A DNA stretch of 64,000 nt from Bryobacterales bacterium (GTDB lineage: Bacteria; Acidobacteriota; Terriglobia; Bryobacterales; UBA6623), in contig JAPPLB010000009.1 in the NCBI GenBank assembly GCA_028819575.1, positions 1 through 64,000 of the forward strand, given 5' to 3'. The notes beneath the pieces are model-generated. The model worked only from the letters and a program-made list of their open reading frames with translations, was not told where the DNA came from and made no database searches. This document shows, piece after piece, positions 1 to 64,000 of this stretch. Both the position numbers and the translations under genes were made by a program. The first letter of the stretch is position 1. Every line of letters starts with the position of its first letter.

Positions 1-112
1 AAGTACGCCTGCGCGCGCCAAGCGGCTCGCGCCTTTTTCCTCCGCCCGGCTTGCACCTCGTCCTGACGGCCTTCTCACGCACTTCGCCTCGCTGCGTGGT
101 GAGAATTGCAGG
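1..112 (-). mobile_element. Family A palindromic MITE-like element, copy A1 (cut by window edge)
   Basis: Read on the minus strand this is the left half of the family A repeat: it opens with the terminal repeat CCTGCAATTCTCACCACG (ending at 112) and runs to the central hairpin sequence AAGTACGCC at the window edge, so the other half lies outside. It matches A3 (26397-26597) and A6 (63336-63536) over its length with scattered mismatches. The tetramer outside the terminus (113-116) is CTGG rather than YTAR, so this copy may be old or rearranged. There is no coding potential. Confidence 0.85.
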
Positions 113-362
113 CTGGTTTTTGTCGCCAAACTTCGCTCCGGCGGTTTTCTTCGCCTGCATGGTTCTTGGGCCAGGCTCATCATTTTCTCTTCGGCAACGC
201 AGACAAGATCGACATCGAAATTCCCGGAGAAAGAGCAGCCGGGCTCATTCGCTTCCGATTCAGATGGGGACAGGCTCTTTCGTGGACCCAGTGGTCCAGA
301 CCGCTGATTCGGATTGAACCGGCAGGTTGCGCTTCGGGTCTCGCTAAGGTACAAGTCATTGA
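113..362. other. Intergenic stretch, no gene seen
   Basis: About 250 bases between repeat A1 and the first gene. Two short overlapping plus-strand reading frames run through it, but they start inside the repeat and resemble no known protein. The first bases (GGTTTTTGTCGCC) faintly resemble the outer end of family C. I see no convincing promoter. Confidence 0.5.
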
Positions 363-2285
363 GTGCCCCGCCCGCGTTCTCCGCTCACGCTCTCATTCCA
401 TTCTTTCTCTTTCAACCCCGGTTACGAGCGACTTACCGATGAGCGCGTAGTCGAGCGTGTTCGTGAACTTGATCGACGCGGCCGCAAGCGCGGCCTGGAG
501 GCGATGGAACCTGAATCGGATGTCCTTGTCCGAATCGGGACGGAGCGCAACGGCCAGGGCAGAGTGACCAAGAACGGGTATGGCGTTCTGCACCTTCCGT
601 GGCTCGTGAATGAGCACCCCGATTGGCCACGTATGATCGAACGCGAGGTCGCCGATATAGCGGCGGCCATCCGGGCGGCTCACGGTGTCCCGCTCAAGTA
701 CTTGATCTGGGCCGGCATGGGTGGATCTGCCGAGGACAAAGCGTTCTATCAGGCAGCAGGACTGCTCAAGGGCGGCGTTCGTGTCTATCTTCTCGACTCG
801 ACCGACCCGGCGAAACTGCGCGCCATCCTCGATCACATCCAGAAGATCGACAAGCAACCATTGACCAAAGCGCTGCGCAAGTGCCTGATCGTGGGGATGG
901 CCATGGGAATGACCTCCTATGAGCCGGTGGTGAACCTCGAGAAGCTGGACGGCCTCTATCGCAAGCTCAAGATCTCCAATCAGTCGAACTTCGTCTACAT
1001 GACGCTGCCGGACTCGGTACTGGACCGCTTTGCATCGAAACGCGGGTTCCGCCGGGTTCCGTTGCAGCCTGATGGAGGGAACACGACCGCCGGGCGTCAC
1101 AGCGGGCCGTTGACGCGCGGCAGCCTGTACCCTCTTGCCCTCAACGGCTGCAAGCTGGATTCCTGGTTGCAAGCCACAACTTTGAGTAGCGGGGAAGTCC
1201 AAGCCGCTCTGCGACTGGCCGGTTTTCTGGATGCCAATGTGAGAGCCGGCCGCGACAAGCTGACACTCTTCCTCCCGAAAAAATGGGCTGCTGGCGCCGT
1301 CTGGACAAAGCAGGACTTCGAGGAAAGCCTCGGCAAGAGCGACGAACTCGGCATCAAGATCGCCATCCAGGAGAAACTGAAGTTGGCCAACTATCGGCCG
1401 TCGAAGGAAGAGACGCAGGACCGATGCTTCCTGGTCGTGAATGTCGCAGGCGAGCAGAATCCAGACAGCGCGAAGGTCGGAGTTCTACGCCGAGCCGGCT
1501 ATCCGCTCGCGGTCCTGAAGCTGAGCGGAGAGGCGGCCGTCGCCCGCTACATGCAGTTCATCCATTACGTGGTGTTCGGTCTGGGCTATTTGTGGAAGAT
1601 GAACTTCGTTACGCAGCCGAGCGTTGAGCTTTACAAGTCCATCGCAGCGCGGGTCCACGGCCAAGCGCTCAACCGGGGTGGCATCGAGAAGACTCCGGCA
1701 TGGGAGCGGCTTGCGGACTCGCCGCTGCGATTGAAATGGCGGGGTGGGCTGACCGTCAACCTGGCGGCCCTCCAAAAGCTCGGCCTTATCCGCGACGACG
1801 ACTTACGGGCCGAGCACGGAAACGCCGCGGCGGTCTACGCGGCGGCTCTTGACCGACTCGTTCGACAGGAGATCGTACGCTATGGCGAGCTGACCTATTT
1901 CGGAGACAGCCGCTATCATCGGCCCGGAATACAGTTGCGCCGGGCTCTTGACTCGTCGGCGGACCGTGTCTTTCGTTCCCGCTTGAAGATACCTGCCGAC
2001 GTTTATGAAGGCCCCGCGATGAACCACTCCTACCACGAGATGATCATTGGGCATGGGGGAGCTTTGAGCACGATTGTTATCTGTGACGAGCAAGACACTT
2101 TCAAAAAGCTCGATTACAGCCCCGATTATCATCGGGCTCAGTGGCTCGCCACAGTGCTTGCCTTGCTCGAACGGGGCCGTCCGGTGATACCTCTCACCAT
2201 TCGAGACCTTTCCGAGAACAGCCGCGCTGCTCTCAGAGAGTTCTTCTCAGAAGTCGCCAAGCGGCTGCCACCGGGGGGGAGGTAA
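363..2285 (+). CDS. Divergent glucose-6-phosphate isomerase-like (double SIS domain) protein
   Basis: 640 residues. The frame opens right after a stop at 360-362, so GTG 363 is the furthest upstream start; the Shine-Dalgarno is weak. Residues ~115-150 hold a sugar-isomerase-type nucleotide-fold segment (WAGMGGSAEDKAF...VYLLDSTDP), ~175-190 a second strand-loop (IVGMAMGMTSYEP), and ~240-255 a GGNTTAGRHSGPL segment that fits the GGRxS signature of phosphoglucose isomerases. The C-terminal part has NHSYHEMIIGHG, possibly the active-site histidine region, and a typical closing helix. It is longer than usual GPI (~450-550 residues) and divergent, closest in style to the isomerase half of transaldolase/GPI fusions, but no transaldolase part is present. 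Glycolytic GPI activity is plausible but unproven; it could act on another phosphosugar. Confidence 0.7.
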   Translation: MPRPRSPLTLSFHSFSFNPGYERLTDERVVERVRELDRRGRKRGLEAMEPESDVLVRIGTERNGQGRVTKNGYGVLHLPWLVNEHPDWPRMIEREVADIAAAIRAAHGVPLKYLIWAGMGGSAEDKAFYQAAGLLKGGVRVYLLDSTDPAKLRAILDHIQKIDKQPLTKALRKCLIVGMAMGMTSYEPVVNLEKLDGLYRKLKISNQSNFVYMTLPDSVLDRFASKRGFRRVPLQPDGGNTTAGRHSGPLTRGSLYPLALNGCKLDSWLQATTLSSGEVQAALRLAGFLDANVRAGRDKLTLFLPKKWAAGAVWTKQDFEESLGKSDELGIKIAIQEKLKLANYRPSKEETQDRCFLVVNVAGEQNPDSAKVGVLRRAGYPLAVLKLSGEAAVARYMQFIHYVVFGLGYLWKMNFVTQPSVELYKSIAARVHGQALNRGGIEKTPAWERLADSPLRLKWRGGLTVNLAALQKLGLIRDDDLRAEHGNAAAVYAAALDRLVRQEIVRYGELTYFGDSRYHRPGIQLRRALDSSADRVFRSRLKIPADVYEGPAMNHSYHEMIIGHGGALSTIVICDEQDTFKKLDYSPDYHRAQWLATVLALLERGRPVIPLTIRDLSENSRAALREFFSEVAKRLPPGGR

Positions 2286-2301
2286 GAGAGCCGTGAGAAA
2301 G

Positions 2302-2427
2302 ATGAAGCTGGCCCGTGGGAAGAAGAAGAAGCAATCGTCCAAGGCCCAAGCCTTTGGCTGCTCCTTGGTCATCGTGATATTGCTCGGATTGTTTATCTGG
2401 TTCTTCACCGCGGCCGTGTCACCTTGA
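2302..2427 (+). CDS. Small basic single-span membrane protein (hypothetical, 41 aa)
   Basis: Starts 16 bases after the isomerase-like gene. The product has a lysine-rich N-terminus (MKLARGKKKKQSSK) followed by one hydrophobic segment (residues ~18-38) and stops at TGA 2425-2427. An in-frame GTG at 2293 would add three residues (MRK). A positive-inside charge pattern followed by one membrane span is typical of real small membrane proteins, but there is no strong ribosome binding site and no family recognised. Function unknown. Confidence 0.4.
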   Translation: MKLARGKKKKQSSKAQAFGCSLVIVILLGLFIWFFTAAVSP

Positions 2428-2610
2428 GATCCCGAGTGAAAATCAAGGGAAGCCGACGGCCCTGAGTCGGGGCCCGGTTCTGCCACTCCACCCCCAAAAC
2501 CGCTTCAACGGGCGTGTTGATCGCGGAAGATGATCAAGGCGAAATTTTGCCCGAAGTGGTCGGTTTTTCTTCAGGACGCCTTGAAACTTCAAGAGACCAA
2601 GTCCGAATCG

Positions 2611-2625
2611 ACCACCTCCGACCAC
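2611..2625 (-). promoter_or_regulatory. Two GTGGT boxes, inverted, upstream group
   Basis: On the minus strand GTGGT occurs at 2625-2621 and 2615-2611, again 10 bp apart, inside CGGAGTGGTCGGAGGTGGTC. A single plus-strand GTGGT lies at 2556-2560. The shared sequence and spacing with the boxes at 2781-2825 suggest a second MraZ contact site, but two boxes can occur by chance. Confidence 0.35.
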
Positions 2626-2747
2626 TCCGATGTATTTGGGAGAGGGCCTTTTAACCACAAGATATAGTGCCTATCCTCCATCCCATACCACATCTATTAC
2701 CCCACTCGTAAGTCCAATATTTTTTTAGAGATACAGCCCTTTTCCGC

Positions 2748-2778
2748 TTGACATCAGCGCGGTGATATGGGACTTTAC
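2748..2778 (+). promoter_or_regulatory. Candidate sigma-70-type promoter for the dcw cluster
   Basis: A perfect TTGACA lies at 2748-2753. The matching -10 is poor: GACTTT at 17-bp spacing (2771-2776) or nearby variants. Transcription from here would start inside the GTGGT ladder at 2781-2825, an arrangement that suits repression by a protein bound there. Confidence 0.5.
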
Positions 2779-2780
2779 TT

Positions 2781-2825
2781 GTGGTTAGAAGTGGTCAAAA
2801 GTAGACGATTCTGGCCCAGAGTGGT
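2781..2825 (+). promoter_or_regulatory. Putative MraZ operator: five boxes at exact 10-bp spacing
   Basis: GTGGT (2781), GTGGT (2791), GTAGA (2801), CTGGC (2811) and GTGGT (2821) each begin exactly 10 bp apart: three perfect and two degenerate boxes. MraZ of E. coli binds three TGGGN repeats separated by 5 bp, also a 10-bp period, in front of its own gene; the multimeric MraZ ring contacts successive turns of one DNA face. Position (38 bp before the mraZ start) and period both fit autoregulation. Confidence 0.65.
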
Positions 2826-2863
2826 TGATCGTTCCTCCTCAGACGGTCCTCCGGTCTTGAAAC

Positions 2864-3322
2864 ATGTTCCGAGGTACGCAGACAGGGCGGGTAGACGACA
2901 AAGGCAGACTCAAGCTGCCCGCCCTGGTCCGCTCTCGGGTGGTTGAGGAGTACAGGGAACCGAAGGTGTTCATCACGAGTCTCGACGGAGAAGAGGTCAA
3001 GGTTTTCCCGCTCCGCGAGTGGGACGACGTGGAGACCAGCTTATCGAACAAGTCGCCTGACGGCAATGAGGCCGATGGCGAGATCAAGCAAAAGATTCTG
3101 TTCCAGGTGAATCGATTTGGAGCAGAGGAGACCTTGGACAACCAAGGCCGCATCCTTGTGCCCGCGGTTTTGCGGGAAGCCGCGGGCATGAGGGGCGAAG
3201 TCAAGATTTTGTGGCAGTCGAACCATCTATTGGTGATGAGCGCGGCGCGCTTCGAGGAAGCGGCCGAAGCGAATCGACTGACCGCGATTGACAAGCGTTA
3301 TGCGGCGAATCTGGGGGTGTGA
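2864..3322 (+). CDS. mraZ: Transcriptional regulator MraZ
   Basis: 152 residues, two SpoVT/AbrB-like DNA-binding repeats. The first (residues ~1-50) begins MFRGTQTGRVDDKGRLKLPA; the second (~80-130) contains the matching ETLDNQGRILVPAVLRE. MraZ is a multimeric DNA-binding protein that represses the dcw operon from direct repeats in its own promoter; the five-box ladder at 2781-2825 is the probable target. ATG 2864 is chosen because the family N-terminus begins here, although the Shine-Dalgarno is weak. rsmH follows after three bases. Confidence 0.95.
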   Translation: MFRGTQTGRVDDKGRLKLPALVRSRVVEEYREPKVFITSLDGEEVKVFPLREWDDVETSLSNKSPDGNEADGEIKQKILFQVNRFGAEETLDNQGRILVPAVLREAAGMRGEVKILWQSNHLLVMSAARFEEAAEANRLTAIDKRYAANLGV

Positions 3323-3325
3323 TGA

Positions 3326-4210
3326 TTGGCGCACTATCCGGTATTGCTGCCGCAGGTATTGGAGTTTTTAAACATTGACTCCTCCGGCCTTTATGTGGAT
3401 TGCACTTTGGGTGAGAGCCGCTATGCAGAGGCGATCTTGTCGCGCCTTGACTCGGGCCGGCTCATCGCGATCGATTGGGACCGAGACGCGATTGAGCAGG
3501 CCCGAGGGCGGCTTCACGAGTGGAGCGGAAGAGTGAGTTTTCATCACACCAGCTACGGCGACATTGAAGGAGTGCTGGGCTCCGAGCGTCCCCAGGGCAT
3601 CGTCGCTGACCTGGGGCTTTCGCGCAGACAGTTTGAATCCGGCGCGCGGGGCTTCAGCTTGCGGCGCAAGGGTCCGCTGGATATGCGGATGGACCGGAGA
3701 CGGCTGCTGACAGCAGACGTGATCGTGAATCAGTACGACGAGCGGCGGCTCGCGGACTTGATCTTCGAGTTTGGTGAAGAGAGGAGAAGCCGAAGAATTG
3801 CCAAGGCCATTGTTCGGGGGCGGCCGATCCGCGATACGGCTCATTTGGCCGAGATCGTGGCTCGAGCCGTCCCTCGAACGCCTCGCATGAAGATTCACCC
3901 GGCGACGCGGACGTTTCAAGCGATTCGGATCGCCGTGAACGACGAATTGAACGAGCTGGACCGTCTCATCGAGGCAGCACCGCCGTTGCTGGCCCCCGGG
4001 GGGCGCATGGTGGTGGTCAGTTTTCACTCGCTGGAAGACCGCCGCGTCAAGCAGTCGTTTCGCCGCTGGGCGGATCGAGATCTGCTTGCGCTTCTGACGA
4101 AGCGAGTCGTCCGTCCGGGTGAGGACGAGGTCGCCGAGAACCCGGCAAGCCGTAGCGCCAAGCTGCGCGCGGCGGAGAGGACCAAGAAGTTATGGCAGCC
4201 CCTGAACTAG
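3326..4210 (+). CDS. rsmH: 16S rRNA (cytosine1402-N4)-methyltransferase RsmH
   Basis: 294 residues, starting with TTG at 3326, which gives the family N-terminus (AHYPVLLPQVLEFL). Family motifs follow: DLGLSRRQFESGARGFS and LDMRMD near the middle, HPATRTFQAIRIAVNDEL, and GGRMVVVSFHSLEDRRVK. The enzyme methylates N4 of C1402 in 16S rRNA using SAM. The SAM-binding motif I is unusual: where homologues have DATLGGGGHS this protein has DCTLGESRYA, same length but without the glycine run. Whether SAM binding survives is open; the rest of the fold looks intact. The last 19 bases overlap the longest ftsL frame. Confidence 0.9.
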   Translation: MAHYPVLLPQVLEFLNIDSSGLYVDCTLGESRYAEAILSRLDSGRLIAIDWDRDAIEQARGRLHEWSGRVSFHHTSYGDIEGVLGSERPQGIVADLGLSRRQFESGARGFSLRRKGPLDMRMDRRRLLTADVIVNQYDERRLADLIFEFGEERRSRRIAKAIVRGRPIRDTAHLAEIVARAVPRTPRMKIHPATRTFQAIRIAVNDELNELDRLIEAAPPLLAPGGRMVVVSFHSLEDRRVKQSFRRWADRDLLALLTKRVVRPGEDEVAENPASRSAKLRAAERTKKLWQPLN

Positions 4211-4800
4211 CGATCCCGGAACGGTGGGAGCCCCGGGAACCATCCGTCGGCCCCGTCGGAGTAACGAGGGCGGCCGGGCATCGAGTCACCCGCAGGCCCC
4301 TGCCGGAACCTGCCCGCGATGTGTTCGTGTACGACGGAGCCGGCGTGGGACGCGCCGACCGAGCGGGGCTTTCCCGGCGACCGGTTTCTTCCCGCCCGTT
4401 TCCCATGGAGAACGTATACTTCCACGTCAAGAATTTGGACAACTCGAACTTGCGGCGGCGGCCAGACCCGAGAGACAAGGTCATCTGGTCACGGTTGGTC
4501 GTCGGAGGATTGCTGGGCCTCGTCATGATGATCCTGACCTTCGCCCCGCGGCCGCTTTTGAGGCAGTCGGGGTATCGCCTCGAGAAGCTGAGCGAAACGC
4601 ACCAGTCCCTGGTTGAGATTCAAGACCAGCTGCGCGTTCGCCAAGCGAGGTTGAGTGACCTTCGCCGGGTGGTGGACCTCGCCGGACGGCAGGGATTGGA
4701 GCAGACGCCACCGGAGCGTTTTGCCTGGCAGAACCGGACGATTTCACCGATATCACAGGAAGACGAGTTGGCTTGGGACCGGAGGAATGCCCAACCCTGA
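4192..4800 (+). CDS. ftsL: FtsL-like cell division protein
   Basis: Recognised by place (between rsmH and ftsI) and architecture: short cytoplasmic part, one membrane span (residues ~100-120, SRLVVGGLLGLVMMILTFA), then a charged helical segment (~125-165) able to form a coiled coil. FtsL partners FtsB/DivIC and activates the FtsW-FtsI septal synthase. The segment MENVYFHVKNLDNSNLRR at ATG 4405 looks like the conserved start of acidobacterial FtsL; the ~71 residues before it are Arg/Pro-rich and may not be translated. With the 4405 start the product is 131 residues, nearer the family norm. Confidence 0.75.
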   Translation: MAAPELAIPERWEPREPSVGPVGVTRAAGHRVTRRPLPEPARDVFVYDGAGVGRADRAGLSRRPVSSRPFPMENVYFHVKNLDNSNLRRRPDPRDKVIWSRLVVGGLLGLVMMILTFAPRPLLRQSGYRLEKLSETHQSLVEIQDQLRVRQARLSDLRRVVDLAGRQGLEQTPPERFAWQNRTISPISQEDELAWDRRNAQP

Positions 4801-4868
4801 ACGAGGTGAGAGCCAAAACTCTCTCTGACGGCTCGCCATCACGGCGGCCCGAGTAATCAGAGTCATTC

Positions 4869-7133
4869 ATGGCAGGTCGCCGGAACAGAGACCGATCTCC
4901 CAGCGACCGGGGCTTTTGGACGCGGCTGCGCCTGTCGGCTCGCGCACTGCACGAGTTCCAGAGTCTTCCCCCTTTTCGACTTTTCGTATTCGCTCTGACG
5001 GCCGGCTTGTGGCTGACGCTGATCGTCGTTCGTCTTTGGGACCTTCAGATCCGTCAAGCTCCTCGCTTGGCCGAGAAGGCACAGCAGCAGCAGGAGGACG
5101 TGATCGAGATCTCCGCTCGACGCGGGCGCATCTACGACCGCAACGGCATCGAGTTGGCTCGCAGCACTCCGGTTGATTCGATCGGCATATTTCCCACCAA
5201 GGTAGGCGACCCCGAGCTTGCGGCAACGCTGCTCGCCGAGGTGCTTCGAGAAAACCCGAATTCCCTCAGAAAAAAGTTGAAGAAGAAGCGCTTTCAATGG
5301 GTGCGGCGCTTGGCGGAGCCGGGTGAGGCGGAGCGAATCCGGGAGCTTCCGCTGGCCGGACTGCATTTTGAAAAGGAGAGCAAGCGTTATTACCCGAAAG
5401 GAACCGTTGCGGCCCACATCCTGGGGGCCGTGGGTGTTGACCACATGGGTCTGGCAGGGCTGGAACAGACCTTCGAGGCCAAGCTTCGGGGCGTTTCGGG
5501 GCAGCGCTCGGTACAAGTCGACGCCCTGCAGCATCGATACGCAAGCCAAGTCATCCAGGAGCCGGTTCCCGGCTATGACCTGGTACTTACCATTGACCAG
5601 CGCATTCAAGTCACGGCTGAAAAGGAACTGGGGCGGGCCATCGAGGAAACGCAAGCAGAGGCAGGGACCGTCGTCGTGATGGACCCCGTCAACGGGGACA
5701 TTCTGGGCATGGCGAACTGGCCCACCTTTGATCCCAATGATCGTGAGCCATCGAAGACGAACCTGGAGCATAGGAAGAACTACGCCCTGAGTCACATGAT
5801 CGAGCCCGGGTCGACGTTCAAGGTCGTGACGGTAGCGGCCGGACTCGAGGAAAAGGTGACCACCCCGGAAGAGATGATCGACTGCGAGCGAGGGGGGATC
5901 TACCTGTTATCGCGTTGGATTCGGGACCACAAGCCGTTCGCACTGCTGAGTGTCGCGGACGTGCTGGCTCGCTCGAGCAATGTAGGGACCATCAAGCTGG
6001 GTCTGCGGCTCTCCCCCGAACGACTTCACCGCTATGCCCACGCCTTCGGCTTCGGGCAGCCGACGGGACTGCCCTTGCCGGGCGAGACAGCCGGCCTGCT
6101 GCGGCCCTGGGAACGCTGGCATCCGGCTGCAATCGGCTCGGTGGCGATTGGCCAAGAGGTGGGTGTGACCGCCCTGCAGATGGCGCGAGGCGTCAGTGTC
6201 ATCGCTAACGGCGGCTCGCTCGTAACTCCCCGCATCATCGAATCCATCGTCAGCCCGCAGGGCGAGCGAAAAGAACCGGATGTTCAGGAGCCGTCTCGCG
6301 TTCTAAATCCTGATACATCGGCGCTCATGCGGGCGCTCATGGAAAGGGTCGTCCGGGAAGGCACCGGCCGCCGGGCGCGAACGCCGGGCTACCGTGTAGC
6401 AGGAAAAACCGGGACCGCACAGAAAGTGGATCCCGAGACGGGCCGCTATTCAACCAAGGATTATGTTGCGAGTTTTGTGGGGTTCGCTCCGGTCAACGCC
6501 CCCTCGATCGTGGTTGTGATCGTGCTCGATTCACCGGTCGGAATGTACTACGGCGGACAGGTGGCGGCTCCCGTGTTTCCCAGGGTCGCGACCGAGGCGC
6601 TGCGGTTCCGCGACGTGCCTCCGGAACTGCCGTTGGAGCAGGAGCCCGTTCGCCCGATTCCTGAAGAGTGGTGGGCGGACTTCGCGATCGAGGAGCCCGC
6701 TCATGACTGGCCGGGAAGTACGCAGGTCGAGTTCCCAGGCATCTTGTCGGATGAGGATGCCGTCGTGGTGACCGTCGCTTCGTTGACGGATTCCGCTTCA
6801 CCACGGCTCGGGGCTGTGCCGCTGGTCTCCAATCTGACGATGGGCGGGGCGAATGCTACATCACCTCCGGAACCACAGGCAGTCGTCGAAGACACCATCG
6901 AAGAAGCAGAGCCGGCGGACATCAAGCCCGCTCGATTGACCGTGGTTGACGCGCGGCTGCCGGATTTTCGAGGCGAGACGGTGGATTCAGTAATTTCGCA
7001 AACCTCTTCGCTCGGCTTGGCGGTTCATCTTCGCGGCAGCGGCAGGGTATGGCGCCAATGGCCACCCGCTGGAACGCCGATCCAGCTTGGCGGGACGGTC
7101 ACGGTTGATTTCCGGGTCGGAGCAAAACCATGA
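4869..7133 (+). CDS. ftsI: Septal peptidoglycan D,D-transpeptidase FtsI (PBP3), with C-terminal PASTA domain
   Basis: 754 residues. A membrane anchor near residues 37-57 is followed by the PBP dimerisation domain and a transpeptidase domain with all three active-site motifs: SxxK at Ser315 (GSTFK), SxN at 369-371 (SSN) and KTG at 513-515 (GKTGTA). The last ~65 residues (from RLTVVDARLPDF) form one PASTA repeat, joined by a Pro/Glu-rich linker. The enzyme cross-links septal peptidoglycan together with FtsW, encoded downstream. PASTA on FtsI is common in Gram-positive SpoVD/PBP2x-type proteins and less so in Gram-negatives. It overlaps murE by ATGA. Confidence 0.95.
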   Translation: MAGRRNRDRSPSDRGFWTRLRLSARALHEFQSLPPFRLFVFALTAGLWLTLIVVRLWDLQIRQAPRLAEKAQQQQEDVIEISARRGRIYDRNGIELARSTPVDSIGIFPTKVGDPELAATLLAEVLRENPNSLRKKLKKKRFQWVRRLAEPGEAERIRELPLAGLHFEKESKRYYPKGTVAAHILGAVGVDHMGLAGLEQTFEAKLRGVSGQRSVQVDALQHRYASQVIQEPVPGYDLVLTIDQRIQVTAEKELGRAIEETQAEAGTVVVMDPVNGDILGMANWPTFDPNDREPSKTNLEHRKNYALSHMIEPGSTFKVVTVAAGLEEKVTTPEEMIDCERGGIYLLSRWIRDHKPFALLSVADVLARSSNVGTIKLGLRLSPERLHRYAHAFGFGQPTGLPLPGETAGLLRPWERWHPAAIGSVAIGQEVGVTALQMARGVSVIANGGSLVTPRIIESIVSPQGERKEPDVQEPSRVLNPDTSALMRALMERVVREGTGRRARTPGYRVAGKTGTAQKVDPETGRYSTKDYVASFVGFAPVNAPSIVVVIVLDSPVGMYYGGQVAAPVFPRVATEALRFRDVPPELPLEQEPVRPIPEEWWADFAIEEPAHDWPGSTQVEFPGILSDEDAVVVTVASLTDSASPRLGAVPLVSNLTMGGANATSPPEPQAVVEDTIEEAEPADIKPARLTVVDARLPDFRGETVDSVISQTSSLGLAVHLRGSGRVWRQWPPAGTPIQLGGTVTVDFRVGAKP

Positions 7134-8629
7134 AGATCGGAGACTTGTTTGACCGGCGCGCCCTCTGTCAGACAGGGCTGCGGCACAAGTCGATCCATGG
7201 TCTGCAATACGACTCTCGCAAACTGGAACCGGATGATTTGTTTTTTGCGTTTCCCGGAGAGCATGTCGACGGGCATCAGTTCATCCCGGCGGCCTTGGAT
7301 GCCGGCGCGGCGGCGATCGTAAGTCAACGCAACGCGCCAGCGCCGCACTCCGAGCAATGGATTCAAGTGCCGCATGACCGACAAGCACTGGCAAACGCGG
7401 CTTTGCGCTTTTATGGCCGGCCCGATCATCAACTCAAACTCACCGGCGTCACGGGAACCAACGGCAAGACCAGCACCGTCCATCTGCTCGATTCCATTCT
7501 TGAGAACGCCGGGCTGTTAACGGCCCGTTTCGGGACGATCGAGCACAAGATCGGCCGGCGGCACTTCCGGGCAGTGAACACAACGCCAGAATCGTTGGAT
7601 ATCGTTCGCTTTCTTGCCGATCTCGTTGCAGAAGGGGGCTCCCACGCCAGTTTCGAAGCGTCGTCGCACGCCTTGGATCTGGGCCGAGTCTACGGCTTTG
7701 ACTTCCACACCGTCGTGTTCACGAACCTGTCTCGCGATCACCTCGATTATCACCAAACCATGGAGGAGTACGCTGCGGCGAAGCGCCGGTTGTTGCAGGG
7801 CGCCGGCGGAGAGACTCCCCGCTACGCGGTAATCAACAGGGATGACCCCGTTGGTCGGGAGTGGCTGGATACAAGCTCGTCGGAGACGCTGAGCTTCGGA
7901 GTGCAGCCGGGGGCGGATATTGTTGCCGAAAACGTGGACGTACGTCTCTCAAGCCTGCACTTTCGGGCCGCAACCCCCCGAGGATCTCTGGAGGTCCGAT
8001 CATCGCTCGGAGGCGTGTTCAACATCAGTAATCTGCTGGCGGCGATCACAGCCGCGCTTACATTGGACATCGACCTCGACACGATTGGTGAAGGCATCGA
8101 AGCATGCCGCGCCGTGCCTGGCCGGTTCGAATTGATCGACGAGGGACAGCCGTTTATCGTGATCGTCGACTACGCACATACCGATGATGCGCTGCGGAAC
8201 CTGCTCGAAGCCGCCCGAGAGTTGCTTGGTCGTTCAAATCGACCGGGGCGCATTCTGACGGTGTTCGGGTGCGGCGGCGATCGTGACCGCACCAAGAGGC
8301 CGGTGATGGGAGAAATTGCCGGACGTCTGAGCGACTTGGTAATTCTTACCTCCGACAACCCGCGTTCGGAAAATCCGCTCAACATCATCAATGACATCCG
8401 CGTCGGACTGGGTCGTGTCGAATCCAAGCATGAAATCGAAGCGGACCGGGCCGCAGCGATCCGCCGGGCTGTTTCTCAAGGGCAGGCCGGCGACATCGTG
8501 CTGCTGGCCGGCAAGGGTCATGAGACGACGCAGACCATCGGCGGCGAGGTGATTTCTTTCGACGACCGGGAAACGGTCCGAGGCGTGCTTCACGAACTAG
8601 GGTATGGCGTGCATTCCGAGGCTGGGTAA
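7130..8629 (+). CDS. murE: UDP-MurNAc-L-Ala-D-Glu:meso-diaminopimelate ligase MurE
   Basis: 499 residues with the Mur ligase layout: UDP-binding N-domain, ATP-binding GVTGTNGKTSTVHLL near residue 108, central domain (SSHALDLGRV, SRDHLDYHQTMEEYAAAK) and C-terminal domain. DNPR at 409-412 is the signature that selects meso-diaminopimelate rather than lysine as the third residue of the stem peptide, so this organism should have mDAP-type peptidoglycan. ATG 7130 overlaps the ftsI stop, implying translational coupling. Confidence 0.96.
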   Translation: MKIGDLFDRRALCQTGLRHKSIHGLQYDSRKLEPDDLFFAFPGEHVDGHQFIPAALDAGAAAIVSQRNAPAPHSEQWIQVPHDRQALANAALRFYGRPDHQLKLTGVTGTNGKTSTVHLLDSILENAGLLTARFGTIEHKIGRRHFRAVNTTPESLDIVRFLADLVAEGGSHASFEASSHALDLGRVYGFDFHTVVFTNLSRDHLDYHQTMEEYAAAKRRLLQGAGGETPRYAVINRDDPVGREWLDTSSSETLSFGVQPGADIVAENVDVRLSSLHFRAATPRGSLEVRSSLGGVFNISNLLAAITAALTLDIDLDTIGEGIEACRAVPGRFELIDEGQPFIVIVDYAHTDDALRNLLEAARELLGRSNRPGRILTVFGCGGDRDRTKRPVMGEIAGRLSDLVILTSDNPRSENPLNIINDIRVGLGRVESKHEIEADRAAAIRRAVSQGQAGDIVLLAGKGHETTQTIGGEVISFDDRETVRGVLHELGYGVHSEAG

Positions 8630-8653
8630 CGCTAGGCGAAATGGGATCGTTTG

Positions 8654-10060
8654 ATGCGGTTGGACCTATCGGACATTGCGAACATTCTGGAAACTTCGTT
8701 GCAAGGCCGGGCGGGCGAGGCTTCGGGCTATTCCATCGATTCGAGGACGATCGAGAGAGGTGACCTCTTCTTTGCCATTCGTGGACCCCAGTTCGATGGC
8801 CACGACTTCATCTCCGCGGCCTGGGAGGCGGGCGCCGCGGCTGTGGTGGCCGAGCGTTCCTGGGCGGTCACCCATCAAGTCCGCGGCCCTCTGCTTGCAG
8901 TCAGTGATCCGGCAGCGGCGCTGCGGCGGTTGGCGCGTGAAGCGCGGAGACGCAGGGGGTTTCCTGTGGTAGGCGTGACCGGAAGCAACGGCAAAACAAC
9001 AACGAAAGACGCGATTGCGGCGCTGCTCGCGCAGCACTTTCTGGTTGCGAAGACGGAAGGGAATCTGAACAACGAGTTGGGCTTGCCGCTATCGATTCTG
9101 AGAATGCACGACGCGGCTGAAGTCGGCGTGTTCGAGATGGGCATGAACCATCGCGGTGAGATCACTGCGCTTGCCGAGATCGCCTCGCCGACGGTGGGTG
9201 TCGTGACCAATGTGAGTGAAGCGCACGTCGAGTATTTTTCATCGGCAGATGAAATTGCTCTTGCGAAATGGGAATTGATCGAGGCTCTTCCCGCCGACGG
9301 AACGGCCGTGCTCAATGCGGACGACCTGCGGGTGCGCGCCTTTCGTGACTCTCACGCGGGGCCGGTTGTGACATTCGGCGAGAGTGAGGAGGCCGACTTT
9401 CGGGCGACCTCAATCGAAACACGCGGAGCCGAAGGCGTACGGTTCACCCTCCTGCAAAGGGACGGTGGGAAGGCCGTTGGTTTTCAGAGCGGCTTGATCG
9501 GGCGGCACAATGTGCTGAACCTGTCGGCGGCGCTGGCGACGGCTTCGGTGTTCGGGGTCGATTCTCCGGATCTCGTCGATGCCGTGGCGCGCCTGCGCCC
9601 GGCGAGGCGGCGCGGTGAGACGAGGCGGCTGGGTGGCGCATTATTGATCGACGATTGCTACAACGCCAACCCGCGGGCCATCGAGGTCATGCTGAATGTA
9701 TTAGCGGAAACACCGGCCACACGCCGCATCGCGGTGCTGGGTGAGATGCGTGAGTTGGGTGAGGCCGCGGAGGAACTCCACCGGCGCGTCGGCCGGGCCG
9801 CGGCCCGAGGCGGCATCGACCTCCTGATCGGTGTCACGGGCGCCGCTCGGTGGATCGTCGAAGAGGCGGTTGTTGCCGGGCTGCCGCTATCGCAGACTTC
9901 GTTTTTTGAGGAACCGGAAGAGGCCGGACGATTCGTGGCCGAACAGTTGCGGGCCGCAGATGCGGTGTTGTTCAAGGCGTCGCGAGGCGTGGCGCTCGAA
10001 AGAGCGCTGAGTGTTGTTGAGCGGCTCTGTGAGACTGCCGGAGGAAGAGCCCAGGGCTAG
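8654..10060 (+). CDS. murF: UDP-MurNAc-tripeptide:D-Ala-D-Ala ligase MurF
   Basis: 468 residues from ATG 8654 (an adjacent TTG at 8651 is possible). Mur ligase domains are present: ATP loop GVTGSNGKTTTKDAI near residue 108, NLNNELGLPLSIL, GMNHRGEI in the central domain, and DDCYNANPRA in the C-terminal part. It adds the D-Ala-D-Ala dipeptide to complete the UDP-MurNAc-pentapeptide in the cytoplasm. The gene making that dipeptide (ddl) is not in this cluster. mraY begins five bases after its stop. Confidence 0.95.
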   Translation: MRLDLSDIANILETSLQGRAGEASGYSIDSRTIERGDLFFAIRGPQFDGHDFISAAWEAGAAAVVAERSWAVTHQVRGPLLAVSDPAAALRRLAREARRRRGFPVVGVTGSNGKTTTKDAIAALLAQHFLVAKTEGNLNNELGLPLSILRMHDAAEVGVFEMGMNHRGEITALAEIASPTVGVVTNVSEAHVEYFSSADEIALAKWELIEALPADGTAVLNADDLRVRAFRDSHAGPVVTFGESEEADFRATSIETRGAEGVRFTLLQRDGGKAVGFQSGLIGRHNVLNLSAALATASVFGVDSPDLVDAVARLRPARRRGETRRLGGALLIDDCYNANPRAIEVMLNVLAETPATRRIAVLGEMRELGEAAEELHRRVGRAAARGGIDLLIGVTGAARWIVEEAVVAGLPLSQTSFFEEPEEAGRFVAEQLRAADAVLFKASRGVALERALSVVERLCETAGGRAQG

Positions 10061-10065
10061 GCATC

Positions 10066-11199
10066 ATGTTTTTTCACCTTTTCTTCGAGGAGCTTTTTCC
10101 GTATTTCAGCCCGTTCCGCGTCTTCAGCTACATCACGTTCCGTACGGCTGCCGCCAGCTTGATGGCGCTGGGGTTGGGCTTGATCCTGGGGCCCTGGTTG
10201 ATCCGGCGGCTGCGGCAGTTCCAGGTCAGCCAGCCGATTCGCGAGGACGGACCCAAATCGCATTTCAACAAAGCCGGCACGCCGACGATGGGTGGGCTGC
10301 TGATCAACATCTCGATTCTGATGCCGACTCTGTTGTGGGCGAATCTTCGCAACGTCTACATCTGGGTTGCCCTGCTCGGGTTGGTCGGCTTCGGCGGCAT
10401 CGGTTTCCTGGACGATTTCTTGAAGATTCGACGTGGGAAGAATCTAGGATTGTCCGCTCGGATGAAGCTGCTGATGCAAGTGGTTGTGACGCTTTTGATT
10501 GTCTGCATCCTGGCGTGGTTGCATGTCGGCGGGAGCTACGACACGCGGTTGATTCTTCCGTTTTTCAAAGGGGTGCAGCCGGAGTTAGTGATGCAACCCG
10601 CGCTGGAGCAGCCTTGGACGTATCCGCTGGCGTTTGTGGGCCTTTTTGTATTTCTGTTCGTGGTATTGGCGGGATCGACGAATGCCGTGAATTTGACGGA
10701 CGGGCTGGACGGGCTGGCGTCTGGCCTGATGGTGATCGCGTCAGGAGCGTTCACGGTGCTGGCGTATCTCGCCGGGCATCAAGAGTTTGCGAGGTATCTC
10801 GATATCGCGCCCGTGCCGCAGGCTGCGGAACTGACGATCTTCTGCGGATCGATGGTCGGCGCGAGTTTGGCGTTTCTCTGGTACAACGCGCATCCCGCCG
10901 AGATCTTCATGGGGGATGTCGGCTCGCTCGGTCTCGGTGGAGCACTTGGAACCGTGGCGGTATTGATTAAACAAGAGATCCTGTTGCTGTTCGTCGGAGG
11001 CGTGTTCGTCCTGGAGGCGCTGTCGGTGATCATGCAGGTCGTAAGCTTCAAGTTGTCCGGCCGGCGGATTTTCAAGATGGCGCCGCTGCATCATCATTTT
11101 GAGGCACTCGGTTGGCCGGAGTCGAAGATCATCGCGCGGTTCTGGATCCTGGGCCTGGTCTGGTCCCTGCTGGCGCTGAGCACGTTGAAACTGAGATGA
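10066..11199 (+). CDS. mraY: Phospho-MurNAc-pentapeptide translocase MraY
   Basis: 377 residues and about ten membrane spans. Family motifs are present: GPKSHFNKAGTPTMGG near residue 62, GFLDDFLKI near 120 (Asp pair), LTDGLDGLASG near 215, and MGDVGSLGLGGALG and LHHHFEALGW near the end (HHH motif). It attaches phospho-MurNAc-pentapeptide to undecaprenyl phosphate at the inner membrane, forming lipid I. Its stop overlaps the murD start (ATGA). Confidence 0.97.
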   Translation: MFFHLFFEELFPYFSPFRVFSYITFRTAAASLMALGLGLILGPWLIRRLRQFQVSQPIREDGPKSHFNKAGTPTMGGLLINISILMPTLLWANLRNVYIWVALLGLVGFGGIGFLDDFLKIRRGKNLGLSARMKLLMQVVVTLLIVCILAWLHVGGSYDTRLILPFFKGVQPELVMQPALEQPWTYPLAFVGLFVFLFVVLAGSTNAVNLTDGLDGLASGLMVIASGAFTVLAYLAGHQEFARYLDIAPVPQAAELTIFCGSMVGASLAFLWYNAHPAEIFMGDVGSLGLGGALGTVAVLIKQEILLLFVGGVFVLEALSVIMQVVSFKLSGRRIFKMAPLHHHFEALGWPESKIIARFWILGLVWSLLALSTLKLR

Positions 11200-12578
11200 G
11201 GTGGCAAGGAAAACGCGTGCTGGTTGTAGGACTCGGAGCATCGGGGAAAGCGGCATCACGCTTTGCGGCGGTACGGGGAGCCCAGGTCACCGCGACGGAC
11301 CGGCGCCCGCTGAGCGAGTTGAGTGAAGCAGCGGAAGAGATGGGAAAGCTGAACGTGCGACTCGAGTTGGGCGGACACTCCCAGAAGCTTTTTCTGGAAC
11401 AAGACCTGATTGTGCCGTCGCCCGGAGTGCCTTGGAATTTACCGGAACTCGATGCTGCTCGACGGACCGGCGTCGTCGTAGCAGGTGAGTTGGAGATTGC
11501 TTCGAGTGCTCTCAAGGGGCCGGTGATCGGCGTGACCGGAACCAACGGCAAGACGACCACTACCTCTTTGATCGGGCACATCATCGAGACGGCGGGCTTG
11601 CCGGTGACCACAGGGGGCAACCTCGGAACACCGGTGCTGGAGATGGTCGATGCGTCGAGTGACGAGCACTGGAACGTCTTGGAGCTTTCCAGTTTTCAGC
11701 TTGAGGCGACCGCGACGTTCCCTGTACACATCGCTGTGGTCTTGAACGTGACGCCGGATCACCTCGATCGGCATGGCACTCTCGAGGCCTACGCGAAGGC
11801 CAAGGGCAAGATTTTCCAAGCACAGACAGCCACTGACCATGCGGTTTTGCACTTCGACGATCCGGTCTGCCGTACCTTTGCGCTGCAAACAGCCGGGGCC
11901 GTGAACTGGTTCAGCCGAACCGGGCGCAATGAACCCGGGGCGTGGGTCGAAAACGGATATGTCTTGTTGAACGGACAGCCCGTCACTGCTCTTCCATTGC
12001 TCATCCCGGGTCACCACAACCTGGAGAACGCGCTGGCCGCAGTGACAGCCTCTTCTTTGGCCGGCATCGGGCTTGAGGCGATGGCCAAGGGACTTCAGAC
12101 GTTTCGAACAGCGGAACACCGGCTGGAATGCGTCGCGAAAATCAGTGGCGTTGCCTACTACAACGACTCCAAGGCGACGAATGTGGACGCAGCGATCAAG
12201 GCAGTGGAAACGTTTGATCGAGGGCTGTGGGTCATCTTGGGTGGCAGTGAGAAAGGTTTTTCGTACTCAGCACTCAGAAGGCCGCTGCGCGACCGGGCGC
12301 GCGGCGTGCTGTTGATTGGGGAATCCGCGCCGAGGATCGAGCGAGAGCTGAACGGAGCGGTACCGCTGATTCACGCCGGGACGCTGCTCGATGCGATGCA
12401 GTATGCCCATCGTCATGCCGAGTCCGGCGACACGGTTCTGCTCTCTCCGGCCTGTGCGAGTTTCGACCAATTCAAAAACTACGGAGAGCGTGGCTGGAGG
12501 TTCAAGGAGATCGTAAGGGAACTGCGGGAGAAAGCAGAAGCGAGGCTCTCAGGAGACAGTACGGAAGGACATGCCTAG
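11196..12578 (+). CDS. murD: UDP-MurNAc-L-Ala:D-Glu ligase MurD
   Basis: 460 residues. The open frame extends 84 bases further upstream into mraY, but ATG 11196, which overlaps the mraY stop, gives the correct family N-terminus (MRWQGKRVLVVGLGASGKAA). The ATP loop GVTGTNGKTTTTSLIGH is near residue 115; ELSSFQLEAT, VTPDHLDRHGTLEAYAKAK and YYNDSKATN are typical MurD motifs. It adds D-glutamate to UDP-MurNAc-L-Ala. It overlaps ftsW by eight bases. Confidence 0.96.
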   Translation: MRWQGKRVLVVGLGASGKAASRFAAVRGAQVTATDRRPLSELSEAAEEMGKLNVRLELGGHSQKLFLEQDLIVPSPGVPWNLPELDAARRTGVVVAGELEIASSALKGPVIGVTGTNGKTTTTSLIGHIIETAGLPVTTGGNLGTPVLEMVDASSDEHWNVLELSSFQLEATATFPVHIAVVLNVTPDHLDRHGTLEAYAKAKGKIFQAQTATDHAVLHFDDPVCRTFALQTAGAVNWFSRTGRNEPGAWVENGYVLLNGQPVTALPLLIPGHHNLENALAAVTASSLAGIGLEAMAKGLQTFRTAEHRLECVAKISGVAYYNDSKATNVDAAIKAVETFDRGLWVILGGSEKGFSYSALRRPLRDRARGVLLIGESAPRIERELNGAVPLIHAGTLLDAMQYAHRHAESGDTVLLSPACASFDQFKNYGERGWRFKEIVRELREKAEARLSGDSTEGHA

Positions 12579-13647
12579 ATATCTACATTGCGATCGCGTC
12601 TTGTGCGGCACGGTGATTCTGTTGTCGTTTTTCGGGTTGGTCATGGTCTTTAGCGCCACTACGGGTGGCGAGGGCTCGTCGGCTCGATACGTGATCAAGC
12701 AGTCCATTGCGTTGGCGCTGGGCCTTGCCGCGATGCGGACGTTCATGTTTCTCGACTACCGGCACTGGCGACGTCCGCGTTTCGTCTTTCCCGTCGTCGG
12801 CATTTCCGTGGCCCTGCTGGTGGTAGTGTTCTTCGGCGCGCAGACGGCCAACACGTACCGTTTCCTGCGGTTTGGCGCTATCTCGTTTCAGCCCTCCGAG
12901 CTTGCCAAGATTGCCGTCATCGTATTCTTGGCCTTCTATTTAGACAAGCACGGCGACAAACTGAACGAATGGCGTACGCTGCTGGGCAGTTCGGCGATTC
13001 TGGGGGTGTTCGGACTGCTCGTGCTTGGTGGGCGGGATCTCGGCGGGACCATCATGCTAATCCTGATCGCCGCCGTGATGTTCTGGGTAGCGGGCCTGCG
13101 GTTGAGCTATTTCGTGCAGGCAACATTGGTGGCCCTGCCGCTTCTGGCGATCGCAGTATGGTTGGAGCCTTACCGCATCGAGCGCCTGATGGTGTTCCTT
13201 AACCCGGAATCCGATCCGGCCAACTCTGGTTTTCAGATCATTCAATCTCAGATCGCGGTGGGCTCAGGCGGTCTGTTTGGACAGGGTTTGATGGAAGGCC
13301 GTCAGAAAATGCGGTTTCTTCCTTTAGTGCATACCGATTTTATCTATGCCTTGATTTGCGAGGAACTCGGCTTCATCGCCGCAACGTTGGTCGTAGTGGC
13401 TTTCGGCGTTCTGTTGTGGCGAGGCGTAGTCGTTGCGTTGCGCGCGCCGGACCGATTCGGGATGTATCTGGCGATCGGCATTACAGCGATGATCGTTTGC
13501 CAGGCGATGGTGAACCTCGGCGTGGTGCTGGCGATGCTCCCGACCAAGGGCATGCCTTTGCCATTTGTGAGCTACGGCGGTTCGTCGGTCGTCATGTCAC
13601 TGGCGGCATCGGGCATTTTGTTAAGCGTCAGTCGGCATGCTGGGTAA
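12571..13647 (+). CDS. ftsW: Lipid II polymerase FtsW (SEDS family)
   Basis: 358 residues, about ten membrane spans. SEDS-family motifs are present: FQPSELAKIAVIVFLAFYL near residue 108, NSGFQIIQSQIAVGSGGLFGQG near 212, LPLVHTDFIYALICEELGF near 250, and GMPLPFVSYGGSS near the end. It polymerises glycan strands from lipid II at the septum, as partner of FtsI. It is shorter than E. coli FtsW mainly at the N-terminus. Confidence 0.95.
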   Translation: MPRYLHCDRVLCGTVILLSFFGLVMVFSATTGGEGSSARYVIKQSIALALGLAAMRTFMFLDYRHWRRPRFVFPVVGISVALLVVVFFGAQTANTYRFLRFGAISFQPSELAKIAVIVFLAFYLDKHGDKLNEWRTLLGSSAILGVFGLLVLGGRDLGGTIMLILIAAVMFWVAGLRLSYFVQATLVALPLLAIAVWLEPYRIERLMVFLNPESDPANSGFQIIQSQIAVGSGGLFGQGLMEGRQKMRFLPLVHTDFIYALICEELGFIAATLVVVAFGVLLWRGVVVALRAPDRFGMYLAIGITAMIVCQAMVNLGVVLAMLPTKGMPLPFVSYGGSSVVMSLAASGILLSVSRHAG

Positions 13648-13670
13648 TCGAATGCCAGGCGAGTCAGTCG

Positions 13671-14765
13671 ATGAAGCGTGCGACGTTTTTGATTGCAGCG
13701 GGCGGAACGGGCGGACATGTTCTGCCGGGCATCGAGGTCGCCCGCGAGTTACGCGCGCGGGGACACGAATGTGTGTTCGTAGGCACGAGCCGAGGTCAGG
13801 AGACCCGGCTTGTCCCGGCGGCCGGATTTGCGCTGGAATTGCTCGAAACGGGTGCGCTCAAGGGTTTGTCGCTGCTCAACCGTCTCAAGACTGTGGCGGG
13901 CCTGCCTGCGAGTCTGTTGCAAGCAAGCCGCGTGCTCGATCGTTTGCGTCCCGGGGCGGTCCTCAGCATGGGAGGATACGCTTCGGGGCCGGTTATGTTG
14001 ATGGCGCGTATGGCAGAGATTCCAGTTGCGGTGCTCGAACCGAACGTGAATCCCGGCTTGGCGGTCCGCTGGGCCGCTCCGTTCGTGTCGCGCGGCTTGG
14101 TCGCGTTTCCGGAAACTCTACCCTACTTCGCCAACGGGCAGGCCGAGGTGATCGGCATACCCATTCGGCGGGAGTTCTTCGATCTGCCCCGAAGAATACG
14201 ACGCGAGCCTTTCGGCTTGTTGATCACGGGCGGCAGCCAGGGCGCTCATACCTTGAATACCGCCGCCGTCGAAGCCCTGGCGCTCTGGAAGAAAGGGAGG
14301 AGGCTCGCTGACTTGAAAATTTTTCACCAAACAGGAGAACGCGATCTCGAGACCGTGAGAGCGGCGTACGACGACTGCGAAGTGGACGCCGAGGTCGCGC
14401 CCTTTTTTCGGGATATGCCGCGGATCTTCGGCGAAGTCGACCTCGTTATCTGCCGAGCCGGAGCCTCGGCAGTGGTTGAGTTGTGCGCCGCAGGCAAGGC
14501 CTCCATCCTGGTCCCGTATCCGTATGCCGCCGATCAGCATCAACTCTTGAACGCACGCGCTCAGAGCGCTGCGGGCGCCGCGGTCCTTGTTGAAGATCAT
14601 GCGCTGACAGGCGATCGACTCGTTCGCGACGTCGAGCAGCTTTGGGATCAACCCTCCACCCTTGTAAAAATGGAGGAATACTCCCGTGCCCGTGCAAGAC
14701 CAGGGGCGGCGAAAAGAGCGGCACTACTGTTGGAGAGTCTGGCCGGCATTGCCGGCAAAGCCTAG
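13671..14765 (+). CDS. murG: Lipid II synthase MurG (UDP-GlcNAc transferase)
   Basis: 364 residues from ATG 13671; the frame is open upstream into ftsW but the family N-terminus (ATFLIAAGGTGGHVLPGIEVA) starts here. The GGTGGH loop, GGYASGP, the GGSQGA loop of the second Rossmann domain (near residue 186) and CRAGASAVVELCAAGKASILVPYPYAADQHQ identify this GT28 glycosyltransferase. It transfers GlcNAc to lipid I on the inner face of the membrane. It starts 23 bases after ftsW and ends 12 bases before murC. Confidence 0.96.
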   Translation: MKRATFLIAAGGTGGHVLPGIEVARELRARGHECVFVGTSRGQETRLVPAAGFALELLETGALKGLSLLNRLKTVAGLPASLLQASRVLDRLRPGAVLSMGGYASGPVMLMARMAEIPVAVLEPNVNPGLAVRWAAPFVSRGLVAFPETLPYFANGQAEVIGIPIRREFFDLPRRIRREPFGLLITGGSQGAHTLNTAAVEALALWKKGRRLADLKIFHQTGERDLETVRAAYDDCEVDAEVAPFFRDMPRIFGEVDLVICRAGASAVVELCAAGKASILVPYPYAADQHQLLNARAQSAAGAAVLVEDHALTGDRLVRDVEQLWDQPSTLVKMEEYSRARARPGAAKRAALLLESLAGIAGKA

Positions 14766-14777
14766 TTGGGAGGGTTC

Positions 14778-16202
14778 ATGTTCTTCGAGGAGATTGCTGT
14801 TACGCACCGACACATGCACTTCGTTGGGATCGGTGGGATCGGCATGAGTGGACTGGCTGAGATCCTGATGGACCTTGGATACGAGGTCAGCGGCTCCGAT
14901 TTGCGGTCCACGGACATTACGAAGCGTCTGGAATCACTCGGCGCGACGGTTTTTCAAGGCCACGACGCGGAGAACATCGGCACCTCTGACGCAGTCGTTG
15001 TGAGTACAGCGATTCAGGAGTCGAACCCGGAGTGGGCGGCAGCCGTTGCGGCGCGAATTCCCATCATCCAGCGCGGTGAACTGCTCGCGGAATTGATGCG
15101 CTTGAAGTATGGGATCGCGATCACCGGCAGCCATGGCAAGACGACGACGACATCGATGGCCGCCGCGATTCTCCATTCGGCGGGCAAAGATCCGACGGTT
15201 GTTGTCGGTGGTCGTGTCGACTCCATCGGGTCGAATGCGCGGCTCGGCAAGAGCGACTTGCTGTTGGCTGAAGCAGATGAGAGCGACGGCTCCTTTCTGC
15301 GATTGGCTCCAATTTTGGCTGTGATCACAACATTGGATCAGGAGCACCTGGACCACTACGGCACTTATGGAGCACTGGTTGACGGTTTTGTGGATTTCGC
15401 GAATAAGGTACCCTTCTACGGCGCGGTGCTGCTGGGCATCGATGACCCGCAGGTGCGTTCAATTCTGCCTCGGATTCACAAGCCGATGCGCACCTACGGT
15501 ACGACGCCCGACGCCGACTTGGTCGCGGACTCGATCTCTTGCGCGCATGACGGAAGCCGCTTCCGCCTGACATACCGCGGTGATGACCTCGGGTGGTTCC
15601 AGGTCAATAGCCTTGGCCGCCATAACGCCAGCAACGCGGTGGCCGCCGTTTTGGTGGGTTTGGAGCTAGGGCTGGAACCGGATGCGATCCGGACAGGACT
15701 GCGTTCTTTTACGGGTGTCGATCGGCGGTTCCAGACCCGCGGCACCGCGGGAGGCGTTACCGTGATCGATGATTACGGCCACCATCCGACAGAGATCGCG
15801 GCGACCCTCGCAGCGGCGAAGACATCGGCCTTCGAGCGGGTGCTTGTTGTCTTTCAACCCCACCGTTATACGAGGACTGCCGCACTAATGGACGAGTTTG
15901 CGTGTTGTTTCCGTGAGTGTGACCGCCTCTTTGTCGTCGATATCTACAGTGCCAGTGAAGATCCGATCGAGGGTGTGAACTCGGAAGAGTTGACGCGTCG
16001 GATTCAAGCCACTGGCCAGACGGCAGTCCAATACGTAGCGTCGATGGGTGCAGCCATAGAGGCAGCGGCCGCAGCCGCGCAAGAAGGCGACGCGATCGTC
16101 ACTCTTGGCGCCGGAAACATCTCGCAGGCCGGGCCGCGGCTGCTCGAAACGCTGGCAGCCGTTAAAGAGAAGGTACGAATCTCGAACGAGGGTCTCAGGT
16201 AA
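14778..16202 (+). CDS. murC: UDP-MurNAc:L-alanine ligase MurC
   Basis: 474 residues from ATG 14778, chosen because GGGAGG lies five bases upstream (14768-14773); a TTG at 14766 is less likely. Features: MHFVGIGGIGMSGLAEIL (UDP-binding), GSHGKTTTTSMAA (ATP loop near residue 116), ADESDGSFLRL, DQEHLDHYG and DDYGHHPTEIAATL. It adds L-Ala to UDP-MurNAc, the first step of stem peptide assembly. Only 18 bases separate it from ftsQ, so the murB and ddl genes that often lie here are missing. Confidence 0.96.
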   Translation: MFFEEIAVTHRHMHFVGIGGIGMSGLAEILMDLGYEVSGSDLRSTDITKRLESLGATVFQGHDAENIGTSDAVVVSTAIQESNPEWAAAVAARIPIIQRGELLAELMRLKYGIAITGSHGKTTTTSMAAAILHSAGKDPTVVVGGRVDSIGSNARLGKSDLLLAEADESDGSFLRLAPILAVITTLDQEHLDHYGTYGALVDGFVDFANKVPFYGAVLLGIDDPQVRSILPRIHKPMRTYGTTPDADLVADSISCAHDGSRFRLTYRGDDLGWFQVNSLGRHNASNAVAAVLVGLELGLEPDAIRTGLRSFTGVDRRFQTRGTAGGVTVIDDYGHHPTEIAATLAAAKTSAFERVLVVFQPHRYTRTAALMDEFACCFRECDRLFVVDIYSASEDPIEGVNSEELTRRIQATGQTAVQYVASMGAAIEAAAAAAQEGDAIVTLGAGNISQAGPRLLETLAAVKEKVRISNEGLR

Positions 16203-16220
16203 GGAGGCGGACGAGAACGA

Positions 16221-17081
16221 ATGCCCAAAAAAGCCAAACTGTCAAACCAGGGAGAAGGCCGCGAGGAGTCCGCCGCCTATCTGCGCCGTGCCAAGCCTGT
16301 GAACGTGCGGCGAGGGACGGCCGCATGGGCGCGCCTGATTGCGCGATGGAGTGTTCAGGGACTCGTTGTGTTTGGCCTTGTGTTCGCTGCTCAGCATGCG
16401 ATCGGCCGCTACGTCGAAGCTTCGCCTTCCTTCCGGCTTGGTGCCGTCGAGAACTGTTTGCGCGTCACCGGACTGCGGTTCGTCGGCGAATCGGAGATAC
16501 AACGAATCTTCGAATCCGAACAAGGACGGAGCATGGCGGCAATTCCGACGCACGCACTTCAAGCCAAGTTGCTGGCGATGCCATGGATCAAGCAAGCACG
16601 TGTTCTGCGTGTCTGGCCGAGCCAGATCTGGGTGCACGTCGAGGAGCGGCAACCGGTTGCCTGGGTACGGAAAGTGGGTTCGGCGGATTTCACGAGCCCC
16701 CGGCTCGTGGATCGACACGGCGTTTTTCTCGATCCGACGAGGGATTTTGATCTTGAGTTGCCCGTCGTCTCGGGTCTCGACGACGGGATGTCAACTACTG
16801 AGCGGCTCAGCCGTATTGCTCTGCTGCAAGATCTTATGAAAGAGCTGGGTCCTGAGCGTGCCCAGGTGTCGGAGATCGACGTTGCTGACTCGTCCAACGC
16901 TCGTGTTCTCATCCTTTATGATGGTGATGTCGTTGAGCTGCAATTGGGAGCCGCAAGGTTCCGTCACCGCTGGGAATTCTTTCACAAATACGTGCGAAGT
17001 TGGAAGAAAAAGTACGGCCGGATCGGGTCCGTCGATCTGCGCTTCCAGGGACAAGTGGCTGTCCGTAGAGTGGATTCCTGA
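16221..17081 (+). CDS. ftsQ: Cell division protein FtsQ/DivIB
   Basis: 286 residues: basic cytoplasmic N-terminus, one membrane span near residues 45-65, then a POTRA-like domain (~75-145, ending VRKVGSADFTSPRLVDRHGV-type sequence) and a beta domain. FtsQ links the early and late divisome by binding FtsL-FtsB. AAGGAGG at 16201-16207 overlaps the murC stop; the spacing of 13 bases to ATG is long. The sequence is weakly conserved as usual; place in the cluster supports the call. Confidence 0.88.
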   Translation: MPKKAKLSNQGEGREESAAYLRRAKPVNVRRGTAAWARLIARWSVQGLVVFGLVFAAQHAIGRYVEASPSFRLGAVENCLRVTGLRFVGESEIQRIFESEQGRSMAAIPTHALQAKLLAMPWIKQARVLRVWPSQIWVHVEERQPVAWVRKVGSADFTSPRLVDRHGVFLDPTRDFDLELPVVSGLDDGMSTTERLSRIALLQDLMKELGPERAQVSEIDVADSSNARVLILYDGDVVELQLGAARFRHRWEFFHKYVRSWKKKYGRIGSVDLRFQGQVAVRRVDS

Positions 17082-17084
17082 GGA

Positions 17085-18347
17085 ATGGCAAAGAGTAACG
17101 GCTATTTCGTAGGGCTGGACCTCGGGAGTTACCGTACGCGGTGTCTGGTGGCTGTCGAAGAGGATTCGCATCTGCGCTTCATCAGCCATGGATCCGCGCC
17201 TTCGCAAGGTTGGGCCCGAGGTGTGATTGCGGACCAGGAACCAGTGCTGGCCTCAGTTGAGGCCGCGATCGAAGAGGCGGAACGAAACGGCGGTTTGGTC
17301 ATCGACGCGGCGGTTGTCGGCGTGGGGGGCGGTCACATTAGCAGCAATGTTTGCCACAGTTACGTGAACTTGCCGGCCAGGGGGGCTGAGATTTGCTCCG
17401 AGCACGTCGAAAACCTCTTCAAAGCGGCCTCGCAGGCTCCTCTCAGTGATGATCGGACCGTCATACAGGTTGTACCGCTGGAGTTCACCGTTGACCGGCA
17501 GGGCACGGTCAAGAATCCACGCGGTATGAAAGGACGGCGACTCGACGGCCATGCACAACTGGTGTCGGCTGCCGCGCACGCCCACAGTAACATCCACGCC
17601 GTGGTGAACCGGGCCGGCATTGTCGTCGAGGAGACGGTGTTCGAGGCCTTTGCGGCCGCGCAAGCAGTGCTGGAAGAACAAGAGCGCGAACTGGGCGTCG
17701 CCGTAGCGGACATGGGCTCAGGTTCGGTTGATCTCGTGGTCTACCTCGAGAACAAGCTGTGGCTCGCGACCGGTGTCGCCATCGGAGGTGATCATTTCAT
17801 CAACGACGTTGCTGAAGTGATGCACACTTCCCGAGCCGATGCAGAGATGCTGATCCAACAATGCGGCTGCGCAGTGGTCGACGAAACCCCTTCGAACGTT
17901 TCGGTCGAAGTGCCGAACTTGCTTGACGGTCAGCCCCAAACCTATCCGCGGCGTCTGCTGAATGGCATCCTTCAGGCTCGCGCCGAGGAATTGTTCAAGA
18001 TGATGGGAGAGGAACTCCGTCGTATCGGTGTTCACGATCGGCTGATCGGCGGCCTGGTATTGACAGGTGGGCTTGCCGCGCTCGCCGGTGGGTGCGACGC
18101 GGCCGAGGACGTATTGGATTGCAGCGCTCGCATTGGACTGCCCTTGCGCATAGAAGGTCTGCCGGAGGAACTCGATCAGCCGGGTTGGGCGACAGCACTG
18201 GGCTTGGTACTCTACGGACAACGATTGCGTCTGCACGGCAGGGGGCGCCGCGAGAAAGCTAGGGATTGGCTGAAGGCAATCTTTCGATTGAGGGCTGGGC
18301 AGCATTCAAGGGAGCGGGGAACGACCCGATGGCAAATGAAGGCGTGA
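17085..18347 (+). CDS. ftsA: Cell division protein FtsA
   Basis: 420 residues of the actin/HSP70 ATPase fold: [14 protein letters not shown] (phosphate 1 loop) near residue 8, [13 protein letters not shown] (phosphate 2) near 207, and [12 protein letters not shown] (adenosine motif) near 325. FtsA tethers FtsZ to the membrane. A basic amphipathic stretch ([16 protein letters not shown]) near the C-terminus is the likely membrane-targeting helix; about 15 residues follow it, an extension that overlaps the ftsZ start. The start is three bases after ftsQ. Confidence 0.94.
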
Positions 18348-19561
18348 AGTTTACGTTTGACGAGAAAACAGACTCCAACACACGCATCAGAGTGTTTGGT
18401 GTAGGAGGTGCAGGTTGCAATGCCGTCAACCGGATGATCGAGGCGGGCATCAAAGGCGTGACCTTAATCGCGGTCAATACTGACGAACAGGCGTTGCTGG
18501 ATTCAAATGCCGATATCAAATTACAAATAGGCCTTCGGTTGACGCGAGGCCGCGGAGCTGGCGCCGACCCGGAAGTGGGGCGCGCGGCGGCGCTCGAAGA
18601 AACAGAAAGGCTGATCGAGTTGCTGGAAGATTCGGACATGGTGTTCGTCACCACCGGGCTCGGTGGAGGGACAGGTACCGGGGCCGCTCCGATTATCGCT
18701 TCGCTGGCTAGCGAATTGGGTGCTCTGACGGTCGCTGTGGTCACAAAGCCGTTCGCCTTCGAGGGCAGGCAGCGGATGGCCATTGCCGATAAAGGTCTGG
18801 CCGAATTGGCAGAAGCCGTCGACACGATCATTACGATTCCCAACGAGCACTTGATAGAGGTTGTCGATCGCGGCACCAGTTTCTTCGAGGCATTCCGTAT
18901 CGTCGACGATATTCTCCGTCAGGCCGTACAGGGCATCAGCGACATCATCATGATCCCGGGCATCATCAATCGCGACTTTTCTGATGTTCGGGCGATTATG
19001 CAAGGCATGGGATACGCCGTGATGGGCACGGCTGTGGCGGAAGGAACGAACGCCGCGATCGAGGCCGCGCGCAATGCCATGGCGAGTCAATTGATCGAGG
19101 ATGCCGGCATCGAAGGCGCTCGGGGGCTGCTGATCAGCATTACCGGGTCGTCGCAACTGGGGCTGCATGACGTGCATGAGGCGACATCAGAGGTGCAGAA
19201 GATCGCTGATCCCGAGGCCAATATCATCTTCGGGGTTGTGCAGGATGAGTCGATGGGCGCCAAGGTTAAGATCACCGTCGTGGCGACAGGCTTCCGCAAC
19301 GACGGCATCGTTGCAGATCGCAAGATCACAGCGGAATCAGCCGCGGCTAGCGCCGAGATTCGCCAGATGCTGCAACAGGCTGCGGCAGCGCGCGGCAGCA
19401 TGCATGCAGTCCCGGAACCCGACGAAACCGAGCCTGAGCCCGATGAGTTTCCCCCAACGGAGTCCGCAGAGAGTCAGGCAGAGGAATCGACGCTGACGGA
19501 AACGGACCCCGATGAACTTGAGAAGCCTGCCTATCTTCGCCGGCAGATAGCGTTCGACTAA
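18329..19561 (+). CDS. ftsZ: Cell division GTPase FtsZ
   Basis: 410 residues. The frame is open to a TTG at 18266, but ATG 18329 gives the standard N-terminus, preceded by a purine-rich GGGAGCGGGG about ten bases upstream and overlapping ftsA by 19 bases. Tubulin-like motifs: [12 protein letters not shown] near residue 22, [12 protein letters not shown] near 108 (GTP phosphate loop). A ~60-residue acidic Pro/Glu linker leads to the C-terminal tail [14 protein letters not shown], the peptide that binds FtsA. FtsZ forms the cytokinetic ring. It is the last gene of the cluster. Confidence 0.97.
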
Positions 19562-19571
19562 CGGAAGTACA

Positions 19572-19645
19572 ACCCGACACCGGAGTTATTTGCTCCTGGA
19601 TGCGCGAGGGCGCGGGTTGACGCCCCCCTCAACCTTCTGTCGGGT
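19572..19645. other. Cloverleaf-like inverted repeat structure after ftsZ
   Basis: Ten bases after the ftsZ stop. An 8-bp outer stem (ACCCGACA 19572-19579 with TGTCGGGT 19638-19645) encloses three hairpins: GGAG/CTCC plus CC/GG with a 7-base loop (19580-19599), GCGC-GAGG-GCGC (19602-19613) and GGTTGA/TCAACC (19615-19634). The size (74 nt) is like a tRNA, but there is no T-loop sequence and the middle loop has only four bases. It may end or process the dcw transcript, or be a short repeat; function unknown. Confidence 0.45.
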
Positions 19646-19837
19646 GACTTGTTTAAGCCGCCGTTCGTTTATCTCTGAGCTTTGAATTTGAATCTCGGTT
19701 GATCTGCTCAGATAGCTCCTTTATGATAGTTTTCTTGCCGGTAGGGCCAGTGGGTTCGGGGCCCTCGTTAGCCCGTTCCCCTTTCTGTTTTGAAGCGTGA
19801 TTGAATTTCCGCCCATACGGGCATCGAGGTGTTGTCG
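19646..19837. other. Intergenic region with two further hairpins
   Basis: Non-coding stretch before the DUF885 gene. AGGGCC (19743-19748) can pair with GGCCCT (19760-19765), and GCCCATACGGGC at about 19811-19822 forms a small hairpin just before the ribosome binding site of the next gene. No long U-tract follows either, so neither is a classical terminator. A promoter for the next gene probably lies here but I cannot place it. Confidence 0.35.
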
Positions 19838-21676
19838 ATGTTGATGAAGCGAGGGTTAGTTGTTGCCATGACGGCATTGGCCGTGCTCCTGGGTGCGTGT
19901 GCGACCGAGGAACCCCGCGATTTGGTCTTTCAGGCCATGGCCGAGCCTTTTCTCTACGAGACGTTGACTCTAAACCCGATATACGCGACGACCTTGGGCT
20001 ATTACGTTCACACGCCGGTGGGCGAGGATGGGGAACCCGCCGGCCCCGAAGTCCGTCTCGACGAGATGCTGGATGACTTCTCAAGTGACGCGATTGCCAA
20101 GAAAATCGCGTCGATGAAGGACTTCCGGGTGAACCTCGACGTGGAGATCGATCGGGATCAAGAACTCAGGATGCATCCGTTCGTTGACCATGCGGTGGTG
20201 AACAACTACATCGACCGGACGCTGTTCGAGCTTGAGAGAGAACGAGTCCACGAACACAATCCCAGGATGTATGTCGAGCTTCTCGGAACCGCCCTTCACA
20301 CGCTCATGGTGCACGAGTATGCGCCTGCGGCCGAGAGATACAAGCATTTGATCGGGAGGCTGCAGAAGGTCCCGGTATTTCTGGATCAGGCAAGGGCGAA
20401 CCTGAAGGCGTCCCCCGACGTTTGGATCGACGTAGCTATCCAGGAGAACCAAGGGGTCATCAACCTGGTAGAAAGGGCCATTCCCGCGGAGATGCCAGCG
20501 GACCTGAAGGCGGATTACGATGCCGCGGCCGGCCCGGCGCTGGACGCTCTACGAGGATTCGAGGACTTCCTGAAGAACGATTTAGCGAAGCGTGGCCGGC
20601 ATGACTGGCGTCTGGGCAGTCAGCTTTACGCCGAAAAGCTGAAGCTGATGCTCAACACCGACAAGACCCCGGACCAACTCCTCCAAGAGGCAGAGTCCGC
20701 GCTCCAGAGCAGCTATGACCAGATCATCGAGAAGGCGCAGCCGATGCACCGTGCCATCTATGGCGGGCAGCGGCCGCCCAACAATATCGCACTGATGAAC
20801 GAAGTGCTCGAGGTCGTAGCGGACGATAACCGGCTTCGGAGCGGCGGCCAGTTCATCGACCAGATCCGGAAAGACATGAATGAGTTAAGCAGCTTCGTGG
20901 TGGACGCCGGTCTGGTCAATGTGCCGAGGCGCAATAATCTGCAGGTGATCGAAACTCCGGAATTCATGCGCGGCGTATATTCAGTGGCGGGATTCGTGAG
21001 CGCTCCGCCGATGAAACCGGAATTGAGTGCCTTTTATTGGGTGACGCCGATTCCATCGGATTGGTCGAGGGCGCGAACGAGGTCGAAGCTGCGGGAATAC
21101 AACCTTTTCAAGTTGAAGCTCCTCTCCGCGCATGAAGGCATACCGGGACACTACCTCCAGACGGAGTTCGCGAATGAAGGCTTCACCGACCCTGAGGCGC
21201 CCGACCCGGCTCCCGAGTTGAGCCGGCTGTTGCGGGCGGTTTTCCCCGACCCGAGCTACGTCGAAGGTTGGGCCAGCTACATTGAGCATGTCATAGCAGA
21301 CGCAGGCTATCAGGAAAGATCCGACGAGTTCCAGATCAACTGGCTGAAGGAACAGCTCAGGATCCAGGCCAACGCGGTTCTCGATATCCGCATGCATGCG
21401 ATGGACATGAGCGATGACGAGGCCGCCGAGTTGCTGCGGGAACGAGCCTTCCAGGAATCGGAAGAGGTCCGCGGCAAAATCTTGAGAGCCAAGCTGACCT
21501 CGGCGCAGTTGTCCCTCTACTATCACGGCTGGCAGGAATGGCTGAGGGTAAGGGAGCACTACCAGAACACGACGCAGGACTTCAGCCCCACTTCCTTCCA
21601 TGACAAGGCGCTCCGGAATGGGGCCGCACCGCTGCCGGAGATCGGTTACATCACCTCGAAAGTGCCGATGGACTAG
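19838..21676 (+). CDS. DUF885 family lipoprotein, putative zinc metallopeptidase
   Basis: 612 residues from ATG 19838 (GAGGT seven bases upstream; ATG 19844 also possible). The signal peptide ends in LLGAC, a lipobox, so the mature protein should be lipid-anchored. The C-terminal half carries AHEGIPGHYLQ (near residue 430), the HExxxxH-like signature of DUF885, followed by a conserved WASYIEH glutamate-containing motif (near 475). DUF885 proteins have a gluzincin-like helical fold and are thought to be peptidases; the substrate is unknown. The TAG stop (21674-21676) is part of the CTAG flanking repeat element A2. Confidence 0.85.
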   Translation: MLMKRGLVVAMTALAVLLGACATEEPRDLVFQAMAEPFLYETLTLNPIYATTLGYYVHTPVGEDGEPAGPEVRLDEMLDDFSSDAIAKKIASMKDFRVNLDVEIDRDQELRMHPFVDHAVVNNYIDRTLFELERERVHEHNPRMYVELLGTALHTLMVHEYAPAAERYKHLIGRLQKVPVFLDQARANLKASPDVWIDVAIQENQGVINLVERAIPAEMPADLKADYDAAAGPALDALRGFEDFLKNDLAKRGRHDWRLGSQLYAEKLKLMLNTDKTPDQLLQEAESALQSSYDQIIEKAQPMHRAIYGGQRPPNNIALMNEVLEVVADDNRLRSGGQFIDQIRKDMNELSSFVVDAGLVNVPRRNNLQVIETPEFMRGVYSVAGFVSAPPMKPELSAFYWVTPIPSDWSRARTRSKLREYNLFKLKLLSAHEGIPGHYLQTEFANEGFTDPEAPDPAPELSRLLRAVFPDPSYVEGWASYIEHVIADAGYQERSDEFQINWLKEQLRIQANAVLDIRMHAMDMSDDEAAELLRERAFQESEEVRGKILRAKLTSAQLSLYYHGWQEWLRVREHYQNTTQDFSPTSFHDKALRNGAAPLPEIGYITSKVPMD

Positions 21677-21857
21677 CCTGCATGTCTCACCACGTGGCGA
21701 GGCGAAGTGGGTGAGAGGGGCGTCAGGACGAGGCGCGAGCCGCTTGGCGCGCGCAGGCGTACTTGAACAGTACGTCGAGCACGGCAAGCAAGCGCAACGA
21801 AGTCCTGGCATTCGTATCGCGTGCTTCGGCCGTCGGGTGGTGAGAAATGCAGGCTAG
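21673..21857 (+). mobile_element. Family A MITE-like element, copy A2, with CTAG duplication
   Basis: Body 21677-21853 (177 bp) between two CTAG tetramers (21673-21676 and 21854-21857). Terminal repeats are CCTGCATGTCTCACCACG and the reverse complement of GTGGTGAGAAATGCAGG. The central hairpin CGTACTTGAACAGTACG lies at 21758-21774. Compared with A3 it lacks about 24 bp in the left arm. Its left CTAG supplies the stop codon of the DUF885 gene, and it sits between that gene and the convergent radical SAM gene. Confidence 0.9.
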
Positions 21858-21944
21858 TTTTTCCTCCGCCCGAGTGCGGATCATACAAGCAGGAAACATC
21901 CGGACCGGTGTCAACACCGCTTGACCCGGAGGATTTCACATCAG
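21857..21944 (+). repeat. Family C repeat, copy C1
   Basis: Begins GTTTTTCCTCCGCCCG directly at the end of element A2 and runs through GTGCGGATCATAC and GGAAACATCCGG to GGAGGATTTCACATC. It matches C2 (28831-28917, opposite strand) with roughly ten mismatches over the first 78 bp, and the first ~35 bp of C3 (35900-35957). It contains small inverted repeats (CCGC...GCGG and GGTG-TCAA-CACC). No coding potential; possibly a transcript end between two convergent genes. Confidence 0.75.
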
Positions 21945-22033
21945 AGTCGCTCAGCATCTCGAAACAACGAACCGGAGGCTGGCTCCACAGGGCCGGCGTG
22001 GTTGCTTTGCGGCCGTGGCGATCCAATCCCGCG

Positions 22034-23053
22034 CTATTCGGCGGTGGCGGCGTGAACGAGGGGCTTGGGTTCAAGGGCCGGCTGCTTGATGGTCTGAGGG
22101 TCACGCCAGGCATCGAACACTGAGACCTTGTGCACGCAGGAGATCGTGCAGCGGGGGGCGCAGGATTTTTTGGTGAGATAGGCCTGCCGGATGTGCTCGA
22201 TCTTGTACTTGGCGAGCGGAATGGCAGGGTAACCGCGTTGCTGCGAGCAATAGTGGACGAGGCCATCCTCACAGATGTAGAGGTATCGGCCTCCCGCTCG
22301 ACAGCGCCAATCATTAGGCTCCCCGGCGGCGATCTTGTTTTGGAAGCCATCGATCCGACTGTAAGAGCGCTTCCCAAGAGCCTTGATCTTGTTGACCACA
22401 CTGCGTTCGATGTTGCTGAGAGCCCGAAGCTGACCGGAGCCGTCATGAATGATGCCAACGGTGCTCGTGAAACCCAATTCATGAGCACGGCTCGAGATTC
22501 GGTAAGCATCCTGGGGGTCCACGACCCCGGCTCCGATCACCGAGTTGATGTTGACATCGAAAGCCGCGTGCTGAGCGAGTAGCTCCAGCTTTTTGTCGAG
22601 CACTTTGAGGCTCTTCTTCGAGACTTCGTCGGGCTGAATGTTGTCGATGCTGATCTGCAAATATTCGAGTCCGGCTTCGTTGAGCCGTTCGATACGGTCT
22701 TCGGTGAGCAGATAGCCATTGGTGATCAGGCTGGCGATGATGCCGTGCTTTCGAGTGTGACGGATCAGATCATCCAGTTCCGGATGCATCATCGGCTCAC
22801 CGCCACTGATCGTCAAGATGCTCAAGCGCAGCCGCGCCAGGTTGTCGACGCGTCGGCGAAGCTCATCGAGCGGAACCGGAGCGGAAAAATTGTCGAACTC
22901 GTTGCAGTAGGTGCAGGCGAGGTTGCAGCGGCGGATCGGAATCAAATGAGCCAGAACGGGATGATCCGTGTCACTGAGACCGCGCGCGATCATGCGCAAC
23001 TCCCGCAGACGTCGGTGCACTGATCCTGCCCTTCGTTGTATTACTTTCAACAT
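22034..23053 (-). CDS. Radical SAM protein with C-terminal Cys-rich (SPASM-like) region
   Basis: 339 residues from ATG at 23053 (the frame extends to 23107). Near residue 43, CNLACTYC binds the SAM-cleaving [4Fe-4S] cluster; ISGGEPMMHPEL is the GGEP motif and LITNGYLL the third core strand. The C-terminal third has further cysteines (DWRCRAGG, ICEDGLVHYC, CAPRCTISC), in the pattern of SPASM/Twitch auxiliary clusters. Such enzymes modify peptides or small molecules; no precursor peptide gene is visible nearby, so the substrate is unknown. It is the last of a leftward run that begins at 26106. Confidence 0.85.
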   Translation of the reverse strand: MLKVIQRRAGSVHRRLRELRMIARGLSDTDHPVLAHLIPIRRCNLACTYCNEFDNFSAPVPLDELRRRVDNLARLRLSILTISGGEPMMHPELDDLIRHTRKHGIIASLITNGYLLTEDRIERLNEAGLEYLQISIDNIQPDEVSKKSLKVLDKKLELLAQHAAFDVNINSVIGAGVVDPQDAYRISSRAHELGFTSTVGIIHDGSGQLRALSNIERSVVNKIKALGKRSYSRIDGFQNKIAAGEPNDWRCRAGGRYLYICEDGLVHYCSQQRGYPAIPLAKYKIEHIRQAYLTKKSCAPRCTISCVHKVSVFDAWRDPQTIKQPALEPKPLVHAATAE

Positions 23054-23415
23054 TTGCTGATGATGTCGCGCCTGGTTCAGTTCACCACGATCTGCTTGGC
23101 GTCGCAAGCGCTTTTTGCTGAACGGCGGATTATCGCACTGAAGGGCCGAACCGGACTCGGGAGCCGACTCTACGCGTCATCGAATCCAATTTTCGCAAAG
23201 AGGGTCAGTATAGCGCTATCTGGGCGCTTTGCTCCAGAGGATGGGGAGTTGCCGGGATGTAGATGTCTGGCGGTTGTTGTCGGATTGGGCCATTTCCCCG
23301 TTTCTCTCTTGAAGAGTTGGATCTCTCGCGCGAGACGCGATGACCGCCAAAGCTGGTTGACTGGACATCTGGTGCACCGCGCGAAGCATGCAGGTTTGCT
23401 CCGTGGTGGGCTGCT
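23054..23415. other. Intergenic region upstream of the radical SAM gene
   Basis: About 360 bp without a gene. On the minus strand TATACT (23212-23207) resembles a -10 box, roughly 150 bases before the radical SAM start, but no good -35 box lies at proper spacing. Nothing else recognised. Confidence 0.35.
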
Positions 23416-23967
23416 CTAGCGGACCAGGACGACTTCGGCGAGGTCACGGTCGAGGTGGACGCAATATCGGCCATCAAAGGGGTGGACCCAGATGCCTTGC
23501 TCCAGGCCGGCGTTGGGGAAGTCGGCGGGGTCGTCGAAAAGCTGCCCGTCCGTGTGCTCGAGTAGTCTGCTTAGAGGGCCGATGTGGATGTGAGCGTGGC
23601 ACTGGGTTCGGAAGAAGTGGCCGTTGGCAGCAAGTCCCCATCGGTTGGGATAAAGTTCCTTGGCTTTCTCGATCGCAGCCCGCCAGTATCGGCTTCGTTC
23701 GCCGTCCGACAGATTTGAGGGACCTTGTAGATCTCGGCTATGAGCTTTCGGAAGCGCGAGGTAGCGGTTGGGCTTGTGCGGGTTGATGTCTTTCAGGAAG
23801 TAGAACTCCGCGTCCTCTTCCTCGGCGGTGCGGCAAAGCCCGCAGACTCGGCTGGCGAGTGTCTCTGGCCGGGAGTGATCGCACGGGCAACCCACGACCG
23901 GCGGGATGCCCACGAGCACGTATGACCCCAGGCTCAGTACGGCGAACAGGACCAGGCCGCGCCTCAC
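23416..23967 (-). CDS. HIT-like hydrolase domain lipoprotein
   Basis: 183 residues. A signal peptide (RRGLVLFAVLSLGSYVLVG) leads to VVGC, a fair lipobox. The mature part has FLKDINPHKPNRYLALPKAH (like the first half of the HIT fold, where substrate sits) and QCHAHIHIGPL near residue 123, matching the HxHxH histidine triad. HIT proteins cleave or transfer nucleotidyl groups; exported members resemble CDP-diacylglycerol pyrophosphatase. The CxxC-type pairs near the N-terminus (CPC, CGLC) may bind metal. The substrate is unknown. It lies 41 bases after the dNTPase gene. Confidence 0.7.
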   Translation of the reverse strand: MRRGLVLFAVLSLGSYVLVGIPPVVGCPCDHSRPETLASRVCGLCRTAEEEDAEFYFLKDINPHKPNRYLALPKAHSRDLQGPSNLSDGERSRYWRAAIEKAKELYPNRWGLAANGHFFRTQCHAHIHIGPLSRLLEHTDGQLFDDPADFPNAGLEQGIWVHPFDGRYCVHLDRDLAEVVLVR

Positions 23968-24008
23968 TGTTTCAGGATAGCTTGCATCGATTGCAGCGTG
24001 ACGGCGCT

Positions 24009-25127
24009 TTACGGTGCCTCCAGGAGCTGTTCGTGGGTTTTGAGGAGAAAGGTGTCGGTCATTCCCGCAAGATAGTCGCAGACAATCCGATGCAGCGGCT
24101 CCTCCTCAGCCTGAGTGAGATAGGCTCTCGGCAACGCGGCGGGTTGTTGCATGAAGAACTCGAACAGCCGGGAAAGCTTGTCACTGGTATTATTCTGCTC
24201 CGCCGCGAGGCGTGGTGATTGGTATACGTCTCGCCAGAGGACGGCGCGTAATTGTTGAGAGGCTTCGGTCAGTTCTGGATCCAGACCGGCCAGCCGATGT
24301 GGACAGCATCTGATGTCATCGGCTGATTCGACACCGGAACGCTCGGCGGCGCCGCGGGTTCCCTTGATCAAGCCCTCGACGAAGGCGTTGTAAAGAGCGC
24401 GCAGTGCTTCGTGGAATACAATCTTCGGGGCGGCATGAGGGAAGGTGCTTTCGGCTTTTGTGAGGCATCGACCCAAAAAGCTGACCTGCTCACGTACTTG
24501 GTCTGTGGTGAGAAGACCGGCATCGATGGCGTCGTCGAGATCGGCGCAGTTGTAGGTGATTTCATCGGCCGGGTCGAGGAGTTGAGCTTCGAGCGGCGGC
24601 TGCTGATCCAGTAGGTACTCCGCGAGATCGGGAAATTCATTGGCTGAGTAGTCGGAGGAGTGCTTGACGATGCCTTCGCGGACTTCGAAGGTCAGGTTCA
24701 AACCCCGGAAGTTGGCATAACGGTGTTCGAATTGCTCGACAATGCGCAGGGCATGCAGGTTGTGGTCGAATCGGCCGCCGTATTTCCGCATCTGGAAATC
24801 TAGGACGGCTTCGCCACTGTGACCGAATGGTGGATGCCCGATATCGTGGGTTAGCGCAAGGGCCTCGACAAGCTCTTCATTCAACTCCAGAACCTTGGCG
24901 ACGGTACGGGTGATTTGCGAAACCTCGATCGTGTGCGTCAGTCGGTTGCGCAGATGATCGGAGTTCGGAGCCGTGAAGACTTGGGTTTTGTACTGCAGCC
25001 GGCGGAAGGCCCTCGAATGGAGAACGCGGTCTCGGTCACGCTGATATTCGCCTCGATAAGGGTGCCGCGTCTCGGGATAACGTCGTCCGCGGCTGCGCTC
25101 GTTCGGAAACCGCAAGCGGGCCAGCAT
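24009..25127 (-). CDS. Deoxyguanosinetriphosphate triphosphohydrolase-like protein
   Basis: 372 residues from ATG at 25127; the frame is open further into repeat B1 but the family N-terminus (RYPETRHPYRGEYQRDRDRVLHSRAFRRLQYKTQV) starts soon after this ATG. The HD-domain metal ligands are seen in RNRLTHTIEV, LTHDIGHPPFGHSGE and the later DPADEITYNCADLDDAI. Enzymes of this group split dNTPs to deoxynucleosides and triphosphate. Bacterial members of this length are usually named dGTPase-like type 2; true substrate specificity cannot be told. It may be cotranscribed with the TPR gene upstream, although repeat B1 is wedged between them. Confidence 0.9.
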   Translation of the reverse strand: MLARLRFPNERSRGRRYPETRHPYRGEYQRDRDRVLHSRAFRRLQYKTQVFTAPNSDHLRNRLTHTIEVSQITRTVAKVLELNEELVEALALTHDIGHPPFGHSGEAVLDFQMRKYGGRFDHNLHALRIVEQFEHRYANFRGLNLTFEVREGIVKHSSDYSANEFPDLAEYLLDQQPPLEAQLLDPADEITYNCADLDDAIDAGLLTTDQVREQVSFLGRCLTKAESTFPHAAPKIVFHEALRALYNAFVEGLIKGTRGAAERSGVESADDIRCCPHRLAGLDPELTEASQQLRAVLWRDVYQSPRLAAEQNNTSDKLSRLFEFFMQQPAALPRAYLTQAEEEPLHRIVCDYLAGMTDTFLLKTHEQLLEAP

Positions 25128-25143
25128 GAGTGATCCGAGAGGC

Positions 25144-25348
25144 CTAGCAGGCCGTGGTGAAACTCCGCGTAGCGCCGAAAACGGCCCGCGTTGCATCGAG
25201 AGCGGCCCGCGTAGCAACAAGAACAGCGCTACGCCCGGCTGACAAGGCGCGACGAGGGAGCATATTGGACATATTCGACCGAGGAGCAACGCAGTTCAGC
25301 CGGGATGCATCGCCGCTCGAATGCAGCGAGGGTTTCACCACGGGCTAG
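25144..25348. mobile_element. Family B MITE-like element, copy B1, with CTAG duplication
   Basis: Body 25148-25344 (197 bp) flanked by CTAG at 25144-25147 and 25345-25348. Ends are inverted repeats: CAGGCCGTGGTGAAACTCCG on the left, GGGTTTCACCACGGG on the right. The interior is GC-rich with internal echoes (GCGGCCCGCGT) and no transposase. The right CTAG supplies the stop codon of the leftward YfgM-like gene and the left end lies 17 bp before the dNTPase start codon. Reading frames cross it on both strands but are accidental. Confidence 0.8.
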
Positions 25349-26106
25349 GACTGTGGAGGCGGGGCCGCCGGCGTCGTCGTCGGCTCCGTCATCACTCCTA
25401 GACGACTCTCCAAACTGGCGCGCAGGCGAGCCGCCATCTCGCGGCCGGCTCCATTGCGCTCCTCGATAGACTTGACGAGCTCCAGAGCCTTCTGTTCGTC
25501 GGTGGCCAGCAGCGCGTCATAGAGGCCAAAAAGCTCGATTCGCTCCTTGGGCAACATCTCGGTGGGGTTCTCCACAAGGTGTTCGTAGTGCTTGAGCGCT
25601 TCTTCGCTTTGGCCTTCTCTTTGAAGCTGATCGGCGAGAGCCTTGCGGGCCAGGGCGGAGACTTCGTCGTCAGCATGATCGAGGAAACCCTCAAGCAGCG
25701 TCTTGGCCTCTTCCGGATCGCCTTCAGACACCTCGTAGAGTGCGAGGTGCAGCCGGGCGATCTCGCCTTCCAAGCGGCCGGCATAGTCCTGGGCAACCTT
25801 GTTGAGCGGCTCCTTGATCTTCTGCTCTTTTTCTTCAATTGTTGGCTCGAAAGACAAACTCTCCGGGTCCGAATCGCGAGAGTCTAAACCGTGGTAGTTG
25901 ATCAGCGCTTCCTGCAAGGCGATCCTCGCTTCATTAGCGAGCTCATTCTGATAGCGATAGAAACCGACGCCGGCAACAACCAACAGGACTACCGTCACCA
26001 CTGCGCCTGTGATCAGCTTGCGGTGTCTCGTAAACAGGCCGACGGCTTCGGTGACTTCTTCGACGAACCGGTCTTGCTTGAGTTGCTTTCGAGTAAGCCT
26101 AGCCAC
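25345..26106 (-). CDS. YfgM-like tetratricopeptide membrane protein
   Basis: 253 residues: cytoplasmic basic N-terminus (RKQLKQDRFVEEV), one membrane span near residues 33-53 (ITGAVVTVVLLVVAGVGFY), then helical repeats rich in Leu/Glu. This matches the YfgM/Tetratricopeptide_2 family, membrane-anchored periplasmic TPR proteins that act with the Sec translocon or chaperones. It ends in a Pro/Thr tail and its TAG stop belongs to the CTAG of element B1. Exact role here is inferred from architecture only. Confidence 0.75.
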   Translation of the reverse strand: MARLTRKQLKQDRFVEEVTEAVGLFTRHRKLITGAVVTVVLLVVAGVGFYRYQNELANEARIALQEALINYHGLDSRDSDPESLSFEPTIEEKEQKIKEPLNKVAQDYAGRLEGEIARLHLALYEVSEGDPEEAKTLLEGFLDHADDEVSALARKALADQLQREGQSEEALKHYEHLVENPTEMLPKERIELFGLYDALLATDEQKALELVKSIEERNGAGREMAARLRASLESRLGVMTEPTTTPAAPPPQS

Positions 26107-26392
26107 AACAGCGCCTGATGAAGGGTCGGGAGGAACAGGAAGCGGGTGGTTGTTTTACGCTCAGGCGAACGTTCTTTCGTTCCTCGAAAAGCCGCCTGAC
26201 TATGGGAGTGATACTAGCAATGCGGAGAAAACTCTGTCAAACGACGGGCAGGTTTGTGCATGGAAGAGACTCGTCGGCGAGCGCGTTGAACGTGCGCCCC
26301 CTGGCTGGGTCCCACTCCTGGTTGCGGGCTGATGGAGTGATTCGTGGAAGGCTGCGGGCATCCGTCCCGAGGCAGTGTCGGGGGTTTGAGTC

Positions 26393-26601
26393 TTAGCCTG
26401 CATTTCTCACCACGTGGCGAGGCGAAGTGGGTGAGAGGGCCGTCAGGACTAGGCGCAAGCCGGACGGAGGAAAAAGGCGCGAGCCGCTTGGCGCGCGCAG
26501 GCGTACTTGAACAGTACGTCGAGCACGGCAAGCAAGCGCAACGAAGTCCTGGCGGTCGTATCGCGTGCTTCGACCGTTGGGTGGTGAGAAATGCAGGTTA
26601 G
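26393..26601 (+). mobile_element. Family A MITE-like element, copy A3 (full length), with TTAG duplication
   Basis: Body 26397-26597 (201 bp) between perfect TTAG repeats (26393-26396 and 26598-26601). Terminal inverted repeats of at least 17 bp: CCTGCATTTCTCACCAC and GTGGTGAGAAATGCAGG. A second pair of inverted arms (CAGGACT... and ...AGTCCTGG) and a central hairpin CGTACTTGAACAGTACG (26502-26518) make the whole element a nested palindrome. This is the best preserved copy and the reference for the family. It lies in the divergent gap between the TPR gene and feoA. Confidence 0.93.
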
Positions 26602-26621
26602 GGCCACCCTGGAACCCTCTC

Positions 26622-26651
26622 TTGACAACTTGGGATGGCGCACAGGATACT
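26622..26651 (+). promoter_or_regulatory. Candidate promoter for feoAB
   Basis: TTGACA (26622-26627) and GATACT (26646-26651) with an 18-bp spacer, about 50 bases before the feoA start. It lies 20 bp beyond element A3. No clear Fur box is visible to me in this short gap. Confidence 0.5.
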
Positions 26652-26698
26652 AAGGCCCTTTGCAATTCCGTTTCAAGTAGTCCACTCTCTCCCGGCAC

Positions 26699-26959
26699 GT
26701 GACAAGCAACAGCCCCGCCACACTCGCTGAACTCCGCGAGGGAGAGGAAGCCTGTCTGGACCGCATCGATTTGCCGGAGCCGGAGGCCCGGCGGCTGATG
26801 GAACTGGGGTTTCTTCCAGGGACGCGGATCGCCGCAGCCCGGTCCTCTCCCTTCGGCGACCCGCGAGTGTTCCGAGTCGACGGTTCGGAAGTGGCCTTGC
26901 GCCGCGAGACGGCGGCGCGGTTGATGGTTCGCGAGTCTGCTGATATCCGAGGTGGATGA
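26699..26959 (+). CDS. feoA: Ferrous iron transport protein FeoA
   Basis: 86 residues, GTG start at 26699. SH3-like FeoA fold: a short N-terminus, then LPEPEARRLMELGFLPGTRI and a beta-rich end with DPRVFRVDGSEVALRRETAARL. FeoA is a small cytoplasmic partner of the FeoB Fe2+ transporter. Its stop overlaps the feoB start (ATGA), so the two are translationally coupled. Confidence 0.9.
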   Translation: MTSNSPATLAELREGEEACLDRIDLPEPEARRLMELGFLPGTRIAAARSSPFGDPRVFRVDGSEVALRRETAARLMVRESADIRGG

Positions 26960-28818
26960 GCAACGTGCCGTCGAGTTCCGCTGTCGTTGCCGCACATGCT
27001 CCAGAGGCATCGAGCGCCTCTCGGACGGTCGCGCTGGTGGGGCCGCCGAACTCCGGGAAGTCAACTCTCTTCAATCGTCTGACCGGGCTGCGGCAGAAAG
27101 TGGCCAACTACCCCGGAGTGACGGTCGAGAAGCGCCTCGGCCGGACGAGTCTGCAAGGTCAGGACGTACTGCTTGTCGATCTGCCCGGGGTGTACAGCCT
27201 CGAGCCGCGTACCGAAGACGAGCAGGTCACGCATGACTTGCTTCGCGGCAGGATGGACGATGTTCCCAAGCCGGACGCGGTCGTGTTGATCGTCGATGTT
27301 ACGAACCTCGGGCGGCAGCTTACGCTGGCGGGGCCGATCTTGAGCTTGGGCCTTCCGACGCTGGTCGTCCTCAACATGGCGGACGACCTCAAGCGTCGGG
27401 GCGGGACGGTGGATGTCGACGCCTTGGCAGAGCAGGTGGGGACGCCTGTTGCGCTGGTCAGCGCACGCACCGGCGAAGGCCTGTCGGCCGTCGGAGAGTT
27501 TCTTCAGGGCGCTCTTGGCGTGCCGCGGCCGGTTGAGTTGCCGATCATCTCGAATGTTCCCAGTTGCCGGCAATGGTCGGCGGAGCTGGGCAAGCGGGCC
27601 CGCTACCGGGCTCCGCTGCCCTCGAATTGGACGCGGAGGCTCGATGGCGTGTTCCTGCATCCGGTCGCTGGGCCGTTGATCTTCGTGATGGTGGTGTTGG
27701 CGGTTTTTCAAACCATCTTCCAGGCCGCGGTGCCGCTGATGGACGGTGTCGAGACGATGATCGCGGTGTCGGGCGGCTGGCTTCAATCCGCCTTGCCGGA
27801 ATCGTGGTTCCGGTCCCTCCTGATCGAAGGCATTTGGGGCGGGGTGGGGTCGGTAGTCGTTTTCCTGCCCCAGATTCTCTTGTTGTTCATCTTTATCGGT
27901 GTGCTCGAGGATTCGGGTTATATGGCGCGGGCTGCGTTGATTGCCGACCGCACTATGGCCAAGGTGGGGCTGGAAGGTAAATCCTTCATCCCGTTGATCT
28001 CGGCGTACGCCTGCGCGATTCCGGCGATTCTGTCCACGAGGACGATTGCGAATCAACGCGACCGCATGGCGACCATCCTGATTGCGCCGTTCATGACATG
28101 CTCGGCGCGGCTGCCGGTATACACGCTGGTGATTGCCGCGTTCATACCGGAAGAGCCCGTGTACGCCAGGACGGCCACGATGATCGGCCTCTATTTGCTG
28201 GGTTTTGTGGCTGCGGTGTTGACGGCGGCGGTATTGAAGTCTTCGGTGCTCAAGAGCGCGAGGACGCCGTTCCTGCTCGAGATGCCCTCATACCGCATGC
28301 CGACGCTGCGGTCGATCGGACTGCGGTTGCTCGACCGTGCAAAGATCTTCCTGCGGCGCGCCGGCACGGTGATCATGGCCACGACGATCGTGCTGTGGTT
28401 TCTGGCGAGCGTGCCGTTACAGAACGGCGAACCGCCGGAGATCGCCGAAAGCGTGGCGGGCGCCATCGGCCGCACGATGGAGCCGATCATCGAACCCCTC
28501 GGGTTCAACTGGCGCATTGGAATCGGGATCATCACATCGCTGGCGGCTCGCGAGGTGATCGTCGGAACTCTGGGAACGATCTATGGAATGGAGGCGGACG
28601 AGGGCTCGCTGGAACTGCAAAGCGCGCTGCAGTCGGACCTGACACTCCCAGGCGCGATCGCCCTTTTGATTTACTTCGCGTTCGCGATGCAGTGTATGTC
28701 TACCGTGGCCGTGGTGAGGCGCGAGACGGGCGGTTGGAAGTGGGCGATCATCCAGTTCGTTTATATGACCGCGTTGGGATACGTGTGCGCGTTCGCCGCG
28801 TATCGGATCTTGTCATGA
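26956..28818 (+). CDS. feoB: Ferrous iron transporter FeoB
   Basis: 620 residues. The N-terminal G domain has G1 GPPNSGKSTLFN (near residue 30), G3 DLPGVYSL and G4 NMAD; the C-terminal half has about eight membrane spans with two Gate domains, including GYMARAALIADRTM and YACAIPAILSTR, the Cys-containing pore motif of FeoB (commonly FGCNVPA, here altered). It imports Fe2+ across the inner membrane, energised by nucleotide hydrolysis. It is shorter than the E. coli protein (773), chiefly in the linker and C-terminus; no feoC follows. Confidence 0.94.
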   Translation: MSNVPSSSAVVAAHAPEASSASRTVALVGPPNSGKSTLFNRLTGLRQKVANYPGVTVEKRLGRTSLQGQDVLLVDLPGVYSLEPRTEDEQVTHDLLRGRMDDVPKPDAVVLIVDVTNLGRQLTLAGPILSLGLPTLVVLNMADDLKRRGGTVDVDALAEQVGTPVALVSARTGEGLSAVGEFLQGALGVPRPVELPIISNVPSCRQWSAELGKRARYRAPLPSNWTRRLDGVFLHPVAGPLIFVMVVLAVFQTIFQAAVPLMDGVETMIAVSGGWLQSALPESWFRSLLIEGIWGGVGSVVVFLPQILLLFIFIGVLEDSGYMARAALIADRTMAKVGLEGKSFIPLISAYACAIPAILSTRTIANQRDRMATILIAPFMTCSARLPVYTLVIAAFIPEEPVYARTATMIGLYLLGFVAAVLTAAVLKSSVLKSARTPFLLEMPSYRMPTLRSIGLRLLDRAKIFLRRAGTVIMATTIVLWFLASVPLQNGEPPEIAESVAGAIGRTMEPIIEPLGFNWRIGIGIITSLAAREVIVGTLGTIYGMEADEGSLELQSALQSDLTLPGAIALLIYFAFAMQCMSTVAVVRRETGGWKWAIIQFVYMTALGYVCAFAAYRILS

Positions 28819-28830
28819 GGTCGCTGCTGG

Positions 28831-28917
28831 CCTGAAACATCCTCCTGATCAAGCGGTGTTGGCACGGCTCCGGATGTTTCCCGATGGTATGATCCGCACA
28901 CGGTCGGAGGAAAAACT
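28831..28917 (-). repeat. Family C repeat, copy C2
   Basis: On the minus strand it begins GTTTTTCCTCCGACCG (from 28917) and ends GGAGGATGTTTCAGG at 28831. It is the closest relative of C1 (21857-21944). It lies 12 bases after the feoB stop and 48 bases before the signal peptidase start. On the plus strand it contains GGTATGATCC, whose TATGAT could serve as a -10 box for the next gene, though that would be chance use. Confidence 0.75.
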
Positions 28918-28965
28918 CGCCCGGTGCTACCGTCGCGGTTCCTCGCTCGTCAAAAGGAATGAAGA

Positions 28966-29718
28966 ATGAACCGCAAGCGCAATCAACAACCGGACCGAAA
29001 ATCCGCCCGCGAGGGTTGGAGTCGCGTCATCGCGGAGTGGGCCACGGTGCTGGTCGTCTACCTGTTCGTGTCGACGTGCATCGTGCAGGGCTACGTCATC
29101 CCGACGCCCTCGATGGAGAATACCCTTCTTGTCGGCGACCACCTCTGGGTCGACAAGCTCGCCTACGCGCCGTCCGGCGACGGCCTCGGAAGGTTGCTCC
29201 CCTATCAGGAAGTGAAGCACGGCGACATCATTGTCTTTCGATATCCGCTCAACGTCGAAGAGACGTATATCAAGCGGGCCATCGGCCTGCCGGGGGACCG
29301 GATTCGTATCGAGAACAAACAGTTGATCCGCAATGGCGCAGCGGTGGATGAACCCTACAAAGTGCACAAAACGGATTACCTGACGCCCCTCCGGGACAAC
29401 TTTCCGTCCCTCCCGCACGAAGCGCTGCGGGATGAGGGCGTCGCGATGCTGCGGACTCATGTCCTGAACGGTGAGCTGGTCGTGCCGCCCGGACAGTATT
29501 TCGTAATGGGCGACAACCGGGACCTTTCCGACGACAGCCGCTTCTGGGGCTTCGTGCCGCGAGAGAACATCATCGGCAAGCCTTGGTTGATCTACTGGTC
29601 CTATGACGCCCCTACGGAGCGGTTGCTCGATTTCAGCCTCGAGCATTTCGCGGACTTGGCCACGCACTTCTTCGACAAGACCCGCTGGAAGCGCAGCTTC
29701 CGGGTTGTGCGGCCCTGA
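28966..29718 (+). CDS. lepB: Signal peptidase I
   Basis: 250 residues. One N-terminal membrane span (residues ~22-44) precedes the catalytic domain: box B with Ser near residue 47 (PTPSMENTLLVGD), box D with the general-base Lys (YIKRAIGLPGD, near residue 104) and box E (VMGDNRDLSDDSRFWG). It removes Sec and Tat signal peptides outside the inner membrane. About 30 extra residues follow the usual end. This gene stands alone; its targets include the many exported proteins in this window. Confidence 0.94.
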   Translation: MNRKRNQQPDRKSAREGWSRVIAEWATVLVVYLFVSTCIVQGYVIPTPSMENTLLVGDHLWVDKLAYAPSGDGLGRLLPYQEVKHGDIIVFRYPLNVEETYIKRAIGLPGDRIRIENKQLIRNGAAVDEPYKVHKTDYLTPLRDNFPSLPHEALRDEGVAMLRTHVLNGELVVPPGQYFVMGDNRDLSDDSRFWGFVPRENIIGKPWLIYWSYDAPTERLLDFSLEHFADLATHFFDKTRWKRSFRVVRP

Positions 29719-29913
29719 AGGCGCACCTGGGGAAAGGCTGACGATCCATGGCGCTCTGAGGCCTGACCGCACAATCAAGCCAAGCGATATGGTTCGTCGG
29801 TGATATCGATTACATGGAACCGGATGAGATCGGGACTCGTCTCATGCCTTGAGGCATAATTGGGGTAGCATGCCTGGGCAGGCAGTTCCATCAGTTCCTA
29901 AGCGCGGAATATC
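29719..29913. other. Intergenic region with a short hairpin
   Basis: 195 bp between lepB and the VWFA gene. ATGCC-TTGA-GGCAT (29844-29857) forms a perfect 5-bp hairpin, followed by AATTGGGG; GCCTGGGCAGGC about 20 bp later forms another. They may end the lepB transcript or lie in the leader of the next gene. Confidence 0.35.
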
Positions 29914-32900
29914 ATGATCCAACGCAATCGCCGTGGGCGCATTTGGCGGTGGGCGGCTGTCATGGCCGCGGCCGGTTGCCTGGCGGCGCAAGAAGTTCAG
30001 CCGCCCGATGTTACCGACACGGCGGCCGGGGATGCCGTCTTTCGGACCGAGACCGCCTTGATGGAAGTCGAGGTCAGGGCGACGCTCCGGCGCGGCGAAC
30101 TGGTGGAAAGTCTTACCCGTGAAGACTTCCAGTTGTTCGAAAACGGCGAGCCGCAGCAGATCGTCAGCTTCGAGTATGTGGATTATCCGCGTGGTGAGGC
30201 GCTCGTGGCGCGCGGCGAGCTCTTGACTCAAGCCGCCGGCACAGAATCCACCGATCCGCCGCAGCTTTCCACGGCGCCTCCCCCCCCCGCTTCGCAGCAG
30301 TTGAGGATTTTGATCGTCACGCACATCAGCGAAGCGGAGCGCCTGCGTGTCCGTAAGTCCGTGCGGGAGTTTATCGAGAACGATCTGCCGGATCACGCGC
30401 TCGTCTCGCTGAACGGCACGCCGTTCGTGTCCGACCGGGAGCTGCTGCTTGCCTTCATCGACAAGGCCGGACTGGTGGATTTGATGTCGGGCAACAACTT
30501 CTCCGATATTCGTCAGCGGTTCGTCGACAATTTCGACTCGGACTTGGCCGTGCAACTGCAGGACTGGGGCGCACTGCTCCGCGGCGTGGACCCGACTACA
30601 CCCACGCAACTCTTCAACGTGTTTGACGACCATCTGAGCCGGATTCGCACGATGCGTTACGTGGACCTTATACGCGATCTGAGCATTTATCCCGGCAAGA
30701 AGATGATTGTGCTGTTTTCTCGCGGGCACTCGATGGGCTTCGACAGGTTTCAGCAAAGTTTCATGGGCGCTCAGGACGCCTTCCTGCTGGAGCGTCTGAA
30801 AGGGGAGTCGATGCGGGCGAGGATCAGCCTCTACGCCGTGGACGCGAGAGGTCTCGAAGTCGGGGCTGTGTTGCCGGAACATGATTTCGAAATGACCGGC
30901 GAGACGATTTTTTCGCCGGATCAGATCATTCGGGGAGTTCCATCGTTTCTTTTTGCCCGAACGCCCCTGACCGCCGGCCTGAACGACAGACACCGAGCCA
31001 GCCGGCAGGGCCTGCAGGTGCTAGCCGAATTGACCGACGGCGTGGCGGTCATGAACTCGAATGATCTCGGCGAGATCTTCGACCACGTCAGGAAAGACCT
31101 GGGCGGCTACTACCTGATCGGATACTCGCCGCCGAAACACAATGACACGAGCCGGATGCGCTCGGTGAAAATCACGGTCAATCGCCCTGAGGTCAGGCTG
31201 AGATATCGCAAGGGCTTCTACGACAACGAGGAGTTTCGACGGGCGTTGGCGGAAGAACAGCGGAAGCGTCTCGAGGAGTTGCTGGGGCCGTCGCCGAGCA
31301 CCACAACGGACAACGCCCCTCTTTCCTCGCTGACTCTCTACAAGACGGCCTTCGGGGCGCTGGCGTCCGACTCGCCGAACTACGTCCAGGCGGCCGAGAA
31401 TCTCCAGCGCGCGGTGGGTCAGTATCCCCAGTTTGCCGTGGCGTGGAATGTGCTGGGGTACTCGCGGGAGCAGTTGGGAGACGAGCAGGCGGCTCGGGAA
31501 GCCTACGAAGAAGCCGCGCAAGCGGATTCGGAGTATCTGCAGCCGCAAGCTCACCTCGCGCGGCTCGACATCCGCGACCAGCAGTGGGATTCGGCGAAAA
31601 GCCGCTCGGAAGCCATTCTCGGCATCGATGAAAACAGGGCGGACGCATGGTTCTATCTCGCCACCGCCGAGTACAACCTGGACGATCTCGACGCCGCGCG
31701 GCAAGCCGCCGAAACGGTTGCCGAGAACCCGCAGGTGGAGAACTACCCGCAGGTTTTTCAACTTCTCGGTCGGGTTCGTGCTCGCGAGGGTGACTATGCG
31801 GGGGCGACCGAGGCCTATCGAAGCTATCTGAAAGCTCGTCCCGGCGCTGTGGACCGTGACCTCGTCGAGGAGCAGATCGGCAGGCTCGAAACGGCCGAAG
31901 ATGTCGAGAAGATCAACGCGGCGGTACAGGAGGCGGATTGGGCGACCGTGGTCGAGTTGGGCGAGCAGTTGGCCGAGGTGGATGACGAGTCGGGGTTGGG
32001 GCTCTACTTTGCCGCGATGGCGCATCTTCAACTCAACGACGACGGCGCGGCCCGAGTGGCGGCGGAAACCGTTCTCCGCCGCGAAGACAGCGACCGTTTC
32101 CCCGGCGTGCACCGCATGCTCGGCACGTTGTATGCGCGAGAAGGCTCTTTCGAAGCGGCCGCGGGGCAGTACCGCGAGTTTATTGCCAAGGTCCCCGATA
32201 CGCCCGATTTGGCGAAGCTGCAAGAGCAACTCGCCGACTGGGAGAAGCTGCGCCGTTTGGAGGAACGGAGAAATCCGGTCATCCGCGTCATCAACTCCAC
32301 GGGGAGGACGGCCGTGACCGTCGTGCGAGGTCCGCTTCGGATAGCCGCCGACAGCTCCGACCGTCCGATGCGGCAAGGCGATGTCATCATGACACAGGAA
32401 ACGGGCTTGACCGTCATCGAAAGCGTGGCAAAGGACGCGCGCATCAACCTCGCGCTGGAGTTGCCCTACGGTCTCGATTTCGAAAGCAGGAGCGAAAGCG
32501 GCGGCATCTCGATCGAAGGCATGGTGATTTCCGGAAAAGTCGAGACCCGAAGCGGCGCCATCGACATCGCGGCGCCGTGGAAAGCGATGCGCCTGGACGC
32601 AAGGTTGCAGGAAAAGCCGCCGGCATTCTCTTTGCCGGAGGGCGGCTTGCTCGAGGCCGTTCCGGCGGCCGGCGCTGCGGCCCTTGCGGTGAGAGACACG
32701 CAGAACCAACGCGAGAACACCTACGGGCGACTCGATGTGAAGGCGGCAGCTCCGAAAAGCGTTGTCTTCCGCAACATGGATATACCCGCGGACTCGGTCG
32801 TGAAGATGCCCTGGCAAGCGCCCGGGATTCTCGACGCGATTCTCAGCGGAGAGCCGCTGAACGCGCAGCCCCCGGATGATGGCCCGAGTCTGCGCAGAGC

Positions 32901-33867
32901 CGAGGGCTTGGCGCCGGATTCGGTTCGATTCTCGTCCGACGTCAGGATGGTGAATCTGTCGGTTTCTGTCACGGATGAGCAGGGGATGCCGGTCACGGAC
33001 CTCGATGAATCGGGTTTCGAGGTTGTCGAGGGAGGTGTCGCGCAGCAGTTGGTGTCGGTGACCACGGGAGATGCCCCGTTCAACATGGCCGTATTGCTCG
33101 ACATGAGCGCCAGTACCGTTGAGGAACGCGCCGGCATGAAACTGGTCGCGCGGCGGTTTGTGGCCTCGGCGCGCCCCGAGGATCGGATTGCGGTCTATAC
33201 GCTCGGCAACGAGCTGTTCACGGTGGTTTCGCCCCTCAGCTCGGACCGCGATGACTTGGCGCAGCGGATCGACGCGCTGCCGCCCATGTCGGGCGGATCG
33301 CCGCTCTACGATTCGATCGTGCTGGCGTACAACGAGGAGCTCCGCGCCAGGGCGGGGCAGCGGAATGCGTTGGTGGTCATCAGCGACGGTGTCGACAATC
33401 AGCTCGGCGCTCTGCTGTACAAGCCGATTCCCGAGAACAAGAAGAAGAACAAGCGCTGGCTGGAATATCAGGAACGGGCAGACCAGGCCCGGCGCAACCT
33501 GTTGGCCGCCGCCTCGGAGATCGACTTCGGAAACCTGCGGCAAGCGGCAGGGCGCATCGAGACGTTGATCTATCCTTTCCTGGTCCGACAAGGTTCCTCG
33601 GAGCCTCGATTCCGCCGGCCGGTTGAGGAGGCCGCGACAAACAACATGGAGGCGCTGGCGGCGGCCTCGGGCGGCCGGGTGTTTTATTCAACGCCGGATG
33701 ATCGACTCGACCCCTTTCGCGAAGTGACCGAGGAGCTGCGAAGCGTTTACACCTTGGCCTACTATCCGCAGAATCAGGAGTTCGATGGGGCTTGGCGGCC
33801 CGTTGAAGTGCGGGTGAACAGGCCGGGGGTGACGGTTCGCACGCGCAAGGGGTATGTGGCGCGCTAG
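29914..33867 (+). CDS. Exported protein with two acidobacterial VWFA-related domains flanking TPR repeats
   Basis: 1317 residues. Signal peptide (1-27, RIWRWAAVMAAAGCLAAQE); first VWFA-related Acidobacterial domain ~40-440, starting with the EVEVRATLRRGELVESLTREDFQLFENGEPQ pattern here split by variations; TPR repeats ~470-780; a beta-rich, FecR-like segment ~790-960; second VWFA-related domain ~985-1317. The second has an intact metal-site motif (LLDMSAS, near 1070) plus VISDGVDN, while the first has ILIVTHISEA at that place and so lacks DxSxS. The C-terminal ends of both domains share the family close (VRLRYRKGFYDN; VTVRTRKGYVAR). VWA domains bind protein ligands through a metal; the role of this secreted scaffold is unknown. 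The double arrangement around TPRs suggests a fusion of two family members. Confidence 0.88.
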   Translation: MIQRNRRGRIWRWAAVMAAAGCLAAQEVQPPDVTDTAAGDAVFRTETALMEVEVRATLRRGELVESLTREDFQLFENGEPQQIVSFEYVDYPRGEALVARGELLTQAAGTESTDPPQLSTAPPPPASQQLRILIVTHISEAERLRVRKSVREFIENDLPDHALVSLNGTPFVSDRELLLAFIDKAGLVDLMSGNNFSDIRQRFVDNFDSDLAVQLQDWGALLRGVDPTTPTQLFNVFDDHLSRIRTMRYVDLIRDLSIYPGKKMIVLFSRGHSMGFDRFQQSFMGAQDAFLLERLKGESMRARISLYAVDARGLEVGAVLPEHDFEMTGETIFSPDQIIRGVPSFLFARTPLTAGLNDRHRASRQGLQVLAELTDGVAVMNSNDLGEIFDHVRKDLGGYYLIGYSPPKHNDTSRMRSVKITVNRPEVRLRYRKGFYDNEEFRRALAEEQRKRLEELLGPSPSTTTDNAPLSSLTLYKTAFGALASDSPNYVQAAENLQRAVGQYPQFAVAWNVLGYSREQLGDEQAAREAYEEAAQADSEYLQPQAHLARLDIRDQQWDSAKSRSEAILGIDENRADAWFYLATAEYNLDDLDAARQAAETVAENPQVENYPQVFQLLGRVRAREGDYAGATEAYRSYLKARPGAVDRDLVEEQIGRLETAEDVEKINAAVQEADWATVVELGEQLAEVDDESGLGLYFAAMAHLQLNDDGAARVAAETVLRREDSDRFPGVHRMLGTLYAREGSFEAAAGQYREFIAKVPDTPDLAKLQEQLADWEKLRRLEERRNPVIRVINSTGRTAVTVVRGPLRIAADSSDRPMRQGDVIMTQETGLTVIESVAKDARINLALELPYGLDFESRSESGGISIEGMVISGKVETRSGAIDIAAPWKAMRLDARLQEKPPAFSLPEGGLLEAVPAAGAAALAVRDTQNQRENTYGRLDVKAAAPKSVVFRNMDIPADSVVKMPWQAPGILDAILSGEPLNAQPPDDGPSLRRAEGLAPDSVRFSSDVRMVNLSVSVTDEQGMPVTDLDESGFEVVEGGVAQQLVSVTTGDAPFNMAVLLDMSASTVEERAGMKLVARRFVASARPEDRIAVYTLGNELFTVVSPLSSDRDDLAQRIDALPPMSGGSPLYDSIVLAYNEELRARAGQRNALVVISDGVDNQLGALLYKPIPENKKKNKRWLEYQERADQARRNLLAAASEIDFGNLRQAAGRIETLIYPFLVRQGSSEPRFRRPVEEAATNNMEALAAASGGRVFYSTPDDRLDPFREVTEELRSVYTLAYYPQNQEFDGAWRPVEVRVNRPGVTVRTRKGYVAR

Positions 33868-33959
33868 GAAATATCTTTCACTCGACCCTTCCTGGACCCA
33901 ATCGCGGGAAACCAGCCCGCATGCTTCGCCAGCGGCCCGGCAGGTACTTGCGAGTCCGA

Positions 33960-34853
33960 TTACCGGGCCGCGGCCCCCAGTTCATACATCGACGGGTCGA
34001 TGGGTTGGTTGTGAACCGCGTTGTTGAACGCGAACTCCCACTCGGCGACCATCGAGCCCGGACCGCCGCCTTGATTCGAGCGGTTGTAGTGGATTTTCCA
34101 ACGCGCGGGCAACATGAGGCCGTCGATGTCCTGGAAGTTCGAGAAGGTCTCGGTGAGCGTTTCGTAGGTGTTCTGAACACCTGCCGATGCATCGGGATTG
34201 GCGCCGATGCCGCCGGGCACTTCGTAGCGATACTCGGTCTGGACATGACGGTAAGTGTCGGGTTCGAAGAAGAGCCGAATCTTCGCCGGGCCGCCGCTCT
34301 TGCGGGGCTTGTAGTCGAGACGGTGCAATTCACGACCCTCGACTTTCTTGAGGCCCGCGTATTTCAGCTTGGCGCCTCTTGCTTCCAGGTGCAGCAGCGG
34401 CCACGCTGTTGACGTCACGCCGCCCAGAAGACCTTCGCGCAACAGCGCCTTGTTGTTCATGCAGAACTGGCCCAGCGGCGAGCGCCCGGCCTGGAAGCCT
34501 TGGAGAATGCGTATGTCCTTGCCGTCGTAGACGAGGTGCTCGCCGTAGTACGTCGGGTTGCTCTGAGTGTCAAATCGCACACTGATCGAGTTGCCGTCGG
34601 AAGCCCCGTAGACGGTGCCGGGCAGTTGGGCGCGTCCTCCCAGCAAGACTCGCCATATTCCTTCTCCGCGGAACAACCGTGACTTCATGCCGGCCCGGGC
34701 GTCGGCGGGGCCGATGGCGTCAAGATGAAGGTTGACGAGCTCTTCCGGCTTCATTTTCTTCGCCGCAGAGAGGGCTGAGAACCCGATTCCGGCGCAACCA
34801 AGAGCGATGGCCGCGGCCAGGATCGTCTTGCAGCTCATTGCCGACAGTGACAT
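33960..34853 (-). CDS. Exported hypothetical protein, possibly LolA-like fold
   Basis: 297 residues with a Sec signal peptide (CKTILAAAIALGCAGIGFSALSA). GGGAGG lies six bases before ATG at 34853. The mature part is beta-rich, with YDGKDIRIL, LDYKPRKSG, IRLFFEPDTYRHVQTEYRY and IDGLMLPARWKIHY, a layout like lipoprotein carrier or sorting proteins (LolA/LolB fold). No named family recognised. It is divergent from the exported gene at 35021, which has a similar general plan. Confidence 0.6.
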   Translation of the reverse strand: MSLSAMSCKTILAAAIALGCAGIGFSALSAAKKMKPEELVNLHLDAIGPADARAGMKSRLFRGEGIWRVLLGGRAQLPGTVYGASDGNSISVRFDTQSNPTYYGEHLVYDGKDIRILQGFQAGRSPLGQFCMNNKALLREGLLGGVTSTAWPLLHLEARGAKLKYAGLKKVEGRELHRLDYKPRKSGGPAKIRLFFEPDTYRHVQTEYRYEVPGGIGANPDASAGVQNTYETLTETFSNFQDIDGLMLPARWKIHYNRSNQGGGPGSMVAEWEFAFNNAVHNQPIDPSMYELGAAAR

Positions 34854-35020
34854 GACAACCTCCCGTGAAAGACGCTCGCATTGTGGACCTGAGCGTAACT
34901 TTTGTCAACCCTGCTTCGTATTGGGTATCACGCCTTCTGGAACGGGCGGGGCCGGCCCGCTACACTTGTCTCATGCCGCAACGGCGTCGACGCTTGCCGC
35001 GTCGCACTTTCGGAGGTCTC

Positions 35021-35899
35021 GTGACGAAGACGGCCACTGCTACGGACGGTTTGGAGCCAGGCTCGCGTGCACAACGAGCAGTTTGGCTCACCAGCCGACG
35101 GAAAGTTCTTTCCTTGGCGCCGGCGGCTTTCGCGTTCGGGAAGGTTCTCAAGGCGGAAAGCCGGCAGGAGCGCGGGCGGCGCTTGCTCGGGGAATGCATC
35201 GAGGCTTTGGGCGGCGAGCGTTTCTTGCAGATTCGCGACGTGGTGCGATCGGGACGCGCCTACTCCTTCTATCGGGCGAACGTCCGGGGTCTGGCAAGAA
35301 TCACCATTTACGAGAATTTCGGTCCCCTTGAGGAGGACCCCGAAGCGGACTGGCTGCCCGTAAGCCGGCGCGAAGTCTACACGGAAAAGGGAGACTATTA
35401 CAACCTCTTCGAGAACGGACAAGGGTGGGAAGTCACCTTCCGTGGAGCCAGGCCCCTGCCCCAGGAGCGGATGAATCGATATCGGGAATCGACACGCTGC
35501 GACATCTTCTACTTTCTGCGATACCGGTTCGATGAACCGGACATGTACTATTACCACCGCGGAACGGAGATCATCGACAATGTTCCGACCGACGCCATCG
35601 ACGTGACCGACAGACTTGGAGAGGGCGTCACGTACTTCCTCCGTCAATCCGATCGGCTGCCGGTGCAGCAGGTCTATCAGCGCCGTGACCCCAGGACGAG
35701 AATCCCCTCCGAAGAGAAATCGGCCTTCTCGAAGTACCGCGAAGTCTCGGGAGTGATTCTGCCGTGGAACATCCGCCGGGAAGTGGACGGCGAGAAGGCC
35801 TTCGAGCTTTTTGGTCGAACCGCGGAGGTGAATCCCCGGCTGGATGCCTCGACGTACTCTCTTGACAAGCGCCTCACCTTGCTGCCGGAGAGCCCTTGA
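35021..35899 (+). CDS. Tat-exported hypothetical protein, possibly LolA-like fold
   Basis: 292 residues if GTG 35021 is the start; GGAGGT stands just upstream (35012-35017). The frame is open to 34865 but that region would overlap the promoter of the divergent gene. Residues ~25-45 (TSRRKVLSLAPAAFAFG) look like a twin-arginine signal. The mature part ends in a pattern (VTYFLRQSDRLPVQQVYQRR..., YREVSGVILPWNI) resembling the closing strands of LolA-type proteins. Function unknown. Repeat C3 begins directly after the TGA stop. Confidence 0.6.
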   Translation: MTKTATATDGLEPGSRAQRAVWLTSRRKVLSLAPAAFAFGKVLKAESRQERGRRLLGECIEALGGERFLQIRDVVRSGRAYSFYRANVRGLARITIYENFGPLEEDPEADWLPVSRREVYTEKGDYYNLFENGQGWEVTFRGARPLPQERMNRYRESTRCDIFYFLRYRFDEPDMYYYHRGTEIIDNVPTDAIDVTDRLGEGVTYFLRQSDRLPVQQVYQRRDPRTRIPSEEKSAFSKYREVSGVILPWNIRREVDGEKAFELFGRTAEVNPRLDASTYSLDKRLTLLPESP

Positions 35900-35957
35900 C
35901 CTGAAACAAGCCCTCGCCCCCAGTGTTTCCCACTCGAATGATCCGCACACGGGCGGC
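35900..35957 (-). repeat. Family C repeat, copy C3 (shortened)
   Basis: On the minus strand it begins GGTTTTTCGCCGCCCGTG and continues GTGCGGATCATTC and GGGAAACA, then ends with TGTTTCAGG next to the stop codon of the preceding gene. About 30 bp of the middle seen in C1 and C2 are absent. It is followed at once by a 7-bp tandem repeat and element A4. Confidence 0.65.
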
Positions 35958-36000
35958 GAAAAACCAAAAACCAAAAACCAAAAACTGAAAACTGAGAACT
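35958..36000 (+). repeat. 7-bp tandem repeat (AAAAACC/AAAACTG type)
   Basis: About six 7-bp units: AAAAACC repeated, drifting to AAAACTG, GAAAACT and GAGAACT. It is AT-rich and stands out in this GC-rich chromosome. It lies exactly between C3 and A4. Confidence 0.8.
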
Positions 36001-36002
36001 GG

Positions 36003-36068
36003 CCTGCATTGCCCTCCGCCTGGCAGTCGTATCGTGTGCTTCGACCGTCGGGTGGTGAGAAATGCAGG
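36003..36068 (+). mobile_element. Family A MITE-like element, copy A4 (internally deleted, 66 bp)
   Basis: Left end CCTGCATTGCCCTCCG keeps only the first 8-9 bases of the family terminus; from GGCAGTCGTATCG to GTGGTGAGAAATGCAGG it matches the right third of A3. The interior, including the central hairpin, is gone. Flanks are CTGG (left) and CTAT (right), so no clean duplication remains. Confidence 0.8.
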
Positions 36069-36173
36069 CTATAGCAGGGGGGACCCTTTGATTCATGCAG
36101 CGATGCGATACAAGCACAATCGGCCGTCGCCGTGCGCCGCGCTACAATGGGCTCTTTTCCGAGAGGTAGCCCT

Positions 36174-36920
36174 GTGCCTATTCCGCAGCTTTCCGAGAGT
36201 GATCTCAAGCTCCTCGGCCGATACGATACGCCGACGATCTGCAACGTCATTGAAGTCTTCAAGGTTCGTCCGCAGACCAGCGGATACATGGACGGCCGCA
36301 TCCGTGCCTGCTTCCCCGAGCTGCCGCCCATGGTGGGGTATGCATCGACGGCGACCTTCCGGTCGGCCGCCGCTCCACGAGCCGGCGCGGACTACGCCGG
36401 ACTCGAGCAGCAGGTCGAAGAGTTCGCCAACCTGCCGCAGCCGGCAGTCGTGGTGATTCAAGATCTGGACAGCCCGCCGGTAGCCGCCACCTTTGGGGAA
36501 GTGATGACGACCATCTACAAGGGATTCGGCTCGGCGGGACTGATCACGAGCGGCGCCGCCCGTGACCTCGAACAAGTGGGAGCGCTGGGCTTCCCCTGTT
36601 TCAGCGACGGTGTGATCTGCTCGCACGGGTATCCGCAACTGCTCGACTTGGGAGTGTCGGTGAACGTCGGCGGGATTACGATTCACCCTGGCGATCTTTT
36701 GCACGGCGATGCGAATGGAGTGACGACGATCCCGCATGAGATCGCCTCGGATGCCGCCCATGCCTGCGAGGAGTTCGCGGCGGCGGAGCAGGTTGTGCTC
36801 GATTACATCAAGGCCGGGAATGTGACTCCCGGCGGGCTGAACGAGGCCCGCGGAGAGTGCGTCCGCATGATCAAAGCCCTGGGAGATCGAGTTCGGGCCA
36901 ACATGTCGACGACGGCCTGA
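36174..36920 (+). CDS. RraA-family protein (oxaloacetate decarboxylase / HMG aldolase-like)
   Basis: 248 residues from GTG 36174, which has GAGAGGTA upstream (an ATG at 36147 would overlap a TACAAT -10-like box, 36143-36148). The core GLITSGAARDLEQVGALGFPCFSDG and IHPGDLLHGDANGVTTIP match the RraA/4-hydroxy-4-methyl-2-oxoglutarate aldolase family: Arg and Asp in the first motif bind the 2-oxo acid and divalent metal. Such proteins cleave or decarboxylate small oxo acids; some inhibit RNase E. The convergent enolase-superfamily gene suggests sugar-acid catabolism, but this is inference. Confidence 0.82.
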   Translation: MPIPQLSESDLKLLGRYDTPTICNVIEVFKVRPQTSGYMDGRIRACFPELPPMVGYASTATFRSAAAPRAGADYAGLEQQVEEFANLPQPAVVVIQDLDSPPVAATFGEVMTTIYKGFGSAGLITSGAARDLEQVGALGFPCFSDGVICSHGYPQLLDLGVSVNVGGITIHPGDLLHGDANGVTTIPHEIASDAAHACEEFAAAEQVVLDYIKAGNVTPGGLNEARGECVRMIKALGDRVRANMSTTA

Positions 36921-36965
36921 CGCGGCCGGCGAGCGATGCCGGGGCTGGCCTGACCCCGCGCCTTC

Positions 36966-38069
36966 TTATGCGGGAAAAGAGCTTGTCTCGAACAGGTGGG
37001 GTAGCGATCTCTCCGGGTGGAACGATACTCCGTGTCCGGGCGTTTCCGGTGGATAGGCATAGCCGTTTTTGATGCGAAGCGGCTCCTCGACGAAGCGGTT
37101 CAGGAACGGGATGTGTTCCACCCAGAGCGCGTTCGGCGCCGCGCAGGTGGTGTGGATGTGCAATTCCATCAGGAAGTGCGGAGATACATTCACGTTGAAG
37201 CTGTGAGCCATATTGGCAATGCGCATCCACTCGGTGATGCCGCCGACGCGGCCGATATCCGGCTGTAGGATCGAGGCTGCGTCCCGGACGAGGTATTCCT
37301 TGAAGACGTGCCGGTTGTAGAGGCTCTCTCCCAGGGCGATCGGGATCGGCGTGCTGCGTCGTAGCTTTTCGTGACCGAGCACGTCGTCGGCCTCGATAGG
37401 CTCTTCCAGCCAGAACAGGTCGAACTCCTCGAACAGCCGCGCCCTTGCGATGGCTTCGGCGGCGGTCCAACGCAGGTTCGCGTCGGTCATCAGCTTGACG
37501 TCGTCACCGATTTCTCTTCGCACCGCCCGTAGGCGGGCGGCATCCTCGGATCGGCTCTCCTTGCCGACCTTGACCTTGACGCCCGTGTAGCCCTGTCCGA
37601 CGCGTTCGGCAGCCTCCCGGACAATTTCGTCCTGTGTGTGATTGAGCCAGCCCGAGTCGGTGTCGTAGACGGGCATGCGGTCTCGGCAGGCGCCCAACAG
37701 CTTGTAGAGCGGCAGTCCGGCGTGCTTGGCTTTGAGGTCCCAGAGCGCGATGTCGATGGGGGACATCGCGAGCAGGGCGATGCCGCCGCGCCCGACCCAG
37801 TGCGGAGCCCACCACATCCTTTCCCAGATCCGCTCGATGTCGGCAGGGTCCTCCCCGAGAACCAGCGGCGCAAGCTCCTCATCGAGGAAAACCTTCACGG
37901 CTCTGCCGCCGCGGCCGATCGTATAGCCGAAGCCCATCCCCGCGGTTCCCTCGTCGGTGTGCACGGTCGCCGAGATCACCTCCATGTGGGTGAACTCCTG
38001 GATGGCGTCGACGATCTTGCGATGCGCGGGGAAACGATAGAACGCGGTTTCGATACGGGTGATTTTCAT
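36966..38069 (-). CDS. Mandelate racemase/muconate lactonizing enzyme family protein
   Basis: 367 residues, enolase superfamily. N-terminal capping domain (MKITRIETAFYRFP...) then a beta/alpha barrel: KxK catalytic lysine motif in GVKVKVGK (near residue 170), metal ligands in TDANLRW (near 200), LEEPIE (near 226) and GES (near 252), and SPHFLMELHIH near 305. Members abstract a proton alpha to a carboxylate (sugar acid dehydration, racemisation or cycloisomerisation); specificity cannot be read from sequence alone. It converges on the RraA-like gene. Confidence 0.88.
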   Translation of the reverse strand: MKITRIETAFYRFPAHRKIVDAIQEFTHMEVISATVHTDEGTAGMGFGYTIGRGGRAVKVFLDEELAPLVLGEDPADIERIWERMWWAPHWVGRGGIALLAMSPIDIALWDLKAKHAGLPLYKLLGACRDRMPVYDTDSGWLNHTQDEIVREAAERVGQGYTGVKVKVGKESRSEDAARLRAVRREIGDDVKLMTDANLRWTAAEAIARARLFEEFDLFWLEEPIEADDVLGHEKLRRSTPIPIALGESLYNRHVFKEYLVRDAASILQPDIGRVGGITEWMRIANMAHSFNVNVSPHFLMELHIHTTCAAPNALWVEHIPFLNRFVEEPLRIKNGYAYPPETPGHGVSFHPERSLPHLFETSSFPA

Positions 38070-38260
38070 GAAGGCTCAGCGCGGCAAAAAGGGAGGAAGG
38101 CGGATTTGCGCATGCTGGGGCATTGCATGCCGCGCCCAGTCGCTCAGCGAGCAGCGTAGCACACGCCCGATGTGCTTGAACCAACCGCTGTCTCGGGTGT
38201 TCTCGGTGATTCGGGCTGTTATCGTTGCATCACGCTACAATGCGCGCGGAGGTGCAGGAT

Positions 38261-38452
38261 ATGGCTGCTGAATCTTACGAAGAACTCATAAAGATGTCCA
38301 AGGAACAATTGATCAAGCTGCACGACGCCCACGCTGAGTCAAAAGCGCCAACAGCGGACCACTACTTGGCGGAACTGCGTCATCGGGAACTGCGCGATAT
38401 TCTGAAAGCATCAGGCGAAAGGCTGGAAGCCTTGTACTGGAAGCTTGAATAA
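38261..38452 (+). CDS. Small helical hypothetical protein (63 aa)
   Basis: GGAGGTG about eight bases before ATG 38261 and a TACAAT -10-like box at 38236-38241 support it as a real gene. The product is charged and probably all-helical (SYEELIKMSKEQLIKLHD, HYLAELRHRELRDIL), without signal peptide or membrane span. No family recognised. It stands alone between two leftward genes. Confidence 0.55.
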   Translation: MAAESYEELIKMSKEQLIKLHDAHAESKAPTADHYLAELRHRELRDILKASGERLEALYWKLE

Positions 38453-38617
38453 AGCAGTCTCGCGGCCGCCGTTAACGGGCCTGCTTGCGCAAGTCGCCTG
38501 CGTACACCCAAATAGAGTTGCGCAGTGGCGGCACACAGTCGGTTCGATGTGTGTAAGTATAACAAAACAATGGAGTTGGAAAACGAGACTGCCGTATCCA
38601 CATGATCTCCGATCAGG

Positions 38618-38971
38618 CTAACCCTGGCTCAGTCCAATGAAGAACACGCCGGCAATCACCAGGGTCAGCCCGACGATCTTGTTGCGATTGAACGGTTCAT
38701 CGAAAAACCAGCGGGACCAGAGCAGCCCCCAGACATAGCTGGTCGACACCATCGGATACAAAATTGTCAGACTGCCGTCCTTGATGCCCAACACGTAAAG
38801 GACTGATGAGACCAGGAACAGCGCGACGCCTGCAGCGACCGCTGACAGCCACCGCAAAGGGGGCTGCGTCCGCCGCTGGCGGTCGGCGCCGACTTTGAGG
38901 AGGGCCATCGCGATCGAGCCAAGCAGGCTCGCCGCCAACACCAGCAGTATCGATGAAGCCGGCGTTGTCAT
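38618..38971 (-). CDS. SMR/EamA-like small transporter subunit (second of a pair)
   Basis: 117 residues, four predicted membrane spans, ending WFFDEPFNRNKIVGLTLVIAGVFFIGL, the usual closing helix of small multidrug-resistance and EamA half-size transporters. ATG at 38971 overlaps the stop of the upstream partner (ATGA). The first helix (LVLAASLLGSIAMALLK) has Gly where EmrE-type pumps have the essential Glu14, so it is more like the ArnE/ArnF or EamA-type half transporters that flip lipid-linked sugars. Substrate unknown. Confidence 0.75.
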   Translation of the reverse strand: MTTPASSILLVLAASLLGSIAMALLKVGADRQRRTQPPLRWLSAVAAGVALFLVSSVLYVLGIKDGSLTILYPMVSTSYVWGLLWSRWFFDEPFNRNKIVGLTLVIAGVFFIGLSQG

Positions 38972-39381
38972 GACCGGCTCCCGGCGCCGATGAACGAAAC
39001 ACCGGCGACGATCAGGGTCAGGCCGGCGATCTTCGGGATGCTGATCACATCCTGGAAATATACCTGAGAGAGGATCGCCACCCACACGAAGGTCAAGGCA
39101 ACGATCGGATAGAGAATGGAAAGCTGCCCCCCCCGAAGGGCGAGCACTACCAGCACGACATTCACCGCCAGGCAAGCGTAGCCGCCGATGAGGGGAACAT
39201 TCGTGATGATCCCGATCAGATTCGCTCCCTCGATCGCATCAGCCCCGAACCGGAGCAGGATCTGAGCGGCCGCCCCGCTGACGGTGCTGAGTACGATCAG
39301 GCCGATCGATGCGAGAGAAGTGTAGTGGGTGCTACGGCCCGATTCGCCCTGCGAAACCGAATCACTCAACCCGTCTATCAT
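38968..39381 (-). CDS. SMR/EamA-like small transporter subunit (first of a pair)
   Basis: 137 residues from ATG at 39381 (the frame is open to 39426; a later start is also possible because family members have 105-120 residues). Four membrane spans; GGQLSILYPIVALTFVWVAI and the closing PKIAGLTLIVAGVSFIG are typical. The first helix (STVSGAAAQILLRFGAD) lacks the Glu14 of EmrE. Overlap with the second subunit implies a heterodimer made in fixed ratio. Confidence 0.75.
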   Translation of the reverse strand: MIDGLSDSVSQGESGRSTHYTSLASIGLIVLSTVSGAAAQILLRFGADAIEGANLIGIITNVPLIGGYACLAVNVVLVVLALRGGQLSILYPIVALTFVWVAILSQVYFQDVISIPKIAGLTLIVAGVSFIGAGSRS

Positions 39382-39581
39382 CGCAGAGCATGGAGCGGCA
39401 ATGTGCGGCATGTGCGGCCTCCACAAGCGCCCCGCTCATGCCGTTTCTCTCTCTTTCGCAAGACGATCTCGGGAGTGATTCACCCGGCGGATCGTGCAGG
39501 ACGCAGTAGAATAGGCGATACGCCTTCCCCCGACTGTCCCTTCAGGGAACGAGCACGGGACAGCGATCAGTCCGGCCGGCT

Positions 39582-40742
39582 ATGAGGGACACCTATCGGA
39601 TCTTGCGCGAGGAACTCGTCCCGCACTTTCCGGACCTGGCCTCCTGCCGGAATACTTCCGAACTGCTGTCGCATCCGGCCTATCGCCGCATCGCGCCCTC
39701 CGTCGGCAGGGTGCTGACCGCGGCGGAAACCGAGAGTTTCGCGGAGAGCGAAGCGCCAGCCCGCGATCGATACCGGATCGTCGCCTGGAACCTCGAACGG
39801 GGTATTCAGTATGAAGGGCAACTCGAGGCGCTCAAGAATCACCACTACCTCACAGCCTGCGACGTCCTGCTGCTGACCGAGACGGATGTAGGGATGGCGC
39901 GGTCCGGCAACCGGCATGTCGCGCGCGATCTGGCTCGGGAACTCGGCATGCACTATGCCTTCGCTCCTTGCTATGTGAATCTTTCGAAGGGAGCCGGCGT
40001 CGAGTACGACGTCGAAGGCGAGAACCTGCTTGGGTTGCACGGCAACGCGATCCTGAGCCGCTATCCGATCCGGAATGTGAGGAGCATCCCGCTCAAGAAC
40101 GGCAAGGACAAGATGGCCGGCCGGGAGAAGCGCCTCGGTCAGCAGACGGCGATCGTGGCCGACCTGGCGCTTCCGGGCAAGACCCTCAACGCCGTCTCGG
40201 TCCACCTTGATGCGCAGTCCAGCCAGCCGCACCGCAGAGACCAGATGCGCGACGTGCTCGACGGGCTGAGAGGCGATCGTCCGGTGGTAATCGGAGGTGA
40301 CTGGAACACCACCACCTACAACTCCTCGCGGGCGTTCCACGCCATCATGGGCTTCTGGCTGCGTGTTTTCATGGGCGTCGACAACGTGATCGACAACCAC
40401 TATCTGCATCCCTACCATCGCTTCGAGTCGGCCCTGTTCGCGTTGCTCGAGTCGCGAGGGTTCGACTACCGGGCTTGCAATCGTCTCGGGGAGCATACCG
40501 CTTCCTTCGACTTCGATGACATCAAGATGCACAAGGATCTGCGGGAGTGGCTCCCCGCGTGGTGCTTCCCGTTCATCCAATGGTCGTTGCGCAACCATGA
40601 CGGCAAGTGTCCGTTCAAGATCGACTGGTTTGCGACCCGCGAGGTGCAAGCGGTCAATCCGGTCGTGCTGCATGAGTTCCGCGAGGGGCGCGAGACGCCG
40701 CTGTCCAATCACGACGCGATCGGAGTCGATATCCTGGTCTGA
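39582..40742 (+). CDS. Endonuclease/exonuclease/phosphatase family protein
   Basis: 386 residues. Core motifs of the DNase I-like fold: RIVAWNLERGIQYEGQ (Asn and Glu metal ligands, near residue 68), LLLTETDVGM, VSVHLDAQSSQPHRRDQM, VIGGDWNTTTYN (catalytic Asp/Asn, near 240) and SNHDAIGVDILV (SDH-like His-Asp) at the end. No signal peptide. Members hydrolyse phosphodiesters in DNA, sphingomyelin or inositol phosphates; the substrate here is not evident. Confidence 0.85.
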   Translation: MRDTYRILREELVPHFPDLASCRNTSELLSHPAYRRIAPSVGRVLTAAETESFAESEAPARDRYRIVAWNLERGIQYEGQLEALKNHHYLTACDVLLLTETDVGMARSGNRHVARDLARELGMHYAFAPCYVNLSKGAGVEYDVEGENLLGLHGNAILSRYPIRNVRSIPLKNGKDKMAGREKRLGQQTAIVADLALPGKTLNAVSVHLDAQSSQPHRRDQMRDVLDGLRGDRPVVIGGDWNTTTYNSSRAFHAIMGFWLRVFMGVDNVIDNHYLHPYHRFESALFALLESRGFDYRACNRLGEHTASFDFDDIKMHKDLREWLPAWCFPFIQWSLRNHDGKCPFKIDWFATREVQAVNPVVLHEFREGRETPLSNHDAIGVDILV

Positions 40743-40938
40743 CGCCGCCTGACTGGCGTCACGCGCTACCGAGCCGGTTTCTCTGCATAGTGCTGCAAAC
40801 GGTTTCTGTTCCTGCAGGAGTGCGGATAGGCGTTCAACGAAGGTGCCCACTGGAAACGGCTTGACCGGCTGCATGGGCTCTCGGACGTGGTGTCGGCCGA
40901 TCACGGTGAGTGTTATTCTTGCCAGCAGGAGTTTAGTA
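40743..40938. other. Intergenic region
   Basis: 196 bp holding the leader of the first propeller gene. AGGAG (40929-40933 region) serves as its ribosome binding site. I see no repeat or clear promoter. Confidence 0.4.
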
Positions 40939-42369
40939 ATGCGCTCATTTTGTGCGAGTTTTGTGGCGGCATTGGCGATCGCCGCCTCGACGCTGACAGC
41001 CGCGAACTGGCCTGGGTTCCGTGGTCCGAATAGTTCCGGCGTCGGCTCGGCGGAAGCCCTGCCGCTCGAGTTCGGCCCCGGGAAGAACGTTGTTTGGAAG
41101 ACGGAGCTGCCCACGGGGAAGTCTTCTCCGGTGCTGACGGAGAAGCACATCTTCTTGACGGCGTGGACGGCGGACAGCCTGTTGACGTTGGCGCTGGATC
41201 GCCGTACCGGCGAGCTGCTTTGGAAGAGAGCGGTGCCGCGCGGGCGTCAGGAGCACATGCATCAGTTGAATAGCGCCGCGTCCGCCACGCCCGCCACGGA
41301 TGGAACGAACGTCTATGTTTTCTTCGGCGATTTCGGGCTTGTTTCGTACAGTCCCGGAGGGAAGGAGCGCTGGCGTCTGCCCCTGGGACCGTTTACGAAC
41401 TTGCACGGGATGTCGGCCTCGCCGATCGTTGTGGACGACAAGGTCGTGCTGGCTTGCGATCAGGATGTGGAATCGTTTGTGCTGGCACTCGAGAAAGACA
41501 CCGGCAAGGTCGCCTGGAAGACGATGCGGCCGGAGGTGGTTCACGGGTTTTCGACTCCGAGCGTCTACGTCTCTCCGGGCGGCGAGAAGCAGATCATCGT
41601 GCCGGGATCGTACGTGCTGATTTCCTATTCGGCGGAAACGGGCGAAAAGCTTTGGTGGGTTCGGGGGCTGACCTGGCAGGTGAAGCCGGCCGCCCTGGTC
41701 GAGGACGGTGTGATCTATGCCACCGGGTGGGCGCCGGGCGCCGAGCCTGCGCAGAGGAAGTTCTTTCCAGTGTTCGAGGAGGTGGCCAAGGAGGCCGACC
41801 CGAACGCCGACGGACTGATTTCGCCTCAAGAGCTTCCCGAGAAGTGGAAGCCGACGGGAAGCTGGCGGGCGATCGATCTGGATCGAGACGGCTTTCTCAG
41901 CGCGCGCGACTGGAGCTTCTACATCGCGCGGCGTGGGTCGAGGAACGCCACGATTGCGGTCCGCCCGGGGGATGCGAGGGGCGACCTGACCGGGTCGCAC
42001 GTTGTCTGGGAGTATGAAAGGTCCGTACCGGTGGTGCCGACACCGGTTCTTTATGACGGTTTGCTGTATATCGTCAAGAACGGTGGCATCCTCGCCGCGC
42101 TTGATGCGGCTACGGGCGAGGTGGGACGGCTGGGTCGGCTGGAAGGTGCGATCGACAACTACTACGCTTCGCCGGTTGCCGCCGACGGGAAACTGTTTTT
42201 CGCGAGTGAGACCGGGAAGGTGACGGTAGCCAGGCCGGGCATGAATTGGACCATGCTGAAGGTGAATGACCTGGGCGAGCCCGCCTATGCGACGCCCGCG
42301 ATTGGGGATAAGCGGATTTACATCAGAACGGAGTCGGGTCTCTACGCCTTTGGGAGTGAGGGGCAATGA
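40939..42369 (+). CDS. Exported PQQ-type beta-propeller protein with two EF-hand loops
   Basis: 476 residues from ATG 40939 (AGGAG just upstream). Signal peptide 1-22; then NWPGFRGPNSSGV and repeated propeller blades with Trp-rich motifs (GELLWKRAV, GKVAWKTM, GEKLWWVRGL), as in BamB and quinoprotein dehydrogenases. Inserted between blades are two canonical calcium loops, DPNADGLISPQE (near residue 287) and DLDRDGFLSARD (near 313). No PQQ-dehydrogenase active-site set is evident, so it is more likely a binding or scaffold protein. The next propeller gene (42771) is a close paralogue; the pair looks like a tandem duplication now split by element B2. Confidence 0.85.
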   Translation: MRSFCASFVAALAIAASTLTAANWPGFRGPNSSGVGSAEALPLEFGPGKNVVWKTELPTGKSSPVLTEKHIFLTAWTADSLLTLALDRRTGELLWKRAVPRGRQEHMHQLNSAASATPATDGTNVYVFFGDFGLVSYSPGGKERWRLPLGPFTNLHGMSASPIVVDDKVVLACDQDVESFVLALEKDTGKVAWKTMRPEVVHGFSTPSVYVSPGGEKQIIVPGSYVLISYSAETGEKLWWVRGLTWQVKPAALVEDGVIYATGWAPGAEPAQRKFFPVFEEVAKEADPNADGLISPQELPEKWKPTGSWRAIDLDRDGFLSARDWSFYIARRGSRNATIAVRPGDARGDLTGSHVVWEYERSVPVVPTPVLYDGLLYIVKNGGILAALDAATGEVGRLGRLEGAIDNYYASPVAADGKLFFASETGKVTVARPGMNWTMLKVNDLGEPAYATPAIGDKRIYIRTESGLYAFGSEGQ

Positions 42370-42481
42370 GAGTGGATGGGTCGGCTAGCCCCCTGCCGCG
42401 CTTCCATGCCCGGCCGTGCCTCCGCGCCGCTTTACACCCGCCCCTCGGTTCGGCAGGTGAGCAGTTCCGTGCCACTGCGCG

Positions 42482-42758
42482 TTAAAAGCCCTTGGTGAAA
42501 CCCCGCTTGGCTCTGAGAGTGGCGCGGCGGGCTCCTGCGGTCGCTCGGCGCGGAGTGAGGAGGATGGCGATCCGGGTGATCTCCTCCGACGAACGACAAA
42601 GCCGACGGCCGCAAATGTCCGTCGCCCAAAGGGTTACGCGCCGCTTCCGCTCGGCTGCGCGGAGAGCGAGGCGCCGCGTTCCTGGAGCGGCTGGGCGTTG
42701 CTCAATAAGTCCCACGGCGCGTAACGCCGCCCGCGTGACTTTCACCACGGGCTGTTAA
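42482..42758. mobile_element. Family B MITE-like element, copy B2, with TTAA duplication
   Basis: Body 42486-42754 (269 bp) between perfect TTAA repeats (42482-42485 and 42755-42758). Ends: AAGCCCTTGGTGAAACCCCG on the left and GACTTTCACCACGGGCTG on the right, an inverted repeat shared with B1. The interior is GC-rich, differs from B1 and is ~70 bp longer. The right end lies 12 bp before the start codon of the second propeller gene, so that gene's leader and perhaps its promoter are provided by the element. Confidence 0.82.
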
Positions 42759-42770
42759 GATTGAATCGCC

Positions 42771-44201
42771 ATGACGAAACGAACGAGCCGGAGTTTCTTG
42801 TCCGCTGTTCTCCTGGCCGCCGCCGCCTATCCGTTGTCGGGCGGTGACTGGTCGCGCTTTCGGGGACCCAACGGGACCGGAGTTGCCGAGACGAGCGGGC
42901 TGCCCGCGGAGTTCGCTCCGGACAAGAACGTCGTTTGGAAGACGGCGCTGCCGATGGGCAAGTCGTCGCCCGCGTTGGCCGCGGACCGCATCTTTCTGAC
43001 GGCCCATGAAAACGAGAAGCTTTACACGATCTGCCTCGATCGGGAGAGCGGAAAAATCCTGTGGCGACGCGCGGCGCCGGGTCGGCGGCTCGAGAAGAAA
43101 CATCGCCTGAACGACGAGGCCTCCTCGAGCCCGGTAACGGACGGTGAGAACGTTTACGCGTTTTTTGGCGGCTATGGGCTGCTCTCGTACGGCCCGGACG
43201 GCAATGAGCGCTGGCGGAAGCCGATGGGACCGTTTACGAATTTCCACGGCATGGGGGCGTCGCCGGTTCTCGCCGGCGGCAAGCTGTTGATGGTTGTCGA
43301 CCAGGACATCGATGCCTACATCATTGCCGTCAACACTGCTGACGGCAGCGTCGCATGGAGGACGGACCGGCCGGACATGGTCCACAGCTTTTCGACGCCG
43401 GTGGTGCACCGGCGAGACGACGGCAGGACGGAGCTGATTGTTCCCGGTTCTTACCAGATGGTGAGTTATGACGTGGCGAACGGTGACGAGATCTGGCGCA
43501 TCAAGGGGCTGACCTATCAGGTGAAGTCGGTGCCGGTGATCGAAGACGGGATTCTTTACTTCAACGGCTGGGCGCCCGGGGGCGAACCTGCGGTGCGGCT
43601 CGTCCTCCCCGACTTCCCCGAGATGCTCAGCCGCTTTGACACCGACAACGACAAGCGCCTCTCGAAGGCCGAGATTCCCAAAGAGTGGCATCCCGGCAAT
43701 TGGGCGATGCAGGACCTGAACAAGGACACCGTGTTCGACGCCCGCGATTGGAAGTACTACCAGAGCCGTCGTACTTCGACGAACGCGACGATGGCGGTGC
43801 GCTTGGGCGGGCAGGGTGATATCACGGACACGCACGTTCTTTGGCGCTATCGGAAGACGCTGCCCGACGTGCCGTCGGTCCTGCTGTATCAAGGTGTGCT
43901 GTACACCGTCAAGAAGGGCGGCATCGCCATGACGCTGGACCCGAAGACGGGCAGTGTGCTCAAGGTGGGGCGCCTGATGGGAGCGCTCGATGATTACTAC
44001 GCTTCTCCCGTGGCTGGCGACGGAAAGGTGTACTTGGCCAGCATGCTGGGGAAGATCACGGTGCTCAAGCCCGGCGGGCAGTGGGAGGTTCTGTCAACGA
44101 GCGATCTGGGTGAGGACGTTTTCGCCACGCCGGCGATTGCCGACGGCCGGATGTACGTGCGGACGTCGAAGAACCTCTACTGCTTCGCTGGTGGGCAATA
44201 G
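42771..44201 (+). CDS. Exported PQQ-type beta-propeller protein with EF-hand loops (paralogue)
   Basis: 476 residues, same length and plan as the gene at 40939: signal peptide, DWSRFRGPNGTGVA, propeller blades (GKILWRRAA, GSVAWRTDR, DEIWRIKGL). The calcium-loop insert is at the same place: DTDNDKRLSKAE (near residue 290, canonical) and DLNKDTVFDARD (near 315, lacking the usual Gly). There is no clear Shine-Dalgarno; element B2 ends 16 bases upstream. Function unknown; probable periplasmic or surface scaffold. Confidence 0.85.
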   Translation: MTKRTSRSFLSAVLLAAAAYPLSGGDWSRFRGPNGTGVAETSGLPAEFAPDKNVVWKTALPMGKSSPALAADRIFLTAHENEKLYTICLDRESGKILWRRAAPGRRLEKKHRLNDEASSSPVTDGENVYAFFGGYGLLSYGPDGNERWRKPMGPFTNFHGMGASPVLAGGKLLMVVDQDIDAYIIAVNTADGSVAWRTDRPDMVHSFSTPVVHRRDDGRTELIVPGSYQMVSYDVANGDEIWRIKGLTYQVKSVPVIEDGILYFNGWAPGGEPAVRLVLPDFPEMLSRFDTDNDKRLSKAEIPKEWHPGNWAMQDLNKDTVFDARDWKYYQSRRTSTNATMAVRLGGQGDITDTHVLWRYRKTLPDVPSVLLYQGVLYTVKKGGIAMTLDPKTGSVLKVGRLMGALDDYYASPVAGDGKVYLASMLGKITVLKPGGQWEVLSTSDLGEDVFATPAIADGRMYVRTSKNLYCFAGGQ

Positions 44202-44517
44202 AGGGACGATTCTCCTCGTGGCGCAGTGGCTCTTTTTTCCTTGTGCGGTGGCTGTGGTCTGACGGGCTGTCTGGCTCGAACCTTCTGATGACGCGGCCGG
44301 TGATAGCTCCGAAGGCCTTCCGTGTCGCCCGGCGCGCCGGGATCTGTCGAACTTTTTTCCTGCACTCCGCTGTCTGATGCCATGGGATTCGTTGAGCATG
44401 AACTGCGGGACTGCTAGCCTGAGTGTCAGCAGCTTGGTGGAGGAAGCACCCTCCGTGGACAGTCACCGAGGAGAGGATGGGCGCTTCCGCACGGGCTCGA
44501 AGTGCAGGAGGGAGATT
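44202..44517. other. Intergenic region before the Cys-rich gene
   Basis: 316 bp. GGAGG-AAGCAC-CCTCC near 44438 forms a small hairpin and the region just before the gene is purine-rich. I looked for a riboswitch and found no known consensus. Probably leader of the 44518 gene. Confidence 0.35.
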
Positions 44518-44964
44518 GTGCCGCATCGATACTTTTTTGCCGTGGTCCTGGCGTTGACGTTCGCCGCATCGAGCTGCTCGATCGGCCATGCGCTCGAGTT
44601 CGAAAACGTCGAGAAGCAGACGCGTCAGTTCATCGAGTGGGAGCGAACCATCAAGCTGACGCCCGCTCAAGAGGCGATCAAGAAGGAGGCGCTCGGCGCC
44701 ATGCCCGCCCCTTGCTGCAGCAACAACAGCGCTTATACCTGCTGTTGCCCTTGCAACCTGTCGCGATCGATGTGGGGTTTGTCGAACTACATGATTGCGA
44801 AGCAGAATGCCGGCGTGAGGGCGGTGCAAGCCAAAGTTGCCGAGTGGGTCGCGTTCGTGGCTCCGAACGGCTACAGCGGTGATACCTGTTACACAGGGGG
44901 CTGCCGCCGTCCGTTTCACAGGAACGGCTGTGGTGGAATGAAGCCGGACCAGTTGGTTTTCTGA
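44518..44964 (+). CDS. Exported Cys-rich protein with CCCPC motif (hypothetical)
   Basis: 148 residues from GTG 44518, preceded by GGAGGGAG; the frame continues upstream but without a signal peptide. Residues 1-25 form a signal peptide (FFAVVLALTFAASSCS). The mature part has PAPCCSNNSAYTCCCPCNLS near residue 62, then WGLSNYM, and a C-terminal GDTCYTGGCRRPFHRNGCGGM. Eight or more cysteines with conserved-looking spacing suggest metal or cluster binding or disulfides in the periplasm. I know similar unnamed proteins from environmental bacteria but no function. Confidence 0.65.
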   Translation: MPHRYFFAVVLALTFAASSCSIGHALEFENVEKQTRQFIEWERTIKLTPAQEAIKKEALGAMPAPCCSNNSAYTCCCPCNLSRSMWGLSNYMIAKQNAGVRAVQAKVAEWVAFVAPNGYSGDTCYTGGCRRPFHRNGCGGMKPDQLVF

Positions 44965-45067
44965 TTTTCTTGCTTCGAAGTCCCCACTCTGGAACGATCA
45001 CGACAGGACCTGACGGCGAGTCCCGGACTAGCCTGCTCTGTTCTTCACCCTTGACGAGGATGCCGGC

Positions 45068-45895
45068 TCACAGTTTGGCTCCGCAGTGTTTGCAATGAGT
45101 GGCGTCGAAGTCGTGTCCTTTCGTTTCGCAGGCGGGGCAGGCTTGCTTCCTCACATCCCCAACCGGTGAACGCACCAGTTCCGCGGAGACAATGCCCGTC
45201 GGCACGGCGATGATTCCGTAGCCCAGAATCATCAGTACGGAGGCTAATACCTGACCGATGACCGTTTGAGGTGCGATGTCGCCGTATCCCACGGTGGTCA
45301 TGGTTACGACCGCCCAGTACATCGAGGTCGGAATGCTGTCGAAACCATGTTCTTTGCCCTCGATCAGATACATCGTCGCGCCCATGATGAGCACCACCAT
45401 GAGCACAGCGCCCAGAAAAACAGTGATCTTGTGACGGCTCGCTTTCAGTGCGTTCAGCAGCACGTGGGCCTCGCCGCGGTATTGTGCGAGATTGAGAATC
45501 CGGAACACTCGAAGCAGCCGCAGCGCGCGAATGACGAGCAGTGATTGGGAACCGGCGATAAAGAAGCTCAGGTACGTGGGCAGGATCGAAACGAGATCGA
45601 CAAGACCGAAGAAGCTCCTGATATAGCGGCCGGGGCGAGGCGAGCAGTAGATCCGCAGGAAGTACTCAGCCGTAAACAGCAGCGTGAAGACCCATTCGAG
45701 AATCCGCAACGGCCGGCCGTATTCGGCGCTGATGTCGGCGACGCTGTCGAGCATGACGGTCAACACGCTCAGCAGGATGGTCCACAGCAAGGCAATGTCG
45801 AATGCCTTGCCGGCGGGAGTATCGGCTTTGAATATGATTTCGTGAACGCGCCGGCGGAGATCGCTGGTGTGGGTGGGACTTTGTGGTTCGGTCAT
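45068..45895 (-). CDS. Voltage-gated potassium channel with C-terminal zinc ribbon
   Basis: 275 residues. Six-span ion_trans channel: S1-S3 (~30-110), S4 with regular Arg (IRALRLLRVFRIL, near 120), pore with selectivity filter TMTTVGYGD (near 205), S6, then a short cytoplasmic tail with CPAC and HCKHCGAKL (near 252-275), a likely zinc ribbon. It should conduct K+ across the inner membrane. The zinc ribbon in place of the usual coiled coil or RCK domain is uncommon and may serve assembly or sensing. Confidence 0.9.
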   Translation of the reverse strand: MTEPQSPTHTSDLRRRVHEIIFKADTPAGKAFDIALLWTILLSVLTVMLDSVADISAEYGRPLRILEWVFTLLFTAEYFLRIYCSPRPGRYIRSFFGLVDLVSILPTYLSFFIAGSQSLLVIRALRLLRVFRILNLAQYRGEAHVLLNALKASRHKITVFLGAVLMVVLIMGATMYLIEGKEHGFDSIPTSMYWAVVTMTTVGYGDIAPQTVIGQVLASVLMILGYGIIAVPTGIVSAELVRSPVGDVRKQACPACETKGHDFDATHCKHCGAKL

Positions 45896-45994
45896 GTTGG
45901 CAGTTTAGACGCATCGGCCGGTCAACCTGAGGAAATTTCATGGAATGGGACGTTGATATCATGACGGGATATCGCGCCCGGTGGAAGGATCTCG

Positions 45995-47338
45995 ATGACA
46001 CTCGTTCGCTCCCTGATAGCCGTTCTGACTTGTCTGCTGGCCGGAAGTTTGTTCGGGGCGGATCCCGCGGACAATTGGCCGCACTGGCGAGGTCCTCATC
46101 TCGACGGTCGCAGTACGACCGCCAGGAACCTGCCCGTCAGTTGGGGCGAGACGGAGAACGTCGTCTGGCGGACCCGGCTTCCCAGTTGGGCGGCTGCGAC
46201 ACCCGTAGTCTGGGAAGACACGGTTTTCGTGACCTCCGCGCAAGAGGGCTTTACGCCGAACAAGGGAGCGGGGATGGTTGACAGTGCGGTCGAGCGGCTC
46301 AAGAACGCCTTCAATACGACGGACCAGCTCCTTCTGCTTGCGTTGCGTCGCCAGGATGGCTCGATTCGTTGGCGGAAAGTCATCGGTGAAGGCAACATGT
46401 TTCTGAACAAGCAGAACATGGCCTCGCCGACGCCCGTAACGGACGGCCGGCACGTGTGGGTGATGACCGGGTTGGGAGATTTGAGTTGCCTTGATTTCGA
46501 GGGTAACCTGGTTTGGAAGCGCAACATCTCCGACGACTACTGGGCGTTCGGGCTGTTGTTCGGGTACGCCTCGTCTCCGGTGCTCCACCACGGCAGGCTT
46601 TATGTCCAGGTCTTGCATGGTATGAAGACGGATGAACCTTCCTATCTTGTCGCGGTCGACGCCGCGAGCGGAAAGACCGTCTGGCAAGTCGAGCGCCCGA
46701 CGGATGCGATTTCCGAGTCTCCGGATTCCTACTCGACGCCGATGCTCGTCGAAACGGCCGGCAAGACGCGGCTCGTTGTGGCCGGAGGCGACTACTTGAC
46801 CGGACACGATCTCGATACCGGACGCGAGGTATGGCGCGCGGGCGGGCTCAACCCCCAGAAGGCCAGCAACTATCGCACGATCGCTTCAGCGCTCGTTGTC
46901 CGGGATATTGTTTTTGCGCCGAGCCGCGTGAAGCCTTTCATTGCTTTCCGGGCAGGCGGCAGCGGGGATGTTTCGGAGTCGCACCGGCTTTGGTCAACGC
47001 AGCATGGGCCGGACGTGCCTACTCCGGTGAGCGACGGCGAACGGCTGTTCATCGTCAACGACAAGGGGATCTCCCTCTGTCTGCGCGTTGCGGACGGGAG
47101 CGAGGTTTGGGGCCGCAGCCGCATGGCGCTCGGCACCTATAGCGCATCTCCGGTTCTCGCCGACGGCAAGATCTACGCTACGAACGAAGAAGGAACGACC
47201 ACCGTGATCGAGGCCGGCGACGAGTTCAAGATTCTCGCCACCAACAAGTTGAACGACTACACCTTGGCCTCGCCGGCGGTATCGGGCCAGCAGATTTTCA
47301 TCCGCACTTCGAATTATTTGTATTGCTTCGCTAACTGA
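45995..47338 (+). CDS. Exported PQQ-type beta-propeller protein (third, no EF-hand)
   Basis: 447 residues, AAGGA before ATG 45995. Signal peptide 1-22; NWPHWRGPHLDGRS then propeller blades (GSIRWRKVIG, GKTVWQVERP, GREVWRAGGL, GSEVWGRSRM). It is more distant from the two genes upstream and lacks the EF-hand insert. It follows the K+ channel gene divergently. Likely a periplasmic or surface scaffold; function unknown. Confidence 0.82.
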   Translation: MTLVRSLIAVLTCLLAGSLFGADPADNWPHWRGPHLDGRSTTARNLPVSWGETENVVWRTRLPSWAAATPVVWEDTVFVTSAQEGFTPNKGAGMVDSAVERLKNAFNTTDQLLLLALRRQDGSIRWRKVIGEGNMFLNKQNMASPTPVTDGRHVWVMTGLGDLSCLDFEGNLVWKRNISDDYWAFGLLFGYASSPVLHHGRLYVQVLHGMKTDEPSYLVAVDAASGKTVWQVERPTDAISESPDSYSTPMLVETAGKTRLVVAGGDYLTGHDLDTGREVWRAGGLNPQKASNYRTIASALVVRDIVFAPSRVKPFIAFRAGGSGDVSESHRLWSTQHGPDVPTPVSDGERLFIVNDKGISLCLRVADGSEVWGRSRMALGTYSASPVLADGKIYATNEEGTTTVIEAGDEFKILATNKLNDYTLASPAVSGQQIFIRTSNYLYCFAN

Positions 47339-47678
47339 TCGGGAACGAGACGGACTGTATTCTTCTGTGCCGGTCAATTTCACGAAATTTCTTGTCTTGG
47401 AGTTGTCTGTTTTTCCGGGTTTTTTGGGCGATTTTGTCTGCCCTTATAGATCGCCGTCAGCAGGGGGAGCACTCCTGGAGGAAAAATCTTCGCCTTATCG
47501 GCTTCAGCGTGAGGAACTGGTGCTCTACTTGGGCGTTTCACACATCCTTGCCCTGGGGCAGCTCATCTGACAATCCCGGAAACGTGGTCCAGGACGTTGA
47601 CAGAGTTTGTGCGTGAGGTCGGTTTGGGACCACAGAATGAGCCGGCCCGATCGAATGTGGAAGAATGTCTTCTGACGA
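47339..47678. other. Intergenic region, no gene seen
   Basis: 340 bp. AATTTCACGAAATT at 47374-47387 is a short palindrome; T-rich runs follow. Short plus-strand frames here have no ribosome binding site and resemble nothing. No promoter placed. Confidence 0.4.
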
Positions 47679-49589
47679 ATGGTTGCTTCGTTGCCTAAAA
47701 CGACCCATTGCCTGTTCGGTCTGGCAACCCTGTTAGCCTGGTCGGCCTGCGCTCCTGTCAACGACAGCCTTCCCGTGATTCCCAATGTGAGAGAAGACCA
47801 TCATTCCTATTCCAACCCCGATCAGGTGCGGGTGAGCCGCGTTGAGCTGGATCTCGACGTTTTGTTCGAGCGCAAGTCGCTGGAGGGCTCGGCAACGCTG
47901 TATGTGAAGCGTCAAGGTGAAGCTGATGAAGTTGTGCTTGACACGCGGGGCCTTGCGATCGCGGGCGTCGAGGCGGCGGGCCCGTCGGGGCAGTTTTCGG
48001 CGGCCGGATTTGCCCTCGGTGAACCGGACCCCGTGCTGGGCGCTCCCTTGCGCGTCACGCTTCCGCCTGGTTCCGAAAGGGTGCGTGTTCATTATTCGAC
48101 GAGTCCTGATGCATCCGGCTTGCAGTGGTTGGGGCCGGCTCAAACGGCCGGCAAGAAGCACCCGTTTCTGTTTACGCAGTCGCAGGCGATTCACGCCCGC
48201 AGTTGGATTCCCATTCAAGACAGCCCGGGTGTTCGCGTGACGTACTCGGCGACGATACGCACGCCGAAAGAGCTGTTCGCCGTGATGAGCGCCGAGATGG
48301 AAGCGCGGCAGCCGTCCGACGCGGCCGCGCCGGGCGAGTATCACTTCCAGATGCCGCAGCCGATTCCGGCGTACCTGATTGCGTTGGCCGTCGGCGACCT
48401 CGCCTTCCAGGCCATGAGCGAGCGGACCGGTGTATATGCCGAGCCGTCCGTCGTAGCAAGCGCGGCCAGGGAGTTCGAGGACACCGAGGACATGATGGCG
48501 GCCGTCGAGAAGCTCTACGGCCCTTATCAATGGCAGCGCTACGACATTCTCGTTCTGCCTCCGAGCTTCCCGTTCGGGGGGATGGAGAACCCGAGACTTA
48601 CTTTCGCGACGCCGACGATTCTCGCGGGAGACAAGAGCCTGGTCTCGTTGATCGCTCATGAGTTGGCGCATTCGTGGTCGGGCAACTTGGTCACGAACGC
48701 CACTTGGCGCGATTTCTGGTTGAACGAAGGCTTCACGGTCTATTTGGAAAACCGCATCCAGGAGGCTGTCTTCGGGCGGGAACGATCGGAGATGGAGTCG
48801 GCGCTCGAGGTCCAGGAACTGCGGGAAGAGATGAAGCAACTGGAGCCGCGCGACCAGGTCCTGCACGTTGATCTGAAAGGCCGTGACCCCGATGAAGGAT
48901 TCACGCTGGTGCCCTACGTGAAGGGGATGCTTCTGTTGCGCGCTCTCGAGCAGGCGGCGGGCCGCGATCGTTTCGACACGTTCCTGCGCAGCTACTTCGA
49001 CCGCTTCGCGTTCCGGAGCGTGACGACCGCCGACTTCGTCAGCTACCTCGACGAATATCTGTTCCGCAACAATCCGGGACTCGCGGAGAAAGTCGCCGTT
49101 GGAGATTGGATCCGGAAACCCGGATTGCCGGAGGACGTTTCGTTGCCGGTCTCCGGGAACTTCGAGCGCGTCGAAGCGCTGGCGAACCGTTGGTACGACG
49201 GCGGGGCGGCGCTTTCCGGAATGCCCGTCGGTCAATGGACCACTCAGGAATGGCTGCGGTTTCTGCGCGCGCTGCCGGAGGGATTGAAAGACGAGCGCAT
49301 GAAAGAACTCGATGACGCCTTCCGGCTCACCGCCAGTGGGAACTCGGAGATCCTGCATCAGTGGCTGTTGATGTCGGTCAGAAGCGGCTACGAACCGGCG
49401 TATCCGAAAATGGAAGAGTTCCTTACCTCGGTGGGCCGTCGCAAGTTCCTCAGGCCGCTCTACACCGAGTTGGCCAAGACGGATGAGGGCAAGCGGCGGG
49501 CAGCCGCGATTTACAGCAAGGCGCGTCCGCTCTATCACCCGATCGCCTCCGTCACGATCGATGAGATATTGGGAATAGTATCGGAATAG
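47679..49589 (+). CDS. M1 family zinc aminopeptidase (leukotriene A4 hydrolase-like), exported
   Basis: 636 residues. N-terminal signal sequence ending near SACAP, possibly a lipoprotein though the lipobox is atypical (Trp at -3). An N-terminal beta domain is followed by the gluzincin domain with the substrate motif FGGMENP (near residue 305), HELAHSW (HExxH, near 328) and the distal Glu in NEGFTVYLE (near 350), then a helical C-terminal domain of the LTA4-hydrolase type. It removes N-terminal residues from peptides. The RecQ gene follows closely. Confidence 0.92.
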   Translation: MVASLPKTTHCLFGLATLLAWSACAPVNDSLPVIPNVREDHHSYSNPDQVRVSRVELDLDVLFERKSLEGSATLYVKRQGEADEVVLDTRGLAIAGVEAAGPSGQFSAAGFALGEPDPVLGAPLRVTLPPGSERVRVHYSTSPDASGLQWLGPAQTAGKKHPFLFTQSQAIHARSWIPIQDSPGVRVTYSATIRTPKELFAVMSAEMEARQPSDAAAPGEYHFQMPQPIPAYLIALAVGDLAFQAMSERTGVYAEPSVVASAAREFEDTEDMMAAVEKLYGPYQWQRYDILVLPPSFPFGGMENPRLTFATPTILAGDKSLVSLIAHELAHSWSGNLVTNATWRDFWLNEGFTVYLENRIQEAVFGRERSEMESALEVQELREEMKQLEPRDQVLHVDLKGRDPDEGFTLVPYVKGMLLLRALEQAAGRDRFDTFLRSYFDRFAFRSVTTADFVSYLDEYLFRNNPGLAEKVAVGDWIRKPGLPEDVSLPVSGNFERVEALANRWYDGGAALSGMPVGQWTTQEWLRFLRALPEGLKDERMKELDDAFRLTASGNSEILHQWLLMSVRSGYEPAYPKMEEFLTSVGRRKFLRPLYTELAKTDEGKRRAAAIYSKARPLYHPIASVTIDEILGIVSE

Positions 49590-49626
49590 ACTGATTTTGG
49601 ACCCGCTCTCACCAACCGGGGAACCC

Positions 49627-51720
49627 ATGGCCTCGGCGCCCCCCGCTCTCGATTCCCTGCTGCGCTCGACATTCGGTCACGAACGCTTCCGGCCTTACCA
49701 GCGCGACGTCTGCCAAGCCGTCGGCGGCGGCAACGATGTGCTCCTCGTGATGCCGACGGGAGCCGGCAAGTCGCTTTGCTATCAGCTTCCGGGGCTCGCA
49801 CGCGACGGAGTCACGCTGGTTGTCAGTCCCCTGATCGCATTGATGGAAGACCAGGTGCCGAAGCTCCAGGCTCTCGGCCTGCGGGCGGACCGGATTCACT
49901 CGGGGCGCAGCCGCGACGATTCAAGGCAGGTCTGCTTTGCCTATCTCCACGGTGAGCTCGACTACCTTTACATCGCGCCCGAGAGGTTGGCCGTTCCGGG
50001 CTTTCCCGAGATGCTTGCCAAGCGCACGCCGGCGCTGGTCGCGGTCGATGAAGCGCATTGCATTTCGCAGTGGGGACACGATTTCCGTCCCGAGTACCGC
50101 CGCCTGGGCGAACGGATTCCGATGCTCCGTCCGGCGCCCGTCATCGGGCTGACCGCCACGGCCACGCCGCTGGTGCAGGACGACATCGTCGAGCAGCTTG
50201 GACTGGCTGACTGTACCCGTTTCATCCATGGTTTCCGGCGTGAGAACATCGCCATCGAGATCGTCGAAGCGCCGCCGTCGATTCGCGGAGAGAAAACGCG
50301 GGAACTGCTTCAGGAACCGAACTTGCGTCCTGCCATTGTCTACTGCGGCTCGCGCAAGAATGCCGAGGATCTCGCCGCGGAGCTGAAGAACGACTTCCCG
50401 GCCGCGCCCTATCACGCGGGTATGGCGAGTGACGACCGCGACCTCGTGCAGGACGGCTTTCTCAATGGCCGCTTCGAAGTGATCGTGGCGACCATTGCTT
50501 TCGGCATGGGCATCGACAAGCCGGATATCCGAACGATCATCCACACCGCGTTGCCCGGCACTCTTGAAGGCTATTACCAGGAAATCGGCCGGGCCGGACG
50601 CGACGGTGAGCCGTCGCGGGCTGTTCTCATGTACTCCTGGGCGGACCGCCGCACCCACGAGTTCTTCTGGGACCGCGACTATCCCGACACGTCCCATCTG
50701 CAAAGGCTCTGGAACCTGCTCGATCGTGAGCCGCAGACGAATGAACAGTTGCAGGCTCGCATGGCGGCCGGGGACCTGGTCTTCGAGAGGGCGCTCGAGA
50801 AACTTTGGATCCACGGGGGCGCCGTGGTCGATCCCGATCAGCGCGTTCGACGCGGGCATGATCATTGGCACTTGGACTACGGCCGGCAACGGGAGCACAG
50901 GAGGGCGCAGCTTGACTTGATCGCGCGCTATGCCGAATCGCCCGTGTGCCGCATGCTGGGCCTGCTCGAGCATTTCGGCGACCTCGAGGATGCCCGTCGG
51001 GCCTGCGGCATCTGCGATATTTGCGCGTCCGATGACACGCTGCTTCAACGCTTCCGGAAGCCGAGCTCGGAGCAACTGCGGCGGCTGCGGCAGATCATGA
51101 CGGCGCTCCGAAAGCACGGACGGCAGACCTCGGGGCGCTTGCATCGGGCTCTGGTCGAGGACGACGAGGTCAGCCGCAACGACTTCGAAGATCTGGTGTC
51201 GGCGCTGGCGCGGGCGGGGTTGGTGCGGTCGATCGAGGATTCGTTCGACAAGGCCGGCAGCGTGATCCGCTTTCGTTGGATCGAGCTCACGCCCGGGGGC
51301 TTCCGTCACGAGGGTTCGCTCGAAGGGATCGTGACCCTCCCCGCGCCGTTGCCGAAGAAGACACCGGCAAGGAAGAAAGCGGCGAAGAAGAAAAAGGAAT
51401 CGCGCAAGGCGAAAGCGGCGAGTCGAGCGGACCGCTCCAAGACCGCCGCGGATTCCGTGGAAGCCGTGGAACCGGACGAAGCGCAGCCCGACGCAGCTTT
51501 GCTCAAGGCCCTCAAGGACTGGCGCTTGCAAGAGGCCCGCCGCCGCCGCATCCCGGCGTTCCGTATCCTGCATGACGGCGTTCTCGTCGAGATCGCCCGT
51601 TCGAAGCCGCGCTCACAGGCGGACCTGCTCGCCATTCACGGGTTCGGCCCCACCTTGGCCGCAAAATACGGCCTGAAACTACTCGCGCTGGTGACAGAGC
51701 GCGATCCGCCAATGACCTGA
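49627..51720 (+). CDS. recQ: ATP-dependent DNA helicase RecQ
   Basis: 697 residues from ATG 49627 (a TTG at 49597 is possible). Superfamily 2 helicase motifs: FRPYQRDV, Walker A MPTGAGKSLCYQLP (near residue 45), VDEAHCISQWGHDFRPEY (near 144), GLTATATP, then YCGSRKNAEDLA and QEIGRAGRDGEPSRA. A zinc-binding Cys set (CRMLGLLEHFG...CGICDIC) lies near 450, a winged-helix part after it, a Lys/Ala-rich linker near 590-620, and an HRDC domain at the end. It unwinds DNA in recombination repair. Confidence 0.94.
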   Translation: MASAPPALDSLLRSTFGHERFRPYQRDVCQAVGGGNDVLLVMPTGAGKSLCYQLPGLARDGVTLVVSPLIALMEDQVPKLQALGLRADRIHSGRSRDDSRQVCFAYLHGELDYLYIAPERLAVPGFPEMLAKRTPALVAVDEAHCISQWGHDFRPEYRRLGERIPMLRPAPVIGLTATATPLVQDDIVEQLGLADCTRFIHGFRRENIAIEIVEAPPSIRGEKTRELLQEPNLRPAIVYCGSRKNAEDLAAELKNDFPAAPYHAGMASDDRDLVQDGFLNGRFEVIVATIAFGMGIDKPDIRTIIHTALPGTLEGYYQEIGRAGRDGEPSRAVLMYSWADRRTHEFFWDRDYPDTSHLQRLWNLLDREPQTNEQLQARMAAGDLVFERALEKLWIHGGAVVDPDQRVRRGHDHWHLDYGRQREHRRAQLDLIARYAESPVCRMLGLLEHFGDLEDARRACGICDICASDDTLLQRFRKPSSEQLRRLRQIMTALRKHGRQTSGRLHRALVEDDEVSRNDFEDLVSALARAGLVRSIEDSFDKAGSVIRFRWIELTPGGFRHEGSLEGIVTLPAPLPKKTPARKKAAKKKKESRKAKAASRADRSKTAADSVEAVEPDEAQPDAALLKALKDWRLQEARRRRIPAFRILHDGVLVEIARSKPRSQADLLAIHGFGPTLAAKYGLKLLALVTERDPPMT

Positions 51721-51812
51721 TGCATTGAAACCCGCGGGCAGGCAGCGGCCCCTCCGCAGTGTGCCGGGCTGCGAACTCTAAGCCGGCAACTTACCGAAGG
51801 GGGAACGTCTGG

Positions 51813-51984
51813 TTAACCCGCATTTCTCACCACGCGGCGAGGTGAAGTGCGTGAGAGGGCCGTCAGGACGAGGTGCGCGCCGCTTGGCGCAAGCAACATG
51901 GCTTTTAAGGTTTTTTCACGAATCACGAGTCACGGCTTTTCTATCGCGTGCTTCGGCCGTCGGGTGGTGAGAAAGGCAGGTTAA
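51813..51984 (+). mobile_element. Family A MITE-like element, copy A5 (rearranged interior), with TTAA duplication
   Basis: Body 51817-51980 (164 bp) between perfect TTAA repeats (51813-51816 and 51981-51984). Both arms match family A (CCCGCATTTCTCACCACG; GTGGTGAGAAAGGCAGG), but the middle is replaced by other DNA including TTTTTCACGAATCACGAGTC (51912-51931), which recurs in similar form at 55029-55053. The right TTAA supplies the TAA stop of the leftward peptidase gene. It lies between convergent recQ and that gene. Confidence 0.88.
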
Positions 51985-53657
51985 GATTCGTCCGGGGCCG
52001 CCAATCCCTGCTCGAACACGACGTCCACGGGAATCCCCGCTGTCGATAGCCGGTCCAGGTCCCGTTGCAGTCCCTCGCCGATCTTGCCCATCTCCCCGAC
52101 GAACCGCGTGACGCCTTCGTAGTCCCCGTCGCCCTGCAAGGTCAGGATCTTCTTGGACAGCTCATCCACGGCCTCTTGCATCTTCTCCATCTCGACTCGA
52201 TACGTCCCCGTTTCCTCGTCACGCGAGAACGCTCCCGCCTTGGCGAAAAAGTTGAACCGCAGCAGATTCGCCACGCCGTGCGCGCTCGACGCTCCGAAGC
52301 GGATCGACCGGAAGATCCCCGCCAGGAACGTAACGTAGTTGTCCAGCAGATCCGCATCTTCCAGTTCCCCCTGCTCATGGAGTTTGGTCACCATGTACAG
52401 CCCGAGAATATCGGCTTTTCCTTCCTCAAGTGCCGACGCCTTGTCCTTGAGCGCCTCGCGTACCGTTCCCTTGCCCGTCAGCGTATTCTTGATGCCCAGA
52501 CCGTGCGCCACTTCGTGGAACATCGTGTTCTCGAAGAAGGCGTCGAAGTCGATGAATCGCCGCTGGCTTTCTGCGATCAAGACGTCGCCGATGGGGATGA
52601 GAATCTTTTCGAACTTCGCCCGCATCGCGTTCTTGAGTTGCAAGCGCCGCGTGCCTTTTTGAAGCTGCACCTCTTCGTCGTTGGGGAGGTTGATCGCGAT
52701 CGTCTTCGCCCCCGCGTTGCAATCTCCGGCGTAGTAGATCACGTCGTACGCATTCAAGTCGGAATCCGAGCCCGGCGTTTCCTGCTTGTATTCGTCCGGC
52801 ACAGGCAGCCCGCGCTGCAAGGCGGGCAACATCGAGGCGTAGCGCGATAGCCGCCCGCTCCACTCCTTGTCTTTGATCAACACGTACGCCTCGTAGGCCG
52901 CCTTGTAGCCGAACAGCGCGTCCTCGTAGGTCTCGATGGCGCCGATGACGACATCGACCGTGTTGTCCTTCATGTCCATCCAGGCCAGATCGCTGGGTTG
53001 ATAGTCGTCCGTGACCAGTGCTTCGGCCCGCAGCTCCAGATATTTCTTGAGACCGGGGTCGTCCGCCAGCGCGGCGGCCTCGCGGAGCTTTCCCGCCGCC
53101 GTCGCAAGTTCCGATGCGAAGACTTCGTGATAGGGTTCCGCCGCAAGAGATCCGTTCTCGTCCCGCCGGACAAAGGTGTACAGACTGCGCAGCGTGTCCG
53201 CCTGATCACCTGAAGCAGCCGCCTCGAACTCCTCTTTCGTCATGTCTTCCGGATAGAATCGCGCGCCGGGAGGTTTCGGACCGGCGCCCGGGACAAACGG
53301 CTCATCTCCTGCCAGCCGGTCCCAGGGACCGTAGTTGATCTCCACCAGCCGCCGCAGGTCCGCGTCTTCGATCTGGCCGAGCAATGCCTCGCGGTCGCCG
53401 TAGGACTGCCGCCAGAACAGCCCGTTCATCACGTCCGACGCCTCGATCAACAACGGAAGCATCTTCCGTTCGTTCTCCGTCAGAACGCTGAGGTCCGACT
53501 CCAAACGAAACGATGTGTACTTCGCCAACCGAGCGGCCATATCCGTATCCGTTGCCGGCGGCGCGCCGCTGCCGCAGTTCCACGACGAGAAGCACAACCC
53601 CGCTCCCGCCACCAGCATCGAGCAAGCCAACCGGCGCGTCATACCCCTGTCCTTCAC
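51981..53657 (-). CDS. Exported zinc metallopeptidase, dipeptidyl-peptidase III (M49)-like
   Basis: 558 residues with an N-terminal signal (RRLACSMLVAGAGLCFSS); ATG at 53642 is an alternative start. The zinc site is HEVAH near residue 385, followed about 35 residues later by EEGKADILGLY, the distal Glu motif. The general layout (KKGTRRLQLKNAM, IGIKNTLTGKGTVREALKDKAS) matches M49-like peptidases annotated in acidobacteria, although classical DPP III has HELLGH with one extra residue. Probable function: trimming of peptides outside the inner membrane. Confidence 0.78.
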   Translation of the reverse strand: MKDRGMTRRLACSMLVAGAGLCFSSWNCGSGAPPATDTDMAARLAKYTSFRLESDLSVLTENERKMLPLLIEASDVMNGLFWRQSYGDREALLGQIEDADLRRLVEINYGPWDRLAGDEPFVPGAGPKPPGARFYPEDMTKEEFEAAASGDQADTLRSLYTFVRRDENGSLAAEPYHEVFASELATAAGKLREAAALADDPGLKKYLELRAEALVTDDYQPSDLAWMDMKDNTVDVVIGAIETYEDALFGYKAAYEAYVLIKDKEWSGRLSRYASMLPALQRGLPVPDEYKQETPGSDSDLNAYDVIYYAGDCNAGAKTIAINLPNDEEVQLQKGTRRLQLKNAMRAKFEKILIPIGDVLIAESQRRFIDFDAFFENTMFHEVAHGLGIKNTLTGKGTVREALKDKASALEEGKADILGLYMVTKLHEQGELEDADLLDNYVTFLAGIFRSIRFGASSAHGVANLLRFNFFAKAGAFSRDEETGTYRVEMEKMQEAVDELSKKILTLQGDGDYEGVTRFVGEMGKIGEGLQRDLDRLSTAGIPVDVVFEQGLAAPDES

Positions 53658-53811
53658 CTGAGCTGAGTGTACCGCAGGGTGCCTCAGACCCTCCGGCCCC
53701 TGATTCCGGAGCGCGGACCGGCCGGGAGTCCATCAATTCTTCCTGGTCACCCGCATCACCCTCCCCTAAAATCACAAGATAGACTCGTAGTCTGGATCGG
53801 AGTCCTCATTG

Positions 53812-54258
53812 ATGAAAGCCTGCGGCACGTATGACGACGTCAACCTTATCCTTCGCCTTTATGAGATTCGCCGGGAAACGAAACTGCGCCAGGCGCGCGC
53901 CTGGTTCGCCGGGTCGTTCCACGTGAAGACCATTGACGACTGGACGAAGCTGTGCCCGATCGGCTCCGAGGAGAATGCCTACTTCCGCATGGTCGTCACC
54001 TACTGGGACATGGTCGCATCGTTCATCACCGGCGGCGTTCTCCAGGAAGAGATCTTCTTTGCAAGCGGCCGGGAATTGCTGTTTACCTGGACTCGCGTCA
54101 GCCCCATCGCCGCCGCCTATCGCGAACGAGTGAAAGACCCCACTGCCTTCGGCAATCTGGAAACCGTGGCCAACTCCTTCATCAAGTGGTGGACGGCGAG
54201 AGCTCCTGACGCCTACGAGGCCTTCGTCCAACGTATCAGCGCCCCGCCGAAATCTTAG
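53812..54258 (+). CDS. Conserved hypothetical protein (DUF4760-like)
   Basis: 148 residues from ATG 53812 (TTG 53809 adjacent). Soluble, no signal peptide. TYDDVNLILRLYEIRRETKL, then PIGSEENAYFRMVVTYWDMVASFITGGVL. I recognise this as a type common in acidobacteria and annotated hypothetical or DUF4760; no function known. It converges on the DinB gene. Confidence 0.6.
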   Translation: MKACGTYDDVNLILRLYEIRRETKLRQARAWFAGSFHVKTIDDWTKLCPIGSEENAYFRMVVTYWDMVASFITGGVLQEEIFFASGRELLFTWTRVSPIAAAYRERVKDPTAFGNLETVANSFIKWWTARAPDAYEAFVQRISAPPKS

Positions 54259-54309
54259 GCCGGTTGGAAGTGTCCATGTGCGGGAGTCATGATCGGGGTG
54301 GGGACTTTG

Positions 54310-54798
54310 CTAACCCCGCAACGATTGCTTGCCCAACCACTTCCGTAAATACCCGAGCTGCCCCATGTGGTAAGCCTCGTGATAGGCCATGAAGTAGATC
54401 GCGCCGCGCATCGTCTTGTCCGGGATCGGGAAGTTGCGGGGAGCAGGCGCGGACAGTTCCTCGTCCGTCAACTCTTCGAAGCGCTGCTCGAGCTGTGCCG
54501 ACGCTTCTTCCCAAACCGCCCACACCTCGTCGAGCTCCGGGAACTGTTCCGGATCGTTCATGGCCCCGCCGCGGCCGAACCGCCCTTCCCAGGGCAGCTC
54601 TCGCTCCACGCCCAGCATCTGCAAGAGTGCGCAGCGGGTATTTGCGAGATGTGCCATCACTCCCAGAGCGGGGTTTAGGCCAGGTTCGGCGGGACGGCGC
54701 AACTCCTCGGGAGTCAAGTCGTCAAGCGCTTTGTGAGCCATGCCGGCACCGAGACCGAATTGATGAACGCTGGCTGTGATTCGAGAATCCATAGCCAT
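54310..54798 (-). CDS. DinB superfamily protein
   Basis: 162 residues from ATG at 54798 (54792 also possible). Four-helix bundle: HQFGLGAGMAHKALDDLTPEELRR at the N-terminus, GVMAHLANTRCALLQMLG in the second helix and FMAYHEAYHMGQLGYLRKWLG at the end; His residues in the second and last helices (HL, HEAYHMGQ) form the usual metal site. DinB/YfiT-like proteins act as thiol- or metal-dependent transferases or dehydratases in detoxification; substrate unknown. Confidence 0.82.
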   Translation of the reverse strand: MAMDSRITASVHQFGLGAGMAHKALDDLTPEELRRPAEPGLNPALGVMAHLANTRCALLQMLGVERELPWEGRFGRGGAMNDPEQFPELDEVWAVWEEASAQLEQRFEELTDEELSAPAPRNFPIPDKTMRGAIYFMAYHEAYHMGQLGYLRKWLGKQSLRG

Positions 54799-55028
54799 GG
54801 TTGTAGCAGATCCTGGGAGAGAATAGCCGCTTCCGAGTCCGCGCAATGGGAGATGTTCCCCTGGCGAGCCAAGCAGAACGTTCATCGCGGCCCGAGGTAC
54901 TGAAGCCCTTCAGTCTTGTTTTTGCCGTCCCGTCCGGCATAGCATGACAAAGGGACGGCCGGAATCATCGAGATCGAGTTCCCGCCGGCGCGTCGCGAGC
55001 CTCCCGCGCCGGCAACTCGGCTTTCATG

Positions 55029-55053
55029 TTTTTCACGAGACACGAGACACGGC
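55029..55053 (+). repeat. Short CACGAGA repeat (also inside A5)
   Basis: TTTTTCACGAGACACGAGAC followed by ACGGC; a 7-bp period (CACGAGA). Nearly the same sequence lies in element A5 (51912-51935), where GAGA reads GAAT or GAGT. Confidence 0.6.
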
Positions 55054-55360
55054 CTTAGTGACCGTTCGTCTCGCCGTGTGTGCGCAAGGGTCGCAACGCC
55101 GAAAACCGCCGCCCGGACCGCTGCCACTGCCGCCAACTGACTGTTTCCCGGTCCACGGGTGCTCGGTTTTTCTTGGCATTCTCTTTACCCGGAGCAAGTG
55201 TTCAAGCGTCGAAATCCCATATAAGTGCACAGAATCCCGTTTCCCACAGGAAAATGCGCGAAGCGCGGCGTTCGCCGCCGCTCCCGCCGCCCTCCGGACT
55301 GGACCCGTTGCGGTGGACGCGAATGGCCACACAGCTCCCGCCTCCACAGTAAAAACGCCT

Positions 55361-55390
55361 CTCATTCGTGTTGATTCGTGTCCATTCGTG
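55361..55390 (+). repeat. Three 10-bp units ending ATTCGTG
   Basis: CTCATTCGTG, TTGATTCGTG and TCCATTCGTG in a row, then GTGAATG. The spacing is exactly 10 bp, one helical turn. Similar ATTCGTG repeats occur in unrelated bacterial genomes, so it may be a dispersed repeat; a protein-binding site upstream of the DUF1501 promoter is the alternative. Confidence 0.7.
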
Positions 55391-55454
55391 GTGAATGAAC
55401 CCATGCTGAGAAAGAGGAACGTTCTATATTGCGTTGACACAAGAGCCGTTTCCG

Positions 55455-55483
55455 TTGCGGGTATTCTGCCCTCGGAGTACAAT
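55455..55483 (+). promoter_or_regulatory. Candidate promoter of the DUF1501 operon
   Basis: TTGCGG (55455-55460) and TACAAT (55478-55483) with a 17-bp spacer, 58 bases before the DUF1501 start. A perfect TTGACA at 55434-55439 has no good -10 partner. TACAAT also occurs in front of the genes at 36174 and 38261. Confidence 0.5.
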
Positions 55484-55540
55484 GGGCGTACAGCAACCGC
55501 AAAGGGGATGTGTATCTAGTTCACGCCCGGAGGTTTAGCC

Positions 55541-56920
55541 GTGTTTCGACTCGATCACCAAAAGGCCGTCAGCTTCTGTGACGGCCTCCGCCGCCGTGAT
55601 TTCCTGCACGCCGGTTCGGCCGGCATGTTGGGCCTTGGCCTGACCGACTTCCTGTCGCTCAAGGCGCAGGGCGCGGTCCACAACGACAAGAGCGACATCA
55701 ACGTGATCATGCTCTTCCTTGTCGGCGGGCCGAGCCAGCTCGATACCTGGGATATGAAGCCTAATGCGCCGTCGGAAATTCGCGGCCCCTATAAGCCGAT
55801 CAAGACGAACGTTCCCGGCATCGAGATCTCTGAAATCTTCCCCCGCATGGCGCGGCATGCCGACAAGTGGTCGCTGGTGCGGACGCTCTATCACACCGCC
55901 GCCGCTGTTCATGACACCGGTCATCAGATGATGCAGACCGGGCGGCTCTTCCAGGGCGGGCTCAACCATCCCCACATGGGTTCGGTGCTCGGCAAGCTGC
56001 GCGGACCCAACGGAGACGTGCCGCCGCACGTCCTGCTGCCGCGACCCATCGGCAACACAGGCGGCAATATGCCGCACGGCCAGGACGCGGGTTATCTCGG
56101 AAAGGCGCACGACCCGTTCGTGCTCAACGCCGACCCCGCGGAGCCGAATTTCGAAGTGCCCGACATGCTGCCGCCCGACTACATCTCGGCAGTGCGCATC
56201 AAACGTCGCCGCAAGTGGCGAGACATGATCGATGACGCCGTGAAACACTTCGAGGAAGTTCCCGACGCGAAGCTCCTCGATACGACGTTCCATCAGGCCT
56301 ACACGCTGATGTCGTCGAAAAAGGCCCGCGCCGCGTTCGATCTGACTCAGGAGTCCGACGACACGCGCAAGCGCTACGGCTGGAACCGTTTTGGTCAAAG
56401 CTGCCTGATGGCGAAACGCCTTATTGAAGCCGGCGTTCGCTTCGTAACGGTCAACATGTTCGAAACGGTCTTCGACGAGATCACCTGGGACATTCACGGC
56501 TCCAGCCCGTTCAGCCCGATCGAATGCTACAGCAATCTTGTCGGACCGATGTTCGACAATGGGTTCACTTCGCTTGTCGAGGACCTTTCCCGGACGGGCT
56601 GGCTCGACAGCACGATGATCGTCGCAACCGGCGAATTTGGCCGCACGCCGAAGATCAACCCGGCCGGCGGGCGCGACCATTGGCCTGCCTGCTGGCCGGT
56701 CGTGATGGCCGGGGGCGGCATTCAGGGTGGACGTGTCGTGGGTGAGTCCGACGACATCGGCGGCGCGCCGAAGAGCCGCCCGACGACTCCGGCCGAAGTG
56801 ACGGCCACCGTGTATCACGGTCTTGGCATCGACCTGGAAACCGAGCTGCCCGGTCCGCAAAACCGACCGATCCGCGTGGTCGATCACGGCGTCGAGCCGA
56901 TCATGGAGTTGTTCACATAG
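55541..56920 (+). CDS. DUF1501 family protein, Tat-exported
   Basis: 459 residues, GTG 55541 with GGAGG eight bases before it (55529-55533). A twin-arginine signal (GLRRRDFLHAGSAGMLGLGL) opens the protein. DUF1501 features follow: VIMLFLVGGPSQLDTWDMKP near residue 55, SLVRTLYHTAAAVHDTGHQMM near 115, and TGEFGRTPKINPAGGRDHWP near 360. The fold is of the alkaline phosphatase/sulfatase type, but the activity is unknown. First gene of a four-gene operon; the PSCyt1-DUF1549 gene begins 53 bases later. Confidence 0.92.
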   Translation: MFRLDHQKAVSFCDGLRRRDFLHAGSAGMLGLGLTDFLSLKAQGAVHNDKSDINVIMLFLVGGPSQLDTWDMKPNAPSEIRGPYKPIKTNVPGIEISEIFPRMARHADKWSLVRTLYHTAAAVHDTGHQMMQTGRLFQGGLNHPHMGSVLGKLRGPNGDVPPHVLLPRPIGNTGGNMPHGQDAGYLGKAHDPFVLNADPAEPNFEVPDMLPPDYISAVRIKRRRKWRDMIDDAVKHFEEVPDAKLLDTTFHQAYTLMSSKKARAAFDLTQESDDTRKRYGWNRFGQSCLMAKRLIEAGVRFVTVNMFETVFDEITWDIHGSSPFSPIECYSNLVGPMFDNGFTSLVEDLSRTGWLDSTMIVATGEFGRTPKINPAGGRDHWPACWPVVMAGGGIQGGRVVGESDDIGGAPKSRPTTPAEVTATVYHGLGIDLETELPGPQNRPIRVVDHGVEPIMELFT

Positions 56921-56973
56921 CTTATGCGTGAGCCGTGGCGCAACGTTCCCGAGCTCTCGCAGCCCCGCAGACA

Positions 56974-59424
56974 ATGATCCGGAAAGCACTGGTAGCCGCG
57001 TTCCTGCTGACTCCGCCGTGCGTGGCGCAATCGCCGCAGTCCATTGAGATCCTCCCCGACGGCGTCACCCTTTCCGGACCACAGTCAAGCCACCGGCTCA
57101 TCGTTCAGGGCCGATTCGCCGACGGGTCCGAACGCGACCTTACCGCCAAAGCTGCTTTCAACGCTTCGAATCCGAAGGTCGTCAACATGGACGACAGCGT
57201 TCTCCGCCCGCTCGCCAACGGCCGTACCCGGCTGACGGCTGAGGTGGCAGGCGTCTCCGCCTCGATCGAAATCACGGTCGAAAACTACCAGGCGCCCTTC
57301 GTTCCGAGCTTCCTTAGCGATGTCCAACCCGTCCTCACGAAAGCCGGCTGCAACTCGGGCGCTTGCCACGGTTCGGAAGCCGGCAAGAACGGTTTCAAGC
57401 TCAGCCTCCGCGGCTATGACCCGGAATTCGACCACGCCGTCCTCACCCGCGAAGCTGTCGGACGCCGTGTCGCCCGCTGGGACCCTTCGAAGAGCCTTTT
57501 ACTTCTCAAGCCCACTTTGACGATTCCGCACCAAGGCGGCAGACGCTTCGCTGTCGACTCGCCCGACTTCCGCATCATTGCCGAGTGGATTGCCAATGGC
57601 GCCCTCGCCCCGGCCGAAGACGAAGCCCGGATCATCGACCTCCGCATTTCCCCCGAGCAGGCGTGGCTTCAGACTGACGCCGAGCAACAAGTCATCGTCC
57701 AAGCCGTCTACAGCGACGGCTCGCGCCGCGACGTCACCCGCTGGGCGAAATTCTCGAGCACGAACTCCGGTGTTGCCACTGTTGACGGCTTGGGCCGTGT
57801 CAAGATGCAGGGTCCCGGCGAAGCCGCCATCACCGTCTGGTATTCGAGCAAGGTCAAATTCGCCCGCTTCGGCATCCCCTTCGACCACGAAATCACCCCG
57901 AACGTTTACTCCGATGCACCCCGCAACAACTACATCGACGACCTCGTCATCGAGAAACTCCGGGCCCTGCGCATTGCGCCCTCCGAACCGGTCGGCGACG
58001 CGGCTTTTCTGCGGCGCGCCTATCTTGACGCCATGGGCGCGCTTCCGGGTCCGGCCGAAGTTGAGCGCTTCATCGCCGACCCGTCGCCGGACAAGCGCCA
58101 GCGCCTGATTGACGCCATCCTCGAACGTGAAGAGTTCATCGACTACTGGGCTTACAAATGGTCGGACCTGCTTCTTGTCTCGAGCCGCGATCTCGGCAAC
58201 AGCGCCATGTGGTCGTACTATCGCTGGGTCCGTGACAGTGTCGCGAAGAACACGCCGTGGGATCGCTTTGTCCGACAAGTCCTCACTTCCACCGGCAACA
58301 GCCGCGTCAAGGGCGAACTGAACTACTATCAGCTTCACCGCAACACGATCGAGTTGGCCGAGAACGTCACGCAGGCCTTCCTTGGTCTCCGCATCACCTG
58401 TGCCCGATGCCACAACCATCCGCTCGAGAAGTGGACGCAGAACGACTACTACCAGTTCGCGAATCTCGTCTCGCGTGTTGCTCAGAAGAACGGCACGGGT
58501 GAGGGAGACGTGGTCGTGTACCGCAGCCCCTCGGGCGACATCAATCACCCCAAGCTCGGCAAGCCTCTCCCGCCTCGCCCGCTCGACGGTGAGGAACTGG
58601 CCCTCGACAGCTCGAAAGACCGCCGTCAGCACTTGGCCGAATGGCTCACCTCGGCTGAAAACCCTTACTTCGCCCGCGCGGTCGTCAACAAGATCTGGGC
58701 GAACTTCTTGGGCCGCGGAATCGTCGATCCGGTCGACGACATGCGCGCAACGAATCCGGCCAGCAACGAAAAGCTCCTGACCGCCCTGACGAAGGACTTC
58801 ATCGAGCACAATTTCGATGTGAAACATCTCGTCCGCCGCATCATGCTGTCCGCGACCTATCAGCGCTCGTCGAAGTCGAACGCGACGAACGCCGACGATG
58901 AGGTCTACTATTCGCGTTACATCGTGCGCAGGCTGCCGGCTGAGGTGGTGCTCGATGCCGTAAGCCAAGTCACCCGCGTGCCGACACGCTTCAGCGGCTA
59001 TCCCGAGGGCACACATGCGATCCAACTGCCGGACACCCAGGTGAATTCGTTCTTCCTGACGGTGTTCGGGCGTCCGCCGCGTGTCAATGTCGACGCCGCC
59101 GAGCGCGAACATGCCCCGACAATCAAGCAGGCGCTCCACGTCATCAACGGCGACACGCTCAACAACATGCTGCGCGACGAAGAGGGGGCGATCGAGATGT
59201 TCCTCAAGTTGGGGCTCTCGAACGCGAAGATTCTCGATCATCTCTACTTGTCGGCTTTGAGCCGCTACTCGACCAAGCAGGAGAAGGACGCCCTGGTGCG
59301 CGTCCTCGACGAAGCGGAGCAAGCAACGAGAGCCGATCCGTTGGAGCGCGACCCGCGACGAAAACCACTGGAAGATCTGATGTGGGCGATGCTCACCGGC
59401 AAGGAGTTTCTGTTCAACCACTGA
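56974..59424 (+). CDS. Exported PSCyt1-DUF1549-DUF1553 cytochrome protein with Ig-like domains
   Basis: 816 residues from ATG 56974. Signal peptide 1-18; a Big_2-type Ig domain (~25-105); a cytochrome-like domain with CNSGACHG (near 127, CX4CH); a second Ig-like domain (~205-300); DUF1549 (~320-525) containing CARCHNHPLEKW (CxxCH haem-binding motif, near 476); and DUF1553 to the end. These domain sets are typical of Planctomycetes and Acidobacteria and always pair with DUF1501 genes. Function unknown; haem attachment in the periplasm is expected. Confidence 0.9.
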   Translation: MIRKALVAAFLLTPPCVAQSPQSIEILPDGVTLSGPQSSHRLIVQGRFADGSERDLTAKAAFNASNPKVVNMDDSVLRPLANGRTRLTAEVAGVSASIEITVENYQAPFVPSFLSDVQPVLTKAGCNSGACHGSEAGKNGFKLSLRGYDPEFDHAVLTREAVGRRVARWDPSKSLLLLKPTLTIPHQGGRRFAVDSPDFRIIAEWIANGALAPAEDEARIIDLRISPEQAWLQTDAEQQVIVQAVYSDGSRRDVTRWAKFSSTNSGVATVDGLGRVKMQGPGEAAITVWYSSKVKFARFGIPFDHEITPNVYSDAPRNNYIDDLVIEKLRALRIAPSEPVGDAAFLRRAYLDAMGALPGPAEVERFIADPSPDKRQRLIDAILEREEFIDYWAYKWSDLLLVSSRDLGNSAMWSYYRWVRDSVAKNTPWDRFVRQVLTSTGNSRVKGELNYYQLHRNTIELAENVTQAFLGLRITCARCHNHPLEKWTQNDYYQFANLVSRVAQKNGTGEGDVVVYRSPSGDINHPKLGKPLPPRPLDGEELALDSSKDRRQHLAEWLTSAENPYFARAVVNKIWANFLGRGIVDPVDDMRATNPASNEKLLTALTKDFIEHNFDVKHLVRRIMLSATYQRSSKSNATNADDEVYYSRYIVRRLPAEVVLDAVSQVTRVPTRFSGYPEGTHAIQLPDTQVNSFFLTVFGRPPRVNVDAAEREHAPTIKQALHVINGDTLNNMLRDEEGAIEMFLKLGLSNAKILDHLYLSALSRYSTKQEKDALVRVLDEAEQATRADPLERDPRRKPLEDLMWAMLTGKEFLFNH

Positions 59425-59455
59425 TGGAGTGCATGAGGAGCAACAACACGACAAC

Positions 59456-60790
59456 ATGACCACGCTCCGCCGCGTTGCTCTTACGATCAATCTCCTGGCT
59501 CTTCCTCTATGCGCGGAACCTTCCTTCCGCAGCGACGTCTTCCCCATCATTCGTGACAACTGCCTCGCCTGCCACAGCGACCAGACAAAGATGGGACAAC
59601 TCGTGATGGAGAGCTACGACGGGTTGATGCTGGGCGGCAAGAGCGGACCCGCGATTACCGCCGGTGATGCGGAGTCAAGCTTGCTGGTCCGCATGCTCGA
59701 AGGACGAGTTCAACCGAAGATGCCGTTCGGCGGAGAACTCCCACCCCACAACATCGCTGTCATCAAAGCATGGATCGATGCCGGTGCGATAGGCGAAGAG
59801 GTGTCCGGAGGCGTTTCGACTGCGCTACCCGCCATTGAAAGCCGCCGTGCAGTATCTTCTCCCGTCAGCGCCCTGGCGTTTTCCCGGGATGGCGCCGCAT
59901 TGGCGGTCGCTTCGTATCGGCAGGTTCGGATCACGGACGCCGCAAGCGGCAACGTTACGAGGACACTTGACGGCCACGCCGATCTCGTCCGCGCTCTGGC
60001 CTTTTCGCCCTCCGGCAGGATGCTCGCCGCCGCCGGCGGCGCCCCCGCGCAGTTCGGTGAAGTCAAAGTGTGGGACGTCGAGACCGGAGAACTCCGTCAC
60101 ACCATCAATGCCCACAAAGACTGCATCTACTCGGTCGACTTCTCGCCTGATGGCAAGCAGATCGTCACCGCCAGCTACGACCGCATGATCGAACTGTGGA
60201 GCGCCGACACGGGCGAGCATATCCGCACGTTGAAGGACCATGTCGATGCCGTCTACACCGTAGATTTCGGCAACGAACCCGGTCAACTCGTGTCCGGCGG
60301 CGCCGACCGCTCGGTCAAGCTTTGGAACCTCGAGACCGGCAAGCCGAGCCTCACGCTCAGCGAGCCCCTGGCCGGCGTTTTGACCGTAGCCTTCCATCCG
60401 GACGGTCGCCGGCTCGCCGCCGCCGGCGCCGATAAGACGATCCGCGTCTGGCGCATTGCCAACGACGAGAACACCGCCGCTGAATTGGTGAAGGCAATGA
60501 CGGGGCACGAAGCCGCGATCCTCAAGATCGCCTTTTCGCCTGATGGCTCGACGATCGTGTCATCGTCATCGGATCGATCCCTGAAGGTCTGGGATACTGC
60601 GACCCTGAACGAAAAGGGCGTCCTCGCCGATCAATCCGATTGGGGACAGTCCCTGGCCTTTCACCCTGATGGAAAGAGTTTCGTAGTGGGTCGCTACGAC
60701 GGCTCGCTGACTGCTTACGACACAGTTTTGTTGCAGCCAACCAAGAAGTGGGAGCGCGCGGCCGGCCCGTCGCATCTCGCGCGCCGATGA
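59456..60790 (+). CDS. Exported cytochrome c-WD40 propeller protein
   Basis: 444 residues from ATG 59456 (GTG 59429 would add nine residues). Signal peptide 1-18, then a planctomycete-type cytochrome domain with CLACH (36-40) and MPFGGELPPHNIAVIKAWIDAGA; then seven WD40 repeats (~115-430) with blades such as VKVWDVETGELRHTI, IELWSADTGEHIRTL and LKVWDTATLNEKGVL. The propeller probably mediates protein contact while the haem domain carries an electron. Second-to-last gene of the operon. Confidence 0.9.
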   Translation: MTTLRRVALTINLLALPLCAEPSFRSDVFPIIRDNCLACHSDQTKMGQLVMESYDGLMLGGKSGPAITAGDAESSLLVRMLEGRVQPKMPFGGELPPHNIAVIKAWIDAGAIGEEVSGGVSTALPAIESRRAVSSPVSALAFSRDGAALAVASYRQVRITDAASGNVTRTLDGHADLVRALAFSPSGRMLAAAGGAPAQFGEVKVWDVETGELRHTINAHKDCIYSVDFSPDGKQIVTASYDRMIELWSADTGEHIRTLKDHVDAVYTVDFGNEPGQLVSGGADRSVKLWNLETGKPSLTLSEPLAGVLTVAFHPDGRRLAAAGADKTIRVWRIANDENTAAELVKAMTGHEAAILKIAFSPDGSTIVSSSSDRSLKVWDTATLNEKGVLADQSDWGQSLAFHPDGKSFVVGRYDGSLTAYDTVLLQPTKKWERAAGPSHLARR

Positions 60791-60810
60791 CAAGCTTACC
60801 CGGAGGAATG

Positions 60811-63264
60811 ATGAAACGATTCCTGAACCTGGCTCTGCTCGTTGCCATGCCGGCGATCCTCATCGCTGATACCCGCACCAACCCGCCCACCATTCAGGAA
60901 ACGTCGCCGTTGGCGGTTACCCGGGGCCTGACGACTGAACTGAAGATCGAAGGTATCAACCTCGTCGGAGCGCGGGAAATCCTGTTCGACGACCCGGCTG
61001 TTCAAGGCAAGATCCTCCATGTCAACACGCTCGGTGAGTTTGTCGGCACTTTCATCGGTTCGAACGGCGCCCCCAGTACCGTCAACCGCGGTGACCCGCC
61101 TCCCCTCAACGAAGTCGCCATCGAAGTGGAAGTCGACCCGGAAGCCAGGCTCGGCCTGTATTCTTTCCGCCTCGTTACCAGGGAGGGCACGACCAACACC
61201 GGCAAGATCAGCATCGAGCCCTTCTATGGCGCCCGGCCGGAAATTGAACCTAACGATACGCTCCAGGATGTTCTCCTCCAGGACGCGTACATCTTCCCAC
61301 CGGCCATCGTCACCGGCGCTCTTCGCACGCCCGGCGATATCGACTACCTGCCGTTCGAGGCGCCGGCCGGAGAAGAATTCGTGTTCCACATCAGCGCTGC
61401 TGAACTAGGCTCGAAACTGCGTTGGAAAATCGATCTGATGAATGCGCAGGGGACGACCCTTGCCTCGCGCTCTGTCGCGGACACCGCCCGCGGGCCAGTC
61501 CTCGCCTATCGCATCCCCTCCAGCGGGAAATACTATGTTGCGATCTCTGACATCGAGCGCGGGGGAAGCCGGGGACATTTCTATCGGCTCAAGATCGGCT
61601 CGTACCCTTATCTCACGGGCGTCCATCCACTCGGTGTTCCTGAAGGCGAAAACACGCAGCTCACCCTACAGGGCTACAATCTCGGCGATCGGCGGACGAT
61701 CACGGTTGATGGCAAGTCCGACTATCGAGCGATGGCTCGACAGGATATTCGCCCGGATCTGGATCTTGGCTTTCCGCACAACGAGTTGAAGATCGCTGTC
61801 GGCAAACACTCGGAAGTCATCGAGGATGACCGTGGCGCAAGTCCCGATTCGGCGATGGCGCTCAACGTACCGGTTACCGTCAACGGAAAGGTAAGCGGTT
61901 TCTCTCAAGACCAGACGCCGGACGAAGATTACTTTCGTTTCAGAGCAAAAAAGGGCAGGGAATACACGATCGAAGTCGAAGCTCGCCGTCTTGGCTCGCG
62001 GCTTGATTCCACTCTCGAAATCCTCGACAGTAACGGCGACCTGGTTCCGCAAATCAAAGCTCGCGCTGAGCTCGGAACAGAGATCGAGTTGCGGGATCAC
62101 AACTCTGTCCAAAGCGGCCTGCGTATCAACTCACCGCAGGAAAAGGGATTCCGTGTCGGCGACTACGTCATGATCGGCAGCGAAATTCTCCGCATCAGTG
62201 CTTTGCCGCGCGGTCCGGACGACGGCACGGTTTTCATCAACCTTGGAAACCGCCGCATCGGCTACTTCAACACGACCCCTGAAGCGCAAGCGCTCGGTAC
62301 TGCCGTCTACAAGGTAAGCCTGCACGCGCCCGACGCCAAGTTGCAGCCGAACGGACTTCCGCAACGGGTCTTCTTCTATCAAAACGACGACGGAGGCCCC
62401 GGGTACGATAAGGACTCCTGGCTGAGCTTCACGGCTCCCGATGACGGCGATTATTTCATCCGCCTGCGAGACCTGAGAGGACATCAGGGCGAGGACTATG
62501 CCTACCGCCTCATCGTGCGGGAAGCTTCGCCCGACTTCCAGCTCAGCGTCTCGCCTGCCAACCCGAATCTCCCGCGCGGCGGCGGCGCGACCGTCACCGT
62601 GACGGCTCTGCGCTACGACGGTTTCGACGGCCCGATCGAGGTCGAGGTGCGCGATCTCCCCCCGGTCATCAGGGCCACCAGGGAAACCATTGTTCCAGGC
62701 GAAAGCTCTACCGTCCTGACGCTCTTCGCCGATCGGGATGCAGATCTTGAACATGCCGTCCCGCTGCACGTAGTCGGTCGGAGCGAGTTGCAGGGCAAGA
62801 GCATTGTACGAGTCGCCAATGCAGACGACAAGCTGCGCTATATTGCAGTTACCGAGCCGGCCGACTTGGCCGTCGAGGTCGAGCCGTCTGAGGTCGAGCT
62901 CGAGGCTGGCTCGAAGACGACGATCGCTGTCCGAGTCACGCGCAATAACGGATTCAGGGGCCGCGTTCCCATCGCAATCACGAATCTGCCGTTCGGCGTC
63001 CGAGTCACCGATGTCGGGCTCAACGGAGTATTGGTGACCGAGGAGGAGACACGGCGGGAGTTCGTGCTCGAAGCGTTGCCCGACGTGGAACCGACCGAGC
63101 GGTTGATCGCTGTCAGCGGTACCGTGGAGACTCGCTCGCCGATCCGACCGACTTACGCCGCCGAACCGTTCAAACTGAAGGTCGTTGCGCGTACGGTGTC
63201 ACAAGCGGCGGCCGCCTCGTCGAGACGCGCGAGGCCCTCCGCGTCTTCCGCAGGACAACCTTAA
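60811..63264 (+). CDS. Exported multi-domain protein with pre-peptidase C-terminal (PPC)-type domains
   Basis: 817 residues from ATG 60811, five bases after GGAGG (ATG 60808 is too close). Signal peptide 1-18. It is built of beta-sandwich domains: an IPT-like N-terminal domain, PPC-type domains recognisable by EIEPNDTLQD (~145), DIDYLPFEAPAGEEFVFHI (~180), PDEDYFRFRAKKGREYTIEV (~370) and YDKDSWLSFTAPDDGDYFIRL (~540), and two Ig-like domains near the end. No catalytic domain is present. Last gene of the operon; probably the surface-binding or structural component. Confidence 0.82.
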   Translation: MKRFLNLALLVAMPAILIADTRTNPPTIQETSPLAVTRGLTTELKIEGINLVGAREILFDDPAVQGKILHVNTLGEFVGTFIGSNGAPSTVNRGDPPPLNEVAIEVEVDPEARLGLYSFRLVTREGTTNTGKISIEPFYGARPEIEPNDTLQDVLLQDAYIFPPAIVTGALRTPGDIDYLPFEAPAGEEFVFHISAAELGSKLRWKIDLMNAQGTTLASRSVADTARGPVLAYRIPSSGKYYVAISDIERGGSRGHFYRLKIGSYPYLTGVHPLGVPEGENTQLTLQGYNLGDRRTITVDGKSDYRAMARQDIRPDLDLGFPHNELKIAVGKHSEVIEDDRGASPDSAMALNVPVTVNGKVSGFSQDQTPDEDYFRFRAKKGREYTIEVEARRLGSRLDSTLEILDSNGDLVPQIKARAELGTEIELRDHNSVQSGLRINSPQEKGFRVGDYVMIGSEILRISALPRGPDDGTVFINLGNRRIGYFNTTPEAQALGTAVYKVSLHAPDAKLQPNGLPQRVFFYQNDDGGPGYDKDSWLSFTAPDDGDYFIRLRDLRGHQGEDYAYRLIVREASPDFQLSVSPANPNLPRGGGATVTVTALRYDGFDGPIEVEVRDLPPVIRATRETIVPGESSTVLTLFADRDADLEHAVPLHVVGRSELQGKSIVRVANADDKLRYIAVTEPADLAVEVEPSEVELEAGSKTTIAVRVTRNNGFRGRVPIAITNLPFGVRVTDVGLNGVLVTEEETRREFVLEALPDVEPTERLIAVSGTVETRSPIRPTYAAEPFKLKVVARTVSQAAAASSRRARPSASSAGQP

Positions 63265-63331
63265 CGAAACGGGGTTTTCTTCTGCACAGCGGTTCGCCTG
63301 GGACGAATTTCTGCCCTGTGTCGGTGTATTT

Positions 63332-63540
63332 CTAGCCTTCATTTCTCAACACGCGGCCAGGCGAAGTGCGTGAGAGGGCCGCCAGGACTAGGCGCAAGCC
63401 GGGCAGAGGAAAAAGGCGCGAGCCGCTTGGCGCGCGCAGGCGTACTTGAACAGTACGTTGAGCACGGCAAGCAAGCGCAACGAAGTCCTGGCGGTCGTAT
63501 CGCGTGCTTCGACCGTCGGGTGGTGAGAAATGCAGGCTAA
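63332..63540 (+). mobile_element. Family A MITE-like element, copy A6 (full length), flanks CTAG/CTAA
   Basis: Body 63336-63536 (201 bp, the same length as A3) between CTAG (63332-63335) and CTAA (63537-63540), a duplication with one mismatch. Ends: CCTTCATTTCTCAACACG and GTGGTGAGAAATGCAGG. Central hairpin CGTACTTGAACAGTACG at 63441-63457. The right flank, read leftward, is TTAG, whose TAG is the stop of the DAHP synthase gene. It lies between convergent genes. Confidence 0.92.
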
Positions 63541-64000
63541 CTCGGTACGGCCACTGCACGGTTCGCCTGCCAGATCTGCAGGTAAGGCTTGAGACCGTCC
63601 ATCATTTTCTTGAAGCCGTCGAACGTCAGTGACTGTGGACCGTCGCTCCACGCGGATTCGGGATTCGGGTGGGTTTCCACCATCATGCCGTCAGCTCCGA
63701 TTGCGACGCAGGCGCAAGCGATCTGGGGAATGAGGTCGCGCTTGCCTGAAGAGTGTGCCGGATCGAGCACAACCGGCAAGTGCGTCAACTTGTTCAAGAC
63801 CGGTACGGCTTGAATATCCAACACGTTGCGAGTCTCGGTTTCAAAAGTGCGAATCCCTCGCTCGCACAGAATGACATTCGGGTTGCCGTGCGAGACGACG
63901 TATTCCGCCGAGAGCAACAGCTCCTTGATGGTCGAACTCAATCCTCTCTTCAGCATCACCGGCCGATCCACACGCCCGACCGCCTTCAGCAGCGGGAAAT
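63537..64000 (-). CDS. 3-deoxy-7-phosphoheptulonate (DAHP) synthase, type I beta, partial
   Basis: Only the C-terminal ~153 residues are in the window; the gene continues past 64000. The sequence ([81 protein letters not shown]) matches AroA/AroF-type DAHP synthases of the KDO8P-synthase-like subgroup. It condenses PEP and erythrose-4-phosphate, the first step of aromatic amino acid synthesis; metal ligands are in the CERG Cys, the PAH His and the METHP Glu. Any N-terminal regulatory domain is not visible. Confidence 0.93.

Follow-up and report, generated by a model that had tools for sequence, protein, structure and literature searches.

The palindromic elements that abut stop codons in the window, by which we mean the whole stretch of 64,000 nucleotides analysed here, are probably MITEs moved by an IS1380-family transposase that inserts at a TA-centred 4-bp target, and their placement on stop codons probably results from target availability and selection, with no preference for stop codons as such. 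A stop-codon preference was the first idea considered, and it was dropped after a site-level count of insertions and targets. In the genome carrying the window (G000; 5.37 Mb in 200 contigs), the elements are MITEs of 177-201 nt, with complete copies being mostly 177 or 201 nt long. They share the terminal repeat CCTGCATTTCTCACCAC, present in inverted orientation at their ends, and contain no transposase gene. Complete copies fold into one long hairpin, and these hairpins are strong (z about -7.7).

Searches with the terminal repeat at up to 3 mismatches identified 638 and 665 ends in this genome, against 10 for a reversed control pattern. About 670 ends (2 mismatches) were identified in a sister species of the same genus (G002), 23 in another congener and 0-3 in each of the remaining relatives, which is about the level of the control pattern. 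Elements and genes were called with our own scripts, using a simple codon-usage caller for genes, in 1.89 Mb of this genome (about 35%) and, for the sister species, in 0.78 Mb (14%); both are draft assemblies, often broken at these repeats. Many contigs of the assembly stop inside an element (e.g. C191:96-112, C16:34-50, C133:39-55), so the repeats probably limit assembly and copy number is underestimated. Mobility between the two species is shown by 28 occupied/empty sites in which the gap is exactly 4 bp. Short length, terminal inverted repeats, lack of a transposase gene, empty sites and an autonomous partner with matching ends together identify the family as MITEs.

The copies and remnants found in the window, with the genes that they adjoin, are as follows.

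19838..21676 (+): gene for a DUF885 protein (PF05960), whose 3' end is the left flank of an element
21673..21676 (+): CTAG, the final base of the last DUF885 codon plus the TAG stop; the element's left flank
21677..21853 (+): MITE copy of 177 nt, termini CCTGCAT... and ...ATGCAGG, folding into a single long hairpin
21854..21857 (+): CTAG, the right flank, which repeats the 4-bp target
51813..51816 (+): TTAA, flanking the third element (MITE 51817..51980) on its left
51817..51980 (-): MITE copy of 164 nt, whose site is empty in the sister species (tetramer TCAC)
51981..51984 (-): TTAA, right flank of MITE 51817..51980, in which the M49-like gene has its TAA stop
51981..53642 (-): M49-like peptidase gene (PF03571), whose 3' end is that right flank
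63332..63335 (+): CTAG, left flank of MITE 63336..63536
63336..63536 (-): MITE copy of 201 nt, present at the same stop in the sister species too
63537..63540 (-): TTAG in the sense of the DAHP synthase gene, containing its TAG stop and forming the right flank of MITE 63336..63536
26393..26601 (+): MITE copy of 201 nt between two TTAG flanks, away from any stop codon
35999..36072 (+): shortened element with flanks CTGG and CTAT
1..116 (-): element truncated where the contig ends; its outer flank is CTGG (reading CCAG towards the element)
25345..25348 (-): CTAG stop of a TPR (YfgM-like) gene, without a terminal repeat after it

Judged by the terminal repeat, the window hence holds six copies or remnants, and not the eight elements that the sequence-only reading had counted. 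Among the four elements that it had placed on stop codons, those at 21676, 51981 and 63537 are exact. The fourth falls away: the gene at 25345-26106 (-) matches Pfam TPR_21, which fits its description as YfgM-like, and its last bases are CTAG, but no match to the terminal repeat is seen in the bases after the stop (CCCGTGGTGAAACCCTCGC), even with 7 mismatches allowed. An Rfam search of the 64-kb window returned nothing.

An IS1380-family element as likely mobiliser

The IS1380 family, which also mobilises resistance genes, is represented in this genome by an insertion sequence of 1.72 kb whose ends are near-identical to those of the MITEs. One end reads CCYGCATTTCTCACCAG and the other is a version with 4 mismatches; they differ from the MITE ends by 1-2 and 4 mismatches. 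Two copies of this element, 97% identical to each other, are flanked by CTAA/CTAA in one case and by CTAG/CTAG in the other, that is, by 4-bp duplications; a 5-bp duplication has been described for IS1247 of the same family (PMC3281130). The encoded transposase matches NF033539 (E=4e-115, 384.7 bits for a cut-off of 180) and also PF13701, and its nearest relative was found in the Bryobacterales isolate APA_bin_29. On the strength of these sequence matches, an IS1380-family transposase likely mobilises the MITEs in trans.

A search of the transposase sequence against solved structures returned nothing. For an IS1380 relative with 60% identity, the predicted fold matched Tn5 (Z 18), piggyBac (6x67; Z 11.3) and piggyBat (Z 10.5). 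Two other sources were rejected. IS701 would involve a DDE_5 transposase (PF13546), which has no match in the genome carrying the window, and a REP/RAYT system would involve a Y1 transposase (PF01797), which is absent from both high-copy genomes. Nine Y1 (IS200/RAYT-type) matches were observed in a low-copy congener (G001), against none in the two high-copy genomes.

Stop codons and the availability of targets

Placement at stop codons is far above positional chance genome-wide. In the 1.89 Mb analysed, 80 of 481 element ends start at the base right after a stop codon, whereas each distance from 1 to 60 nt accounts for at most 3 ends per class of ends. The sister species presents the same picture, with 32 of 174 ends directly after a stop and a single end at every other listed distance. 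The tetramers at the 80 stop-abutting ends include 22 CTGA and 13 ATAG or GTAG, and are thus not YTAR alone. The insertion target is a 4-bp sequence, probably centred on TA, with YTAR as the best version and RTAR and CTGA used as well.

A site-level analysis was performed in both species by removing complete copies in silico, re-calling genes, and counting elements and YTAR sites by place. The number of elements per YTAR was 54/417 (0.129) at stop codons and 37/222 (0.167) at sites up to 60 nt downstream of a stop (p=0.27), ranged from 0.014 to 0.097 farther from the stops of genes, and fell to 16/1328 (0.012) in coding sequence, which is nearly empty; this control rests on our own gene calls and on 35% of the genome. 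Stops account for 20.4% of the YTAR sites outside coding sequence and receive 32% of the insertions there (p=4e-4), an excess over the share of intergenic YTAR sites that can be explained by a general favouring of 3'-proximal sites. When the weaker targets RTAR and CTGA were weighted in, stops took 59% of the insertions shared with near-downstream sites, against 48.5% expected, a borderline result (p=0.046). Because insertion can alter the flanks, the tetramer now seen at an occupied site may differ from the original one, which affects stop and non-stop sites alike.

Relative to the targets available beside gene ends, placement at stops is therefore not clearly in excess. Equal rates at stop and near-downstream YTAR sites indicate three main causes: YTAR is scarce elsewhere, insertions in coding sequence are lost, and gene 3' ends are favoured in general. 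TGA stops other than CTGA almost never carry an element, indicating that it is the sequence that matters, not the codon. Coding YTAR is itself strongly depleted, with 921 sites in about 1.5 Mb compared with very roughly 14,000 expected from our own base-composition estimate. In a GC-rich genome in which coding YTAR is very rare and coding insertions are purged, stops would be among the main surviving landing sites.

The earlier suggestion of a YTAR inserter whose hits on stops are tolerated and kept is hence largely borne out by the site rates and by the loss of coding insertions, and its bolder version, a true preference for stop codons, finds no counterpart in the site rates. An inserter that truly prefers stops, for instance through coupling to translation termination or transcript ends, would account for the 80 ends at distance 0, for the share of insertions at stops and for the borderline weighted excess. 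We nevertheless regard it as very improbable, given that YTAR sites just downstream are hit at the same rate and that TGA stops are spared unless they read CTGA.

Equally doubtful is that the palindromes are retained because they end transcripts in both directions between convergent genes. In its favour, their hairpins are strong, CTAGTTTTT comes after the MITE hairpin where a second repeat adjoins it, and convergent gene pairs hold 17.6% of YTAR sites but 28% of insertions (p=0.005). Against it, the inverted repeats of any MITE give a hairpin, most copies sit between tandem genes, and the convergent excess is modest and would equally arise if convergent gaps were just neutral. The remark that elements separate convergent genes thus retains modest support, as a moderate over-representation.

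Unequal flanks and changed stop codons

The comparison of orthologous gene ends with the sister species (coding identity about 95%) revealed that the stop codon had changed in 12 of 30 genes with an element in one species only, compared with 16 of 237 genes without an element (p=4e-6). Eleven of the 12 changes are swaps between TAA or TAG and TGA, against 8/237 in the control (p=2e-7). At four loci (C16:12664, C51:25325, C199:11657 and C30:52883) the occupied site reads CTGA and the empty site CTAG, and in the C16 and C51 cases the far flank is still CTAG; the reverse change, from an empty TGA to an occupied TAA or TAG, was observed in 4 cases. Within the window, the M49-like gene ends in TTAA at the element and in GTGA, with no element, in the sister species. 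Ordinary stop-codon turnover was rejected as the origin of CTGA at stops, its baseline rate being far lower.

The flanks themselves are often unequal. Across the 28 occupied/empty pairs, the empty tetramer is matched by both flanks in 5, by just one in 11 and by neither in 12. The left and right flanks differ from each other in 18 pairs (equal in 10), above a generous neutral bound of 36% (p=0.002), and by at least two bases in 8 pairs, where the neutral bound is 5.7% (p=1e-4). As the empty sites belong to a different species, flank differences are partly ordinary divergence, which is covered by these bounds, taken from the divergence of the bases around the sites. Unequal flanks are also found in 19 of 26 young copies (<3% from the consensus), and in the window at MITE 63336..63536 (CTAG on the left versus TTAG, in the sense of the gene, on the right). 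It had been proposed that insertion duplicates the stop and leaves the protein intact. This proposal holds only in part, as at many insertions the flank is an unfaithful copy and the stop codon itself is changed.

Read towards the element, the odd flank is CTGA, CTGG or TTAG, which are YTRR-like, or else TTAA or ATAG, and it is mostly CTGA or CTGG. Genes extend in frame into 37 of 70 CTGA flanks, but no gene does so at the 26 CTGG flanks; selection against insertions that bring in CTGG, and thereby abolish the stop, would give this result.

A second repeat family, repeat B, has a bearing on these observations. Its consensus of about 87 nt (CCTGAAACATCC...GATCAAGCGGCGTTGACACC...GGATGTTTCC...GGCGGAGGAAAAACT) matched 44 times in 1.89 Mb. 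In the window it is represented at the following positions.

35900-35965 (+): repeat B
28831-28915 (+): repeat B
21858-21942 (-): repeat B

The outer flank of repeat B is nearly always CTGA or CTGG. The repeat starts right after a stop, nearly always TGA, in 12 of 43 copies and in 10 of 30 in the sister species; at position 35899 of the window, a gene ending in TTGA is followed directly by a diverged copy. In six gene pairs, the same stop adjoins a MITE in one species and repeat B in the other, and at one of these stops (L165 against C8:33892) the sister species holds a composite of MITE and repeat B with the same outer boundary.

Origin of the unequal flanks

The finding of unequal flanks, one of which equals the target, led us to propose a carry-over of the piggyBac type. 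In piggyBac, the hairpin at the transposon tip holds 4 nt of flank, which is turned into a flap on integration (PMC7351741). One 4-nt flank would likewise travel with the element, as a tip hairpin holding 4 nt of donor flank that would come to lie opposite the target strand on integration, so that one junction would retain the target sequence and the other would have the donor sequence. A gene that receives a carried stop tetramer (CTGA, YTAG or YTAA) would survive with a swapped stop codon, and a carried CTGG would abolish the stop, so that selection would remove the insertion. We tentatively favour this reading of the genomic sequences, at a little less than even confidence: the 4-nt flank may be part of the mobile unit, and the element may carry a portable stop that replaces the gene's own.

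Several observations count against carry-over. Flank sharing among closely related copies was no more frequent than expected by chance, in a comparison of low power in which most copies are several percent apart. Some of the 12 pairs in which neither flank equals the empty site must be explained by interspecies divergence. The odd flanks are skewed to CTGA and CTGG and do not mirror the whole flank pool, and Tn5, which is closer in fold (Z 18), has a hairpin without flank (PMC7351741).

The near-fixed CTGA end of repeat B at the same stops makes an exchange between ends possible, and this is a serious rival to carry-over. The unequal flanks would then have arisen after insertion, by gene conversion that extends a few bases beyond the terminal repeat and uses repeat B or CTGA-flanked copies as donors. 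The near-fixed CTGA/CTGG end of repeat B, the six stops shared between the two families, the composite with an identical outer boundary and the prevalence of CTGA and CTGG among odd flanks are all consistent with exchange. We consider it rather unlikely, nonetheless, since the least diverged copies have unequal flanks just as often and the odd flanks include TTAG, TTAA and ATAG, none of which is an end of repeat B.

More improbable still is an ordinary target-site duplication followed by mutation, in which copies would be old and stops would drift among TAG, TAA and TGA; the pairs with neither flank equal to the empty site and the stop changes seen without elements speak for it, but the stop-change rate is several times the baseline, two-base differences occur at more than a quarter of the sites and copies less than 3% diverged already have unequal flanks.

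Small repeats placed on stops may look like targeted insertions, and in the present case a measured control attributes the pattern mainly to target availability and selection. Should carry-over hold, unequal flanks would provide evidence from genomes about the cut-and-paste mechanism of IS1380 transposases, the changes from TAG to TGA would be a visible record of a piggyBac-like flank hairpin, and imperfect target-site duplications would not need to signal age. Transposons would also have a direct route to change stop codons, and a portable stop would let an IS1380-type transposon colonise gene ends harmlessly.

Relation to known systems

Among the closest known systems is the IS1380 family (NF033539/PF13701), whose representative in this genome has almost identical terminal repeats and also makes YTAR duplications of 4 bp; the repeats differ from it in lacking a transposase. 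Unequal flanks were not found among the described properties of the family in the literature searched. In the open-access literature, with subscription papers mostly outside its scope, direct precedents were found neither for MITEs inserted at stop codons nor for carry-over of donor flanks by insertion sequences, and no description was found of unequal flanks arising from carry-over with stop swapping.

REP elements with RAYT transposases are palindromic, lie near gene ends and have a tetranucleotide at their foot. The elements described here resemble them in all three respects, but differ in that the two high-copy genomes lack a Y1 transposase and that a 4-bp duplication is present.

IS1380 transposases have been placed as an outgroup of piggyBac (PMC10813416), and the predicted fold suggests a related RNase H fold (Z 11.3), in addition to a 4-bp TA-rich target in both. 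piggyBac is strict for TTAA, whereas the MITE target is relaxed, and the flank hairpin is known in piggyBac and only proposed for IS1380. The IS5 group has the same YTAR target motif as these elements (PMC10359306), but belongs to another transposase family, and the terminal repeats match the IS1380 element. Finally, pneumococcal BOX repeats, which are small and palindromic, give a stop codon to 36 genes without clear truncation (PMC3049150); in the elements described here, the stop sits outside the repeat, in the 4-bp flank, for which the empty site offers a comparison. IS1380-type MITEs with a YTAR-like target, and repeats that supply stop codons, such as BOX, were thus already known.
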